Position numbers and translations under genes: made by a program | Shown here: positions 1 through 38,863 of the stretch, one piece after another | How positions within the stretch are numbered: the first letter of the stretch is position 1 | Layout: the number at the start of each line of letters is the position of its first letter | The notes under the pieces: model-generated | What the model saw: only the letters and a program-made list of their open reading frames with translations | The model's database searches: none | What the model was told of the DNA's origin: nothing | IMG/VR virus record: IMGVR_UViG_3300031576_000169 | Span: 1-38,863 of that record | From: a virus | Reading direction: 5' to 3' (one strand) | DNA length: 38,863 bases

Positions 1-205
1 GGATTGGCAGTTGGGATAGATTTCAGCCACTTCGTCGAAGATGGGCTTCCCCGGGCCGTTGATCTCGATGGCAGCGACGGCGTTGTTCCACGTGGAACAA
101 TAGTCCTTGATGTCTTGTTTCAGCCGCAGACTCGACTTCGGCCGCACCCGCAGCATGTCCGTCACCGTGAAGCACTGCAGGCAGAGTGGCATCCCGACGG
201 TGAAG
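1..205. repeat. terminal overlap, copy 1 (circular junction)
   Basis: Bases 1-205 recur at 38659-38863 in the same orientation with four substitutions (positions 128, 130, 177 and 181 here). The large terminase reading frame continues without interruption from this copy into the sequence left of the second copy. This indicates a circular or circularly permuted genome closed by assembly overlap, rather than a biological terminal repeat. Confidence 0.9.
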
Positions 206-1020
206 TCGCGCTCCAGCCCGATGTCCCACCCCACTATGTAGGGATGCCCCTCGTGGGGGGTGGTGCTCGGCTGTGCCGTCAGGAGCATCGGCAGGTAGGA
301 AGCGAAGATGGCGTCCTCGGGGCTCTCCCACTCGGCTTCGTAGAGGCGGGAGAAGTCGATGGGCGCCAGGTCCCGCGCTTCGCTGTCTATGAACGCCGCA
401 TAAGCTGCCCGCTTCCACTCGGGAAGTGCCTCGGCGCGGTCCCTCCACGTCCACTTCATGAACTCCACGCGGCCCGCGTTGATCGGGTCCATGGCCTGCT
501 GGCATATCTGCCAGAACTCGGCCCCGGTCGCCCCGGGGTTCCCGATGTAGCGGATGGGCCCGAGGGTCGTGCTGCGGCGTGACGAGATGATCGACCTCGC
601 CTGGTGGGTCAGGAGCCCGGCCTCGTCGACGACGATGTGGTGGGCGGTCGGTCCGAGGAGGTTTTCGGGGTACTTCCATGACTGGCATTCGAATTCGGAT
701 CCGTTGGTCAGTTCGACGGACAGCTTGTTGTCGCTGCACTTCCGCAGGATCCCGGCTGTCCTCGCCATGCGGCGGATCGCCCGGTACCCGATGCGTGCTT
801 GCTTATAAGTCGGTGCGGCCCACCAATTCGTCGAGCCTGGGTTTTCGAAGGCCATCCCGAGCTCCCACGCCGCGCAGGCGGTGGTCTTCCCTATCTGGGT
901 CGCGGAGACGACCACCAGCTCGCGGGCGCGGCTAGTGATGAACCGGGTCTGGTAGGGGTAGAGGTTGCTCGGGAGGCGGAGGACGTGGGTCTCGGTCAGC
1001 GGATCGACCACAGGGAGCAT
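1..1020 (-). CDS. terL: terminase large subunit, N-terminal 340 residues (continues at 38658)
   Basis: ATP-driven DNA packaging motor and nuclease. Residues 39-47 SATQIGKTT form the Walker A loop and IVVDEA at about 129-134 the Walker B. VGWDIG (Asp266) and the AAIEING glutamate (about 319) are two RNase H-like nuclease acidic positions; the third is in the part at 38341. The ATG at 1020 is the first possible start, because an in-frame TAG lies three codons upstream. The frame is open to base 1 and resumes at 38658, giving about 445 residues in total. The start overlaps the preceding zinc-ribbon gene by 25 bases. It carries the parS-like palindrome at 83-100. Confidence 0.93.
   Translation of the reverse strand, partial: MLPVVDPLTETHVLRLPSNLYPYQTRFITSRARELVVVSATQIGKTTACAAWELGMAFENPGSTNWWAAPTYKQARIGYRAIRRMARTAGILRKCSDNKLSVELTNGSEFECQSWKYPENLLGPTAHHIVVDEAGLLTHQARSIISSRRSTTLGPIRYIGNPGATGAEFWQICQQAMDPINAGRVEFMKWTWRDRAEALPEWKRAAYAAFIDSEARDLAPIDFSRLYEAEWESPEDAIFASYLPMLLTAQPSTTPHEGHPYIVGWDIGLERDFTVGMPLCLQCFTVTDMLRVRPKSSLRLKQDIKDYCSTWNNAVAAIEINGPGKPIFDEVAEIYPNCQS
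83..100. promoter_or_regulatory. parS-like palindrome (ParB binding site consensus)
   Basis: TTGTTCCACGTGGAACAA is a perfect 18-base palindrome whose central 16 bases fit the bacterial chromosomal parS consensus TGTTNCACGTGNAACA exactly. It lies inside the large terminase gene, encoding Cys-Ser-Thr-Trp-Asn-Asn, and is repeated at 38741-38758 in the terminal overlap. The match is seen directly; binding by a host ParB is inference. The phage's own ParB-domain protein shows no helix-turn-helix, so it is not an obvious partner. Confidence 0.55.
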
Positions 1021-1199
1021 CGCAGCCTATGGTACCAGCATTCGAGCCACTTCCGCGCTTCGGGTGCGGCTTCTTGGACCGAAAGTCGGCGGTCGGCGCA
1101 TGCCTGGCAGACGTCGGTTCCCCGCGTCAGGTCGTACCGGAGTTCTTCTGCAGGCAATCGTTTCCTGCATGCAGCGCAGCACCCGTCAGGTGGGCGCAC
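996..1199 (-). CDS. small zinc-ribbon protein between the terminase genes
   Basis: A 67-residue reading frame with GTG start at 1199, overlapping the end of the small terminase candidate by 14 bases and the start of the large terminase by 25. It has a CAAC pair near residue 8 and a CQAC pair about 20 residues later, the spacing of a zinc ribbon. The remainder is charged, and the C-terminus has several Trp and Cys residues (WLECWYHRLRCSLW). Position suggests a packaging accessory role or simply an overlapping small gene. No strong ribosome site is visible, so the start is uncertain; function unknown. Confidence 0.5.
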   Translation of the reverse strand: MRPPDGCCAACRKRLPAEELRYDLTRGTDVCQACADRRLSVQEAAPEARKWLECWYHRLRCSLWSIR

Positions 1200-1551
1200 C
1201 GCCAGCCCCGCCGCCTTCCTTGTCTCCGAAGGCGGGCGCCCCGTCGAACAGCTCGCAGCGATATATCCGAATCCCAATCGGCCCCCCGCCTTTGCCCTCA
1301 TGCTGTAGCGGCTGCGGGACCTTGCCCATGATCCTGTCCTCCAGGACCTCGAGGGCGCGCGGGTCCTTGCGGCTGATCGCGATCTGCACGCGCATGGCGA
1401 CGAGCTTCCTGACGGCCTTGCGCCGGTCCCCGGCCCCGAGGATCCGCACCGCCTCCGTCTCGTACAGCTCGCGCCACTCCCGCTTGCGGGTCTGGCGCAG
1501 CGTGAGCGGGCCGTCCTTCTTGCCCTTCGGCCTGCCGCCGCCGGGCCGCAC
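1186..1551 (-). CDS. terS: probable terminase small subunit
   Basis: A 121-residue basic protein directly upstream of the large terminase. It opens with GGGRPKGKKDG, then a helical charged region, then DPRALEVLEDRIMGKVPQPL, which resembles the DRI-GK segment of phage small terminase and DUF5681-type proteins. Such proteins recognise the packaging start site and load the motor. I chose GTG at 1551 because AGGGG lies a few bases upstream; a GTG at 1566 is an alternative that overlaps the methyltransferase stop. The C-terminus is Gly-rich. The call rests on position and the short motif. Confidence 0.55.
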   Translation of the reverse strand: MRPGGGRPKGKKDGPLTLRQTRKREWRELYETEAVRILGAGDRRKAVRKLVAMRVQIAISRKDPRALEVLEDRIMGKVPQPLQHEGKGGGPIGIRIYRCELFDGAPAFGDKEGGGAGGAPT

Positions 1552-1558
1552 GCCGCCC

Positions 1559-2680
1559 CTAGGCACGCAGGCACCCGCTGAGGGCCGCCGCCACCGCCGC
1601 GGCCATCGGCGGCGGCACGGCGTTGCCGAGCCTCGCCCACTGCTCGGCGTAGCTGCCCTCGAGCTGGAAGTCATCCGGGAAGCCCATGAGCCGCCGCAGC
1701 TCCCAGATCTCGAAGCGGCGCCACGGAGATGGCATCACCTGCGCGAGGTTCCCGCGGCCCCACATCGCCGCCATCGTCGGCGCCGGCGACCCGGGGCTCG
1801 CCAGCCTGAGGTTGAAGTGCTTCTTGTGCCCTCTCCCAGGAGCCACGCGCAAGCTCTCGCGGGCCAGGAACGAGGTGACTGGCGGCGCGCATACGCTGAA
1901 ATGATCTGATCTGCTGGCGGTCATGGCGCTCATCTGGCTGCGTTTTCCGCGGGCCACTTTTTTGTGGATTCCATTCGAGTTGAACTTGGCCTCGGCCGCG
2001 CGCGGGAGGGCGTCGATCATGCGGGTCCTGCGGCGCCAGGGGCGCGGGAACTCCGGCGGCCGGCGCTCGGCGAGCCTGGTCCCGACCAGCCACAGGCGGC
2101 GCCTGCTCTGCGGCACCCCGAGCCAGGAGGCGTCCAGGATCTTGGCGCGCACCTCGTAGCCGGCGCGGCGCAGCCGGGCGCAGACCTCGCGCAGGAAGCC
2201 CCAGGCGGTGCCCGCGGCCAGCCCTGGGACGTTCTCGGCCATGAAGGAGCGCGGCTTCGCCTCCTCCACCAGGCGGCAGAACTCCAGGAACAGGTCGTCG
2301 CTGCGCTGCCGCGTGCCGTCAGAGTGCATCTTCTTCGCTCCCCAGCCCTTCTGCCGCTTGCCGGCCATGCTGAAGCTCTGGCACGGCGGCGAGGCGTCGA
2401 GCACGTCGACCCGGCCGCCGCACGCCTCCAGGATCTCCGCGCCGCGCACGGCCCTGACGTCGCGCGCGTCCGGCCGGCGGCCGAAGTTCAGCTCGTAGCA
2501 AGCCGCGGCGTTGGGGTGGAACTCGTTGGCGTACCGCACGTCCAGGCCAGCCCAGCGCAGGCCGAGGCTCGACCCGCCGCAGCCGCAGAACAGCGAGGCG
2601 GCGACCGGGCCGGCGCGCGGGGTGGCCAGGATCGCCGCCGTCAGGGGCACGACCGGCCAGCCCGGCCACGGGCCGCTCAC
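1559..2680 (-). CDS. C5-cytosine DNA methyltransferase
   Basis: Transfers a methyl group from S-adenosylmethionine to C5 of cytosine in DNA. The motifs appear in order in 373 residues: FCGCGGSSLG (motif I, about 31-40), SPPCQSFS with catalytic Cys100 (IV), ENV at 149 (VI), QSRRRLWLVG at 191 (VIII), RRLMGFPDDF (IX) and LGNAVPPPMA (X). All key residues are intact. The GTG at 2680 overlaps the ParB-domain gene stop as GTGA, the usual pattern here; a GTG at 2713 in the same frame would add 11 residues. No cognate restriction enzyme is adjacent, so it probably protects phage DNA or is an orphan regulator. Confidence 0.93.
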   Translation of the reverse strand: MSGPWPGWPVVPLTAAILATPRAGPVAASLFCGCGGSSLGLRWAGLDVRYANEFHPNAAACYELNFGRRPDARDVRAVRGAEILEACGGRVDVLDASPPCQSFSMAGKRQKGWGAKKMHSDGTRQRSDDLFLEFCRLVEEAKPRSFMAENVPGLAAGTAWGFLREVCARLRRAGYEVRAKILDASWLGVPQSRRRLWLVGTRLAERRPPEFPRPWRRRTRMIDALPRAAEAKFNSNGIHKKVARGKRSQMSAMTASRSDHFSVCAPPVTSFLARESLRVAPGRGHKKHFNLRLASPGSPAPTMAAMWGRGNLAQVMPSPWRRFEIWELRRLMGFPDDFQLEGSYAEQWARLGNAVPPPMAAAVAAALSGCLRA

Positions 2681-3228
2681 GGGCGGCTCAGCTCGTACCC
2701 GCACTTCGGGCACCTGATCTTCCCCTCCAGTTCGATCGGCACGTCAGGGAACTCGGCCGGGATCCTGGCTTCGCGCTCGGCGCGGGCGAGCAGCTCCTTG
2801 ACCTCGTCCTCAGAGAAGCCAGCCGCGTCCAGGGCCGCCTCCGCCGCCGACAGCTCCGCGACCACGGCGGCGAGCTGCGAGAGGTCCCACTCCCCGCCCA
2901 GCTTGTTCAGGGCCAGGTTCAGCAGCTTCTCCTCCGGCGGCCGCAGGCTCAGGATGACCGCCGGGACCCGCGCGCGGCCGAGGCGCGCCAGCACCTTGAC
3001 GCGCTGGTGGCCGCCGACGACCACGAGCGCCCCGGAGGCGCGGCGGTTGACGACGATCGGCTCGACCATGCGCCAGCGGCGGATCGACTTCTCGAGCTGG
3101 CCGAGCTGCTCCTCTGAGATGCGGCGGGGGTTGTACTCGCTCAGGCTGAGCGCGGCGAGCTTGACCTCGCGGACGGCGAGCGCTGGATCGCCGCGCGGTT
3201 TTGTATGGTTCTTCGCCGCGGCGCCCAC
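2677..3228 (-). CDS. ParB/Srx N-terminal-domain protein with C-terminal CxxC
   Basis: 183 residues. About 22-95 is a ParB/Srx-type domain: LSEYNPRRISEEQLGQLEKS, then PIVVN and VVVGGHQRVKVLARLG, where GGHQR is the box-II-like nucleotide-binding motif common in methylase-linked members. No helix-turn-helix follows, so it is not a full partition ParB. The C-terminus carries a single RCPKCG pair, half of a zinc ribbon. It is followed by the cytosine methyltransferase with a GTGA overlap, a pairing frequent in phages and prophages. The family is known for CTP binding or nuclease-like activities; the role here is open. GTG start at 3228. Confidence 0.85.
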   Translation of the reverse strand: MGAAAKNHTKPRGDPALAVREVKLAALSLSEYNPRRISEEQLGQLEKSIRRWRMVEPIVVNRRASGALVVVGGHQRVKVLARLGRARVPAVILSLRPPEEKLLNLALNKLGGEWDLSQLAAVVAELSAAEAALDAAGFSEDEVKELLARAEREARIPAEFPDVPIELEGKIRCPKCGYELSRP

Positions 3229-3235
3229 GGCACGA

Positions 3236-3709
3236 CTATAGCACGGGATCCAAGACGGCGCGCAGGCAAGCGCCGGCGCGCCTGCGGTTCTTCTGATCGT
3301 TGTAGAAGTGCGACACCCCGGATGGGTGGGGGATCACCACGAAGTGGCGCGGGTGGCGATCCGGGGCTGCCCCGCCACCACGGGGGTGGTAGATCACGAA
3401 CGGGCTGATCCCCTTCCTGGCGCCGAAGGCCGCGGCGACGCCCCACCCGATCAGGACCAGGAGCCGGCCGCGGCAGCGGGGCAAGACCTTCTCGGCCCTG
3501 CGGCGGCCGAGCCTGGCGTTGAACTTGTCGCCCTTCGGGCCGGCCTTCCCGGGGAAGCGCCTGAAGAGGTTGGTCCTCTCCGTGCCTGATATATATACAT
3601 CCCAGGGGACGCCGGCCCAGCGGCAGAGCTTCCGGAAGGACGCGCCCTCCAGGGGCCTATTATGATCTCCCCGAGGGCCAGGGGCCTGGCCCACCAAGAT
3701 CGCCCTCAC
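3236..3709 (-). CDS. uracil-DNA glycosylase superfamily protein
   Basis: 157 residues with the two superfamily signatures: ILVGQAPG at 4-11 (catalytic/water-activating loop region) and IPHPSGVSHFYN at about 125-136 (the HPS-type DNA intercalation motif). The four cysteines of Fe-S family 4 and 5 enzymes are absent. The GTG at 3709 overlaps the preceding stop as GTGA with GAGGAGG upstream. Family members remove uracil or mismatched thymine; some phage relatives sit in base-modification loci. Neighbours are a nuclease-like protein, a ParB-domain protein and a methyltransferase, so it may act on modified or host DNA. Substrate not inferable. Confidence 0.75.
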   Translation of the reverse strand: MRAILVGQAPGPRGDHNRPLEGASFRKLCRWAGVPWDVYISGTERTNLFRRFPGKAGPKGDKFNARLGRRRAEKVLPRCRGRLLVLIGWGVAAAFGARKGISPFVIYHPRGGGAAPDRHPRHFVVIPHPSGVSHFYNDQKNRRRAGACLRAVLDPVL

Positions 3710-4125
3710 TCGGCCTCCTCCTGGGCGGGTGGCGGCGAGAGCTCTGGGGGTGGCGCTGGCGGTGATGAGGCCGCGGCTGAGAGGCGCGTGACCCACTCCG
3801 CCCTCGGGGCCCAGAGCTTGCGGCGGCCGCGCTCCCCTTTCTTCGACCACGACAAGATCAAGATCCTCCCGCCACACGCCAGCCAATTCTTGGCATCCCC
3901 TGACGCGAGGACCTTGGCCCTGCGGTCGGCGTGGCTCGCCCCGGCGCAGGCTTGGACGAGCACGATGCCGTTCTCGCGGCTGGCCCAGAGGATGTCCCCG
4001 AACCCGAAGGCGTCGACCCTGACCCCTCCCCCGCCGGAGAACCTGACCCACTTCTCCACCACGCAGGCCGCGCCGGGGAGCGCCCTCAGGTGGGCGAGCG
4101 TGCGCTGGGTAGGAGATGATCTCAC
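3706..4125 (-). CDS. putative PD-(D/E)XK-like nuclease
   Basis: 139 residues. The conserved-looking core is VDAFGFGDILWASRENGI followed by VLVQACAG and a basic stretch with KNWLACGGRILILSW and KKGERGRRKLW. The order Asp/FGD, short hairpin, then a V-Q strand resembles small VRR-NUC or Hjc-like folds in phages, with Gln in place of the usual E-x-K. The last 30 residues are Pro/Ala/Ser-rich and look disordered. GTG start at 4125, just after the preceding stop, with GAGGAGG about 10 bases upstream. Nuclease activity is inference from motif order only. Confidence 0.6.
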   Translation of the reverse strand: MRSSPTQRTLAHLRALPGAACVVEKWVRFSGGGGVRVDAFGFGDILWASRENGIVLVQACAGASHADRRAKVLASGDAKNWLACGGRILILSWSKKGERGRRKLWAPRAEWVTRLSAAASSPPAPPPELSPPPAQEEAE

Positions 4126-4126
4126 T

Positions 4127-4276
4127 TCAATCGGCCTCCTCACAGAACCAGCACAGCATCCTGCTGCCGTGCCAGCGCCAGTCCCCATCCTCGACGCGCT
4201 TGCCGCAGTAGGAGCAGATCGCGGGGCCGCTGCTCGATCTTGGGAATGGGCAATCGATCCTTTCATGCTCGCTCAT
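4127..4276 (-). CDS. small zinc-ribbon protein
   Basis: A 49-residue protein, MSEHERIDCPF then ICSYCGKRVEDGDWRWHG and LCWFCEEAD. Two CxxC pairs about 20 residues apart make a treble-clef or zinc-ribbon fold very likely. ATG at 4276 overlaps the preceding stop as ATGA with GAAGG upstream. It is too short for an enzyme; a nucleic-acid or protein-binding adaptor is the usual inference. No specific function assigned. Confidence 0.75.
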   Translation of the reverse strand: MSEHERIDCPFPRSSSGPAICSYCGKRVEDGDWRWHGSRMLCWFCEEAD

Positions 4277-4509
4277 ACATCCTTCTCCCCGCGCTCCATG
4301 CGATCAGCTAGCGGCCACAACTCGTAATCTAACTCTCTGACTTTTGGATCGTTAAACCACACCCTGAGCATCGCCGCGCACTCATGGCGGGCCTGTGCTC
4401 GGACGGCGGACTCGAACTCGTCCAACTCGGTCAAATCTTCGTCGGCATACCAGCGCCCGCGCAACTTGTCCCGCGCCTCCTCAACTCGCCTCTCGGTGTC
4501 GCTAGGCAT
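4273..4509 (-). CDS. hypothetical acidic helical protein
   Basis: 78 residues starting MPSDTERRVEEARDKLRGRW, rich in Glu, Asp and Arg and predicted helical, with no recognisable domain. ATG at 4509 follows GGGAGGGAAAGG, a good ribosome site, and overlaps the preceding gene by 8 bases. It ends as ATGA with the zinc-ribbon gene. Real by spacing and codon context; function unknown. Confidence 0.7.
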   Translation of the reverse strand: MPSDTERRVEEARDKLRGRWYADEDLTELDEFESAVRAQARHECAAMLRVWFNDPKVRELDYELWPLADRMERGEKDV

Positions 4510-5011
4510 CCTTTCCCTCCCTGAGCGCGGTGCAGCACGGGTCGATGTATGAACACATGGGATGGGGTATGTTTGGAGCAGCATGACAATTACAGTTGGG
4601 TCCATGTGCCTCCCGCAGCCTCGCCTCGGCCCGCTCCAGCTCCGCGATGATCCGCACCAACGTATCTATTGCGCCCTCGCTCTGGCCGCGCTCGCCACAA
4701 TGATTCGAGAGCAACCTGATAAGGGACGCATGAGTTTCCGCGTCTTGCTGATTTGTCTGAACTCTATCTAGCAGCGCCTCGGCACGCTCGGCCCGCAACG
4801 CCGCCTTCGTACCGCAGGCTTGGCAGAGACTCGCCATGTAGGTCTCACGGACAATCGCGGTCTCCTCATGCCCGCACGAGAATCGGGTTCGTCCCTCCAG
4901 CAGCTCAAAGGCGGCGTCGGCAAGGTCATCAATCTCTGGCCTATCTGGATACAAGCCATCTAAGTGGGCCAGCAACTCCTCGATCCGCTCCCGCGTGATC
5001 GGCTCATTCAT
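4502..5011 (-). CDS. hypothetical Cys-rich protein with zinc-binding pattern
   Basis: 169 residues. The N-terminus (MNEPITRERIEELLAHLDGL) is helical. FSCGHEE at about 44 and LCQACG at about 62 form a possible zinc site; a long helix with AELERAEARL follows, then a Cys/His-rich tail (GPNCNCHAAPNIPHPMCSY and DPCCTALREG). Start ATG at 5011 overlaps the preceding stop as ATGA with GGCCGAGG upstream. No family recognised. Confidence 0.7.
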   Translation of the reverse strand: MNEPITRERIEELLAHLDGLYPDRPEIDDLADAAFELLEGRTRFSCGHEETAIVRETYMASLCQACGTKAALRAERAEALLDRVQTNQQDAETHASLIRLLSNHCGERGQSEGAIDTLVRIIAELERAEARLREAHGPNCNCHAAPNIPHPMCSYIDPCCTALREGKDA

Positions 5012-5262
5012 CCTCGGCCTCCAGTCCGACGCCTCTTAGTCTTCACTGCGTGCCAATCTCTGATAAGGCGCGCCATTTGTGACGCCTCCAAAGTACCGAA
5101 ACAACCTCGACCGCCGATCCAAACGTAAGGACGATATTCCCCTATTACGCAGATGTGTGGAGCCTTCTCGTTAGGGTAAATAACAACCTCGCCTGGGCAC
5201 AACTTTATTGGCTTCGGCTCGCCCATCTTTTTGAGCTTCTTGAGAACCACTCCATCACTCAT
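5008..5262 (-). CDS. hypothetical protein
   Basis: 84 residues, MSDGVVLKKLKKMG onward, with a beta-rich middle (KLCPGEVVIYPNEK, HICVIGEYRPYVWIGG) and a basic tail KTKRRRTGGRG. ATG at 5262 has GAGGAGCG immediately upstream and overlaps the 27-residue gene before it (ATGA). An in-frame upstream ATG exists at 5376, but it would read through two small genes. Function unknown. Confidence 0.7.
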   Translation of the reverse strand: MSDGVVLKKLKKMGEPKPIKLCPGEVVIYPNEKAPHICVIGEYRPYVWIGGRGCFGTLEASQMARLIRDWHAVKTKRRRTGGRG

Positions 5263-5342
5263 CGCTCCTCCTCGCCATGCTTGACACACGGCTCTCCCCC
5301 GATGTGCATCCAGATCCACCAGCGGGTAGTGATTACTTTCAC
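5259..5342 (-). CDS. 27-residue microprotein
   Basis: MKVITTRWWIWMHIGGEPCV followed by KHGEEER. GTG at 5342 overlaps the preceding 17-codon frame as GTGA; the stop overlaps the next ATG. GAGG lies about 12 bases upstream. The Trp-rich hydrophobic N-half and charged end, plus exact coupling on both sides, argue for translation. Function unknown. Confidence 0.5.
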   Translation of the reverse strand: MKVITTRWWIWMHIGGEPCVKHGEEER

Positions 5343-5392
5343 CGATTGCTCTTTTCCTCGCTCCGTTCCCCGTCAATCACCCGAGGCGACAT
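5339..5392 (-). CDS. 17-residue possible microprotein
   Basis: MSPRVIDGERSEEKSNR from ATG at 5392, stopping inside the GTG of the next microprotein (GTGA). It begins two bases after the stop of a possible 49-residue frame. The chain of couplings is the only support; it may equally be a translational bridge with no protein function. Confidence 0.3.
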   Translation of the reverse strand: MSPRVIDGERSEEKSNR

Positions 5393-5393
5393 C

Positions 5394-5543
5394 TCATTCG
5401 GGTCGGGACCGGCGAAAGCTCCCAGCAAACGCCGGCCCCGGCCCTCGCCCCGCCCGCAGCACCCTGAGCCTCAGGGGACCTGTGCTGCGCCGCGGCGCCT
5501 GCCGCCGGGAGGATTCCCGGAGGGAGGCGAGGGGCAAGCTCAT
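5394..5543 (-). CDS. 49-residue doubtful ORF overlapping a structured segment
   Basis: An Arg/Ser-rich frame (MSLPLASLRESSRRQAPRRS at its start) from ATG at 5543. The region is extremely GC-rich and contains many self-complementary stems, so base composition alone could create the frame. Upstream is AGAAG at poor spacing. I list it because the segment has no other gene and its stop is two bases from the next ATG. Confidence 0.25.
   Translation of the reverse strand: MSLPLASLRESSRRQAPRRSTGPLRLRVLRAGRGPGPAFAGSFRRSRPE
5442..5533 (-). ncRNA. candidate multibranched RNA structure
   Basis: Nested complementarity: an outer 8-bp stem 5442-5449/5526-5533; inside it GCAGCA 5456-5461 with TGCTGC 5483-5488, enclosing CCCTGAG 5462-5468 with CTCAGGG 5470-5476; a 12-base palindrome at 5487-5498; and CCGGGA 5505-5510 with TCCCGG 5515-5520. 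Together they could fold as a multi-helix junction in the minus transcript. Very high GC raises the chance of accidental pairing. Confidence 0.3.
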
Positions 5544-5578
5544 CTGACAAACTTCTTTTCTCGTGTCTTGCGCGCGTT

Positions 5579-5764
5579 TCAGGCGAGCTCCGGCTCGCCG
5601 TCCTGCATGTAGAAGATCTCCCCGCCGGGCATCGTCACGCGGCGCATCGGGAAAGCCAGGAGCCCTCCGCCGGGGCTCCGCTGAGCCAGGTAGAGCTTGG
5701 GCTTCGCGGCGTCGCAGTCGAACTCCCGCACCTGGCCGCACTCGAAGAGGAACTCGCACTTCAC
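5579..5764 (-). CDS. hypothetical protein
   Basis: 61 residues, MKCEFLFECGQVREFDCDAA to GEIFYMQDGEPELA. Beta-rich, with three Cys near the N-terminus and a conserved-looking MRRVTMPGGEIFYMQDG end. The GTG at 5764 overlaps the previous stop as GTGA. It sits at the end of the replication cluster. No family recognised. Confidence 0.65.
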   Translation of the reverse strand: MKCEFLFECGQVREFDCDAAKPKLYLAQRSPGGGLLAFPMRRVTMPGGEIFYMQDGEPELA

Positions 5765-6366
5765 GCAAGCTCCCCTTGGTCCTTCTTCCCCGCCCGCCCG
5801 CGGCGCTTCTCGGCCTCCTTAATCCGGCGCCTAAGGTCGAACTCGTTGCAACCGCGCCTGCGGATGTACGCCTCGAACGACTTCTTCATGGCCTCAGTCG
5901 GCAGGCGGAACTTCTGCCACATGTTCCCGTGAAGCAGGCGAGCCCACGTCCCGGCCTCAGCCGCGAGCCCGGCCTCGCACGAGCAGAACGTCACCGTCTC
6001 GTATCCCCTGATCTCAAGGCTCTCGACGTAGGCGCGATCGCCGCACCGAGCACACTTCAGCAGCGGAGCTTCGGCGTTTCGCACAGCGTGCTTCCCGTAA
6101 GCAGCCAGGAGATCCTTGCGGGTCTCGACGTAGCGCAGCCACCGCCCTAGCTCGAACGGCTCCGCCGCCGTCTCCCTGTAGAGCGTCTCCACGTCAGCGC
6201 CGACGGCCACAGCCGCCAGGCAGACACGCTCGTGGAGCTCCTCCGGGCTGCGCGGCGGCTCCCACGCCCTCTTGTCCGCGGCGCTCAGAGCCCTGAGCAG
6301 CACGGTCACCTGCTCGAACCCGGCCGGCCGCTCCCTCTCCGGCGTCTGTCCCCTGTCATGCGCCAT
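5761..6366 (-). CDS. hypothetical replication-region protein with Cys motif
   Basis: 201 residues. A helical N-half (ELHERVCLAAVAVGADVETL, LGRWLRYVETRKDLLAAYG) is followed by KCARCG and FCSCEAG, a possible zinc-binding pair, and a very basic C-terminus (LRRRIKEAEKRRGRAGKKDQ). No Walker motif is visible, so it is not a DnaC-type loader. It starts 9 bases after the initiator stop and probably belongs to the same transcript, suggesting a replication accessory or DNA-binding role by position only. Confidence 0.7.
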   Translation of the reverse strand: MAHDRGQTPERERPAGFEQVTVLLRALSAADKRAWEPPRSPEELHERVCLAAVAVGADVETLYRETAAEPFELGRWLRYVETRKDLLAAYGKHAVRNAEAPLLKCARCGDRAYVESLEIRGYETVTFCSCEAGLAAEAGTWARLLHGNMWQKFRLPTEAMKKSFEAYIRRRGCNEFDLRRRIKEAEKRRGRAGKKDQGELA

Positions 6367-6375
6367 TCGATCTCC

Positions 6376-7239
6376 TCAGAAGTCGTACGGGTCCGGGTCC
6401 TGCCCGACCGGCTCGTCCTCCCACCGGCCCTCCCTCAGGAACTTGTTGAACGCCGGCACGTACTTCCCCTCTTCCTTAACCCAATCCTTCGACTTCAGGT
6501 GAGTCTCCAAACCAGCCCTAACGATGTCCAGCTTCGGCTCCAGCTTCTGCGATTTCCAGTATTGGCGCGCCCGGAGCTTCCCGGTGCGCCGGTGCTTCGG
6601 GTAGAGGTTCCAGACCTCGGAGAACCCGGGCGGGTCCGTGGGGTGGTTTCCTGCCCGGTCTTGCGGAGTCTTGGGTTGGATTTCCAGTTCGTGGACTTTC
6701 GACTGCGGTGTGCTAGCCCCTTGGGGGGGCGTGGGGGGGGAAGTAGTTAGATCTTTAGGGGACGGGCCGGGAAGGGGCCGGGAGTTCGATTCTTCCGAAG
6801 CAGAAGGCCAAACAGCTGCTTCGTGTTTGCTTGAAGCAGAAAGCAAGCAGCTGCTTCGTCTTGATTTCCCTGATCTGATGCCACCTTGCCTGCCTGCGTC
6901 AGATTTGATCCTGCGCTGACTGAGGATCGATTTGCGGCTCGGATTATACTTCAGGTAGTCGTGGATGGACCACCCACCAGCGCACTTCTCCCAGAGCTCT
7001 GCTCGGCGAAGCTCGTCTTCTATTGAAGCAGCTGCTTCGGGCCACAGAGTGTTCTCATCCGCATCGTTGAGCGTGAGGCCGAACGTGAGCCTCTCGATGG
7101 CTTCCTCCGGGACGAAGCCATCCGTCATATGCCTGGAACACCAGCAGAGGGCCCTGACGTGAAGTGTTACGGCGAATGGACTGAGCTTCAGAATCTTAGG
7201 ATGGTCATCAAAGGCATCGTCGATCCTGACCCAGCTCAT
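6376..7239 (-). CDS. replication initiator (phage replisome-organizer type)
   Basis: 287 residues. The N-terminal winged-helix-like region begins MSWVRIDDAFDDHPKILKL and contains CWCSRHMTDGFVPEEAIERL. A low-complexity Ser/Pro linker covers about 130-210. The C-terminal domain FSEVWNLYPKHRRTGKL, then KSKDWVKEEGKYVPAFNKFL, matches the end typical of phage replication proteins that recruit a host helicase. The start is ATG at 7239 with AGGAAAGAGG upstream. The linker is encoded by iteron-like repeats, as in lambda O. A structured leader and palindrome-bearing promoter lie upstream. Bootstraps DNA replication at an internal origin, by family analogy. Confidence 0.75.
   Translation of the reverse strand: MSWVRIDDAFDDHPKILKLSPFAVTLHVRALCWCSRHMTDGFVPEEAIERLTFGLTLNDADENTLWPEAAASIEDELRRAELWEKCAGGWSIHDYLKYNPSRKSILSQRRIKSDAGRQGGIRSGKSRRSSCLLSASSKHEAAVWPSASEESNSRPLPGPSPKDLTTSPPTPPQGASTPQSKVHELEIQPKTPQDRAGNHPTDPPGFSEVWNLYPKHRRTGKLRARQYWKSQKLEPKLDIVRAGLETHLKSKDWVKEEGKYVPAFNKFLREGRWEDEPVGQDPDPYDF
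6796..6858. repeat. iteron-like tandem inverted repeats in the initiator gene
   Basis: Two units about 36 bp apart, each GAAGCAGA followed by CAGCTGCTTCG: GAAGCAG at 6797 and 6833, CAGCTGCTTCG at 6813-6823 and 6848-6858. Each unit is an inverted repeat. A third CAGCTGCTTCG lies at 7029-7039 within a perfect palindrome. Candidate initiator binding sites and replication origin, by analogy with origins inside lambdoid initiator genes. Confidence 0.5.
7025..7038. repeat. perfect palindrome related to the iterons
   Basis: GAAGCAGCTGCTTC, a 14-base perfect palindrome combining both half-motifs of the repeats at 6797-6858. It lies within the same gene about 170 bp upstream in transcription order. 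Confidence 0.5.
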
Positions 7240-7272
7240 GGCTGGGCCTCTTTCCTGAGTTGTGGCGAGAGA

Positions 7273-7347
7273 TTCACGGGTGCCTCCAGGCTCAACCTTA
7301 CCCCGCCGATCCCGGCACCCGTGAAGGAGTCTGAGGACCGGCGGGGT
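7273..7347 (-). ncRNA. interlocked-stem (pseudoknot) leader of the initiator mRNA
   Basis: Two long stems interlock: TTCACGGGTGCC 7273-7284 pairs perfectly with GGCACCCGTGAA 7314-7325, and 7300-7312 pairs over 13 bp with 7335-7347 (one G-U in the minus transcript). One arm of each lies within the loop of the other, the topology of an H-type pseudoknot or of mutually exclusive switches. Connecting loops are 9, 1 and 15 nt. It ends 33 nt before the initiator ATG and begins about 10 nt after the proposed transcription start. Confidence 0.5.
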
Positions 7348-7363
7348 AGATGAGCTCTCCGGG

Positions 7364-7392
7364 ATCATATACAAACCCCGGGGATTTGTACA
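7364..7392 (-). promoter_or_regulatory. putative promoter with palindromic operator
   Basis: Minus strand: TGTACA (7392-7387), 17-bp spacer, TATGAT (7369-7364). The spacer and flanks form a near-perfect palindrome at 7370-7390: TACAAA and CCCC arms around GGGG and TTTGTA, with one extra base. A repressor bound there would cover the promoter. It drives the structured leader and the initiator gene. The -35 matches only 4 of 6 consensus bases. Confidence 0.4.
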
Positions 7393-7402
7393 TAGGAGAA
7401 TC

Positions 7403-7449
7403 GGCCCCGGCCAGATTGCCGGCGAGCGACCGGAGGCGCAGCCGGGGCC
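7403..7449 (-). terminator. GC-rich hairpin after the small membrane-protein gene
   Basis: GGCCCCGGC 7403-7411 pairs perfectly with GCCGGGGCC 7441-7449, with a small inner CCGG/CCGG stem. It lies 34 bases after the stop at 7484 and before the initiator promoter. No T-run follows on the minus strand, so intrinsic termination is uncertain. Confidence 0.35.
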
Positions 7450-7483
7450 AGTAAGAGGGCGCCTTTGGAGAAGAGTACCACAA

Positions 7484-7618
7484 TCAATCTTCCTCGCTCG
7501 GGTGAATGTAGACATCGTGGTCTCCAAGCCAACTGCGAATCCGCTCGGCCAATCTCCACAGGCCGAAGATCAGGAGAGCGGACGCGAGGCCGAGGAGGTA
7601 GCCAGAGGCGGCGGTCAC
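7484..7618 (-). CDS. small single-pass membrane protein
   Basis: 44 residues. A hydrophobic helix at about 3-22 (AASGYLLGLASALLIFGLW) is followed by a short charged tail (RLAERIRSWLGDHDVYIHPS). GTG at 7618 overlaps the preceding stop as GTGA. It is the last gene before the 7240-7483 control region. Inner-membrane location is likely; function unknown. Confidence 0.65.
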   Translation of the reverse strand: MTAASGYLLGLASALLIFGLWRLAERIRSWLGDHDVYIHPSEED

Positions 7619-8304
7619 GCTCGGTAGCTCCGGCTCACGCGGCTGACCGCCCTGACGCCCGGGATCCTGAGCGCCCCGCGCTGCGCCTGCGCCAGCTTGT
7701 TGAGGGTCGGCATGCACGGCTCCAGCAACCCGATCCACTCCGGGTGGCCAGCCACGTAGGACACCAGGGCTTGAAGATCGTGGACCTCGGCGGACCACAG
7801 TTCTCTCTCGCTCACCCCCTGGATTTCCGCGACGGCCGGGGCCACGCGCACCTGCGGGACCTCGACCGGGGCCGCCAGGATCGCCTCCGCCGCCTGGGCA
7901 TCTCCCGATTCTTCAGCATCGATCGCCGCCATGAGCTGCCGCTCCTCCTCTTCTATGCGAGCGCGCTCCCTGAGCTCGCGCTCCAACTCCTCGGCCTTGC
8001 GCCGCTCCTCGGCCTCGAAGTCTTGAGCCTTGCGGTCGTAGAGCTGGCGGGCCATCACCACCGGGCCCACCAAGCCGTCCCGCGCCGCCAGGATCTCCCT
8101 CTTCGCGGCGTCCGCCGCCTTGCGCGCGGGCTCGAAGTAGTCGGTGATCGAGCGCTCGCCGGAGCGCAGACGCTTGGCGCGCTCCAGCGCCTCGCCGTGC
8201 GAGGCCACCTCGCGGACCTCGTACAGCATCGCCTCACGCACGATGGGCGCGAGCTGCCCCACGATGTCAGGCGGGGACGGCCTAACGATTACGATGTCAT
8301 TCAT
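7615..8304 (-). CDS. coiled-coil protein of the recombination cluster (DUF1351-like)
   Basis: 229 residues. MNDIVIVRPSPPDIVGQLAP is followed by a long helical segment (about 30-150) with heptad-like Glu/Arg/Lys, for example QDFEAEERRKAEELEREL and RERARIEEEERQLMAAID. The C-terminal domain has HPEWIGLLEPCMPTLNKLAQ. Such proteins commonly lie next to RecT and a YqaJ or Cas4-like nuclease in phages; the role is not established. ATG at 8304 has GGAGGACAAC upstream. The HNH gene ends 8 bases into it. Confidence 0.7.
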   Translation of the reverse strand: MNDIVIVRPSPPDIVGQLAPIVREAMLYEVREVASHGEALERAKRLRSGERSITDYFEPARKAADAAKREILAARDGLVGPVVMARQLYDRKAQDFEAEERRKAEELERELRERARIEEEERQLMAAIDAEESGDAQAAEAILAAPVEVPQVRVAPAVAEIQGVSERELWSAEVHDLQALVSYVAGHPEWIGLLEPCMPTLNKLAQAQRGALRIPGVRAVSRVSRSYRA

Positions 8305-8761
8305 GTTGTCCTCCGATCGTTTTCCGAGAGTGCCAGCGCAAATCAGCCAGACTGATACCGCGAGTCCGCAGGTGCAGACGCGCATGTTCTGCCCTTGTCA
8401 TGACACGCAGATTGTCTGGTCGGTTGTCTCGCTGATTTCCGTTGACGTGATGAACGATGTCGCTCGGGCAGAGCGCCCGGCCAAGCATGCTCGCAGCTAT
8501 CACGCGATGCTCGTAAGCATAAACCCCGCCCGAGAGATTCGCCGAAGGATCTCCCTTCAAATAGATCCCGACCACGTCAGCTCGCTTTCCTCCTAGGTGA
8601 ACGCGCCCTCCTCGCCAATTAAAATTGTGTTCTCGGCTTCTTCCAAGAACAATGCAGCGATGAGAACAGAAGCGACCATGCCCGCGCGTAATCTCATGTG
8701 TCCTCACGCGAAATTGTTTTTGGCATCGTTCACATTGTTCGTTGGACATCGCTCGCGCCAT
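8297..8761 (-). CDS. HNH homing-type endonuclease
   Basis: 154 residues. An N-terminal zinc finger (CERC at 10-13, then CSHRC at 32-36) precedes an HNH nuclease core: YEHRVIAASMLGR at about 83-95, DIVHHVNGNQRDNRPDNL at 101-118 and EHARLH at about 125-130. Catalytic His and Asn residues are present. The start ATG at 8761 has GGAGGCG upstream. It overlaps the end of the RecB-like nuclease gene by 32 bases and the next gene by 8, and its GC content is visibly lower than its neighbours, as expected for a free-standing mobile endonuclease. Cuts DNA lacking the element, by family analogy. Confidence 0.88.
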   Translation of the reverse strand: MARAMSNEQCERCQKQFRVRTHEITRGHGRFCSHRCIVLGRSREHNFNWRGGRVHLGGKRADVVGIYLKGDPSANLSGGVYAYEHRVIAASMLGRALCPSDIVHHVNGNQRDNRPDNLRVMTRAEHARLHLRTRGISLADLRWHSRKTIGGQHE

Positions 8762-9275
8762 TGCTTCGCCTCCATGCGGTCAGCGTCAGCGCCGCCTTGA
8801 ATACTACCCAGTCATTCCGATCCCGGTGCTCGACGAGCTGATACCTGTCCTCGAACAGGTGCAGGCATGTTCTTGCCAGCGGCCGCTGGAACGTCCCGGC
8901 ATAGCCAGCCAATTGGACCTGGTGGAACGGAGCGCAGCCGCCCGTCTTCAGATCGAGGACGAGTTCCTTTCCAGCGATCTTCACCCGCCGGTCCAGCCGG
9001 CCAGCGTACTGGAGCGGCTCGTTCACCACCTCCTCTTCTATGGCCAGAATCTCCGGTCGCACTTCGTCCAAGAATCGCTGGTATTGCCGCACGCGTGGGA
9101 GAAGGACCGGATCGAGGCTGTCCCAATCCAGGTCGTGCTGGTCTAAGAACTGTAGCGCCAGGTGCAGCGCCGAGCCCTTGTCGCGAGCCTCGTCAGTGAA
9201 AAATGAAGTGTCCACCAGCCCCGCGTCTTTGAGGATTGTGGTAACTCTCGGCAGCTCAGAACGCGATGTCGTCAT
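8730..9275 (-). CDS. PD-(D/E)XK nuclease, RecB/Cas4-like
   Basis: 181 residues. Motifs in order: GSALHLAL with His38, EEEVVNEPLQYAGRLDRR with Asp95, LVLDLKTGG with Asp108 and Lys110, and HQVQLAGYAG with the Gln/Tyr of motif III. This is the RecB-family nuclease core used by phage exonucleases paired with RecT. Start ATG at 9275 has AGGGGAAG upstream and overlaps recT by 20 bases. Likely resects double-stranded ends to provide single strands for annealing. The last residues overlap the HNH gene and may have been altered by its insertion. Confidence 0.85.
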   Translation of the reverse strand: MTTSRSELPRVTTILKDAGLVDTSFFTDEARDKGSALHLALQFLDQHDLDWDSLDPVLLPRVRQYQRFLDEVRPEILAIEEEVVNEPLQYAGRLDRRVKIAGKELVLDLKTGGCAPFHQVQLAGYAGTFQRPLARTCLHLFEDRYQLVEHRDRNDWVVFKAALTLTAWRRSNGASDVQRTM

Positions 9276-10266
9276 CTTCCCCTGGCTCCCTCCCGAGGTG
9301 CAGCTCGATGCTCACGATCTGCCTGTACGTCTTCTTCCCGTCCTTCGACTGGACCTCCTGCCAGCCTATCTCTACTTCGCTCGAGCCGGCCTCGCGGGCG
9401 AAGGCCGCGAACTTGGCATCGAAGGTGCTGAACGCCTGCCCGTCCTGGCCGCGGATCGAGTAGAGCTTCCAGCCCTTGCCGGACTTCTCGTCGACCGCGG
9501 CCACGACCCCGACCCACGTGTTCGGTGCTTCCGCCTTCGGTTTCGGCTTCTGAGCCGCGGCTTCTCCCCCGCGTGCTGCTTTCGGCTCCTTGGCCTTGGC
9601 CTCTTGCTTGCCGATGAACTTCTCCACCTTCTCCGCGGCCGCCTCGCTCGCCCGCCGCGGCATGGAGACCAGTCTCGGTTCCCGCATCTGGTAATCCCCG
9701 ACCTCCTCGCGGAACTGGAGCCCCTTGAGCACGTCGGCGAAGGCGTCCCTCAGCGCCCAGGACCGCGCCCGCATCTGGAGCATCCGGCCGGGGTGCGTGG
9801 CCCACGGGGCCTGAGGGCCGCCGCGCCTCGTGAGCCCGGCTTTATCGGCCATCTCCATCGAGTAGGTGCGGGCAGTCGTGTTGGGCTGGTTCCTGCGCTT
9901 GACCTCGCACTTGCCTTCTTGCTCGGTCATCGCCTCCTGAGCATCGCGCTCCTCGATCCACTCCAGCAGCCCGCTCGCCTGGACTAGCCCGATGACCAGG
10001 TCGCCCCACATGCTCGGCCGCCCGTTGATCACGGCGATGTTCTGGAGCGCCTGCATGGGCGGGATGCCGATCTCGTTGCCCATCTGCACCGCGATGAGCA
10101 CGTCCTGCGGCTTGCCCCTGAACCCCGGCGGGCACAGCTCGCTCGCGGCGATCAGCTTCGAGAACTCCATCGCCTCGTCGAGCGTCCGTGGCTGGAGCGT
10201 GAAGACTTCCCGCCTCGCCGGCACTGACGCTTGATCGTCCTTCCGTTCTGTCCCCTGTTCGCTCAT
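9256..10266 (-). CDS. recT: RecT-like single-strand annealing protein
   Basis: 336 residues. The core MEFSKLIAASELCPPGF, then DVLIAVQMGNEIGIPPMQALQ and NIAVINGRPSMWGDLVIGLV, with ARTYSMEMADKAGL and MLQMRARSWALRDAFADVL, is diagnostic of the RecT/RedB family. A Lys/Ala-rich linker (about 205-250) leads to a C-terminal region resembling an OB-fold (TWVGVVAAVDEKSGKGWKLY). It anneals complementary single strands in recombination and partners with the nuclease gene overlapping its end. GAGGAGC precedes the ATG. Confidence 0.92.
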   Translation of the reverse strand: MSEQGTERKDDQASVPARREVFTLQPRTLDEAMEFSKLIAASELCPPGFRGKPQDVLIAVQMGNEIGIPPMQALQNIAVINGRPSMWGDLVIGLVQASGLLEWIEERDAQEAMTEQEGKCEVKRRNQPNTTARTYSMEMADKAGLTRRGGPQAPWATHPGRMLQMRARSWALRDAFADVLKGLQFREEVGDYQMREPRLVSMPRRASEAAAEKVEKFIGKQEAKAKEPKAARGGEAAAQKPKPKAEAPNTWVGVVAAVDEKSGKGWKLYSIRGQDGQAFSTFDAKFAAFAREAGSSEVEIGWQEVQSKDGKKTYRQIVSIELHLGREPGEDDDIAF

Positions 10267-10290
10267 GTGTCATGCTCCTCTTCTCGGCGG

Positions 10291-10491
10291 CTACCTGGCC
10301 ACCATCTGACGCCGCGACCGCCGCGGCTTCGGCGCTACGTAATGCTCCAGCTCCTTCACGGAGACGTAGAGGCGGCCGCGGACCTTCACCGCGTCGCGGA
10401 GCTTGCCCTGGCTCACCATCTGGTAGATCACCTGGCGGGACGAGAACCCGAATCGCTTCGCCGCCTCTATCGCCCCGATGTACCCTTCCAT
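10291..10491 (-). CDS. small helix-turn-helix DNA-binding protein (excisionase-like fold)
   Basis: 66 residues. MEGYIGAIEAAKRFGFSSRQ then VIYQMVSQGKL and GRLYVSVKELEHY form the MerR/HTH_17-type winged helix seen in excisionases and small regulators. The tail is basic (PKPRRSRRQMVAR). I chose ATG at 10491 because GGAGG lies 8 bases upstream. It is the first gene after its own promoter (10515-10543), so it could be a regulator; no integrase exists to pair with an excisionase role. Confidence 0.8.
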   Translation of the reverse strand: MEGYIGAIEAAKRFGFSSRQVIYQMVSQGKLRDAVKVRGRLYVSVKELEHYVAPKPRRSRRQMVAR

Positions 10492-10514
10492 GATCATCAC
10501 CTCCAGCCTGCGCC

Positions 10515-10543
10515 ATTCTATCACAATCTAATTGCTTTGTTAA
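10515..10543 (-). promoter_or_regulatory. sigma70-type promoter before the HTH gene
   Basis: Minus strand TTAACA (10543-10538), exact 17-bp spacer, TAGAAT (10520-10515). It lies in an AT-rich island in otherwise GC-rich sequence, 24 bases upstream of the HTH start codon. Expected to drive the HTH, recT and nuclease genes. Confidence 0.6.
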
Positions 10544-10558
10544 GCCGGCCATCATCAG

Positions 10559-10600
10559 GCACCGCTCGACGGTGCGACCGCGCCGCCTCCCCGGCGCGGT
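10559..10600 (-). terminator. two hairpins after the DUF932-like gene
   Basis: ACCGCGCC 10577-10584 pairs with GGCGCGGT 10593-10600, and GCACCG 10559-10564 pairs with CGGTGC 10570-10575. They begin 9 bases past the stop at 10609 and precede a new promoter. No T-run, so attenuation or RNA protection is as likely as termination. Confidence 0.4.
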
Positions 10601-10608
10601 TTCAGCCT

Positions 10609-11682
10609 TCAGGCGGCGACGTCGAGCGCCTTGTCCGCGACCTCCTGGAGCTCGATCCTCCGCTCCCCCTCCGCCTGGTTCGCCAGCCACGAGATGGCGT
10701 TGCTGAGGCGCCACACCGTGTTGCCCTGGGGCAAGTCCTCGACATCGAGGCTGTTGAACTTCTCCGTCGCCGCCTTGATCTCCGGAGCCGTCAGCAGGTC
10801 CCGGAACTCCCTCCGGCGGAACGCCTCCGGGTCCGCGGCCATGCTCACCGCCGCGAGGATGCGCTCCGACCTCCGCTCCACGGCCGCCGGGGACAGGACG
10901 TGCCTCACCACGTCCTTCGTGGCCGACGCGACCGTGCGGGTGTCCAGCGCGTAAGTCTCGCGCCGGTACTCGAAGTCCTCCCCGAGCCTCGCCCCGAGGT
11001 GGACCTTGCGGATCTCGCTCTTGCCGATCATCCCATTGATGCAGACCAGCCGCATGGCGAAGCCGCTGATCTCCAGGGCCCCCCTCCCGAAGTCGCTGTT
11101 GACCCACGACAGGCCGAACACGACCGGCTCCCCGGGGATGAGCTCCACTACGCGAGGCAGGATCGCCGTGATCTGCACCCGCACGTCTCCGGCGAACCCG
11201 TCAGAGACCACGGCCCCTTGCTCCTTCAGCTCCCCGAGCAGGGCGTCGAGGATCGGGCGCGAGTCCATGCGCCGGTACTTGGAGGACAGGAAGCCGCGGG
11301 CCTGGCCGTCGACTGACCGCACCAGGTACCGCTGCTCGGTCGCCCCGTTCACGAATAGTCGCGTCAGATTGTCCGCCAGGAGATCCGGACCCCATCCCGG
11401 CATAGACTGGAGATGCCGGGCGTAGGCGACCGGCAACTCCGCCTTGCTGCACGCTTGCGTCAAGACATTGTCATGCAGGCCCCACTCGCGCTCCACGCTC
11501 GGCACCCCGACGCTGAGCCTCCCTTCCGGGGCGCTGAACTTGAGACCGTGCCCTGGCACGAGCGCGTCGCTCGGCACCTGGGACATGACCTGGTTCACTA
11601 CCGCGGCGGCCCTGCTCGCCCCTCGCTGGACGTACTCCTCCAGCCTCTCTTTCGCCGTTCCCGCTCTGCTCACGCTCAACAT
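10609..11682 (-). CDS. DUF932 (TIGR03299-like) phage/plasmid protein
   Basis: 357 residues. LKFSAPEGRLSVGV, RYLVRSVDGQARGFLSSKYR and RMDSRPILDALLGEL, then VVFGLSWVNSDFGRGALEIS and MRLVCINGMIG, match the DUF932 family found in phages and plasmids, whose biochemical role is not firmly known. ATG at 11682 has AGAGGAGAG upstream. The same frame is open further upstream without a good start, so an N-terminal extension is possible. It is near the start of the early operon, consistent with early expression. Confidence 0.8.
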   Translation of the reverse strand: MLSVSRAGTAKERLEEYVQRGASRAAAVVNQVMSQVPSDALVPGHGLKFSAPEGRLSVGVPSVEREWGLHDNVLTQACSKAELPVAYARHLQSMPGWGPDLLADNLTRLFVNGATEQRYLVRSVDGQARGFLSSKYRRMDSRPILDALLGELKEQGAVVSDGFAGDVRVQITAILPRVVELIPGEPVVFGLSWVNSDFGRGALEISGFAMRLVCINGMIGKSEIRKVHLGARLGEDFEYRRETYALDTRTVASATKDVVRHVLSPAAVERRSERILAAVSMAADPEAFRRREFRDLLTAPEIKAATEKFNSLDVEDLPQGNTVWRLSNAISWLANQAEGERRIELQEVADKALDVAA

Positions 11683-11696
11683 GGTCCACTCTCCTC

Positions 11697-11807
11697 TCAC
11701 TCCTGAGACGCCGTCATTGGCCTCGTCAGCGCCGGCATCCACCGGCGGACCCGGGATCTGATCCAGAGTTTCGGCCTCGTTTCCCTCGGTCGGGTAGACG
11801 CTGTCAT
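11697..11807 (-). CDS. 36-residue basic possible microprotein
   Basis: MTASTRPRETRPKLWIRSRV onward, very Arg-rich. ATG at 11807 overlaps the preceding stop (ATGA), and GGAGG lies 8 bases upstream. The alternative frame over the same bases has normal-looking composition and could be an N-terminal extension of the DUF932-like gene, so this is uncertain. Confidence 0.35.
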   Translation of the reverse strand: MTASTRPRETRPKLWIRSRVRRWMPALTRPMTASQE

Positions 11808-12208
11808 GGCTCGTCCTCCACCACCAGATAGGGTGACTCCGGCCTCTCATCCTGGATCTTCCGGAGGGCGTTCTTCACTTCTTCTCCGGTGAGAACCCAC
11901 CCGTCGTGCGGCAGGTGCTGCACCACCAGCGCCTTGAACCTCTGGTAGGCGTAGAGTGTCTTGCCGAGCGGCGTGTCGTGGAAACCAGGCTCGGCAGATG
12001 CCCAGATTCCAGGCTCCTTGACGTTGAGCGGAACGCCGAAGTGCTGGCACAGGATGGCGAGCGCGAGCTGCGCTGGTCCGCTGCCGCCATAGCCCCACTC
12101 GAATCCGTCGGGGCTGTGGTTCCGCACCCGGTTCCTCGGGTCCAACGGCTTCGTCCCGGCGTACACGAAGCACCTTCCGTCTTCTCTCCTTCCGGTGTAG
12201 ACGTTCAT
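11804..12208 (-). CDS. DUF6166-like protein
   Basis: 134 residues. MNVYTGRREDGRCFVYAGTK, LDPRNRVRNHSPDGFEWGY and GGSGPAQLALAILCQHFG make up the compact domain recognised in many phage and bacterial proteins (DUF6166); its function is unknown. YQRFKALVVQHLPHDGWVLT follows, ending in an acidic tail. ATG at 12208 is preceded by AGGAGGAAGGACC and overlaps the upstream stop (ATGA). Second gene of the early transcript. Confidence 0.75.
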   Translation of the reverse strand: MNVYTGRREDGRCFVYAGTKPLDPRNRVRNHSPDGFEWGYGGSGPAQLALAILCQHFGVPLNVKEPGIWASAEPGFHDTPLGKTLYAYQRFKALVVQHLPHDGWVLTGEEVKNALRKIQDERPESPYLVVEDEP

Positions 12209-12405
12209 GGTCCTTCCTCCTTCCTCACCCTTTCGATCGCCCAACAACAATCGCACTTCGCGCTCTTCCCGCTCTGCTGCGCGAAGGCCGCGACCTCCGC
12301 CGCCCTCATCTCCTTCCAGCGCTCCCACTTCCACGTGTCGCTGCCGCGGTAGGGGATGTGTTTCTCACAAGCTATCTCGCCTCGCTCGCTCCAGAAAAGA
12401 GTCAC
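12205..12405 (-). CDS. first early gene, hypothetical
   Basis: 66 residues, MTLFWSERGEIACEKHIPYR, then SDTWKWERWKEMRAAEVAAF and AKCDCCWAIERVRKEEG. Cys residues near both ends (ACEKH and CDCC) could bind a metal. GTG at 12405 follows AGGAGGTGACGC, a near-perfect ribosome site. It is only about a dozen bases downstream of the predicted transcription start, so it is the first product of the early operon. Such genes often act on the host; no specific function is supported. Confidence 0.7.
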   Translation of the reverse strand: MTLFWSERGEIACEKHIPYRGSDTWKWERWKEMRAAEVAAFAQQSGKSAKCDCCWAIERVRKEEGP

Positions 12406-12423
12406 GCGTCACCTCCTACTCTC

Positions 12424-12452
12424 AATATACGCTAGAACGGTTTATATGTCAA
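12424..12452 (-). promoter_or_regulatory. strong early promoter
   Basis: Minus strand TTGACA (12452-12447), exactly 17 bp, TATATT (12429-12424). The -35 is a full consensus match and the -10 matches 5 of 6. Predicted start about 12417, immediately before the ribosome site of the first early gene, giving a leader of roughly 12 nt. Confidence 0.8.
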
Positions 12453-13005
12453 TAGAAATGATAAGAATTCCGCGATGGCCCAGGCACCCCACAAGATGCC
12501 ATTATTTCCATACTCCGTGGCTGGCCCCAGGAGACGCGATCTCCGGTGAGTTCAAGGCGTAGTACTACGAACCAGCCACGATCTCGAAGCGGCGGGCTGG
12601 CGGTGACGAGCGGCGGGGCATCCGGACGGGTGCCGGGACGCTTACCGTTGGTCCGGACGCGGCTATCCCAGAACGGGCATCCGGGCGGCCTGCGAGACGT
12701 CCGGCACGGCAGCTAACCCAGGCGGGGCGGTTCTTACGAGATGCCCTGTCGCCCCTCACTGAACAGCCAGTTCAGGTCGGGCTCCTGGATCTCTACCCAT
12801 TCATGTGATCAAACGTCGCCGGGTCGCAGAGCTTACGGCCGACCGGCGAGACAGCTCCGGCCAGGAAACACGATGTCTTGCGTGCGGGTGTGGAACTGGA
12901 GTAGACTGCCATCGTTGTTCCTAACAGACAACACTCTGGCTCACCCGGGCCAGGAAGTCAAGGGCTCCCTCGCGGGGGCTCTTGGCATTTAAGGTGATGA
13001 AATTC
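12453..13005. other. gene-free interval between late and early regions
   Basis: No convincing gene on either strand. It holds the far upstream side of the early promoter, a possible three-way structure at 12516-12580, and GGGCATCCGG repeated at 12616-12625 and 12675-12684 with an inverted partial copy (GATGCCC) at 12740-12746. Late transcripts should end here, but no clear hairpin with a T-run was found. Confidence 0.6.
12516..12580. repeat. nested inverted repeats, possible three-way junction
   Basis: CGTGGCTGG 12516-12524 pairs perfectly with CCAGCCACG 12572-12580, enclosing GGAGA/TCTCC (12530-12534/12540-12544) and the 12-base palindrome CGTAGTACTACG (12558-12569). It may form a junction in late-transcript 3' RNA, or serve as DNA binding sites. 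Confidence 0.4.
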
Positions 13006-13332
13006 TCAGACGCCGGCGAAGCCTTCCGGGTCGATGCCGTGGAGCGGGGGCTTGGGGAGGAGGTCGAAGCCGGGGATCCCGCGGCCGGCCTTCCACTCGC
13101 AGACGAGCAGCTCGATTATCGTCTTGCGGAAGCCGCGCTTCGTCCGGATGAGTTTCCCCTCAGCGCCGAGAGCGCGCTTGAACTGCCGGCTGACGTAGAG
13201 CTGGCGCCGCCAGTCGGAGCCGAACTTCCCGTCCGCCTCCTCGATCGCCAGCTTGAGCTTGCGGAGGATGATCGGGCCGAGCCAATCGAAGGCGAGTTTC
13301 AGGGAAAAGGCGGTGAGCGCCGGCAGCGCCAT
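13006..13332 (-). CDS. hypothetical basic protein, last late gene
   Basis: 108 residues. A hydrophobic N-terminal stretch (LPALTAFSLKLAFDWLGPII) is followed by basic segments (LRKLKLAIEEADGKFGSDWR, KLIRTKRGFRKTIIELL). ATG at 13332 has GAGAG and AGGG upstream and follows the holin-like gene by 4 bases. It could be a membrane-associated lysis accessory. The 3' end is the last coding base before the gene-free interval. Confidence 0.6.
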   Translation of the reverse strand: MALPALTAFSLKLAFDWLGPIILRKLKLAIEEADGKFGSDWRRQLYVSRQFKRALGAEGKLIRTKRGFRKTIIELLVCEWKAGRGIPGFDLLPKPPLHGIDPEGFAGV

Positions 13333-13336
13333 TCTC

Positions 13337-13549
13337 TCATCCCTTTCGCCTCCCGAGCCCGACGAGCCCGGCCCCTGCCGTGACCATGCCGAGGGCGGCC
13401 TCGGTGCCGACCGTGCTCTCGCAGAGCCCGGTGTAAGCGCATACCAGATTGCCGGCACCGATGAGCAGCGTCCCAAATCCTCCGGCCACGGTCAGCCACC
13501 CTGACGGTACGAACTTCAGCTTGAGCAAAAACGGAATGATGTTTCCCAC
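13337..13549 (-). CDS. small membrane protein, holin candidate
   Basis: 70 residues with two likely membrane helices (about 17-38, SGWLTVAGGFGTLLIGAGNL, and 50-66, EAALGMVTAGAGLVGLG), a short loop with two Cys and a basic end (GRRKG). GTG at 13549 follows GGGAGGTCGC. Size, helices, charged tail and the adjacent endolysin cluster suit a holin that permeabilises the inner membrane. Assignment is by topology and context only. Confidence 0.5.
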   Translation of the reverse strand: MGNIIPFLLKLKFVPSGWLTVAGGFGTLLIGAGNLVCAYTGLCESTVGTEAALGMVTAGAGLVGLGRRKG

Positions 13550-13573
13550 GCGACCTCCCGTGCCGCTCTCTTG

Positions 13574-13789
13574 TTACGCGCCCTGCGGCTCCTGGCGCGG
13601 CGCCTCCCCCATGATGCGCTGCACGTCTTCGTCCAGCTTCCCGCCGTCGTGACGGCTCATCCACCTGGCCCAGGCAGCGAGCTCCGCGACTCTGGGTGTC
13701 CATCCATGCAAGTCCTCGAAGAGTCCCCCGAGGTGCTTCTTCACGCGATCGTCCACGCACATCGTCCACGCTCTGAGCGCCGGAGTCAA
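13574..13789 (-). CDS. hypothetical protein in the lysis cassette
   Basis: 71 residues, soluble and helical: MTPALRAWTMCVDDRVKKHL, then FEDLHGWTPRVAELAAWARW and KLDEDVQRIMGEA. I chose the TTG at 13789 (TTGA overlap with the preceding stop, GGGGAG upstream); an internal ATG would remove nine residues. Function unknown. Confidence 0.55.
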   Translation of the reverse strand: MTPALRAWTMCVDDRVKKHLGGLFEDLHGWTPRVAELAAWARWMSRHDGGKLDEDVQRIMGEAPRQEPQGA

Positions 13790-14028
13790 GGCGGCATCTC
13801 CCCGTGGTGCTCCGTGTTCACCCTGTCCATGATGCGCCGCAGGTCGCGGTGCAGGTGCTGAAGGTGCGCGGTGTAGTCTTCGCAGCTGATGAGCGGGGAG
13901 CCGCCCGCCTTCCCCTCGAGCTGCTTCTGGAGTTGCATCGTGGTCACGGGCAGGCAGCCGTAATAGTTCGCCACGGCGAACAGAATGCCGCAACCCGTCG
14001 CCACGGCTCCCCACTGAATCCCCTTCAC
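13786..14028 (-). CDS. small membrane-anchored protein, possible spanin partner
   Basis: 80 residues. A hydrophobic segment at about 4-24 (IQWGAVATGCGILFAVANYY) ends in YGCLP, which only weakly resembles a lipobox. The rest is a helical periplasmic-type region (LQKQLEGKAGG, CEDYTAHLQHLHRDLRRIMD). GTG at 14028 overlaps the coiled-coil membrane gene as GTGA. Together they recall an inner/outer spanin pair, but the lipobox is poor. Confidence 0.5.
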   Translation of the reverse strand: MKGIQWGAVATGCGILFAVANYYGCLPVTTMQLQKQLEGKAGGSPLISCEDYTAHLQHLHRDLRRIMDRVNTEHHGEMPP

Positions 14029-14405
14029 CGCTGCCCTCCCGTCGGTTTGGCCGGCAGGCGCAGCAGGATTTCGTTCACGCCCCTCTCGACGTTGCCGACC
14101 CGCGCCTCGATGGCGGTCAAGCGCTCCCCGAACTCCTCGATCTTCGAGGTCCTCCTGGCTTGCTCTTTGTCGATGCGGTCGATCTGCTCGATCCTCCTCA
14201 TCGTCTCCTGTTGATGCTCCTGCCGCCAGTATTCGATGTTCTCGATCCGGCTCCTGTTCTCCTCGGCGTAGCGGACGTCGATCTTGCTCTCCGCGATGCA
14301 CGCCCGGGTGTAGCTGGCAGCGAGTGCCGCGGCAGCTACGGCGGCGGCGGCCCACCCGCCCCAGGATTTCAGCCCGTTTTTCGCCCGCTCGTTCACCCCC
14401 CGCAC
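14025..14405 (-). CDS. membrane-anchored coiled-coil protein, Rz-like spanin candidate
   Basis: 126 residues with one N-terminal membrane helix (about 15-32, WGGWAAAAVAAAALAASY) followed by a long charged coiled coil (RSRIENIEYWRQEHQQETMR, RIEQIDRIDKEQARRTSKIE) and a Pro-containing end. This is the layout of an inner-membrane spanin or a holin-associated protein. GTG at 14405 follows the endolysin stop by one base. It would connect inner and outer membranes at lysis if the host is Gram-negative. Confidence 0.5.
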   Translation of the reverse strand: MRGVNERAKNGLKSWGGWAAAAVAAAALAASYTRACIAESKIDVRYAEENRSRIENIEYWRQEHQQETMRRIEQIDRIDKEQARRTSKIEEFGERLTAIEARVGNVERGVNEILLRLPAKPTGGQR

Positions 14406-14406
14406 C

Positions 14407-14889
14407 TCATACCGCCACCGGCCCCTCTACCCCGTCGAACCTCCCGAGGTAGGTGTTCGCGCTCCCGTTCACGTAGTAGAGCGCCTTCTGCGCGACGGTC
14501 GGGGATTCGCTCAGGATGCTGACGTGGAGGCTCTCGCCCAGGCCAGTCGGCGGTTCCGGGACCTTGAAGTAGACGATGAGCTGCCACCAGGGGAGGTTGG
14601 CGTGGGCCCAGCGAAACGCCTCGACCAGGGCGGCCCGCGGCCCGTCGAGGTCGCCGGCCTCCCCGAGGACGTGCTGCGAGACCTTCCCCGCGCCCGCCAC
14701 CTTCGCCGCGTAGAGGGGGTCCCTCGCCATCGCCTTCTGCCGCGAGTCGGATCGCAGTCCGCTGGTTGGGAACAGGGCGGGGAACTTCCTGACGAGCGGG
14801 ACCCCGAGGGCGTGCCAGGTCAGCTTGATCTTCCACAGGAGTCTGGCGTCGTCGACGTCTGCGGCGATCCAGGCGGCGGGGACCTTCAC
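14407..14889 (-). CDS. endolysin, M15-type peptidase
   Basis: 160 residues. SQHVLGEAGDLD (about 71-82) contains the zinc-binding HxxGxAxD signature of peptidase M15, with His73 and Asp80; WWQLIVYF and SLHVSI (His122) provide the third ligand region, and LRSDSR precedes. Such enzymes cleave peptidoglycan cross-links. No signal peptide, so it depends on a holin. GTG at 14889 overlaps a tiny upstream frame (GTGA) with GGAGG close by; ATG at 14907 is an alternative adding six residues. It heads the lysis cassette. Confidence 0.85.
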   Translation of the reverse strand: MKVPAAWIAADVDDARLLWKIKLTWHALGVPLVRKFPALFPTSGLRSDSRQKAMARDPLYAAKVAGAGKVSQHVLGEAGDLDGPRAALVEAFRWAHANLPWWQLIVYFKVPEPPTGLGESLHVSILSESPTVAQKALYYVNGSANTYLGRFDGVEGPVAV

Positions 14890-14945
14890 GCTGCCTCCGG
14901 CTGACATGTGGCGTCGTGGTTCACGGTGAGGTCGTAAAGCGTCAC
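14886..14945 (-). CDS. 19-residue possible microprotein
   Basis: MTLYDLTVNHDATCQPEAA from GTG at 14945, with AAAGG nearby, stopping within the endolysin GTG (GTGA). Supported only by coupling on its 3' side and its place in the gap after the beta-helix gene. Confidence 0.3.
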   Translation of the reverse strand: MTLYDLTVNHDATCQPEAA

Positions 14946-14948
14946 CTT

Positions 14949-16916
14949 TCAGGCGCAAGACTCATTGACGCCCTTGCAGTCCTGACCGCTGATCAGCCAG
15001 CAGAGGATCGAATAGAGGTCCCCCAACATCTCGCTGATCACCACGATGACCTTCCCCGGCCCTGCCGGCCCGGCGACCTCGAACTCGTCGGCCCCGATGT
15101 CGGTCGCGGATCCCTGCGGCCTGCCCTGCTGATCGAAATCGTTCGTCGCCCCGCTCGTTCCTGCGTCCTTGTCGGCGGTGTCCGTCGAGTGCAGGTGTAG
15201 GTCCCATTGTTCTTCACTCGTTGCGGAGGAGTCAGCGCACCAGGTCGCGGAGTCGCACTTGACGAAGACGGGGGCGACGCACTTGTTGCTGGAGCCAAAT
15301 CCGCCGATCCCGGCACATGAATATTGTGTGCCGTTGCACGTCCCAGCAGAACTATTCTCACAGGCAACATTTCCAGCAGTGTCATGAAGATTGTTAAAGA
15401 TGTAGGAGCCAGCGGCGTCACTGCAATCAGTAAACTCAGAGGCCGCAGACGACGCTAACACAGAAATGTTGTTCCTGGCCGTGTGATTTGCAGAACCAAT
15501 TACTATTCCAACGCGGGTGTCGTAGATCGTGTTGTTCTCAACTGTAATAACATCTGGGGAGACGATCCACAGTGCCGCCGCAGAACCACTGTCATCAATG
15601 CAATTTGAGGAACCAGAGAACGTTCTGATATGCCATAGCATGTTATTGCGGACAGTAATGTTTGGGTTACCGCCAGCCCACATGTTTCCACAGATGTGTA
15701 TACCACCGTTGTAATTTCCGTTGCTGTTTCCGGACTCGCCACGTCCGTAGACCCTGTTGCGTTCGATCACGATGTCATGGCTGTCTACACTATCACTGCA
15801 TCCGTCATCTCCTAACCTGAAAGCTAATCTGCAACTCCAATCTGCCTCAACTCTCCATATGCCTTCGCAGGCAAATATATTGTCAGCCACAGTAGCGTTA
15901 GCTACACCCTTATCGAATGCGTTGAGGCTGACATCATGGAGATAATTGCGTTGCAGCGAGTATATGAAGTTGCTTCCCCCAGAGAACGTATTCAAATCCA
16001 TTCCGCCGCCAGTATTAAAAAATTCGTTGTCGTTTATTGTGATCGTGTGCCCACTTGTTCCCATGTTATTCAGGCGGAACACACTGTTGCAGGCGAGCGA
16101 GTACTCGTTCCGGAGGAATGTCAGATCGCCACTGGCGTCAACAATAAAGAATGTATATGCACTTACACTGGCGTCGATACAGGCAGTAACCTCGGCAGCG
16201 TGCGTGACGGCCCATAGCCTCTGGTCCGTGCGGGAAAACTTCATGTCCTCCCAGATAAAGTATCCCCAGCCGTCTCCCGCAGCAGCCCCACTGTCGTTCC
16301 GGATCATCCGGCCATTGAACTTCGTCCAATACATGAACTTCGACTGGTTCCATGACCCGCTCGATACTAGGGGATTGCCGTCGAACGTCCAGTATTTCTC
16401 GTCGGTGAACCCTGCGGCGCTGACCGACATGGCACGTGCAGGCTCGTCAGTATCAAATAGACCGTTCCCGTTATGATCGCCGCTGATTGTGACTGTATCG
16501 CATGTGCCGCCGGCACAAAACGGTTTCATCGTGATCCGCGTGCTATTGTTCGTGCCGCTCATTCTTGGCATGAGCCATGTCCTAGAGCCTGCAAATATCT
16601 CCACACCAGTCGACACGACCCCAACTTCATTCACGTGGTTCGCATCATCACAGGTCTGCCCTGCCGCCCCGCATCCTCCACAGCAGAGGATGATGTTGTC
16701 CCCGGCCGCCACTTCCGTCCCGCACCCGTCGCTCATCGCCGCCGCCCACACGTCACCCGAGGCGGCGCACGCCACGGCGTCAGGTGGGTCGATGCACCAT
16801 GGATCGCCGCTCGTTCCCGAGCCTCCGCTCGCGCAGTCGGAGAAGTAGTAGTCCGTAGCTGCTGCCGGAAGAGCCGAGAGAAGCAGCGCCGCTATTGCAA
16901 GAGGTAGTTGACGCAT
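14949..16916 (-). CDS. exported right-handed parallel beta-helix protein
   Basis: 655 residues. A typical signal peptide (MRQLPLAIAALLLSALPAAA) precedes a long array of beta-helix coils with Asn ladders and GV/IV turns, for example VITVENNTIYDTRVGIVIGS and NITVRNNMLW. The C-terminal part holds DFDQQGRPQGSATDIGADEF, as in secreted choice-of-anchor-Q type proteins, then a hydrophobic end (KVIVVISEMLGDLYSILCWL). Many Cys suggest disulfides and export. GC content is clearly lower than in flanking genes. The fold resembles polysaccharide lyases and tailspikes; enzyme activity is not shown. It lies between fibre genes and the endolysin. Confidence 0.7.
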   Translation of the reverse strand: MRQLPLAIAALLLSALPAAATDYYFSDCASGGSGTSGDPWCIDPPDAVACAASGDVWAAAMSDGCGTEVAAGDNIILCCGGCGAAGQTCDDANHVNEVGVVSTGVEIFAGSRTWLMPRMSGTNNSTRITMKPFCAGGTCDTVTISGDHNGNGLFDTDEPARAMSVSAAGFTDEKYWTFDGNPLVSSGSWNQSKFMYWTKFNGRMIRNDSGAAAGDGWGYFIWEDMKFSRTDQRLWAVTHAAEVTACIDASVSAYTFFIVDASGDLTFLRNEYSLACNSVFRLNNMGTSGHTITINDNEFFNTGGGMDLNTFSGGSNFIYSLQRNYLHDVSLNAFDKGVANATVADNIFACEGIWRVEADWSCRLAFRLGDDGCSDSVDSHDIVIERNRVYGRGESGNSNGNYNGGIHICGNMWAGGNPNITVRNNMLWHIRTFSGSSNCIDDSGSAAALWIVSPDVITVENNTIYDTRVGIVIGSANHTARNNISVLASSAASEFTDCSDAAGSYIFNNLHDTAGNVACENSSAGTCNGTQYSCAGIGGFGSSNKCVAPVFVKCDSATWCADSSATSEEQWDLHLHSTDTADKDAGTSGATNDFDQQGRPQGSATDIGADEFEVAGPAGPGKVIVVISEMLGDLYSILCWLISGQDCKGVNESCA

Positions 16917-18943
16917 ATGCTCACGTGTCCAGGGGTCCCCACGATCGTCGTCGGGTCGATCCGTATCCAGTCTCCGGCGTCCAGGCTCGGGTTGTCGATG
17001 GCCCCGCTCTCGCTCGTGTTGGTGGTTGTGCAGGTGATCTCGGCCTCCACGTTGATGCACGCGGAGGCGTTCCCGTCGCACTCCTTCACCAGGATCGCCG
17101 CGCTGGTGGCGGCGGCCACGATGCAGTCTATCCCGGTCACCGTGGCGGCCCGCTCGAGCCGCAGCACGATGAAGTCTTGGGAGGTGGCTGGGGCGTCCAC
17201 CACGGCGCAGGCCGTCTTGAACTCCCCGTCGAGTGGGGTCCCGGATAGCAGGGGCCCGCAGTTCCAGGTGTTGGCGGGGGAGCAGTAGCAGAACTTCCTC
17301 ACCGTCCCGGAGCTGTCGATCCGCGTGTCGTCGAGGGTGCAGGTGCCGGCGACCACGGCGGCCACTTCTACCCGGTCTGCCACGTTCGTCCCGGTCCCCT
17401 GCCTCTTCATGGACCCGGAGGAGTCGAGCCTCACGCCGTTGGTTCCGTCTGGGAAGAAGTCGACGGGGTCGTTGACGATCTGAGTGCCGGCGCTCGCGAA
17501 CGTCCACACCGCCGTGATGGTTTCGACGAGCGTCGTGGCGGCCATGTTGTCGAGGTTCTGGTCGTCTACGGTGTCGCCTGCTCCGAGGAGCACGAGGTTC
17601 CCGTTCTCGTCGAAGTACCCGCGGTTCACCGGCACCGTGGATCCGGACGGCGTGGTGAAGAAGGCCAGCCTCCCGGGGGCGCTCGTGGAGGTCCACCCGG
17701 TGGCCGCGCTGGCCTCCAGGATCGCCCCGTCGGCGTAAGTGGGCCCGGTCCCGCTGCTGCCGGAGAAAGCGTACCTCCACAGGACGTCGCCGCCCTCCAC
17801 CGCGGTGTTGGCGTCGTTGTACCGCGCCCGCGAGACGTTCCCGCCGCCACCGCCCGTGCTCTCGCGGTGCAGGAGGCTCACTTCTTCCGCCACCGCCGTC
17901 GCGCTGTTTTGGTTCACCACCAGGACCGTGCCGGTGTCCGTCCGGTTGATCGTCTGCGGCGCGGCCGCGTTGAAGGTGTTTCCCTGGTCGGTGTAGGCGG
18001 TGGCGGAGTGGCCTTGGGCCTTGGCGATCCTGGATCCGGAGTCGAGGCCAGCGATCCCGCTAGCGGCGTTGCGGTTGATCGACAGGTCGAACTGGTCTCC
18101 GGCCACGTCCTCGCTCACCACGAAGTCGCTGGCGTTGATGAAGTCCAGGCGCCTCCCGACGGTCCCCACCTGCACCCCGACCTCGAACACGGCGGTCTTG
18201 ACGTCGGTTCCGGCGCCTCCCCCGTCGTCGGTCGAGCACCCAATGGTCCACGGTCCCACCCCGGTCACCGTGAGCGCCCCGGCGTTGACGTCTCCTGTGC
18301 ATACCGATGGGTCGATGTTCCAGATGAAGTCCCGGATCCCGGAGTAGGCCGCCGCCCCCTTGAAGCTGTGGTAGTCGGTGCCGCCCCCGGAAGCTTCGTA
18401 GAAGCGCCACTCGCCCTGGTTGGGCATCCCGGCGGCCCCGGTCTGGAAGGTCCACACGGATCCGTCCCACCGGATCCTGCCGTCGTTCGTGGAGCGGTTG
18501 AACACGAGCTCCCGGTTCTCGTCTACTTCCGGTCCGAAGATCATCTGGATCGGGTTTCCCAGGAGCCAGAAGGTGTCGGCGGTTGTTCCGTTGCGGATCA
18601 GGGTGAGCAGGTAGTCGGTGTCCTCGGTTCCGGAGATCACGTCGGTCATCGTGAACAGGTGCTGCCCGGCCGTCACGAAGGCCCCGGCGCTGTTCTCGAT
18701 GTTGACCCTCAGCGCCACGCGGTCGCTGGCGGCCGCCGTCGCGGGGTTGTTCTGGAGGATCAGGGGCAGGACGAACCCGTTGGTCCCGGTGATCTCGAAC
18801 CTCTTGAGGGCGGTGAAGGTCTGCTCGATCTGCAGGATGGCGTAGGTCCGCACCCCCTGCGGCAGGGCTGCTCCGACGGCGGCGGCCACCACCAGGATCC
18901 CGACCAGGTACTTAGAAAGGAACCGACGAACCGGTGCCGGCAT
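16892..18943 (-). CDS. long fibre-like protein with N-terminal export/membrane segment
   Basis: 683 residues. A positively charged N-terminus and hydrophobic helix (RRFLSKYLVGILVVAAAVGA, about 6-26) look like a signal anchor. Beyond it is a Thr/Gly/Asp-rich beta region typical of phage fibres (TFNAAAPQTINRTDTGTVLV, GRLAFFTTPSGSTVPVNRGY), and then a Cys-rich C-terminus (KFCYCSPANTWNCGPLL, ITCTTTNTSESG). It overlaps the preceding gene by 32 bases and the beta-helix gene by 25. Probably a host-interaction or decoration protein. The export segment is unusual for a virion fibre. Confidence 0.6.
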   Translation of the reverse strand: MPAPVRRFLSKYLVGILVVAAAVGAALPQGVRTYAILQIEQTFTALKRFEITGTNGFVLPLILQNNPATAAASDRVALRVNIENSAGAFVTAGQHLFTMTDVISGTEDTDYLLTLIRNGTTADTFWLLGNPIQMIFGPEVDENRELVFNRSTNDGRIRWDGSVWTFQTGAAGMPNQGEWRFYEASGGGTDYHSFKGAAAYSGIRDFIWNIDPSVCTGDVNAGALTVTGVGPWTIGCSTDDGGGAGTDVKTAVFEVGVQVGTVGRRLDFINASDFVVSEDVAGDQFDLSINRNAASGIAGLDSGSRIAKAQGHSATAYTDQGNTFNAAAPQTINRTDTGTVLVVNQNSATAVAEEVSLLHRESTGGGGGNVSRARYNDANTAVEGGDVLWRYAFSGSSGTGPTYADGAILEASAATGWTSTSAPGRLAFFTTPSGSTVPVNRGYFDENGNLVLLGAGDTVDDQNLDNMAATTLVETITAVWTFASAGTQIVNDPVDFFPDGTNGVRLDSSGSMKRQGTGTNVADRVEVAAVVAGTCTLDDTRIDSSGTVRKFCYCSPANTWNCGPLLSGTPLDGEFKTACAVVDAPATSQDFIVLRLERAATVTGIDCIVAAATSAAILVKECDGNASACINVEAEITCTTTNTSESGAIDNPSLDAGDWIRIDPTTIVGTPGHVSICVNYLLQ

Positions 18944-19445
18944 CTGTGAGCACTCCTCCCACCACCAGGAACTTGTGGTACAGCTTCGGTACTTCGTCCC
19001 CCAGCAAGTATAGCGCTCCGTCGAGGGCCAGGAAGCCCGTGATCAGGTAATTGATCGGCACGACCGCTGGCGGGGGGATCGTCCCGGGGGTCGTGACCTC
19101 CTTCTCGACGACGAAGATCCCCTTCGCCAAGGTCCTCGTTTTGGAGGCGAGGACCATCTCCAGGTCCCACACGTACACTCCGGCGAGGGAGAGCGTGTCT
19201 GAGGGAACGAGAAGGACGTCCACCACCCCGCTGGCGGCGAGCGCCAGGTCGATGCCGCTGCCGGCGGGGGAACTCTTCTGCAGGACGAAGACCGCATCCT
19301 CCAGGGATGCTTTCACGGTGAACTTGAACGTCCCGGCGCTCACGTTGACGATGGCCCCGGCAGCGTCCGTCACGGTGACGCGGATCGGTTGGTCGTCTCC
19401 GCGATCGATGCGGACGAGGTGGGTGTTGGGGTTGACCGTGAGCAT
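18912..19445 (-). CDS. baseplate/fibre-attachment protein (BppU-like N-terminus)
   Basis: 177 residues. MLTVNPNTHLVRIDRGDDQP then IRVTVTDAAGAIVNVSAGTF resembles the immunoglobulin-like N-domain of upper baseplate proteins (polarity-type strand order with KASLEDAVFVLQKSS). The C-terminal part has a hydrophobic segment (INYLITGFLALDGALYLLGD). Located between two fibre-type genes. Weak family resemblance only. Confidence 0.5.
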   Translation of the reverse strand: MLTVNPNTHLVRIDRGDDQPIRVTVTDAAGAIVNVSAGTFKFTVKASLEDAVFVLQKSSPAGSGIDLALAASGVVDVLLVPSDTLSLAGVYVWDLEMVLASKTRTLAKGIFVVEKEVTTPGTIPPPAVVPINYLITGFLALDGALYLLGDEVPKLYHKFLVVGGVLTDAGTGSSVPF

Positions 19446-20107
19446 CAGGAACCTTCACCCTTTGGGGTTGATGCTGCGGCGACGGATCCCTTGATGGACA
19501 GCGAGGACGGGGTCCCGGAGAGCGCCAGGCTCGATGGTTTCCCGCGCAGCTCGTTGAAGGCGCCCTCGGCGGACCTCGCCTCGACGAGCGCCTCGGGTCC
19601 ACCGGCGTGCCGGCTCGGAGGGGCCGGGTTCCACGGGGTGTCGACCCGGTGTGCGGCCTGCCTGACCCGGAGCACCAGGTCCGCGGCAGGGAGTCCCGTG
19701 GAGTCGCGGTTGACCTTGACCATGAGGGCGAATCGGATGTTGGCGGACCCCATCTTCTTCGTCCCGGTGGCGGAGAAGGACTTCGTTCCGGTCCCGGAGA
19801 GGGCCGCGCTCTCCGCGATGAGCGGGGCGATCAGGCCGGCTCCCGGGGCCTGGGCGAAGGCGATGGTATAGGTCATCGAGGGGTCGGCGGACAGCACCTC
19901 GATGTCGGCCGCGTACGTCCCCTCTTTCCATGAAGGGAGGCCCGGGATCCCCGCCCCGGTGACGAAGACAATCTGGTCGGAAGTCGAAGGCGCCAGCGTG
20001 ATCCTGACTTCCCCCAGGTCGGGCTTCGAGACCGTGTCCAGAAGCCGGACAACCCCCCCGACGGGGTAGCTGCTGAAGGCGTCGGACTGGATGAACCGGC
20101 TCGGCAC
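19445..20107 (-). CDS. hypothetical tail/fibre protein
   Basis: 220 residues, beta-rich: MPSRFIQSDAFSSYPVGGVV, TLAPSTSDQIVFVTGAGIPG and FAQAPGAGLIAPLIAESAAL. The C-terminal third is Pro/Ala/Ser-rich. GTG at 20107 directly follows the previous stop. It belongs to the tail-tip block; no domain recognised. Confidence 0.6.
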   Translation of the reverse strand: MPSRFIQSDAFSSYPVGGVVRLLDTVSKPDLGEVRITLAPSTSDQIVFVTGAGIPGLPSWKEGTYAADIEVLSADPSMTYTIAFAQAPGAGLIAPLIAESAALSGTGTKSFSATGTKKMGSANIRFALMVKVNRDSTGLPAADLVLRVRQAAHRVDTPWNPAPPSRHAGGPEALVEARSAEGAFNELRGKPSSLALSGTPSSLSIKGSVAAASTPKGEGS

Positions 20108-20563
20108 TCACCACATCCCGGTGGCCGCGAGGCCCGCCTCGATGCGGTAGGGGATCAGGTGCCGCATCGTCAACTCCCAGGAATAGAGCAGGATCGATAG
20201 TACGTTCTCTACCGGCGCCACGTTTTCCTCGAATCCTCCGACCTCGCGGTATAGGACGCTGCCGAACTCGTCGTTCCCCAGGGTGAGCTCGACCAGCGTC
20301 TCGTCCTCGGCCAGGGCGGTCGTGATCTCACTGAGGGTATTTTGGTCCGCGTGGGGGGCGTTGGGGATGATGAACTCGACCTCCGCCCGCACCCGGTATC
20401 CCAGGCGGTCCTGGCGCACCGAGCGGTCGACCATCTCCTTGTCGATGACCATGCGGTCGTAGAACGGCCTGGCCTTGGTGATCTGGGTGATGGTCGAGAG
20501 GTCGTACACCTGCGCCACGCCGGCCGGCCGCGTGACCCGGATCTTGGGGGCGTAGTTGATCAT
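20108..20563 (-). CDS. hypothetical tail protein
   Basis: 151 residues: MINYAPKIRVTRPAGVAQVY, RVRAEVEFIIPNAPHADQNT, VELTLGNDEFGSVLYREVGG. A compact mixed alpha/beta sequence consistent with a small tail-tip or baseplate component. ATG at 20563 overlaps the preceding stop (ATGA). No family recognised. Confidence 0.65.
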   Translation of the reverse strand: MINYAPKIRVTRPAGVAQVYDLSTITQITKARPFYDRMVIDKEMVDRSVRQDRLGYRVRAEVEFIIPNAPHADQNTLSEITTALAEDETLVELTLGNDEFGSVLYREVGGFEENVAPVENVLSILLYSWELTMRHLIPYRIEAGLAATGMW

Positions 20564-22431
20564 GTGGTCCTCACGATCAGCCTACCACCCTTGCACGACG
20601 ACAATTGCCCGGGTGGCCCCCCGATCTGCATCTTGTACTCCCGGCTGGATCCCGGCACGGTCAGCGCCGCGCTCCTGATCCGCTGGTACGTGGAGCCGGC
20701 GTTCTCGATGATCACGACGGTCGATCCATCTGACAGGTCGACGAGCCTCGCCTTGCACCCGTCTTTCAATACCGCCTCCAGCTTCAGGGTGATGGTCCCG
20801 TATCCTGCGGGATCGAACAGGTAGAACGTCTCGTAGTCGATCCAGGTCACCGCGTAGGGGATCAGCGGCAGGAAGTGCGGCCGCTCCGAAGGGTCCCACG
20901 GATAGGAGCGCACCTCGGGGTCGTCCATCCACAGGTACGGCGAGGCGAGGAAGGGCACGAGCGGGGAAGCCGGGGGCGGTGGCGGGGGGAACGGCACCAG
21001 CGGGAAGAAGTGCGGGAAGACGTGGACCTTCTCGACCTCCTGCTCGAGGAGCTGGCCGCGGGTGAACGGCACCACCGGGCTTGCGGGTTCCGGCGGCGTG
21101 GCGAAGAAGGGCACGCGGAAGAACCGCGGCCCCATGAGCACGCGGCGCTCGGAGTCGTCAGATTCTCCTATGGTCCTCGACCTGCCGATGGGGATGACGG
21201 GGTTCGCCACTACTGCGTTGTCCCCGACCGCCCACCATGCGATCTCCGTCGCCACCGCGTTGTTCGTGCTCCAAGTATTGCGGAATCCGTTGGCGATGAA
21301 GGAGCAGTCGGCCTCCGCCTTCATCGTGGAGGGGCCGGTGTTCGTCGAGATCACCTTTGCCGTGTCGATCTTCGAGTTGGCCTCAGTGTTGAGTGCGGTG
21401 TCGCTCCATTCGACCCAGCCATGCCCTTCCCGCGTCCCGTCGAAGGAGCCGATGGCCAGCTCGGAGTCTCCTCCGATGCCGTCTGCCGCGAGCCTGTCAG
21501 CCGTCGCCTGGAGCACGCCTTTCGGCTGGAAGCCGGGAGCGGTGATGTCGTCAGCCGACCCGGAGGCACCGGTGGATTTGCTAAAGGCTCCGACGGCATG
21601 CTGACCACCTCGGACTGCGAGCACACCGTAGCGACGGGCGGTTGCTTGCACCGTTGTCCAATTCAGAGTGTAGCCATCTGTGATGAAACCGACGAAGTCG
21701 GCGGACGTGAAGACGGCTGGAATTGCTGTAACGCTGAGCGTATTGATCACCCGATTCGTGACGAGGTCGTTGACAGCTCCAAAGTTCGCCGCCATCGTCT
21801 GGGCGTCTTGCCCCGAGAGGCCGTAAGCCCAGCGTGCAGAAGATGACTTGGCTGCTCCGATGCCAGGATGGTACGACGCTCCTGTGGCTGGTGGGGCGTT
21901 GCTCGTTCCGCCGTGTAAGACAAAGATAAACTCGGGATCGAAGCCAAAGCCGACATCATTTTGGTTGCCGGTCACGACAGGTGAAGACTTCTCCAGGACG
22001 ACTGCGTTTGTTAAATCACCACCGCCGAGTACGAGGTAGTGGATTAGGTAGGCGGTCGTATTATTCGTTGGGTAGATAAGTTGGAAGCTGCCAGCGCTGA
22101 ATGCGTTGATTCGCCCGCGGACGCCCAGCGTTGGCGTTCCGTTTGTGAGTATCTCAAGGACACTGTCGCCCCAACTGTCACCACAGTTGGAAGTTGCGAC
22201 GTTGTCATCCGACGCCCACGCAATACAGCGTTGGTTCGCCAGAGCTGTTCCACTTCCCATGCCGACACTGCATCTAGCGCCCGCCGAGAAGCCCTCTGCG
22301 GTTTGTCCGGTGCACCACAAGATCAATGCCTTGGGAGTTAGTCCAGAGTCGACAAGACTCACCGTTTGGGTGGCATTCGCGGTTCCAGACGTCTCCTTGG
22401 CGAAGCTGCCACGCTCGAAGAGAAGGGCCAT
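20560..22431 (-). CDS. receptor-binding/tail-fibre protein, mosaic
   Basis: 623 residues. The first 430 or so are a beta-rich repeat-like region (FERGSFAKETSGTANATQTV, GYTLNWTTVQATARRYGVLA, KADCSFIANGFRN-like segments). A Pro-rich hinge region follows, with repeated xxPxVPF motifs (EPASPVVPF, HFFPLVPF, then seven prolines, ASPLVPF). The end is a small beta domain (TFYLFDPAGYGTITLKLEAV). GC is lower in the N-terminal part than in the C-terminal part. The domain layout suits an adhesin on a flexible stalk; specificity unknown. Confidence 0.6.
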   Translation of the reverse strand: MALLFERGSFAKETSGTANATQTVSLVDSGLTPKALILWCTGQTAEGFSAGARCSVGMGSGTALANQRCIAWASDDNVATSNCGDSWGDSVLEILTNGTPTLGVRGRINAFSAGSFQLIYPTNNTTAYLIHYLVLGGGDLTNAVVLEKSSPVVTGNQNDVGFGFDPEFIFVLHGGTSNAPPATGASYHPGIGAAKSSSARWAYGLSGQDAQTMAANFGAVNDLVTNRVINTLSVTAIPAVFTSADFVGFITDGYTLNWTTVQATARRYGVLAVRGGQHAVGAFSKSTGASGSADDITAPGFQPKGVLQATADRLAADGIGGDSELAIGSFDGTREGHGWVEWSDTALNTEANSKIDTAKVISTNTGPSTMKAEADCSFIANGFRNTWSTNNAVATEIAWWAVGDNAVVANPVIPIGRSRTIGESDDSERRVLMGPRFFRVPFFATPPEPASPVVPFTRGQLLEQEVEKVHVFPHFFPLVPFPPPPPPASPLVPFLASPYLWMDDPEVRSYPWDPSERPHFLPLIPYAVTWIDYETFYLFDPAGYGTITLKLEAVLKDGCKARLVDLSDGSTVVIIENAGSTYQRIRSAALTVPGSSREYKMQIGGPPGQLSSCKGGRLIVRTT

Positions 22432-22820
22432 CAGGGTTTCCGGTTCTTTTCGGCTCGATCGTACGCAGCGTAGAAGTCTGTCTCGGAAGCAAGGGATCCG
22501 GTCTTTACTGCTCCCGCGGGAAGCGCCAGGAGTTCAGGGATGAGCGCCTCCGCCGACACGCCCCCGCGGTTCTCCCCGTCGACGAAGAAGTAGTAGTCCA
22601 GACTGTGCAGCAGCTCGCAGTAGTTCTCAGTCTCGAGCCGCTGGTTGATCGGCCTGCCGGTGCCGTCGTAGCCGTCCTGCTTCCAGATCGCGTAGGTCTC
22701 CAGGAACAGGATCTGCACTACCTGCACGCCAGCGGAGGGGGCCGAGGACCAGGAGGGGAGGTCCGAACCCTCGGCCATGCTGCCGTCTGCGTAGTAGATG
22801 CGCCAGCGGTCGAACGTCAC
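22431..22820 (-). CDS. hypothetical tail protein
   Basis: 129 residues, acidic and aromatic: MTFDRWRIYYADGSMAEGSD, VVQILFLETYAIWKQDGYDG, HSLDYYFFVDGENRGG. GTG at 22820 abuts the previous stop; its own stop overlaps the next ATG. No domain recognised; a tail-tip accessory or fibre chaperone is possible. Confidence 0.6.
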   Translation of the reverse strand: MTFDRWRIYYADGSMAEGSDLPSWSSAPSAGVQVVQILFLETYAIWKQDGYDGTGRPINQRLETENYCELLHSLDYYFFVDGENRGGVSAEALIPELLALPAGAVKTGSLASETDFYAAYDRAEKNRKP

Positions 22821-23126
22821 TTAATCTTCCTCGTGGAACCCCGAGATGCGGCGGTCCTCCCTGCGGTATCCCTGGCCCTCCAGGACTGCCACCTTCTCCC
22901 TCCAGAACCTCTTGGCCTCGGCCTTTGCCCCCGATCCCGAGAACGTCTTGCGGCTGAGAACCGTCGCGGAGACCCCGGGGAGGAACATCGGCCGCGTGAC
23001 CACGGTGAACATCCGGTTGTCGTGCCCGCTGACCGAGTCGATGTCGTGGTGCCGGCGGAGTTCCACCTGGACGGAGGCCGCACCTGTCCCCAGGAACAGC
23101 CGGGTCGCGCAGAGGAGCGCGATCAC
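22821..23126 (-). CDS. hypothetical protein in the tail-fibre block
   Basis: 101 residues: MIALLCATRLFLGTGAASVQ, HDNRMFTVVTRPMFLPGVSA, AEAKRFWREKVAVLEGQGYR. Begins 4 bases after the upstream stop with GTG and ends at the next gene start. No domain recognised; real by spacing and composition. Confidence 0.6.
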   Translation of the reverse strand: MIALLCATRLFLGTGAASVQVELRRHHDIDSVSGHDNRMFTVVTRPMFLPGVSATVLSRKTFSGSGAKAEAKRFWREKVAVLEGQGYRREDRRISGFHEED

Positions 23127-23130
23127 GCGG

Positions 23131-23586
23131 TCACTCGTCGAAGACCATCGTGACGGCGGCGGAGCGCCCGGCCGGCAGGGTCGTGTTGTTCCTCAGCCCG
23201 ATGAAGTTGGCGGGGATGCAGCCGCGCTCGCGTCCAGGAGCCCCCACCCAGATGTATCCCGAGACGATCGGCACGAAGATGCTGTCGAGGGTCTCGACGA
23301 GAGTCCCGTCAGCGGTGTTCTCCACCTGCCCGGCGGTCAGCAAGGTGTCCGCGATGGTGTCGTGGACCTTGACCGGGGCAGACGCGGTCCCCACTCCCAC
23401 GGTCGAGTAGCGCCGGAGCTGGTAGAGGACCGGCACGTCGGTGCTGTTCGCCGGCCCGTCGTGGGCCACCTGCCACTCCGTCACCTCGATGGCGCGGTTG
23501 GCCGCTGGGTCGAGCTGCACCCTGTTGAACGCCGTGGCGGCGACCGCCGACACGTCGCTGACGATCCCTGCGTTCCTGAGTCCCAT
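23131..23586 (-). CDS. hypothetical tail protein
   Basis: 151 residues, beta-rich: ATAFNRVQLDPAANRAIEVT, LYQLRRYSTVGVGTASAPVK, DSIFVPIVSGYIWVGAPGRE. Resembles small decoration or tail-tip components, but no family is certain. ATG at 23586 follows GGAGGCACAC. Confidence 0.6.
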   Translation of the reverse strand: MGLRNAGIVSDVSAVAATAFNRVQLDPAANRAIEVTEWQVAHDGPANSTDVPVLYQLRRYSTVGVGTASAPVKVHDTIADTLLTAGQVENTADGTLVETLDSIFVPIVSGYIWVGAPGRERGCIPANFIGLRNNTTLPAGRSAAVTMVFDE

Positions 23587-23607
23587 CGTGTGCCTCCTGT
23601 GTCTATC

Positions 23608-23994
23608 TTAACCTTGAACGCTCACTTCTCGGGTGCCAAAGTCGAGGAACAGCTCGTAGACTCCAGCCCCCCCGGCTGCCGGGGCCCAGAGCGGGTTGGC
23701 GCCGGCTCCCTGGGTCTTCAGGAAATCTCCGGAAGTCCCGGCCGGCAACCGGGCCCAAGCCGTCGCGCCCCGGTAGATGATGTCGCCTTGGGCGCTCTGG
23801 TCCGCCCCGTCGGAGTCTGGGAACCCGAGCATGACCTGCAGGCGCCCCTGCTCGATGAAGGTGTCGATCGTGAGGCCGCCGGAAAAGACCATCTCGACGA
23901 AGTCTTTGAGGGCGAGCCCGAACGCCTGCGGCAGGGTGATCCCGCCGCCGCCTCCTCCCCCTTCTCCGCCGCTCTTTCTCGGAAGGGTCGGCAC
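23608..23994 (-). CDS. short tail-fibre protein
   Basis: 128 residues. A Gly-rich N-terminus (GGEGGGGGGGITLPQAFGLA) is followed by the repeat-type fibre sequence GDIIYRGATAWARLPAGTSG, which recurs in many phage fibres. It starts immediately after the hub gene, a position typical of fibre subunits. GTG start at 23994. Confidence 0.65.
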   Translation of the reverse strand: MPTLPRKSGGEGGGGGGGITLPQAFGLALKDFVEMVFSGGLTIDTFIEQGRLQVMLGFPDSDGADQSAQGDIIYRGATAWARLPAGTSGDFLKTQGAGANPLWAPAAGGAGVYELFLDFGTREVSVQG

Positions 23995-23995
23995 G

Positions 23996-26296
23996 TCAGA
24001 CGTCCTCGATCAGCTTGAGTTCGTGCGCCATCTCTGTCAGGTCGTGGTCGCTTTCATAGACCAGGTACCGCTGCCCGTCGATGCGCACGCGATCCAGCGG
24101 GAAATAGATCCTCCCGTCGTCCCTGATCCTGACCTCGCTGTGCCCGCGCTGCTCCGAGAAGAACTCGTGGTACGCGGCGGCCAGGATGTTGGCGTAGAAC
24201 TCGTTGGGCACGTAGGGGCTTTCGAGGATGAGCCCTTCAGCCACGAAATCTTTGGTCCCGGCGATCCCGCGGATGTCTCCGGACCGTATCTCGACGAACT
24301 GTTTCGACTGGTCCCACAGCCGCGTGTCGTCTTTGGTCTGGACGAGGTCGTTGATGTCTCCTGGATCCCCGAGGGCTGCGAGGTCGCGGGAGACGAAGTG
24401 CCCCTGGAGGTCGTCGTCAATCCAGGCGACGGCGTTCACCAGGGATGCTAGCTCGGTGAGGGCGTCGGCGGCGCTCTGGTCTTCGAAGTCCGCATAGTCG
24501 ATGATCCCGTTAAAGAACCGGTTCCAGGTGGTGTAGGCGTTGGGTTTGTTCCCGTTGAATCCGATCGCCCTGTAACCCGTCCCGTCCCACCCGGCGGCGT
24601 ACCACAGTCGGGTTGCGTTTGGCCGGATCACCCCTTCTACCGTGGTCACAAACTCGTCTTCGCTGATGATCCCGACCAGCTTGACGTCGCTGACCATCAT
24701 CATGTGGGCCACCCCGTTGTAGACGCGGAGGGTCTTGGTCGGGTACATGGGGGGGAACCGGAAGGTCGCATTTTCCTCAAACAGCACCGCGTCGACGGCG
24801 AAGGTCGTGAGGTCCCTCTCCCACAGTTTCGTTGCCCCGCGGTAGGCAACGATCTTCCATGGACCTCTGAGGTTATCTACCCACGAGGTCTTGCCGTTCT
24901 TCAGCCCCACGATAGCGTCCCACTCCGGGACGTAGCGCAGCCCGAAAAGGGTCTCCACGTTGGAAAAAGTCTGCAGGGTGGTGCCGGCGGTGTTGTGACG
25001 CCGCATCTGCTTGCCGCCGTCCGTGCTCCAGGTCGTCCAGACCTCGTCCCTCCCCGGGTCGTACTCGCAGTCGACGACGTGGATGCTGGTGTCGATGGTG
25101 TAGCTGCCGATGGTGAAGGGGGTTGTGACGGCGCTCCAGTTGATCCCGTCGGTGGTGGTCCGGTACGCGAAGAAGATGGACCCGGCGGTCATGAAAGACT
25201 GAAAGAGCGTCGAGGTCGCCGCGTATTTGAACCCGGTGACGCTCTCGTGAACCCCGAAGCGCTGAAGCGTCTCGGCCTCGGCGTGGGCGTCCCTCAAGTG
25301 GTAGAGGGGGGTGGTAGGCTCACCGTCGGAAACCTTGCGGTAGATCGTCCAGTCGACGAAGCTCTTATGCGTGGTGTCGACGAGAGTCCACCCGGAGTCG
25401 GCGCTCGCCTGGGAGTAGACCCCCCGATTCGTGGCAACATTGGAGCCGAGCATGACGTGGGGCTTCCCGTTCCGCAAACAGACGAAGCACCCGTGGGGCC
25501 ACAGGTTCGCCGGGAGGTCGTAGAGCGACACCCCGGAGGGGGCCGGCAGGGAGAAGCGCTCCTCGCTCAGGCGGTACTCCAGCATCGGCACTCCGGCGGC
25601 CTTGAACACTTCCTCGACCAGGAACTTCATGGTCTTGTACCTGTAGAACGGGGTCTCGACGCGGATCTCCGTCCCGGCCGGGTAGGTGTTGCTCAGGGGC
25701 GCGGCGAGGGTGATCACTCCAGGGACGGCAGAGGTCGCGAAGATTATGACCGGGTCCTCTTTGTTTATCTTGTCGTTCAGGTGGATCGTGTCTCCGTTGG
25801 TGAGGGGTGAAGCGGACTGCCCGGCCCCGAGGGTGATCGTGGACTGCCCCGCGGTTGCGGTGCCGACGGTGTAGGCGGGGAAGGTCCGCCTTACCGCGTC
25901 CACGCTGGTGTCTTTGAGGATGCGGGTGGGGCCGTAGGCGGTGACCTCGCAGAGGTTTTCGAAGCGGTCGAAGGTGATGGAGCCGAGGCCCAGGACAACC
26001 CCAACGAACACCGTCTGAGAGCCCCGCGTGATCCGCAGGTGCCAGCGGTCGGTAGGCCCGAGTATCGAGAAGAGATCGTCGAGGAATCCGTCTTGGTTGT
26101 CGAGCCCGATAGTCACGTCCCCGGTGCGGAATGACAGGAGGTCGCGCTCGATGGAGCGGTTGACCGAGGGGGCGCGGTCCAGCAGGAACCGCGAGGTGAG
26201 ATCCACGGCTTGGGTTGACCCGAAGGTTGTCCCTGCCGGACGCGGGGCGTATGGCAACAGTGATACCCGGAAGTCGATCAGCGGGTTGGGGCTCAT
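23996..26296 (-). CDS. tail hub/baseplate protein with beta-propeller-like insertion
   Basis: 766 residues. Residues 1-250 and about 540-766 look like a hub protein of the tail tip (DVTIGLDNQDGFLDDLF, then MKFLVEEVFKAAGVPMLEYR; C-terminal VRIDGQRYLVYESDHDLTEM). Between them, about 255-535 contains Asp-box-like turns (SADSGWTLVD, TTDGINWSAV, STDGGKQM) and repeated short strands as in BNR/sialidase-type propellers. ATG at 26296 overlaps the tape measure stop (ATGA). It should cap the tail tube; the insertion may bind or process surface glycans. Confidence 0.65.
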   Translation of the reverse strand: MSPNPLIDFRVSLLPYAPRPAGTTFGSTQAVDLTSRFLLDRAPSVNRSIERDLLSFRTGDVTIGLDNQDGFLDDLFSILGPTDRWHLRITRGSQTVFVGVVLGLGSITFDRFENLCEVTAYGPTRILKDTSVDAVRRTFPAYTVGTATAGQSTITLGAGQSASPLTNGDTIHLNDKINKEDPVIIFATSAVPGVITLAAPLSNTYPAGTEIRVETPFYRYKTMKFLVEEVFKAAGVPMLEYRLSEERFSLPAPSGVSLYDLPANLWPHGCFVCLRNGKPHVMLGSNVATNRGVYSQASADSGWTLVDTTHKSFVDWTIYRKVSDGEPTTPLYHLRDAHAEAETLQRFGVHESVTGFKYAATSTLFQSFMTAGSIFFAYRTTTDGINWSAVTTPFTIGSYTIDTSIHVVDCEYDPGRDEVWTTWSTDGGKQMRRHNTAGTTLQTFSNVETLFGLRYVPEWDAIVGLKNGKTSWVDNLRGPWKIVAYRGATKLWERDLTTFAVDAVLFEENATFRFPPMYPTKTLRVYNGVAHMMMVSDVKLVGIISEDEFVTTVEGVIRPNATRLWYAAGWDGTGYRAIGFNGNKPNAYTTWNRFFNGIIDYADFEDQSAADALTELASLVNAVAWIDDDLQGHFVSRDLAALGDPGDINDLVQTKDDTRLWDQSKQFVEIRSGDIRGIAGTKDFVAEGLILESPYVPNEFYANILAAAYHEFFSEQRGHSEVRIRDDGRIYFPLDRVRIDGQRYLVYESDHDLTEMAHELKLIEDV

Positions 26297-27924
26297 CGCA
26301 GCGCCGTGCGGTTTTCCAGCCGGTTGATGACGATCAGCTCGCGGTTGAGTTGCTTCAGGAGTTGGGTTTTCCCAGAGCCGAAGAACCCCCCGAGGCTCAC
26401 CCCGCCGTGGATCTGGGTGCCGCGGTTGATCGTGGTGTTGTGGACGCTGCGGATCCCCGGGGTGGGCCCGCGGTCGACGGCTGCGGCGAAGCCGCTGTCC
26501 ACGAGCCGGAGGAAGTCGGCGGCCCACTTCTTCCCGAAGCTGGCAGCAAGCATGTCGCTTTCGAGGACGTCGAAGCCCGCCTCGCTCTCTTTGATTTTCG
26601 CCACGTTGGCGAGCCCGGCGGCGATGGCTGCCGCCATCAGCACGAAGTTTGCCGGCGGGGGAGCGCTCTTGAGGGCGACGTTGGCGGCGGCGTAGGTGTC
26701 GATGATGGCGCTGATGATGCTGGCGGCCTTGTTCTTCCCGAACACCGAGCGGATGATGTCTGCCGAGCCGACGGCGATCCCGGTCTGGATGTCGAGCCTC
26801 TTTTGCGCCGACTCCCGCTCGTCGTCCTCGATCTTCTGCACGGCCTTCAGCGCCTCTTCCCTGTTCTTCTCCAACCCTGAGACGATCTGCTTCGCGGTTT
26901 CGAGTTGCCGCTCGCGCTCCCTCTCCCGCATCCGGTCCCTGGTCCGCTCCCCTGCTTCGGTTGCTTGCACCTCTTCGTTGTGGAAGCGCTCCATCCGCGC
27001 GGCCAGCCGCTCGTACCAACGCTCGGTTTCTTTCACCTCTTCGGCAGCCCTCCTCGCCCCTTCTGCCAGAGTGTTCAGGTAGGCGGCGGCGGTGGGTTCT
27101 CCCGCCTTCATCGTCCCGTTCAGGAAATCCACGTGAGCGGACGCGAGCTGCAGATCGAGGCTGGCCTTCTCGAGGGCCTCTCCCTGGGACTTCAAGCTCT
27201 TTTCCGTAGCGCTCACGGTGGCTTCCATCGTGATGAAGCCGACGGTGGTCTGTCCCGTCGCCTCCATGACGGACCTCATCGACTCCACCCGCTTCTTAGC
27301 CCAGGAGAGGGATTCCGTCTCCGCCGCGATCTCGTCCTTCAGCCCGCCCACTATCTCCTTCTGCTTCTTCTCCATCTCCTTCGCGGCGACCAGCCCGGCG
27401 ACGGCCCGCACCCTCGCCAACTCGCGCTCGAGGCGGATCATCGTCTCCATCGCCGGGGTCAGCTCCATCCCGCGCTCCTTGAGCTGCCGGAGTTGGTCCC
27501 CGTAAGCGAGGGTGTTGTCTTCCAGAGTTTTGGTCTGCGCGGCGAGCTTGGCGGCCTCTTCTTTTTTCTTTCCCAGGGCGGTGGCGGCGATTCCGGCGGC
27601 CACGGCCACGGCTCCGATGGCGAGGCCGAGGGGCCCGAGCCCGAAGGTGAGCGCCCCGACGGTGTGGGTGAGGACGTTGGCGATCTGCGATGCCCCGCGC
27701 ATCGCCCCGGCGTTCCGCAGCAGGGAGTCCGAGAGCAGGTGCAGTCCCTGGGTCGGGAGCCGGCGGCCGAGCCTGTCGAACACGTCGACCGTTCCCGAAA
27801 CCTTCGGCCCGGTCCGGGCCACGGAGTCGGCCATCCGGTCCACCGAGGCCTTGAGGTCGTCGAACCCCTTGGCGTCGAGGACCGCCTCGATGGTCGCCCT
27901 CAGGGAGAGGTCGTCGCCGGCCAC
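26293..27924 (-). CDS. tape measure protein
   Basis: 543 residues. Long helical and coiled-coil stretches (LAAQTKTLEDNTLAYGDQLR, ERERERQLETAKQIVSGLEK), a hydrophobic glycine-rich segment (VGALTFGLGPLGLAIGAVAV) and an Ala-rich second hydrophobic stretch near VLMAAAIAAGLANVAKIKES are typical. Length sets tail length; at the usual 0.15 nm per residue this is roughly 80 nm, a short siphovirus tail. GTG at 27924 lies right after the chaperone gene with AGGGG upstream. The C-terminus (INRGTQIHGGVSLGGFFGSG) resembles other phage tape measures. Confidence 0.85.
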   Translation of the reverse strand: MAGDDLSLRATIEAVLDAKGFDDLKASVDRMADSVARTGPKVSGTVDVFDRLGRRLPTQGLHLLSDSLLRNAGAMRGASQIANVLTHTVGALTFGLGPLGLAIGAVAVAAGIAATALGKKKEEAAKLAAQTKTLEDNTLAYGDQLRQLKERGMELTPAMETMIRLERELARVRAVAGLVAAKEMEKKQKEIVGGLKDEIAAETESLSWAKKRVESMRSVMEATGQTTVGFITMEATVSATEKSLKSQGEALEKASLDLQLASAHVDFLNGTMKAGEPTAAAYLNTLAEGARRAAEEVKETERWYERLAARMERFHNEEVQATEAGERTRDRMRERERERQLETAKQIVSGLEKNREEALKAVQKIEDDERESAQKRLDIQTGIAVGSADIIRSVFGKNKAASIISAIIDTYAAANVALKSAPPPANFVLMAAAIAAGLANVAKIKESEAGFDVLESDMLAASFGKKWAADFLRLVDSGFAAAVDRGPTPGIRSVHNTTINRGTQIHGGVSLGGFFGSGKTQLLKQLNRELIVINRLENRTALR

Positions 27925-27925
27925 G

Positions 27926-28576
27926 TCAATTCACCCCTTCAGGCTTCTTGCGGTTGGCGCGGGCGTCAGCGTATTCCGCCCCCATCAGACCCCAGGTGAA
28001 GGGCGCGATGCCCTCGTGCCCGGAGTCGATCCTGGCTTCCTGCGGGGCCGCCTGCGCCTTCTGGAGCCCGCGCTTCATCAGGTCAAGGATCGCCAGGACC
28101 TCCTCGTAGGGCCAGCCCATGACCTGGTGGGGGGGCACGCCGTACCTCTGGGCGATGGCGTCGACGACGACTTCCATCGGGGAGGGGCCGGCTTCCTGCT
28201 TCTCCCCCTCATTGGAGTCCGGGGAACCGGAAGCGTCCTTCGGCCCCAGGTTGAGGCTGGCGGTGATCTTCTCCAGGTCGTTCATCCTGCGGAGTTCAAG
28301 GAGCCAGCGATCGAGGATCGCGGCGTCGAGTGTCCGGACAAAGAAGTCCCGGTCCGGGGGGTCGAGGACCAGGCACACGAGATCGGCCAGGTCCCCCACC
28401 GTGAACGAGTCGAGGATGGAGGCCGCGTCGGCGGATCCCTGGCGGGCGGCCTCGATGATCTTCTCGCTGAACTTCGACGTGGCGACTACGACGGCCCCGA
28501 AGGAGATCCGCCGCATCTCGAAGGCGCGACCGCCGAGTGTCAGCCCCCTCCGCTCGTCGAGGAAGTCGCGGAGCAC
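27926..28576 (-). CDS. tail assembly chaperone (fused, no frameshift needed)
   Basis: 216 residues immediately before the tape measure gene. The N-part (LTLGGRAFEMRRISFGAVVV) resembles lambda gpG-type proteins; after a Pro/Ser/Glu linker the C-part (DAIAQRYGVPPHQVMGWPYE) resembles the gpT-type extension. Both are in one continuous frame, unlike the common -1 frameshift arrangement. GTG start at 28576. It keeps tape measure and tube subunits competent during assembly. Confidence 0.7.
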   Translation of the reverse strand: MLRDFLDERRGLTLGGRAFEMRRISFGAVVVATSKFSEKIIEAARQGSADAASILDSFTVGDLADLVCLVLDPPDRDFFVRTLDAAILDRWLLELRRMNDLEKITASLNLGPKDASGSPDSNEGEKQEAGPSPMEVVVDAIAQRYGVPPHQVMGWPYEEVLAILDLMKRGLQKAQAAPQEARIDSGHEGIAPFTWGLMGAEYADARANRKKPEGVN

Positions 28577-28583
28577 GGCATCT

Positions 28584-29123
28584 CTAGGTGTCGGTGACCT
28601 TGAAGAAAGAGCTGGGCGCCGCCCCCGTGATCTCCTGGAGAACGGCGAAGGTGATCTCGTACATCTGCTCCTTCTCCTTCTTCACCGCCAGCTTGATCGG
28701 TCCGGAGCGCCGCGTGCGCCAGAACAGGATCGTCCGGGTCGCCGTGGTCCCGAGCCCCGGGTGGGTCAGGCGGAGCTGCTTGTACTGCGCGGCGTTGTCG
28801 ACGCCGGGCTCGAAGACGAAGTTCGGGGTGGTCCCGGTCTTATCCCCGGCCACGCCCCCGAGGGCGATCGACAGGTTGTCGATCGTGACCTCCTTCGCCA
28901 CGATCTTCAGGGAGCACGCCTTTTTGTTCGGCTCCTGCAGCAGGGCTCCCAGGTGGCGGTCCCCGAAGATGTCGGTGGCCTCTTCGGTCCAGTCGATCTC
29001 CGAGCCCCCCTCGGTGATCCCCGCGTCGGTGAAGGTCCCGGCCCCCTTCGCGGTGACGTAGGCGCTCACCTCGATCAGGAAGTTGGGGATTCCGATCTTG
29101 ACGTTCGTCAGGGTCTCGGCCAT
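28584..29123 (-). CDS. major tail (tube) protein
   Basis: 179 residues: MAETLTNVKIGIPNFLIEVS, GTFTDAGITEGGSEIDWTEE, FGDRHLGALLQEPNKKACSL, and FAVLQEITGAAPSSFFKVTD. Beta-sandwich-like, with the size and location (before chaperone and tape measure) of a tube subunit. Start ATG at 29123. No tail sheath gene accompanies it, so the tail should be non-contractile. Confidence 0.7.
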   Translation of the reverse strand: MAETLTNVKIGIPNFLIEVSAYVTAKGAGTFTDAGITEGGSEIDWTEEATDIFGDRHLGALLQEPNKKACSLKIVAKEVTIDNLSIALGGVAGDKTGTTPNFVFEPGVDNAAQYKQLRLTHPGLGTTATRTILFWRTRRSGPIKLAVKKEKEQMYEITFAVLQEITGAAPSSFFKVTDT

Positions 29124-29131
29124 CGTCTACC

Positions 29132-29362
29132 TCACGCTCCCTTCGTCTTCGGGGGTCTCGCCTCGTCTTCCCAGCGGGCAGAGCCAAGCTCGAGGGTGCC
29201 GCGCATCTCGGGGTTATTGTCGAGGTCGACTTCCACGCGGTCCCCGTGCTTGATCGTCCTGATCCCGGTGACCTTTCCGTCCGGTCCCTTCTCTTCCAGG
29301 TAACAGCGCTGGTCTTTCCCCATCCCGTCGAATACCAGCGTTCCTTTCGTCTTTTCTGCCAT
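29132..29362 (-). CDS. small hypothetical tail/neck protein
   Basis: 76 residues: MAEKTKGTLVFDGMGKDQRC, RTIKHGDRVEVDLDNNPEMR, then a charged end. It resembles the short proteins encoded between head completion and tail tube genes. Good spacing (9 bases after the upstream stop). Function unknown. Confidence 0.65.
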   Translation of the reverse strand: MAEKTKGTLVFDGMGKDQRCYLEEKGPDGKVTGIRTIKHGDRVEVDLDNNPEMRGTLELGSARWEDEARPPKTKGA

Positions 29363-29371
29363 CGCTTCTCC

Positions 29372-29812
29372 CTACGTCTTGCTGACTGCCTTGATGCTGA
29401 AGGTGAACGTCGGGGTCGTCCCGGTGATCTTCCACTTGCCCCGCACGACGTCTCCGAAGGTCCGGTAGACCGCCACTGCCTTGGCGGGCGAGGCCGCGAG
29501 CTGATCGACGATGTTCCTGGCCCCGATGGCGGCGGACCCGGAGGCGGCGCTGATCGGCGGGGCCCGGTGGGCTCCTTCGGCGTGGGTCGTGTTCGCGTCG
29601 AGCAGGGCGACTTCGTACGGCAGGTCGTACCACGTGGTGCCGCCGTCGCTCGACGACTGGAGCCAGACCGAGAGGCTGGGGGTGGTCCCGCCGCTGGCGG
29701 TGACGTCGACGAAGGCCACCATCTCGCGGATGCCGGCGACGGCGATGTTTCCCCCGTTCCCGTCAGTGGTCTGCGGCCCGGAAGCCTGGATCTCGAAACG
29801 GGTGGCTGCCAC
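29372..29812 (-). CDS. hypothetical beta-sandwich tail protein
   Basis: 146 residues: MAATRFEIQASGPQTTDGNG, VDVTASGGTTPSLSVWLQSS, GTTWYDLPYEVALLDANT, KWKITGTTPTFTFSIKAVS. The Trp/Tyr-containing GG-TTWYDL pattern is common in phage beta-sandwich proteins that sit near tube genes. May decorate the tube or neck. Confidence 0.6.
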   Translation of the reverse strand: MAATRFEIQASGPQTTDGNGGNIAVAGIREMVAFVDVTASGGTTPSLSVWLQSSSDGGTTWYDLPYEVALLDANTTHAEGAHRAPPISAASGSAAIGARNIVDQLAASPAKAVAVYRTFGDVVRGKWKITGTTPTFTFSIKAVSKT

Positions 29813-29962
29813 CTATGCCCTCCCCTGGAGTGCCGCTAGATCCCCCCAACATGGGGGGGTAGGTTGAACGATCTCGCCCGGGTTGGGGGTGGGGTATCCC
29901 CCCCACGGCCCGCTCCGGGGATCGCGGTTCCTGGAGGCTTTCTTCGCCCCGAATCCTTTCAC
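29813..29962 (-). CDS. 49-residue hypothetical protein
   Basis: MKGFGAKKASRNRDPRSGPW, then GGYPTPNPGEIVQPTPPCWG. GTG at 29962 overlaps the preceding stop as GTGA, and its stop abuts the next gene. Basic then Pro-rich. Tight coupling is the main evidence; function unknown. Confidence 0.45.
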   Translation of the reverse strand: MKGFGAKKASRNRDPRSGPWGGYPTPNPGEIVQPTPPCWGDLAALQGRA

Positions 29963-30444
29963 GGCCTGGCCTTGTTCCAGTAGACCCACGCCTCTATCCC
30001 CACCCCCACCAGCGCTCCGTTGGAATCCCACCCGGCGTCGTTGAAGTCCTCGACCATCAGGACTTGGTAGAGGTCGGCGTCCCCGAAGGGGGGGTTCTTC
30101 ACGGCCTCCGTCATGACCAGCTTCTTGATGTCCGAGACCAGGGCCTCGGCGGAGGTCGCCAGCCCGGCGTCGTCCGGGTTTTCCTCCCCCTCCGTTCGCA
30201 GGAACCCGAAGATCATCAGCGCCAAGACCTGCCGGTAAACCCTTCCCTCCATCTCCTCGATCTTGGAGGTCTCCCCTGGCGGTCGCACGACGAAGACCGC
30301 GGGGGTTTGCTCCGAGGACAGGGTGTCCATCGCCACCAGGTGCCTCGACGTGTACCGCACGTCGAACTGGTACCCGTTCTCGATCCTCAGTGCCTCGAAG
30401 GCGACCCGGATCGCCTCGATGGCGTCCTGCACCGCCCCGGCCAT
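29959..30444 (-). CDS. tail terminator/neck completion protein
   Basis: 161 residues: AVQDAIEAIRVAFEALRIEN at the start, YTSRHLVAMDTLSSEQTPAV, and VGIEAWVYWNK at the end. The alpha-helix plus beta-sheet order and position match minor tail protein U or HK97 gp10/11-type terminators. Its ATG directly follows the gp10-like gene. Confidence 0.6.
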   Translation of the reverse strand: MAGAVQDAIEAIRVAFEALRIENGYQFDVRYTSRHLVAMDTLSSEQTPAVFVVRPPGETSKIEEMEGRVYRQVLALMIFGFLRTEGEENPDDAGLATSAEALVSDIKKLVMTEAVKNPPFGDADLYQVLMVEDFNDAGWDSNGALVGVGIEAWVYWNKARP

Positions 30445-31029
30445 TCATCTCACCGCCAGTGCTGCCCGCGCCCGCTCCCTGAGGTCCCGGGCGATCCGCG
30501 GCTTCTCGTCCTTGAAGGCGGGCCGCAGGTAGGGCATCGCCCGCTGGAAGCGCGGCGGGATGAAGTGCCCGCGGGAGAAGGCGAACGAGCCGTACCCCAC
30601 CTTCTTTGCCCCCCGGGCGGCCTGCTTGTACGTCCCTCGCCTCACCAGGATGGCCCTCGCGACCCGCGCGGCGCCGCCAACCGGCCAGGCCAGCGCCTTC
30701 TTCTTCACCGGCTTGACGAAGAATCCCTTGATCGGGCCGCCGAACTCCAGGAGGGGGGCGTACTCCTTCGCCAGCGCCAGGACCCCCACGATCCCGAGGA
30801 TCCGGTCCTCGCGCTCCTCGACCATGCTGACCACGCTCCTCGACAGCCGCCCGGTCCTGGAGACCGGCTTCCCCGGTTTCCCGAAGGACGACTTCACGCG
30901 GCCGCGGATCGCCACCACGCCGTCGCGGATCGCCCCGAGGGCGGCGGAGCGGAAGGCCCGGCGCTTCGCCTCCAGCGCTCGCAGCGCCCGTTCCCTCCCC
31001 GTCAGGGTGATCGTGATCCGGCTCGGCAT
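30445..31029 (-). CDS. HK97 gp10-like neck/tail completion protein
   Basis: 194 basic residues. TGRERALRALEAKRRAFRSA is followed by KSSFGKPGKPVSRTGRLSRS and LEFGGPIKGFFVKPVKKKAL, the pattern (RTGxLxxS, then LEFGG) of HK97 gp10-like and minor tail Z-type proteins. Joins head and tail. ATG at 31029 directly abuts the connector gene. Confidence 0.8.
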   Translation of the reverse strand: MPSRITITLTGRERALRALEAKRRAFRSAALGAIRDGVVAIRGRVKSSFGKPGKPVSRTGRLSRSVVSMVEEREDRILGIVGVLALAKEYAPLLEFGGPIKGFFVKPVKKKALAWPVGGAARVARAILVRRGTYKQAARGAKKVGYGSFAFSRGHFIPPRFQRAMPYLRPAFKDEKPRIARDLRERARAALAVR

Positions 31030-31656
31030 TTACAGCCTTCCGTCCCAGACCCGGTAAGGGTCGATCAGCCTCCAGTAGTACTTCGGGAAGTCCTCCAGGA
31101 AGGTCACGCTGCGCTGCCCGTCGGCCCGTTGGGAGAAGCCGATCTCCTTGCGGTCGGTGTGCTTCCAGAAGTGGGCCACGGCGTACTTGCAGAACAGCTT
31201 GACCGACTCCGGCATCGGCGGGGCGGCCCCGCCGCCGAACCCTCCGGTGTAGTCGACCTGGATGTTCAGGATGCCCGGCGTCCACACGCCCGGCACCTGG
31301 GTCAGCCGCCCTGCGACCACCGTGTTCCCGGACTGCCGGTAGATGTATCCGGTGTTGTTGTCGATCACGGCGTCCGCTGACACGTCGTACCCTGCCGCGA
31401 CGACCAGGGTGGTGCCGTTCTCCTTCACGACGATCGACATCGAGGAGTCCCGCGGTGGGTTGTCCAACCGGATGGCTCGCAGCCCGCGCCCGTTCTTGCG
31501 CTCGGTGTAGGAGGCGTAGGTGAACTTCCGCGAGCAGTAGTCCTCGGCGGCCTGGGCGACGGCGTTCATGATCGCGGTGATCTCCGGGTCGTGGTCTGAG
31601 GTCTCCTGGAGTTTCAGGTAGGCTTTGGCCTCCTGCAGCGTGAGTATCGTGGCCAT
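31030..31656 (-). CDS. head-tail connector (gp6-like)
   Basis: 208 residues: MATILTLQEAKAYLKLQETS, HDPEITAIMNAVAQAAEDYC, then a beta-rich middle and FLEDFPKYYWRLIDPYR. The LxEAKxxLxL...D..I...I..A opening is the hallmark of phage head-tail connector proteins forming the ring beneath the portal. The ATG has TGGATGG just upstream and a weak ribosome site. Confidence 0.85.
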   Translation of the reverse strand: MATILTLQEAKAYLKLQETSDHDPEITAIMNAVAQAAEDYCSRKFTYASYTERKNGRGLRAIRLDNPPRDSSMSIVVKENGTTLVVAAGYDVSADAVIDNNTGYIYRQSGNTVVAGRLTQVPGVWTPGILNIQVDYTGGFGGGAAPPMPESVKLFCKYAVAHFWKHTDRKEIGFSQRADGQRSVTFLEDFPKYYWRLIDPYRVWDGRL

Positions 31657-31675
31657 CCAGGGGGCACCCTCCTTC

Positions 31676-32023
31676 TCAGGCGACCTTCATCTCGCCGCGC
31701 CGGATCAGTTCGGCGGCGTGGCCCCGGCGCATGACGTAGGTGCCGTCCCCCTTGTTCTTCCGGTAGATCACCCCGGCGAAGGCGACGTCCCCGCTGATGC
31801 GCCCCTCGGCCTCGTTCGCCCAGCGCACCTTGAGGGAGCCCTCTTCCTTCAGGAGCTTCTCCTCGCTTTCCACGAGCCGGTCCTGCAGGTGCTTGGCTTC
31901 CTGGCGCTCCTGCTCTTCGTCGGTGAACTCGACCCCGGATGCTGGGTTTTCTGGCAACTCGTCTCCTTCGAGGGCCGTCACAGTCCTCCCGTCCAGCTCG
32001 CCCTCGGCTTTCTTCTTCGCCAT
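31676..32023 (-). CDS. hypothetical head-region protein
   Basis: 115 residues: MAKKKAEGELDGRTVTALEG, then a helical Glu/Lys-rich stretch (QERQEAKHLQDRLVESEEKL) and GRISGDVAFAGVIYRKNKGD. GGAAAGGAGG precedes the ATG. Located between capsid and connector, like head completion or decoration proteins; no firm family. Confidence 0.65.
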   Translation of the reverse strand: MAKKKAEGELDGRTVTALEGDELPENPASGVEFTDEEQERQEAKHLQDRLVESEEKLLKEEGSLKVRWANEAEGRISGDVAFAGVIYRKNKGDGTYVMRRGHAAELIRRGEMKVA

Positions 32024-32049
32024 CCCTTCCTCCTTTCCGGGTCCCGCGG

Positions 32050-32085
32050 GGGGCGGGGAGTCCCAGTCCGGTAACTCCCCGCCCC
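32050..32085 (-). terminator. strong hairpin after the capsid gene
   Basis: A perfect 12-bp stem, GGGGCGGGGAGT 32050-32061 with its complement at 32074-32085, loop 12 nt, 26 bases past the capsid stop. No T-run follows. It may protect the capsid mRNA 3' end or give partial attenuation, boosting capsid relative to distal genes. Confidence 0.5.
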
Positions 32086-32110
32086 TTCTGCCGGCTCGCG
32101 TTTGGTAGAC

Positions 32111-33586
32111 CTACCCGAACAGCACGTTGTGCAGGAGGCCCGTGCCGGCCGGGAAGTAGTCCTTGACGACCTCGTCCGCACGCACGTCGAACTCGGACAC
32201 CGGCCCGCTCGCCGCCGTGATGGCGTAGTCGATCTGCTCCCACCCGTAGGCGGCCGCGACCTCGAACGGGGTCGTGATGTTCGCCATCGGGTAGGGGATC
32301 TTCGTCGGGAGCAGGATGATCATCCCGCCCGGGAGCCACGGGAGCACGTTCACCGCGCACCGCTTCCCGGTGACCGCGTTGATGACGAATCCCGCGTGGT
32401 AGCCCTGGGTGAGGTCCAGCCGGTTCTCCCCGGTCGGGCTCACGAAGATCGTCGGACCGCCGCCGGCGCTGATCGAGAGCCGGGTTATGTTGCGCGAGTC
32501 CACACCCCCGACGAGGATGTCGAACTCGTCGATCTTTCCGGTGTCCCAGAGCGACTGGAAGCCGTCCTGGATCTGGACGATCTCTCCGCCCGTCCCGGTG
32601 AGCACCCCGGCGACGTTCTTCTTGTAGGCGCTCGCGTCCGCGAAGGTCAGCGGCACGATGCCGTCGAAGATGTTCGTGTCGGCCGAGGAGTCTCCAGCCG
32701 TCGCCACGGCGCCGCCGCCCGTGACCGAAGTCAGGGTGATGTTGGCTTGGGTCACCACGACCTCGACGAGGGCCGCCCCCACCCCGACCGCCCGGCAGGC
32801 GACCGCGTAACCCGCGGCCCCGTTCACCGGGGTCCAAGTGATCTTCAGGGCGTCGTTGGCCGCGACCGCCGCGCTGATCACGTTGGTCGAGAACACGGCC
32901 ACCCCGTCGGTCGCGGGGTTGATGTTGGCGTGCCCGGTGCCGTTGCCCGCGATCTTGGCGTCGGTGCCGTCGTAGACCCCGGGGCGGTCGACCGTGATCC
33001 GGTTCATCGCCATCAGGGTGAGCGCCGCCACGCGGACGTTGTACCCGGCCGCGTCCGCCGCCAGGGATCCCTGCGCGACCCGCACCGCGGCGACGACTCC
33101 GGTCACCGTGGCGAGGGCGGTCCGGTTGCCCCCGATGATGGCCTGCTCTTCGAGCTTCATCGCGAGCAGCAGGGTGTTCGCGACCTCCTTCGCCTTCACG
33201 TCCTCGAAGCCCTGGCCTTCGGCGATCGCCTTCCGGGTGACGGATCCGCGAGTACCGACCTCTCGGTAGGTCGCGGACTTCGAGACCACGGTCGTGGCGA
33301 TGGCATTGGCCGACGCGGACTCCGTCGTGGAGAACTTGGCGTTCTGCACCACCGCCGTGATCGCCTTCCATTGCACGGCCGTCGCCCCTGGCTGGGTCTT
33401 CCTCGGGATGCGCTGGCGCCATGGGCTCATCAGGGCGACGAGCTGCTTGGCGGGCGCTTCCAGGACGATCCCGGTCAGGCCGGTGGCGACGGTGATCGCC
33501 TTGCGCATCGAGGGGTCGGCCCACGCCAATTTGGTGGCTTCCGCCGCCTTGGCGAGGGATTCCTCGGAAATCCTCAGTTGGTCCAC
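32111..33586 (-). CDS. major capsid protein (HK97 fold) with Ig/FN3-like insertion
   Basis: 491 residues, long for this family. The N-terminal part (MDQLRISEESLAKAAEATKL, NTLLLAMKLEEQAIIGGN) and C-terminal part (TRLSISAGGGPTIFVSPTGE, LPWLPGGMIILLPTKIPYPM) look like an HK97-type capsid subunit. Residues about 246-292 (ALKITWTPVNGAAGYAVACR) resemble a fibronectin-III-type beta domain inserted into it. It forms the icosahedral shell. A terminal GTG or TTG extension is not supported; ATG at 33586 has GAGGCAACA upstream. Confidence 0.85.
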   Translation of the reverse strand: MDQLRISEESLAKAAEATKLAWADPSMRKAITVATGLTGIVLEAPAKQLVALMSPWRQRIPRKTQPGATAVQWKAITAVVQNAKFSTTESASANAIATTVVSKSATYREVGTRGSVTRKAIAEGQGFEDVKAKEVANTLLLAMKLEEQAIIGGNRTALATVTGVVAAVRVAQGSLAADAAGYNVRVAALTLMAMNRITVDRPGVYDGTDAKIAGNGTGHANINPATDGVAVFSTNVISAAVAANDALKITWTPVNGAAGYAVACRAVGVGAALVEVVVTQANITLTSVTGGGAVATAGDSSADTNIFDGIVPLTFADASAYKKNVAGVLTGTGGEIVQIQDGFQSLWDTGKIDEFDILVGGVDSRNITRLSISAGGGPTIFVSPTGENRLDLTQGYHAGFVINAVTGKRCAVNVLPWLPGGMIILLPTKIPYPMANITTPFEVAAAYGWEQIDYAITAASGPVSEFDVRADEVVKDYFPAGTGLLHNVLFG

Positions 33587-33616
33587 TGTTGCCTCCCTAT
33601 GCCTGCGTCTCGGGGA

Positions 33617-35401
33617 CTATCCCCGCGCCGCGGCGTTCAGCGTCCTCACCGACAGCTCGACCGACTTGCGGATCAGCCTCTCCTTCACGTCCGGGTCACT
33701 TTCTTCCTCGGCCATCTTCTGGAGGGCTTCCGCGGTCAGCGCCGCGCCGTCAACCGCGGGGCGAACCGTCGCCCCGAGGGTCTTGTCGGGAGCCGTCACC
33801 GGCCTCCCGATGCTTGCTGGCTGGGACTCCACCTTCTTCAGCCTGGCGTCCTGGGAATCCATCGCGGCCTTGATGCCCTTGAGGACTTCCCCGACCCCTG
33901 CCATGCCCTTGACGGCCGAGTCCACGGCTTCGAGATACTTCTTGATCGCCGGGTCCGTCAGCTTCTGGCCCGGCGGGTGTGCGCTGATGTCGGCACCGGC
34001 CCCCGCGTCCGGCTCCACGATCGTCGGCTTGCCTCCTGGCTTGTCCCCCATGTCGGGCTCCGCGGTCGTGGGTTTCTGCCCCGGGACCTTGCCCCCACCG
34101 ACGTCGGGCTCGGCCGCCACGGGTTTTTCCATGTCTCCGACGCCGATGTGCCCCTTCTCCTCGGTTCCGGTCTGCTTCTCGGTCTCCTCCTCCGGAGGTT
34201 TCTCTTCGGCCGGGGGCTTTTCCTCCGCCTCCTCGGCCTTGCAGGTCCCGCCCTTGCATTTTGCGCCCATCAGGTAGGTCGCCCGGGTGAGCCCGTGGCC
34301 CATCTCGTGCATGGCTCCGAGGTTCTCCTGCATCTCTTTGTCGTCGAGTACTTTCTCGAGTTGGGCGGACGTGAGGTTCTTCCTCAGGGCCTCCAGCTTC
34401 GCCAGCATCGCCTTGACCTCTCCTGCCACGGCTCCCTCCTTGGCGGTCAACCCGCGGAGCTGCTGCTGCAGCTCGTTGTAGACGAAGGACAGCATCGATT
34501 CCGCGGCGGCCGTGAGGTTCGCCACGTCGGCCCGCTGTTCTTCGTTGAACCCCGCTTCGAGCCCCGGCATCCCGAGTGTCTCGTACAGCTCGCTTTCGAT
34601 GGCGTAGCAGATGTCCTCCAGCGCCTTCAGCGCCGGCATGATCGAGGGTGCCTCGTTGCGGTACTTCTTCAGCCGGCCTTCGAGGATCTTCCCCATCCTG
34701 GTCCGGGTCGCGACCTTCCTCGACATTGCCACGGCGGCGGCCACCCGCTTCTGGAACTCCTCGTCGCCGGCGCTCGGCTCCATCCCCTTGAGGGAAGCGG
34801 TGCAAACGGCGTAGGCGTTGTCGGCGGATCCCTCGGCTTCGACCTGGCGCACGCAGGAGTCGAAGCGCTCGTCGCTCACCCCCGGGACCGAGGATTCCTT
34901 CCCTGGCTTCCCGTCCGTCGCCTTGACCACGGTGAACACGCTGGACGGGGAGGCGGGGTTGTCGACCAGGGAGACCTCCACCAGGTCGTAGTCTTCGATC
35001 ACGTTGACGACCTTGTTTCCTCGCTTCGTGCGCCTCGTCTTGGTGGGGTTCCCGCCGATGCTGAATCCCGTGTAGACCCGCTCCTTCGTCTTCTCCCATG
35101 CGGCGTCGTCCACCACCTTCGCGCCGATGAAGATCGCCCGCTTTTCTTCCTCAGGGGCCCAGGCGATCATCTTGCCGGCGGCGATCGGCTGGTGCATTTC
35201 GCGGATGTTCCCGAGGCTCATGCCGCCGGTGGCCTTCTCGAACTCCTCTGCCCATTTGGAGAAGGCCCGCTTGGAGCCGGCGAAGGCGACGATCTCTCCC
35301 TGCTTGTCGATCTCCTCGACGGTGGAGTATCCCCAGACCTCGCGGCGCTCCTCGTCGATCTTGACGATGGGAACGTGGAACCTGAGTCCGGCAGCGTTCA
35401 A
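33617..35401 (-). CDS. XkdF-like prohead protease fused to scaffold-like region
   Basis: 594 residues. The N-terminal protease domain has YSTVEEIDKQGEIVA, MHQPIAAGKMIAW, RVYTGFSIGGNPTKT and LVEVSLVDNPASPSS, as in XkdF/HK97-type serine proteases. A DSCVRQVEAEGSADNAYAVC segment and long helices (about 240-380) follow, then three EPD-x-G/PGxKPT repeats and a charged C-terminal helix, suggesting an internal scaffold. It should process and shape the capsid. The start is a TTG at 35401 with AGGGAA upstream; no better start is visible. A terminator precedes the gene. Confidence 0.8.
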   Translation of the reverse strand: MNAAGLRFHVPIVKIDEERREVWGYSTVEEIDKQGEIVAFAGSKRAFSKWAEEFEKATGGMSLGNIREMHQPIAAGKMIAWAPEEEKRAIFIGAKVVDDAAWEKTKERVYTGFSIGGNPTKTRRTKRGNKVVNVIEDYDLVEVSLVDNPASPSSVFTVVKATDGKPGKESSVPGVSDERFDSCVRQVEAEGSADNAYAVCTASLKGMEPSAGDEEFQKRVAAAVAMSRKVATRTRMGKILEGRLKKYRNEAPSIMPALKALEDICYAIESELYETLGMPGLEAGFNEEQRADVANLTAAAESMLSFVYNELQQQLRGLTAKEGAVAGEVKAMLAKLEALRKNLTSAQLEKVLDDKEMQENLGAMHEMGHGLTRATYLMGAKCKGGTCKAEEAEEKPPAEEKPPEEETEKQTGTEEKGHIGVGDMEKPVAAEPDVGGGKVPGQKPTTAEPDMGDKPGGKPTIVEPDAGAGADISAHPPGQKLTDPAIKKYLEAVDSAVKGMAGVGEVLKGIKAAMDSQDARLKKVESQPASIGRPVTAPDKTLGATVRPAVDGAALTAEALQKMAEEESDPDVKERLIRKSVELSVRTLNAAARG

Positions 35402-35423
35402 TCTGTGATTCCCTGTCGTCGCT

Positions 35424-35468
35424 CCGAAAAGAAAGGGGCCGCCCGGGTGTTCGGCCCCGAACGGCCCC
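35424..35468 (-). terminator. intrinsic terminator between portal and protease genes
   Basis: On the minus strand GGGGCCG (35468-35462) pairs with CGGCCCC (35441-35435), with an inner TTCGG/CCGAA stem, followed by TTTCTTTT (35434-35427). This is the only hairpin with a clear T-rich tail found in the window. It lies inside the structural operon, so read-through or a local promoter would be needed. Confidence 0.65.
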
Positions 35469-35529
35469 TGGGTCTCTTCGGTACGTGAAGGGCGCCGAGG
35501 GGATCAGCCCCGCCGCCCGGTAAACCCTG

Positions 35530-38136
35530 CTATTCCTCCATTACCGGCGCGAAGTCGCGCCGGCAGTTCGGATGGCCGAGGGGGTATTCTTCTGCATCCT
35601 CAACCGACCACCGCTGACCGTTCACCCCGGCCTTCATGTCGTCGTGCCCTTCCTTCAAGCACCCTGGTCCGTCGAGGACGCTGACCTTCTCGATGCCGGC
35701 CCCGCGGTACGTATCCACTGTACCACGGTTCAAGGCGAAGCCGACCTCGGTGCGGGCGATCACGTCGGCGCGGGATTCCCAGATGGGCCCGCCCTCCACC
35801 GCGTCCCGCACCTGTTCCAGCGTCCAGCCCTCTTCGAGCCCGCGGGTCAGGGTGTTCTTCACCTGGTCGCGCACGGTGTCGCTGACGTTCCAGCGCGCGT
35901 TGGGGTTGGGCACGATGCTTCCGTCCTCCAGCACCCTCATCCCCAGCAGCTCTGCCCCCCTCTTCTCGGCGTACTCGGTGGCTGCCTCGTCGGTCAGGCC
36001 GAATTGGATCTCGATCCCTCCGGCGTCGGCGGCCAGCGTCTCCCCGTCCAGGTAGGCCTCCGCCAGCGGCCCCTTCAGCGCCTCCGCCAGGACGTCCCAC
36101 CGCATGATGCGGTCCATCTCGGCGTCGTCCGGCTTGTTCGCCTTCGTGACCTTTTCCTCCGTGCCTTGCTGGTACAGGGAAGCGATGTAGATCGCGAGGT
36201 CGTGGGCGCGGTCCTTGAAGTGTTCCAGGCAGGCGCGGCGCACGCGGCGCTCTAGGCGGATGCGGCGGCGGGCCGACACCAGGGGCCGGCGGGCCTTGAC
36301 GAGGGAGCGGAAGGCCCAGGAGACGTCCTCGGGCGTTCGGGCTTCGCACAGGTACTCTGACAGCGCCAGGCGGAGGCCGCCCCATATCGCCCCGCTCTTG
36401 AATTCCCGCGGCCGCTTCCCTTCTTTGACGGCCTTGAGGGCCACCTTCCTCCACTTCCGCAGGTCTTCGGCGGCCGCCTTCTGCTCGGCGGCGGGGATCC
36501 CCGGGATGGCGGCGAGGGCCTCGGCGGCGGTCCCGACTCCCTGCTCCACGCCTTCTCCCGCGACTGCCGGGAGGCGCGGGATCCGCGCCAGCTCTCGGGA
36601 GACCGGCCCCGGCCCGCCCGCGGCTTCTCCTGGCTCAGAGGACGGTTCAGGAAATGCCTCGACGAGGGGCCGGGGTTCCGGCCCCAGAAGCACCATGCTC
36701 TGGCCGGCGAGGTTGAAGCGCGGGGTCCCGGTGGCGTCGAGCCCTTCCTGTGCGCGGACCTCGTCGATGGTGTAGATCCCGGCGTTCACGTAGGCCACGT
36801 TCCGCTGATAGGTGAGGTTCTCGTCCGACGCCTTCTCGCTGGTCCAGATGAAGTGCAGGTCCTGGTAGCCCAGGAAGTCGTTGATCTGCTGGGTCAGGAA
36901 GTCTGCCACGAAGTTTGCCAGCGGCCGCATCCCCGCGTCGGTCTCCCCGATGTCGGCCTGCTCAGAGGTCGCCCGGTTCATCATCTTGGCGATGGGCAGC
37001 GGCGAGACCTGGAAAGCCCAAGCGACGAGCCGGATCAGGTATTCCTCGAACTCGTATGACCAGGTGTCGTGCCCGCGTGGGTTCTCCCCGCCGGTGCCTT
37101 CTCCGCCGGGCATCATGCGTACCTTCTTGCGCTGGGCGTCGCTCCCCGACAGAAGCTCGTCGATGTAGTTCTGGAACTGCGCGATCTGCGACGGGGTCCA
37201 CTCCTCCGGCACCTTCCAGAACATCTCGGGGACGCTGCCCTCGGTGTACCACGCCAGGTAGTGCATCTGCCGGCGCAGGATCAGGTTGAGGGTCAGCATC
37301 ACCCGCTCGACCGGGCTCTGGCCGTAGGTGCTGAAGGTTCGGCCGTTCCTCGGTCGGTAGACCAGCTCGTACTTGGGGTTTCCGTCCGGATCGAACGGCT
37401 CGGAATCGTTCCAGGGTCGGGTATACTCGGTCTCGACGCGGCCGATGATGATCTGCTGGTAGGCGGCCTCTGGCGGGTGGGGAGGCATTCCCTTGAAGTC
37501 GATCAGGGGTTTGATGGTCGAGCCGTCAAGGATCGGCAAGCCGATGGGATCCCCCCCCACGGTCCTCCAGCGGTAGACGGCCGGGGCGTCGATGACGAGC
37601 AGCTCCTCGAGGAACCGCGTCAGCCAGCAGGCGAAGTCGTTGTGCGTGTCGGGCCTCTTGAGGAACTGTTTGACCAACTCCGACTCGGCGCTCTTGCTCT
37701 GGGAGACGTGGTCCTTCTCGTGGATGTCCCACTCGAGCCCGAGGAGCTGCTGCTTCACGTCTTCGATGACGATGCGCACCACGTCACAGGAGTCGGCCAT
37801 CGAGCGCAGGATCTGAAACGGCGCCAGCGCTTGGAATTCGGCACGCGGGACGTACGAGATGTTGTAGCCGGCGAACGGGAAAAACTGTCGCGGCTCGCTC
37901 CCCGGCGGGTAGTGGGGTCGCAGGGGGATCGAGGGGGACGGCCAGCGCCCCTCGATCTGCGGCCTGTCGGTGGGGTTCACCGGGTACCAGCCTCCTTCGT
38001 CGTCCGCCACGAGTGCCCTGCCGTCAGGCCCGTAAAGGATCGGCGGGGTCGGTATTTTCTCCGGGAGGATCGGTGGGGTCGGGATGCGGTCCGGGGTGAA
38101 AAGGCGACGACGGTCGACGACGATTGGCGGCGGCAT
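35530..38136 (-). CDS. portal protein fused to MuF-like domain
   Basis: 868 residues. The portal part (about 60-530) has YNISYVPRAEFQALAPFQIL, TFSTYGQSPVERVMLTLNLI, RRQMHYLAWYTEGSVPEMFW and FQVSPLPIAKMMNRATSEQA. The C-terminal part (about 690-868) includes RADVIARTEVGFALNRGTVD with the ARTE motif and HPNCRRDFAPV, characteristic of SPP1 gp7/Mu F-type head morphogenesis proteins. The N-terminus has a tandem IPTPPIL repeat. ATG at 38136 overlaps the preceding stop (TGATG). It forms the DNA entry ring; the MuF part is usually a separate minor capsid protein. Confidence 0.88.
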   Translation of the reverse strand: MPPPIVVDRRRLFTPDRIPTPPILPEKIPTPPILYGPDGRALVADDEGGWYPVNPTDRPQIEGRWPSPSIPLRPHYPPGSEPRQFFPFAGYNISYVPRAEFQALAPFQILRSMADSCDVVRIVIEDVKQQLLGLEWDIHEKDHVSQSKSAESELVKQFLKRPDTHNDFACWLTRFLEELLVIDAPAVYRWRTVGGDPIGLPILDGSTIKPLIDFKGMPPHPPEAAYQQIIIGRVETEYTRPWNDSEPFDPDGNPKYELVYRPRNGRTFSTYGQSPVERVMLTLNLILRRQMHYLAWYTEGSVPEMFWKVPEEWTPSQIAQFQNYIDELLSGSDAQRKKVRMMPGGEGTGGENPRGHDTWSYEFEEYLIRLVAWAFQVSPLPIAKMMNRATSEQADIGETDAGMRPLANFVADFLTQQINDFLGYQDLHFIWTSEKASDENLTYQRNVAYVNAGIYTIDEVRAQEGLDATGTPRFNLAGQSMVLLGPEPRPLVEAFPEPSSEPGEAAGGPGPVSRELARIPRLPAVAGEGVEQGVGTAAEALAAIPGIPAAEQKAAAEDLRKWRKVALKAVKEGKRPREFKSGAIWGGLRLALSEYLCEARTPEDVSWAFRSLVKARRPLVSARRRIRLERRVRRACLEHFKDRAHDLAIYIASLYQQGTEEKVTKANKPDDAEMDRIMRWDVLAEALKGPLAEAYLDGETLAADAGGIEIQFGLTDEAATEYAEKRGAELLGMRVLEDGSIVPNPNARWNVSDTVRDQVKNTLTRGLEEGWTLEQVRDAVEGGPIWESRADVIARTEVGFALNRGTVDTYRGAGIEKVSVLDGPGCLKEGHDDMKAGVNGQRWSVEDAEEYPLGHPNCRRDFAPVMEE

Positions 38137-38348
38137 CAAGTAGACTCGAACCTGTAGGTGTATCCGGTGTGGAATTTGCAGACGTGTGCGGCGGCGTTGG
38201 CGTGGGGTAATTCAACCCCGCACGCAGCGCAGGTGATTTTCGTGGGGATGAACTGGAAGGTGGCGGCGGAAGGTGGGACGTACCTGTACGTCTCGATGGT
38301 CCCCTTCCCCGCGCACAGCGGGCAGGTCTCGGTCTCTCGGCTAGTCAT
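38136..38348 (-). CDS. zinc-ribbon protein between terminase and portal
   Basis: 70 residues. CPLCAGKG near residue 9 and CAACG near 40, then VCKFHTGYTY, give two possible zinc sites. ATG at 38348 overlaps the large terminase stop by 8 bases; its stop overlaps the portal start. Like the small protein before the large terminase it flanks the packaging gene. Function unknown. Confidence 0.7.
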   Translation of the reverse strand: MTSRETETCPLCAGKGTIETYRYVPPSAATFQFIPTKITCAACGVELPHANAAAHVCKFHTGYTYRFEST

Positions 38349-38862
38349 GGATGGTACCCTCTTCTGCCCGCTTCCTGGCCTCGCGTACTTTGGCGACTTC
38401 CTCGGCCATCATGTGCAGGTAAGCGGCGGCCCCGCTGGTCGCAGCCCCGACCGCCACGAGGAGGGCCGACACCGTGTCGTCGTGGGCCCCCGAGGGCGCG
38501 GAGAAAGACCAAATCCCGGTGTTCGGACTCTGGCTGCTCTCATAGACCCTCATCTCTGACGGCACCGGGTCGAGGGGTGCCAGAGACAATGTAGCATTTT
38601 TCGCCCTCCGGATGATCTCGAACACCCCGGACCTCTTGTTCGAGGCGTCGGTGAACCAGGATTGGCAGTTGGGATAGATTTCAGCCACTTCGTCGAAGAT
38701 GGGCTTCCCCGGGCCGTTGATCTCGATGGCAGCGACGGCGTTGTTCCACGTGGAACAATAGTCCTTGATGTCTTGTTTCAGCCGCGGGCTCGACTTCGGC
38801 CGCACCCGCAGCATGTCCGTCACCGTGAAGCACTTCAGACAGAGTGGCATCCCGACGGTGAA
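38341..38862 (-). CDS. terL: terminase large subunit, C-terminal part (joins to base 1)
   Basis: Reads in frame from the right edge through the repeated 205 bases and continues WFTDASNKRSGVFEIIRRAK to the stop at 38341. GAHDDTVSALLVA near the end contains the third acidic site of the RNase H-like nuclease. The unique part, 38341-38658, adds 105 residues to the 340 at 1-1020, giving a normal-length large subunit. The right edge is a window boundary, not a biological end. Confidence 0.9.
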   Translation of the reverse strand, partial: FTVGMPLCLKCFTVTDMLRVRPKSSPRLKQDIKDYCSTWNNAVAAIEINGPGKPIFDEVAEIYPNCQSWFTDASNKRSGVFEIIRRAKNATLSLAPLDPVPSEMRVYESSQSPNTGIWSFSAPSGAHDDTVSALLVAVGAATSGAAAYLHMMAEEVAKVREARKRAEEGTIHD

Positions 38863-38863
38863 G
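38659..38863. repeat. terminal overlap, copy 2 (circular junction)
   Basis: Second copy of bases 1-205. In terminase codons the four differences give two silent changes and two replacements: Gln to Lys in the CFTV region, and Leu to Pro after KSS. The pattern looks like closely related strains merged in assembly, not random sequencing error. Confidence 0.9.

Follow-up and report, generated by a model that had tools for sequence, protein, structure and literature searches.

Two long stems, each with one arm in the loop of the other, lie wholly between a promoter-like site and the ribosome-binding site (RBS) of the replication initiator gene in virus record IMGVR_UViG_3300031576_000169. This interlocking goes far beyond chance, and the leader RNA therefore probably forms a knot or acts as a switch. 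We consider the chances about even that this structured 5′ leader acts in cis to control initiator synthesis. An earlier note on this DNA had proposed a structured leader between promoter and initiator RBS, and on this point the stems, the promoter-like site, the initiator profile match and the shuffles agree.

The window, meaning the whole analysed stretch of 38,863 nt, carries phage genes, the majority of them on the minus strand. They include genes for a portal protein with a MuF-like tail, a tape measure protein, RecT, exonucleases and the replication initiation protein. Upstream of the initiator gene lie RecT (9256–10266), an exonuclease (8730–9275), a short ORF that is HNH-like by eye (8297–8761), an exonuclease-family protein (ORF 7615–8385) and a short frame with its end at 7484. 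A comparable gene order, RecT–HNH–initiator, was found in Microbacterium phage Pickles13. The initiator (6376–7239, minus strand, 287 aa) matched phrog_2447 (E 4e-28), phrog_3926 and phrog_9474 over its N-terminal domain. Its structure prediction was of low confidence (mean pLDDT 56); the N-terminal part showed elements in a winged-helix-like order, and no significant match in the PDB was found. Elsewhere in the window, a ParB_N-domain protein adjoins a C-5 cytosine DNA methylase (2677–3228 and 1559–2713), and a perfect 12-bp inverted repeat with a 12 nt spacer, GGGGCGGGGAGT/ACTCCCCGCCCC, is located inside long open frames at 32050–32085.

The intergenic stretch of ~244 nt from 7484 to 7239 contains both the promoter-like site and the interlocked stems. 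The putative sigma-70-like promoter (TGTACA-17 nt-TATGAT; 7392–7364, minus strand) has 9/12 consensus matches. It was the only such site in 7100–7700, where shuffles averaged 0.1. The predicted transcript start is at ~7356–7358, nine or ten bases ahead of the first stem. A near-palindrome, ATGTACAAATCCCCGGGGTTTGTATAT (7367–7393; arms 85% complementary), is a candidate operator. The earlier note had described a putative promoter with a near-perfect palindromic spacer under operator control. The promoter-like site and the palindrome are both present and overlap, but the palindrome spans the −35 element and part of the −10 element as well as the spacer. No second copy of it was found within the window, so a repressor site here is possible but is not supported by repetition. 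Between the upstream genes and the promoter, a GC-rich 11 bp hairpin (GGCCCCGGC...GCCGGGGCC, 7403–7450) encloses an inner hairpin and is possibly a terminator lacking a U-tract.

In minus-strand RNA, the first stem (P2) joins a 5′ arm, UACCCCGCCGGUCC (7335–7348), to a 3′ arm, GGAUCGGCGGGGUA (7299–7312). These 14-nt arms of an inverted repeat are 93% complementary. Their sole imperfect position is a G.U pair in minus-strand RNA and an A.C mismatch on the plus strand, which makes P2 14 bp long as minus-strand RNA, or 15 bp with a closing U.G. The second stem (P3) has its 5′ arm, UUCACGGGUGCC (7314–7325, minus strand), inside the 22-nt apical loop of P2 and its 3′ arm, GGCACCCGUGAA, at 7273–7284 (minus strand), forming 12 perfect pairs out of 12. 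The order along the minus strand is thus P2 5′ arm, 9 nt, P3 5′ arm, 1 nt, P2 3′ arm, 14 nt and P3 3′ arm. As far as the arms are concerned, this is the topology of an H-type pseudoknot, and loops of 9, 1 and 14 nt suffice to span the stems. The core of the possible pseudoknot is 76 nt long and ends 33 nt upstream of the AUG. The two interlocked stems had been noted before as 12 and 13 bp; both repeats stand, the second being 14 bp with one G.U, and the structured region reaches further than described, its 5′ limit being ~7358 and its 3′ limit 7228. No Rfam family scored above the gathering threshold.

The claim that the stems are too exact for chance held up. None of 200 Markov-simulated genomes contained interlocked perfect stems of 10/10 bp or more. 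When the 119-nt leader was shuffled 4,000 times with dinucleotides preserved, none of the shuffles reached at least 12/12 and three reached at least 10/10. In a search of 412,536 bases of DNA from viruses and relatives (both strands, partly redundant), the leader's pair of at least 12/12 was the only one. One viral contig matched the exact two-arm pattern, in coding-like sequence with the partner arms absent, and a single 20-base match to the joined P3 and P2 arms had neither an initiator nor partner arms nearby; we attributed both to chance.

Nested folding of the 119-nt leader gave a minimum of −53.4 kcal/mol, with P2 lengthened by the 5′ end to ~20 bp with bulges. The extension pairs the 5′-terminal AGAGCUCAUC (7349–7358, minus strand) with 7288–7297, using exactly the predicted 5′ end of the transcript. 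Its 3′ strand falls in AGGUUGAGCCUGGA (7285–7298, minus strand), which would be loop 3 in the pseudoknot state. Because the extension consumes loop 3, the pseudoknot and the extended P2 should exclude one another. From stack energies of −33.0 (P2) and −27.1 (P3) plus an assumed penalty of 9.6 to 15 kcal/mol, we estimated the pseudoknot ourselves at −55.2 to −49.8 kcal/mol. The estimates for the two states overlap (−50 to −55 versus −53), so that energy does not separate them. The earlier suggestion of a pseudoknot or a two-state switch is thus compatible with the energies, which do not distinguish between its two states. When transcripts of increasing length were given nested folds, P2 was the first stem to form, and from 72 nt upward the minimum-energy folds were dominated by extended P2, leaving no free 5′ end. 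The nested fold alone was modestly better than shuffles (z −2.41). A 12-bp P3 exceeds one helical turn, and formation of the pseudoknot therefore needs real threading.

Further structure is predicted around the translation start. A hairpin of the form UCUCUC...AGAG (7248–7272, minus strand) would partly sequester the Shine-Dalgarno sequence AGGAAAGAGG, most bases of which are predicted to be paired with a probability of 0.8–0.99. A second hairpin, of 8 bp, would hold the start codon in its loop, GGCCCAGC-CAUGA-GCUGGGUC (7228–7248, minus strand), and also appeared in a fold of the region; hairpins of 8 bp or more occur at ~1% of ATG/GTG in the window. With the Shine-Dalgarno sequence and the AUG each in its own small predicted hairpin, translation should depend on binding or remodelling of the leader. 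Start-codon hairpins of 6 bp or more were found in 10 of 65 relatives (window included) versus 7% of all ATG/GTG in the window, an excess too weak for calling the hairpin conserved. A search with the hairpin pattern returned three matches, all in unrelated short frames. On the plus strand, the hairpin at 7228–7248 looks terminator-like. Reading the leader sequence, we saw no ORF for a leader peptide coupled to the initiator; a GUG frame of 6 codons, lacking a Shine-Dalgarno sequence, was all that appeared. An open frame also precedes the AUG; the nearest ATG in it falls upstream of the predicted transcript start. We rejected the idea that this frame extends the initiator at its N terminus, since the relatives align from MSWVRIDD and an RBS lies directly before it.

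Viral relatives of the initiator share 26–45% protein identity with it, apart from one 19-residue match. The phages collection yielded 277 records, mostly from actinobacteriophages and all below 60% identity; the scan of genome contigs gave only two relatives, in Nonomuraea, with 27–30% identity over half the protein. In the 300 nt upstream of the gene in 66 viral relatives, no interlocked pair was better than 11/9 bp, a level that matches shuffles. The initiator genes of Pickles13, Jinkies, DumpsterDude and Dardanus start 12–76 nt past the upstream gene, which leaves no room for a long leader in these four phages. Close relatives sought via RecT, the phrog_1362 protein and the portal protein were not found, nor was there DNA similarity of significance to phages and plasmids. 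From these sequence comparisons, the interlocked element looks lineage-specific and is absent from the more distant relatives examined. Within the initiator gene, we observed iteron-like repeats at 6797–6862 and 7013–7043, with near-copies of AGCAGCTGCTTCG at 6811, 6846 and 7027 (19-nt family D1) and GAAGCAGAAGGC/GAAGCAGAAAGC standing between them. The internal repeats (GAAGCAGCTGCTTCG) are a possible replication origin; in phage lambda, the origin is located inside gene O.

Other explanations of the arms differ in how much of the evidence they accommodate. The arms might act in DNA, as overlapping inverted repeats that bind a protein (repressor, initiator or origin sites) or form cruciforms, and have no role in RNA. 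Their position upstream of a replication initiator, adjoining the promoter-like site and the near-palindrome, fits this reading. We nevertheless consider it unlikely: arms of 12–14 bp separated by 22–29 bp do not resemble common operator half-sites, the sequences of the two repeats are different and neither recurs closely in the window, and the single imperfect pair suits RNA of the transcribed strand, where it is G.U. DNA-level roles are less likely also because the GAAGCAGCTGCTTCG repeats inside the initiator gene are better origin candidates. Similarly unlikely in our view is that only the long P2 hairpin matters, as a 5′-terminal structure shielding the mRNA from decay, with P3 incidental or transient. 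Such a role agrees with the dominance of extended P2 in folds of 72 nt and above, but a perfect P3 of 12 bp is in itself unusual: only 28 of the 4,000 leader shuffles contained any stem that long or longer.

An antisense switch as in the IncI-alpha, IncB and IncL/M plasmids, in which a plus-strand RNA would bind the apical loop and block a pseudoknot needed for initiator translation, appears very unlikely here. It shares with our leader a hairpin loop that can pair with a downstream segment ahead of a replication initiator. Against it, plus-strand promoter-like sites in 7140–7400 never exceeded 7/12 consensus matches (although promoters of the host may differ), the coupled leader-peptide ORF was not seen, and during lytic growth a phage has no obvious need for copy-number control. 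Least probable of all, we think, is that the arms are chance or remnant sequence without function. The element is missing in all relatives examined, as such sequence could be, but the shuffling probability for the leader is well below 1 in 1,000 and the pair of at least 12/12 is unique in the 412 kb searched.

Known leaders offer partial parallels to a structured leader controlling the initiator. In the IncI-alpha, IncB and IncL/M plasmids, antisense RNA binds the hairpin loop, a leader peptide is translated, and the stems are much shorter than here. The likeness lies in an initiator mRNA (IncI-alpha repZ, IncB and IncL/M repA; titles cited in PMC10724649) whose hairpin loop pairs with a downstream segment. 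In our leader, neither a convincing antisense promoter (7140–7400) nor a translated leader peptide was seen. Plasmid-type copy control is unsupported because no antisense promoter was seen, and the analogy to it drawn in the earlier note is weak. The phage T4 protein gp32 binds a pseudoknot in the leader of gene 32, which encodes it; this pseudoknot spans ~28 nt and is followed by an unstructured UUAAA-rich RBS region (PMC3014915, PMC535899). Like the gene 32 leaders of T4, T2 and RB69, ours precedes a phage replication gene and has a pseudoknot, here a potential one, upstream of the RBS. The core here, however, is larger (76 nt as against ~28 nt in T4, its stems being 14 and 12 bp), and the gene encodes an initiator rather than an SSB. 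UUAAA/UAAA repeats are absent from 7240–7272, which is predicted to be paired, unlike the gene 32 RBS. The leader is not a member of the T4 gene 32 type because it lacks this unstructured UUAAA-rich region. Its absence from relatives resembles that of the gene 32 pseudoknot from the T4-type phage RB49 (PMC3014915). Translation of tisB requires a pseudoknot at the 5′ end, and the tisB standby site shares with our leader a pseudoknot near the mRNA 5′ end and a sequestered RBS downstream (PMC7708055). The gene and host are different, and no single-stranded standby region was found in the leader here. By analogy, the best reading is that the leader may work in the manner of the T4 gene 32 leader or the IncI-alpha rep leader while belonging to neither group.

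For control in cis by the structured leader, we propose the following course. Transcription from the minus-strand promoter would begin at ~7357. The 14-bp P2 would form first, presenting the P3 5′ arm in its 22-nt apical loop, and once the P3 3′ arm emerges, the loop could pair with it to give an H-type pseudoknot (P2 14 bp, P3 12 bp). Alternatively, the 5′ end could zip P2 up to ~20 bp via the loop-3 sequence, excluding P3. The leader might be remodelled by the initiator itself, another phage RNA-binding protein, or ribosomal protein S1 or the 30S subunit. The complementary arms, where they lie, their improbability and the gene family are observations. We infer the transcription start, the choice between pseudoknot and extended hairpin, that between translational and stability control, and the regulator; the structure may instead influence how stable the mRNA is, and not its translation.

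More tentatively, the leader could be bistable, with a pseudoknot of more than one helical turn competing with the 5′-end-extended hairpin for the loop-3 strand and thereby setting initiator translation. We hold this doubtful but possible; it would extend such control beyond the T4 gene 32 group to an unrelated phage. If true, the two nearly isoenergetic states would provide a simple test system for long-pseudoknot switching. The leader would then also be a second, unrelated case of a leader pseudoknot, on a replication initiator, and would suggest that phages time genome replication by the folding of leader RNA.

Follow-up and report, generated by a model that had tools for sequence, protein, structure and literature searches.

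Beta-helix tailspikes are common among phages, and it is generally assumed that the cytoplasm is where tailed phages fold their tail fibres. Cytoplasmic proteins, too, are freed by lysis. PblA and PblB of a Streptococcus mitis prophage are tail proteins. According to the available part of the source, they are freed by lysis and bind bacterial surfaces (PMC9917116). Phages of Porphyromonas gingivalis encode proteins with signal peptides, which, in the part of the source consulted, are not described as fibres or beta-helix proteins (PMC10367356). Secreted proteins encoded by phages are already a known kind, and so are the beta-helix spikes of phages. In the literature searched, which covered few subscription papers and no preprints, no text was recognised that treats tailed-phage fibres with signal peptides as a class, and recurrent signal peptides on tail-fibre-type late proteins were not found described in the accessible portions of that literature.

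The protein discussed here, P0001, is encoded in the tail module of an IMG/VR virus record of 38,863 nucleotides, the whole of which is called the window. P0001 resembles the right-handed beta-helix tailspikes of phages (Sf6, AM24, PDB) in its predicted beta-helix and in the location of its gene, i.e., in a tail block, by fibre genes and before lysis genes. It differs from them in its many Cys residues, in its choice-of-anchor-Q-like C-terminus, and at the N-terminus, where a signal peptide takes the place of a virion-binding part. With the bacterial choice-of-anchor-Q beta-helix proteins (NCBIfam NF041518), it shares the signal peptide, the predicted beta-helix, and a C-terminal DIGADE[FY] segment, but it scores below the cut-off of that family, its gene stands in a phage gene order, and no recognised sorting signal follows the segment. 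PblA and PblB differ from P0001 in that their release, as far as described in the available part of the source, is by lysis and not by Sec export, and they belong to another phage and another host (PMC9917116). The features of the locus are the following.

14949..16916, minus strand: P0001, signal-peptide, Cys-rich protein of 655 aa, predicted beta-helix/choice-of-anchor-Q-like
16857..16916, minus strand: predicted Sec signal peptide of P0001, aa 1-20 (sequence and scoring rule)
15297..16196, minus strand: low-GC3 (0.52) part of P0001, aa 241-540, with much of the predicted beta-helix region (GC3 count, hhalign)
15063..15203, minus strand: choice-of-anchor-Q-like segment of P0001 with DIGADEF, aa 572-618 (NF041518 below cut-off, alignment with phage L007, hhalign)
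14952..15062, minus strand: C-terminal tail of P0001, 37 aa, with a hydrophobic stretch (read by eye)
16892..16916, minus strand: overlap of 25 nt between the P0001 gene and the upstream gene
16892..18943, minus strand: upstream partner, tail-fibre-like protein of 683 aa with an N-terminal signal peptide, a QTFTALKRF motif and 12 Cys
18869..18943, minus strand: signal peptide of the upstream protein, aa 1-25, MPAPVRRFLSKYLVGILVVAAAVGA (scoring rule)
14407..14907, minus strand: downstream gene, candidate endolysin (motifs by eye)
20560..22431, minus strand: tail-region protein that lacks a signal peptide; in contig L027, a homologue of it is the neighbour of the signal-peptide beta-helix gene

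P0001 and its gene

The P0001 gene starts with an ATG at 16916 and ends with a stop at 14949. Its open frame reaches up to 17780, but the added part is rich in Arg and runs into the upstream gene, which has a GC3 of 0.91 in its own frame; therefore, 16916 is the credible start. The predicted signal peptide, MRQLPLAIAALLLSALPAAA followed by TDYYF, has an n-, an h-, and a c-region with an AxA site and passes the home-made scoring rule that was used for signal-peptide calls. Behind it, an N-terminal part rich in Cys is followed by a region rich in Asn, the DIGADEF segment, and the C-terminal tail. All 27 Cys residues lie outside the signal peptide, and they amount to 4.1% of the protein, compared with 0-1.8% for the other late genes that were listed from the virion block. 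A first-pass annotation of this DNA had proposed an exported protein of foreign composition with a classical signal peptide and many cysteines in a phage tail block. Its coordinates are correct, with the gene on the minus strand, the signal peptide and the cysteines are as it described, and the portal, tape-measure and other phage genes in the record agree with the location. As to the scoring rule, its 76 matches among 1,371 ORFs include false positives, viz. an N-terminus of the MPRLSKIGAAALAAFGW type that is present about 20 times, and 39 of 10,553 internal starts pass it.

P0001 has no match in Pfam or PHROGs, neither as a whole nor in the part after the signal peptide. Its match to NF041518 (17.9 bits, E 0.0028) is below the curated cut-off of 25 bits. 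Thus, the choice-of-anchor-Q-like C-terminus that had been proposed stands as a likeness, with 54% identity in aa 572-618 to the DIGADEF region of a protein of phage L007, but not as membership of the family. Aligned by hhalign to seven relatives from five viral contigs, aa 383-618 gave a probability of 97.1%. Six of these relatives were compared with Pfam: those of L007 and L027 match Beta_helix, the former also Gly_rich_2, and that of L028 matches NosD, whereas the protein of L016 and two proteins of L002 have no match. Structure prediction was less informative: the two AlphaFold models of P0001 are poor (mean pLDDT 39.7 and 45.4), none of the 34 Foldseek rows reaches E <= 0.001, though many of them are beta-helix enzymes, and the best VIA-align Z of 5.0, in a list with lyases and hydrolases in the top rows, is below the trusted level. 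Sf6/AM24-type tailspikes are also in that list with Z 3.4-4.0, too low to claim kinship. P0001 is therefore called a beta-helix protein by homology and not by structure, and it is in this sense that the earlier beta-helix assignment holds. Comparison with Pfam, PHROG, NCBIfam and PDB sequences revealed no lyase, hydrolase or other enzyme match; divergent enzymes can escape such searches. As no catalytic family matches, the depolymerase activity that had been suggested is a guess.

No match to P0001 was obtained by tblastn in 50,697 phage records, nor to the beta-helix proteins of L007, L027, L028 and L002 or to the signal-peptide fibres of L027, L016 and the window (16892-18943). Searches for related loci with single window proteins found none, and in the viral collection no relatives of P0001 were found beyond the contigs of L007, L012 and L027.

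The proposed foreign composition is seen in P0001 as a mosaic. The gene has a GC content of 55.4% and a GC3 of 0.64, compared with mostly 0.8-0.95 in its neighbours, and from N- to C-terminus the GC3 is 0.69 (165/240, aa 1-240), 0.52 (156/300, aa 241-540) and 0.85 (98/115, aa 541-655). The middle and last segments differ with a Fisher p of 1.4e-10. The middle holds the most foreign composition and therefore looks like a swapped central domain. For bacterial relatives, one genome per species was scanned for RPQGxxxDIGADE[FY], which yielded 81 stretches. The closest sequences to P0001 among 103 compared are bacterial (e.g., L237, 31% over 239 aa), in a comparison that favours bacterial matches because the motif was taken from P0001 itself. 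The N-terminus is visible in 53 of 76 bacterial ORFs, and 39 of these 53 have a signal peptide by the rule. By sequence, a bacterial ancestry for the beta-helix/anchor-Q part of P0001 is plausible. Its C-terminal tail, read by eye, contains no recognised sorting signal; short tails are also found in many bacterial relatives. Six bacterial anchor-Q proteins (L205, L208, L240, L250, L252 and L262, mostly Desulfobacterota according to the record title) have a short, hydrophobic, Leu-rich tail soon after DIGADE[FY], which possibly is an unrecognised sorting signal.

The QTFTALKRF sequence of the upstream protein is close to a TFxALQTF motif, a scan for which gave at least 120 stretches, many of which fall within long, repetitive proteins that resemble fibres. 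Most holders among the matches listed have no adjoining signal peptide, so TFxALQTF was discarded as a signal-peptide marker and is just a general fibre motif. The downstream gene has no match in Pfam or PHROG; its motifs, read by eye, are like those of M15 peptidases, and it may encode an endolysin.

Signal-peptide tail proteins in other phages

In a scan, DIGADEF was found at 33 loci, five of which (L002, L007 together with the near-copy L012, L016, L027 and L028) encode signal-peptide proteins of the P0001 type amid phage genes. In L007, four signal-peptide genes, one with a weak signal, lie directly downstream of the major head protein gene (phrog_283), and the product of one of them matches tail fibre phrog_892. 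In L002, five such genes have tail protein phrog_4271 on one side and endolysin phrog_938 on the other. In L027, the signal-peptide gene follows those for the portal and the major head protein, and in L028 it is located between head/tail genes and head-tail adaptor phrog_442. The gene order of the window is seen again in L016. There, tail fibre phrog_11439 and a 255-aa gene precede the signal-peptide fibre; next come a beta-helix-type protein that has a signal peptide and 40 Cys, one small gene, and endolysin phrog_465, and an integrase is encoded further on. The two signal-peptide genes of L016 are joined by a GTGA overlap. L016 and the window share only two weak matches, both in left-half (replication-region) genes, and the L016 counterpart of P0001 has a native composition (GC3 0.89). 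The latter rules out low GC as a mark of the whole signal-peptide class.

Signal-peptide fibre-like proteins are present in many viral contigs. Because P0001 is coupled to a second signal-peptide fibre-like gene and the pair recurs in the unrelated, native-composition L016 phage, a view of it as isolated foreign cargo is not supported; judged by these sequences, it is a member of a recurring class and not a lone acquisition. Thus, of the proposal that a bacterial protein had been acquired, a bacterial source is compatible with the best matches among the sequences compared, but the picture of an isolated foreign insert is not supported. At other viral loci of the DIGADEF scan, anchor-Q beta-helix proteins without a signal peptide were found; hence, export is dispensable for this fold. 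In three contigs, a signal-peptide protein of about 250 aa is encoded upstream of or near a signal-peptide fibre (L007:6999-7754, L312:7233-8042 and L402:837-1589), which hints at a conserved exported cassette.

How signal peptides and tail proteins are combined can be seen in L007. The part of its signal-peptide fibre that comes right after the signal peptide matches a Microcystis phage Mvi-Yong1342-1 protein at the N-terminus of the latter (44% over 108 aa). The Microcystis phage homologue has no signal peptide, and its start corresponds to the predicted start of the mature L007 protein. A scan for this N-terminal domain gave at least 120 stretches, represented by 115 distinct rows, 108 of which have a complete N-terminus. 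Among the matches listed, the start codon lies just ahead of the domain in 102 of the 108, which are free of a signal peptide, and a hydrophobic signal directly precedes it in six (L007, L294, L312, L313, L359 and L402). Therefore, the signal peptide appears to be an add-on to tail proteins, with a mature N-terminus that would then be like that of the forms without one. P0001 does not contain this domain, and the result concerns the class and not P0001 directly. In L359, a tape-measure gene, a 255-aa gene, a 705-aa signal-peptide gene and the signal-peptide fibre gene follow each other. The Cys pair of the L007 domain was considered as a mark of export, but this idea was weakened since relatives without a signal peptide carry the pair too: among the matches listed, 66 of these 102 domains have at least one Cys (p 0.046 for those with versus those without a signal peptide).

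Exported proteins often gain disulfides; for this reason, the Cys content was compared in late genes. The comparison included late genes picked by hand from six phages and labelled by eye and by the home-made rule: 17 that encode a signal peptide, counted after removal of the first 22 residues, and 75 that encode none. The signal-peptide genes are richer in Cys, a difference that was reached in none of 20,000 stratified permutations. In the window, the mean Cys content is 3.04% in the two adjacent signal-peptide late genes and 0.37% in the 19 other late genes. The corresponding means are 3.80 and 0.71% in L016, 1.97 and 0.86% in L027, 1.56 and 0.70% in L002, and 2.49 and 0.28% in L028, whilst the difference is small in L007 (0.77 and 0.54%). 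This enrichment strengthens the interpretation as Sec export, which is the natural reading of the signal peptide and lends support to the export proposed in the first-pass annotation.

Both signal-peptide proteins of L016 contain the Cys motif CCTGxGxGTC, which is absent from P0001. In viral contigs, this motif is present at 38 loci in 39 ORFs, 33 of them distinct and 27 of these with a visible N-terminus and at least 60 aa. By the rule, a signal peptide is present in 23 of these 27, a set that includes near-copies (L164/L170), and in 65 of 552 controls, which are ORFs from the same loci with a length of 150 aa or more; two of the four misses (L169 and L183) resemble signal peptides by eye. 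The longer motif CxxxxxPxxCCTGxGxGTC recurs across otherwise dissimilar signal-peptide proteins in many viral contigs (L016, L164-L200).

A proposed export route and its rivals

From the signal peptide, the richness in Cys, the gene order with its overlap, and the recurrence, we infer, with a probability of roughly 0.58, that P0001 is a late-made, Sec-exported and probably disulfide-bonded fibre. It would be translated together with the preceding signal-peptide fibre late in infection, exported via Sec to the periplasm, trimmed there by signal peptidase, and folded with disulfide bonds. Once the endolysin opens the cell, it would be released, and outside the cell it may bind, and possibly cleave, surface polysaccharide as a fibre that is either free or attached to virions. 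Since lysis frees cytoplasmic proteins anyway, acting on neighbouring cells needs no signal peptide, and the signal peptide must serve disulfide folding, action before lysis, or exclusion from the cytoplasm. Of these roles, folding fits the Cys data best.

P0001 might instead be an acquired bacterial, secreted, polysaccharide-degrading enzyme, which leaves the cell ahead of lysis and strips the host surface or acts on neighbours. The low GC3 of aa 241-540, the bacterial best matches among the sequences compared, the signal peptides that many bacterial relatives have by the rule, and the lyases and hydrolases in the top VIA-align rows, with Z at most 5, are in line with this option. However, P0001 matches no lyase or hydrolase family, its L016 counterpart is native, its gene is coupled to a fibre-like gene, and lysis would free the protein even without a signal peptide, which together make such an enzyme unlikely. 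That P0001 is an ordinary virion tailspike, with a hydrophobic N-terminus that is not cut by signal peptidase and serves in assembly or membrane contact, is quite improbable. Its position among tail genes and the existence of anchor-Q beta-helix proteins without a signal peptide in viral contigs would suit such a spike, but the textbook signal peptide with its AxA site, the Cys enrichment of signal-peptide late genes, and the placement of the signal peptide ahead of an otherwise complete N-terminus in the L007-type tail domain argue against it.

Lambda Lom and the prophage Eib adhesins are examples of morons. A function of this kind, in the envelope or at the surface, by which the lysogen is altered or superinfection is blocked, would agree with the signal peptide, with a location between tail and lysis genes, and with the integrases in phage L016 and contig L312. 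It appears a little more improbable still than the uncut tailspike, as the overlap with the upstream gene leaves little space for an own promoter or terminator, a scan of 12500-19500 with a sigma-70-like consensus, a weak test that covers no other promoter types, gave no match, and no integrase was found among ten left-half window proteins tested, albeit an excisionase-like HTH protein is present. Finally, the first codons of the signal peptide lie inside the overlap with the upstream gene, and the signal might be a chance product of overlapping frames. This is very improbable: the overlap leaves 12 of the 20 signal residues outside, the same pattern recurs in unrelated phages, and internal starts rarely pass the rule, as mentioned above.

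The export signal on a Cys-rich, fibre-like protein encoded among tail genes, a combination shared with several unrelated uncultivated phages, suggests that this phage folds a part of its surface-binding gear outside the cytoplasm. A broader proposal, which we put forward only tentatively and hold to be rather doubtful, is that many uncultivated tailed phages split virion assembly, with heads and tails made in the cytoplasm, and with disulfide-bonded fibres or beta-helix spikes exported via Sec, matured in the periplasm, and attached at lysis. The recurrence of a signal peptide ahead of a domain that elsewhere lacks one makes such a two-compartment route testable. If true, it would explain disulfide-rich phage fibres and affect their expression as reagents. 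Even without attachment to virions, phages exporting surface-binding proteins before lysis would matter ecologically.

The virus record

The HTH protein mentioned above is small, is encoded at 10291-10524 of the window, and matches the excisionase/regulator family phrog_66. The ends of the record are near-identical direct repeats of about 205 nt (1-205 and 38659-38863), which are identical in the first 50 nt but not over the whole length. When one of the repeats is removed, an open frame of 447 aa spans the junction, with a terminase-like ATP-binding motif. Because of the repeats and this frame, the record probably represents a circular genome in complete form, with a length of about 38.66 kb.
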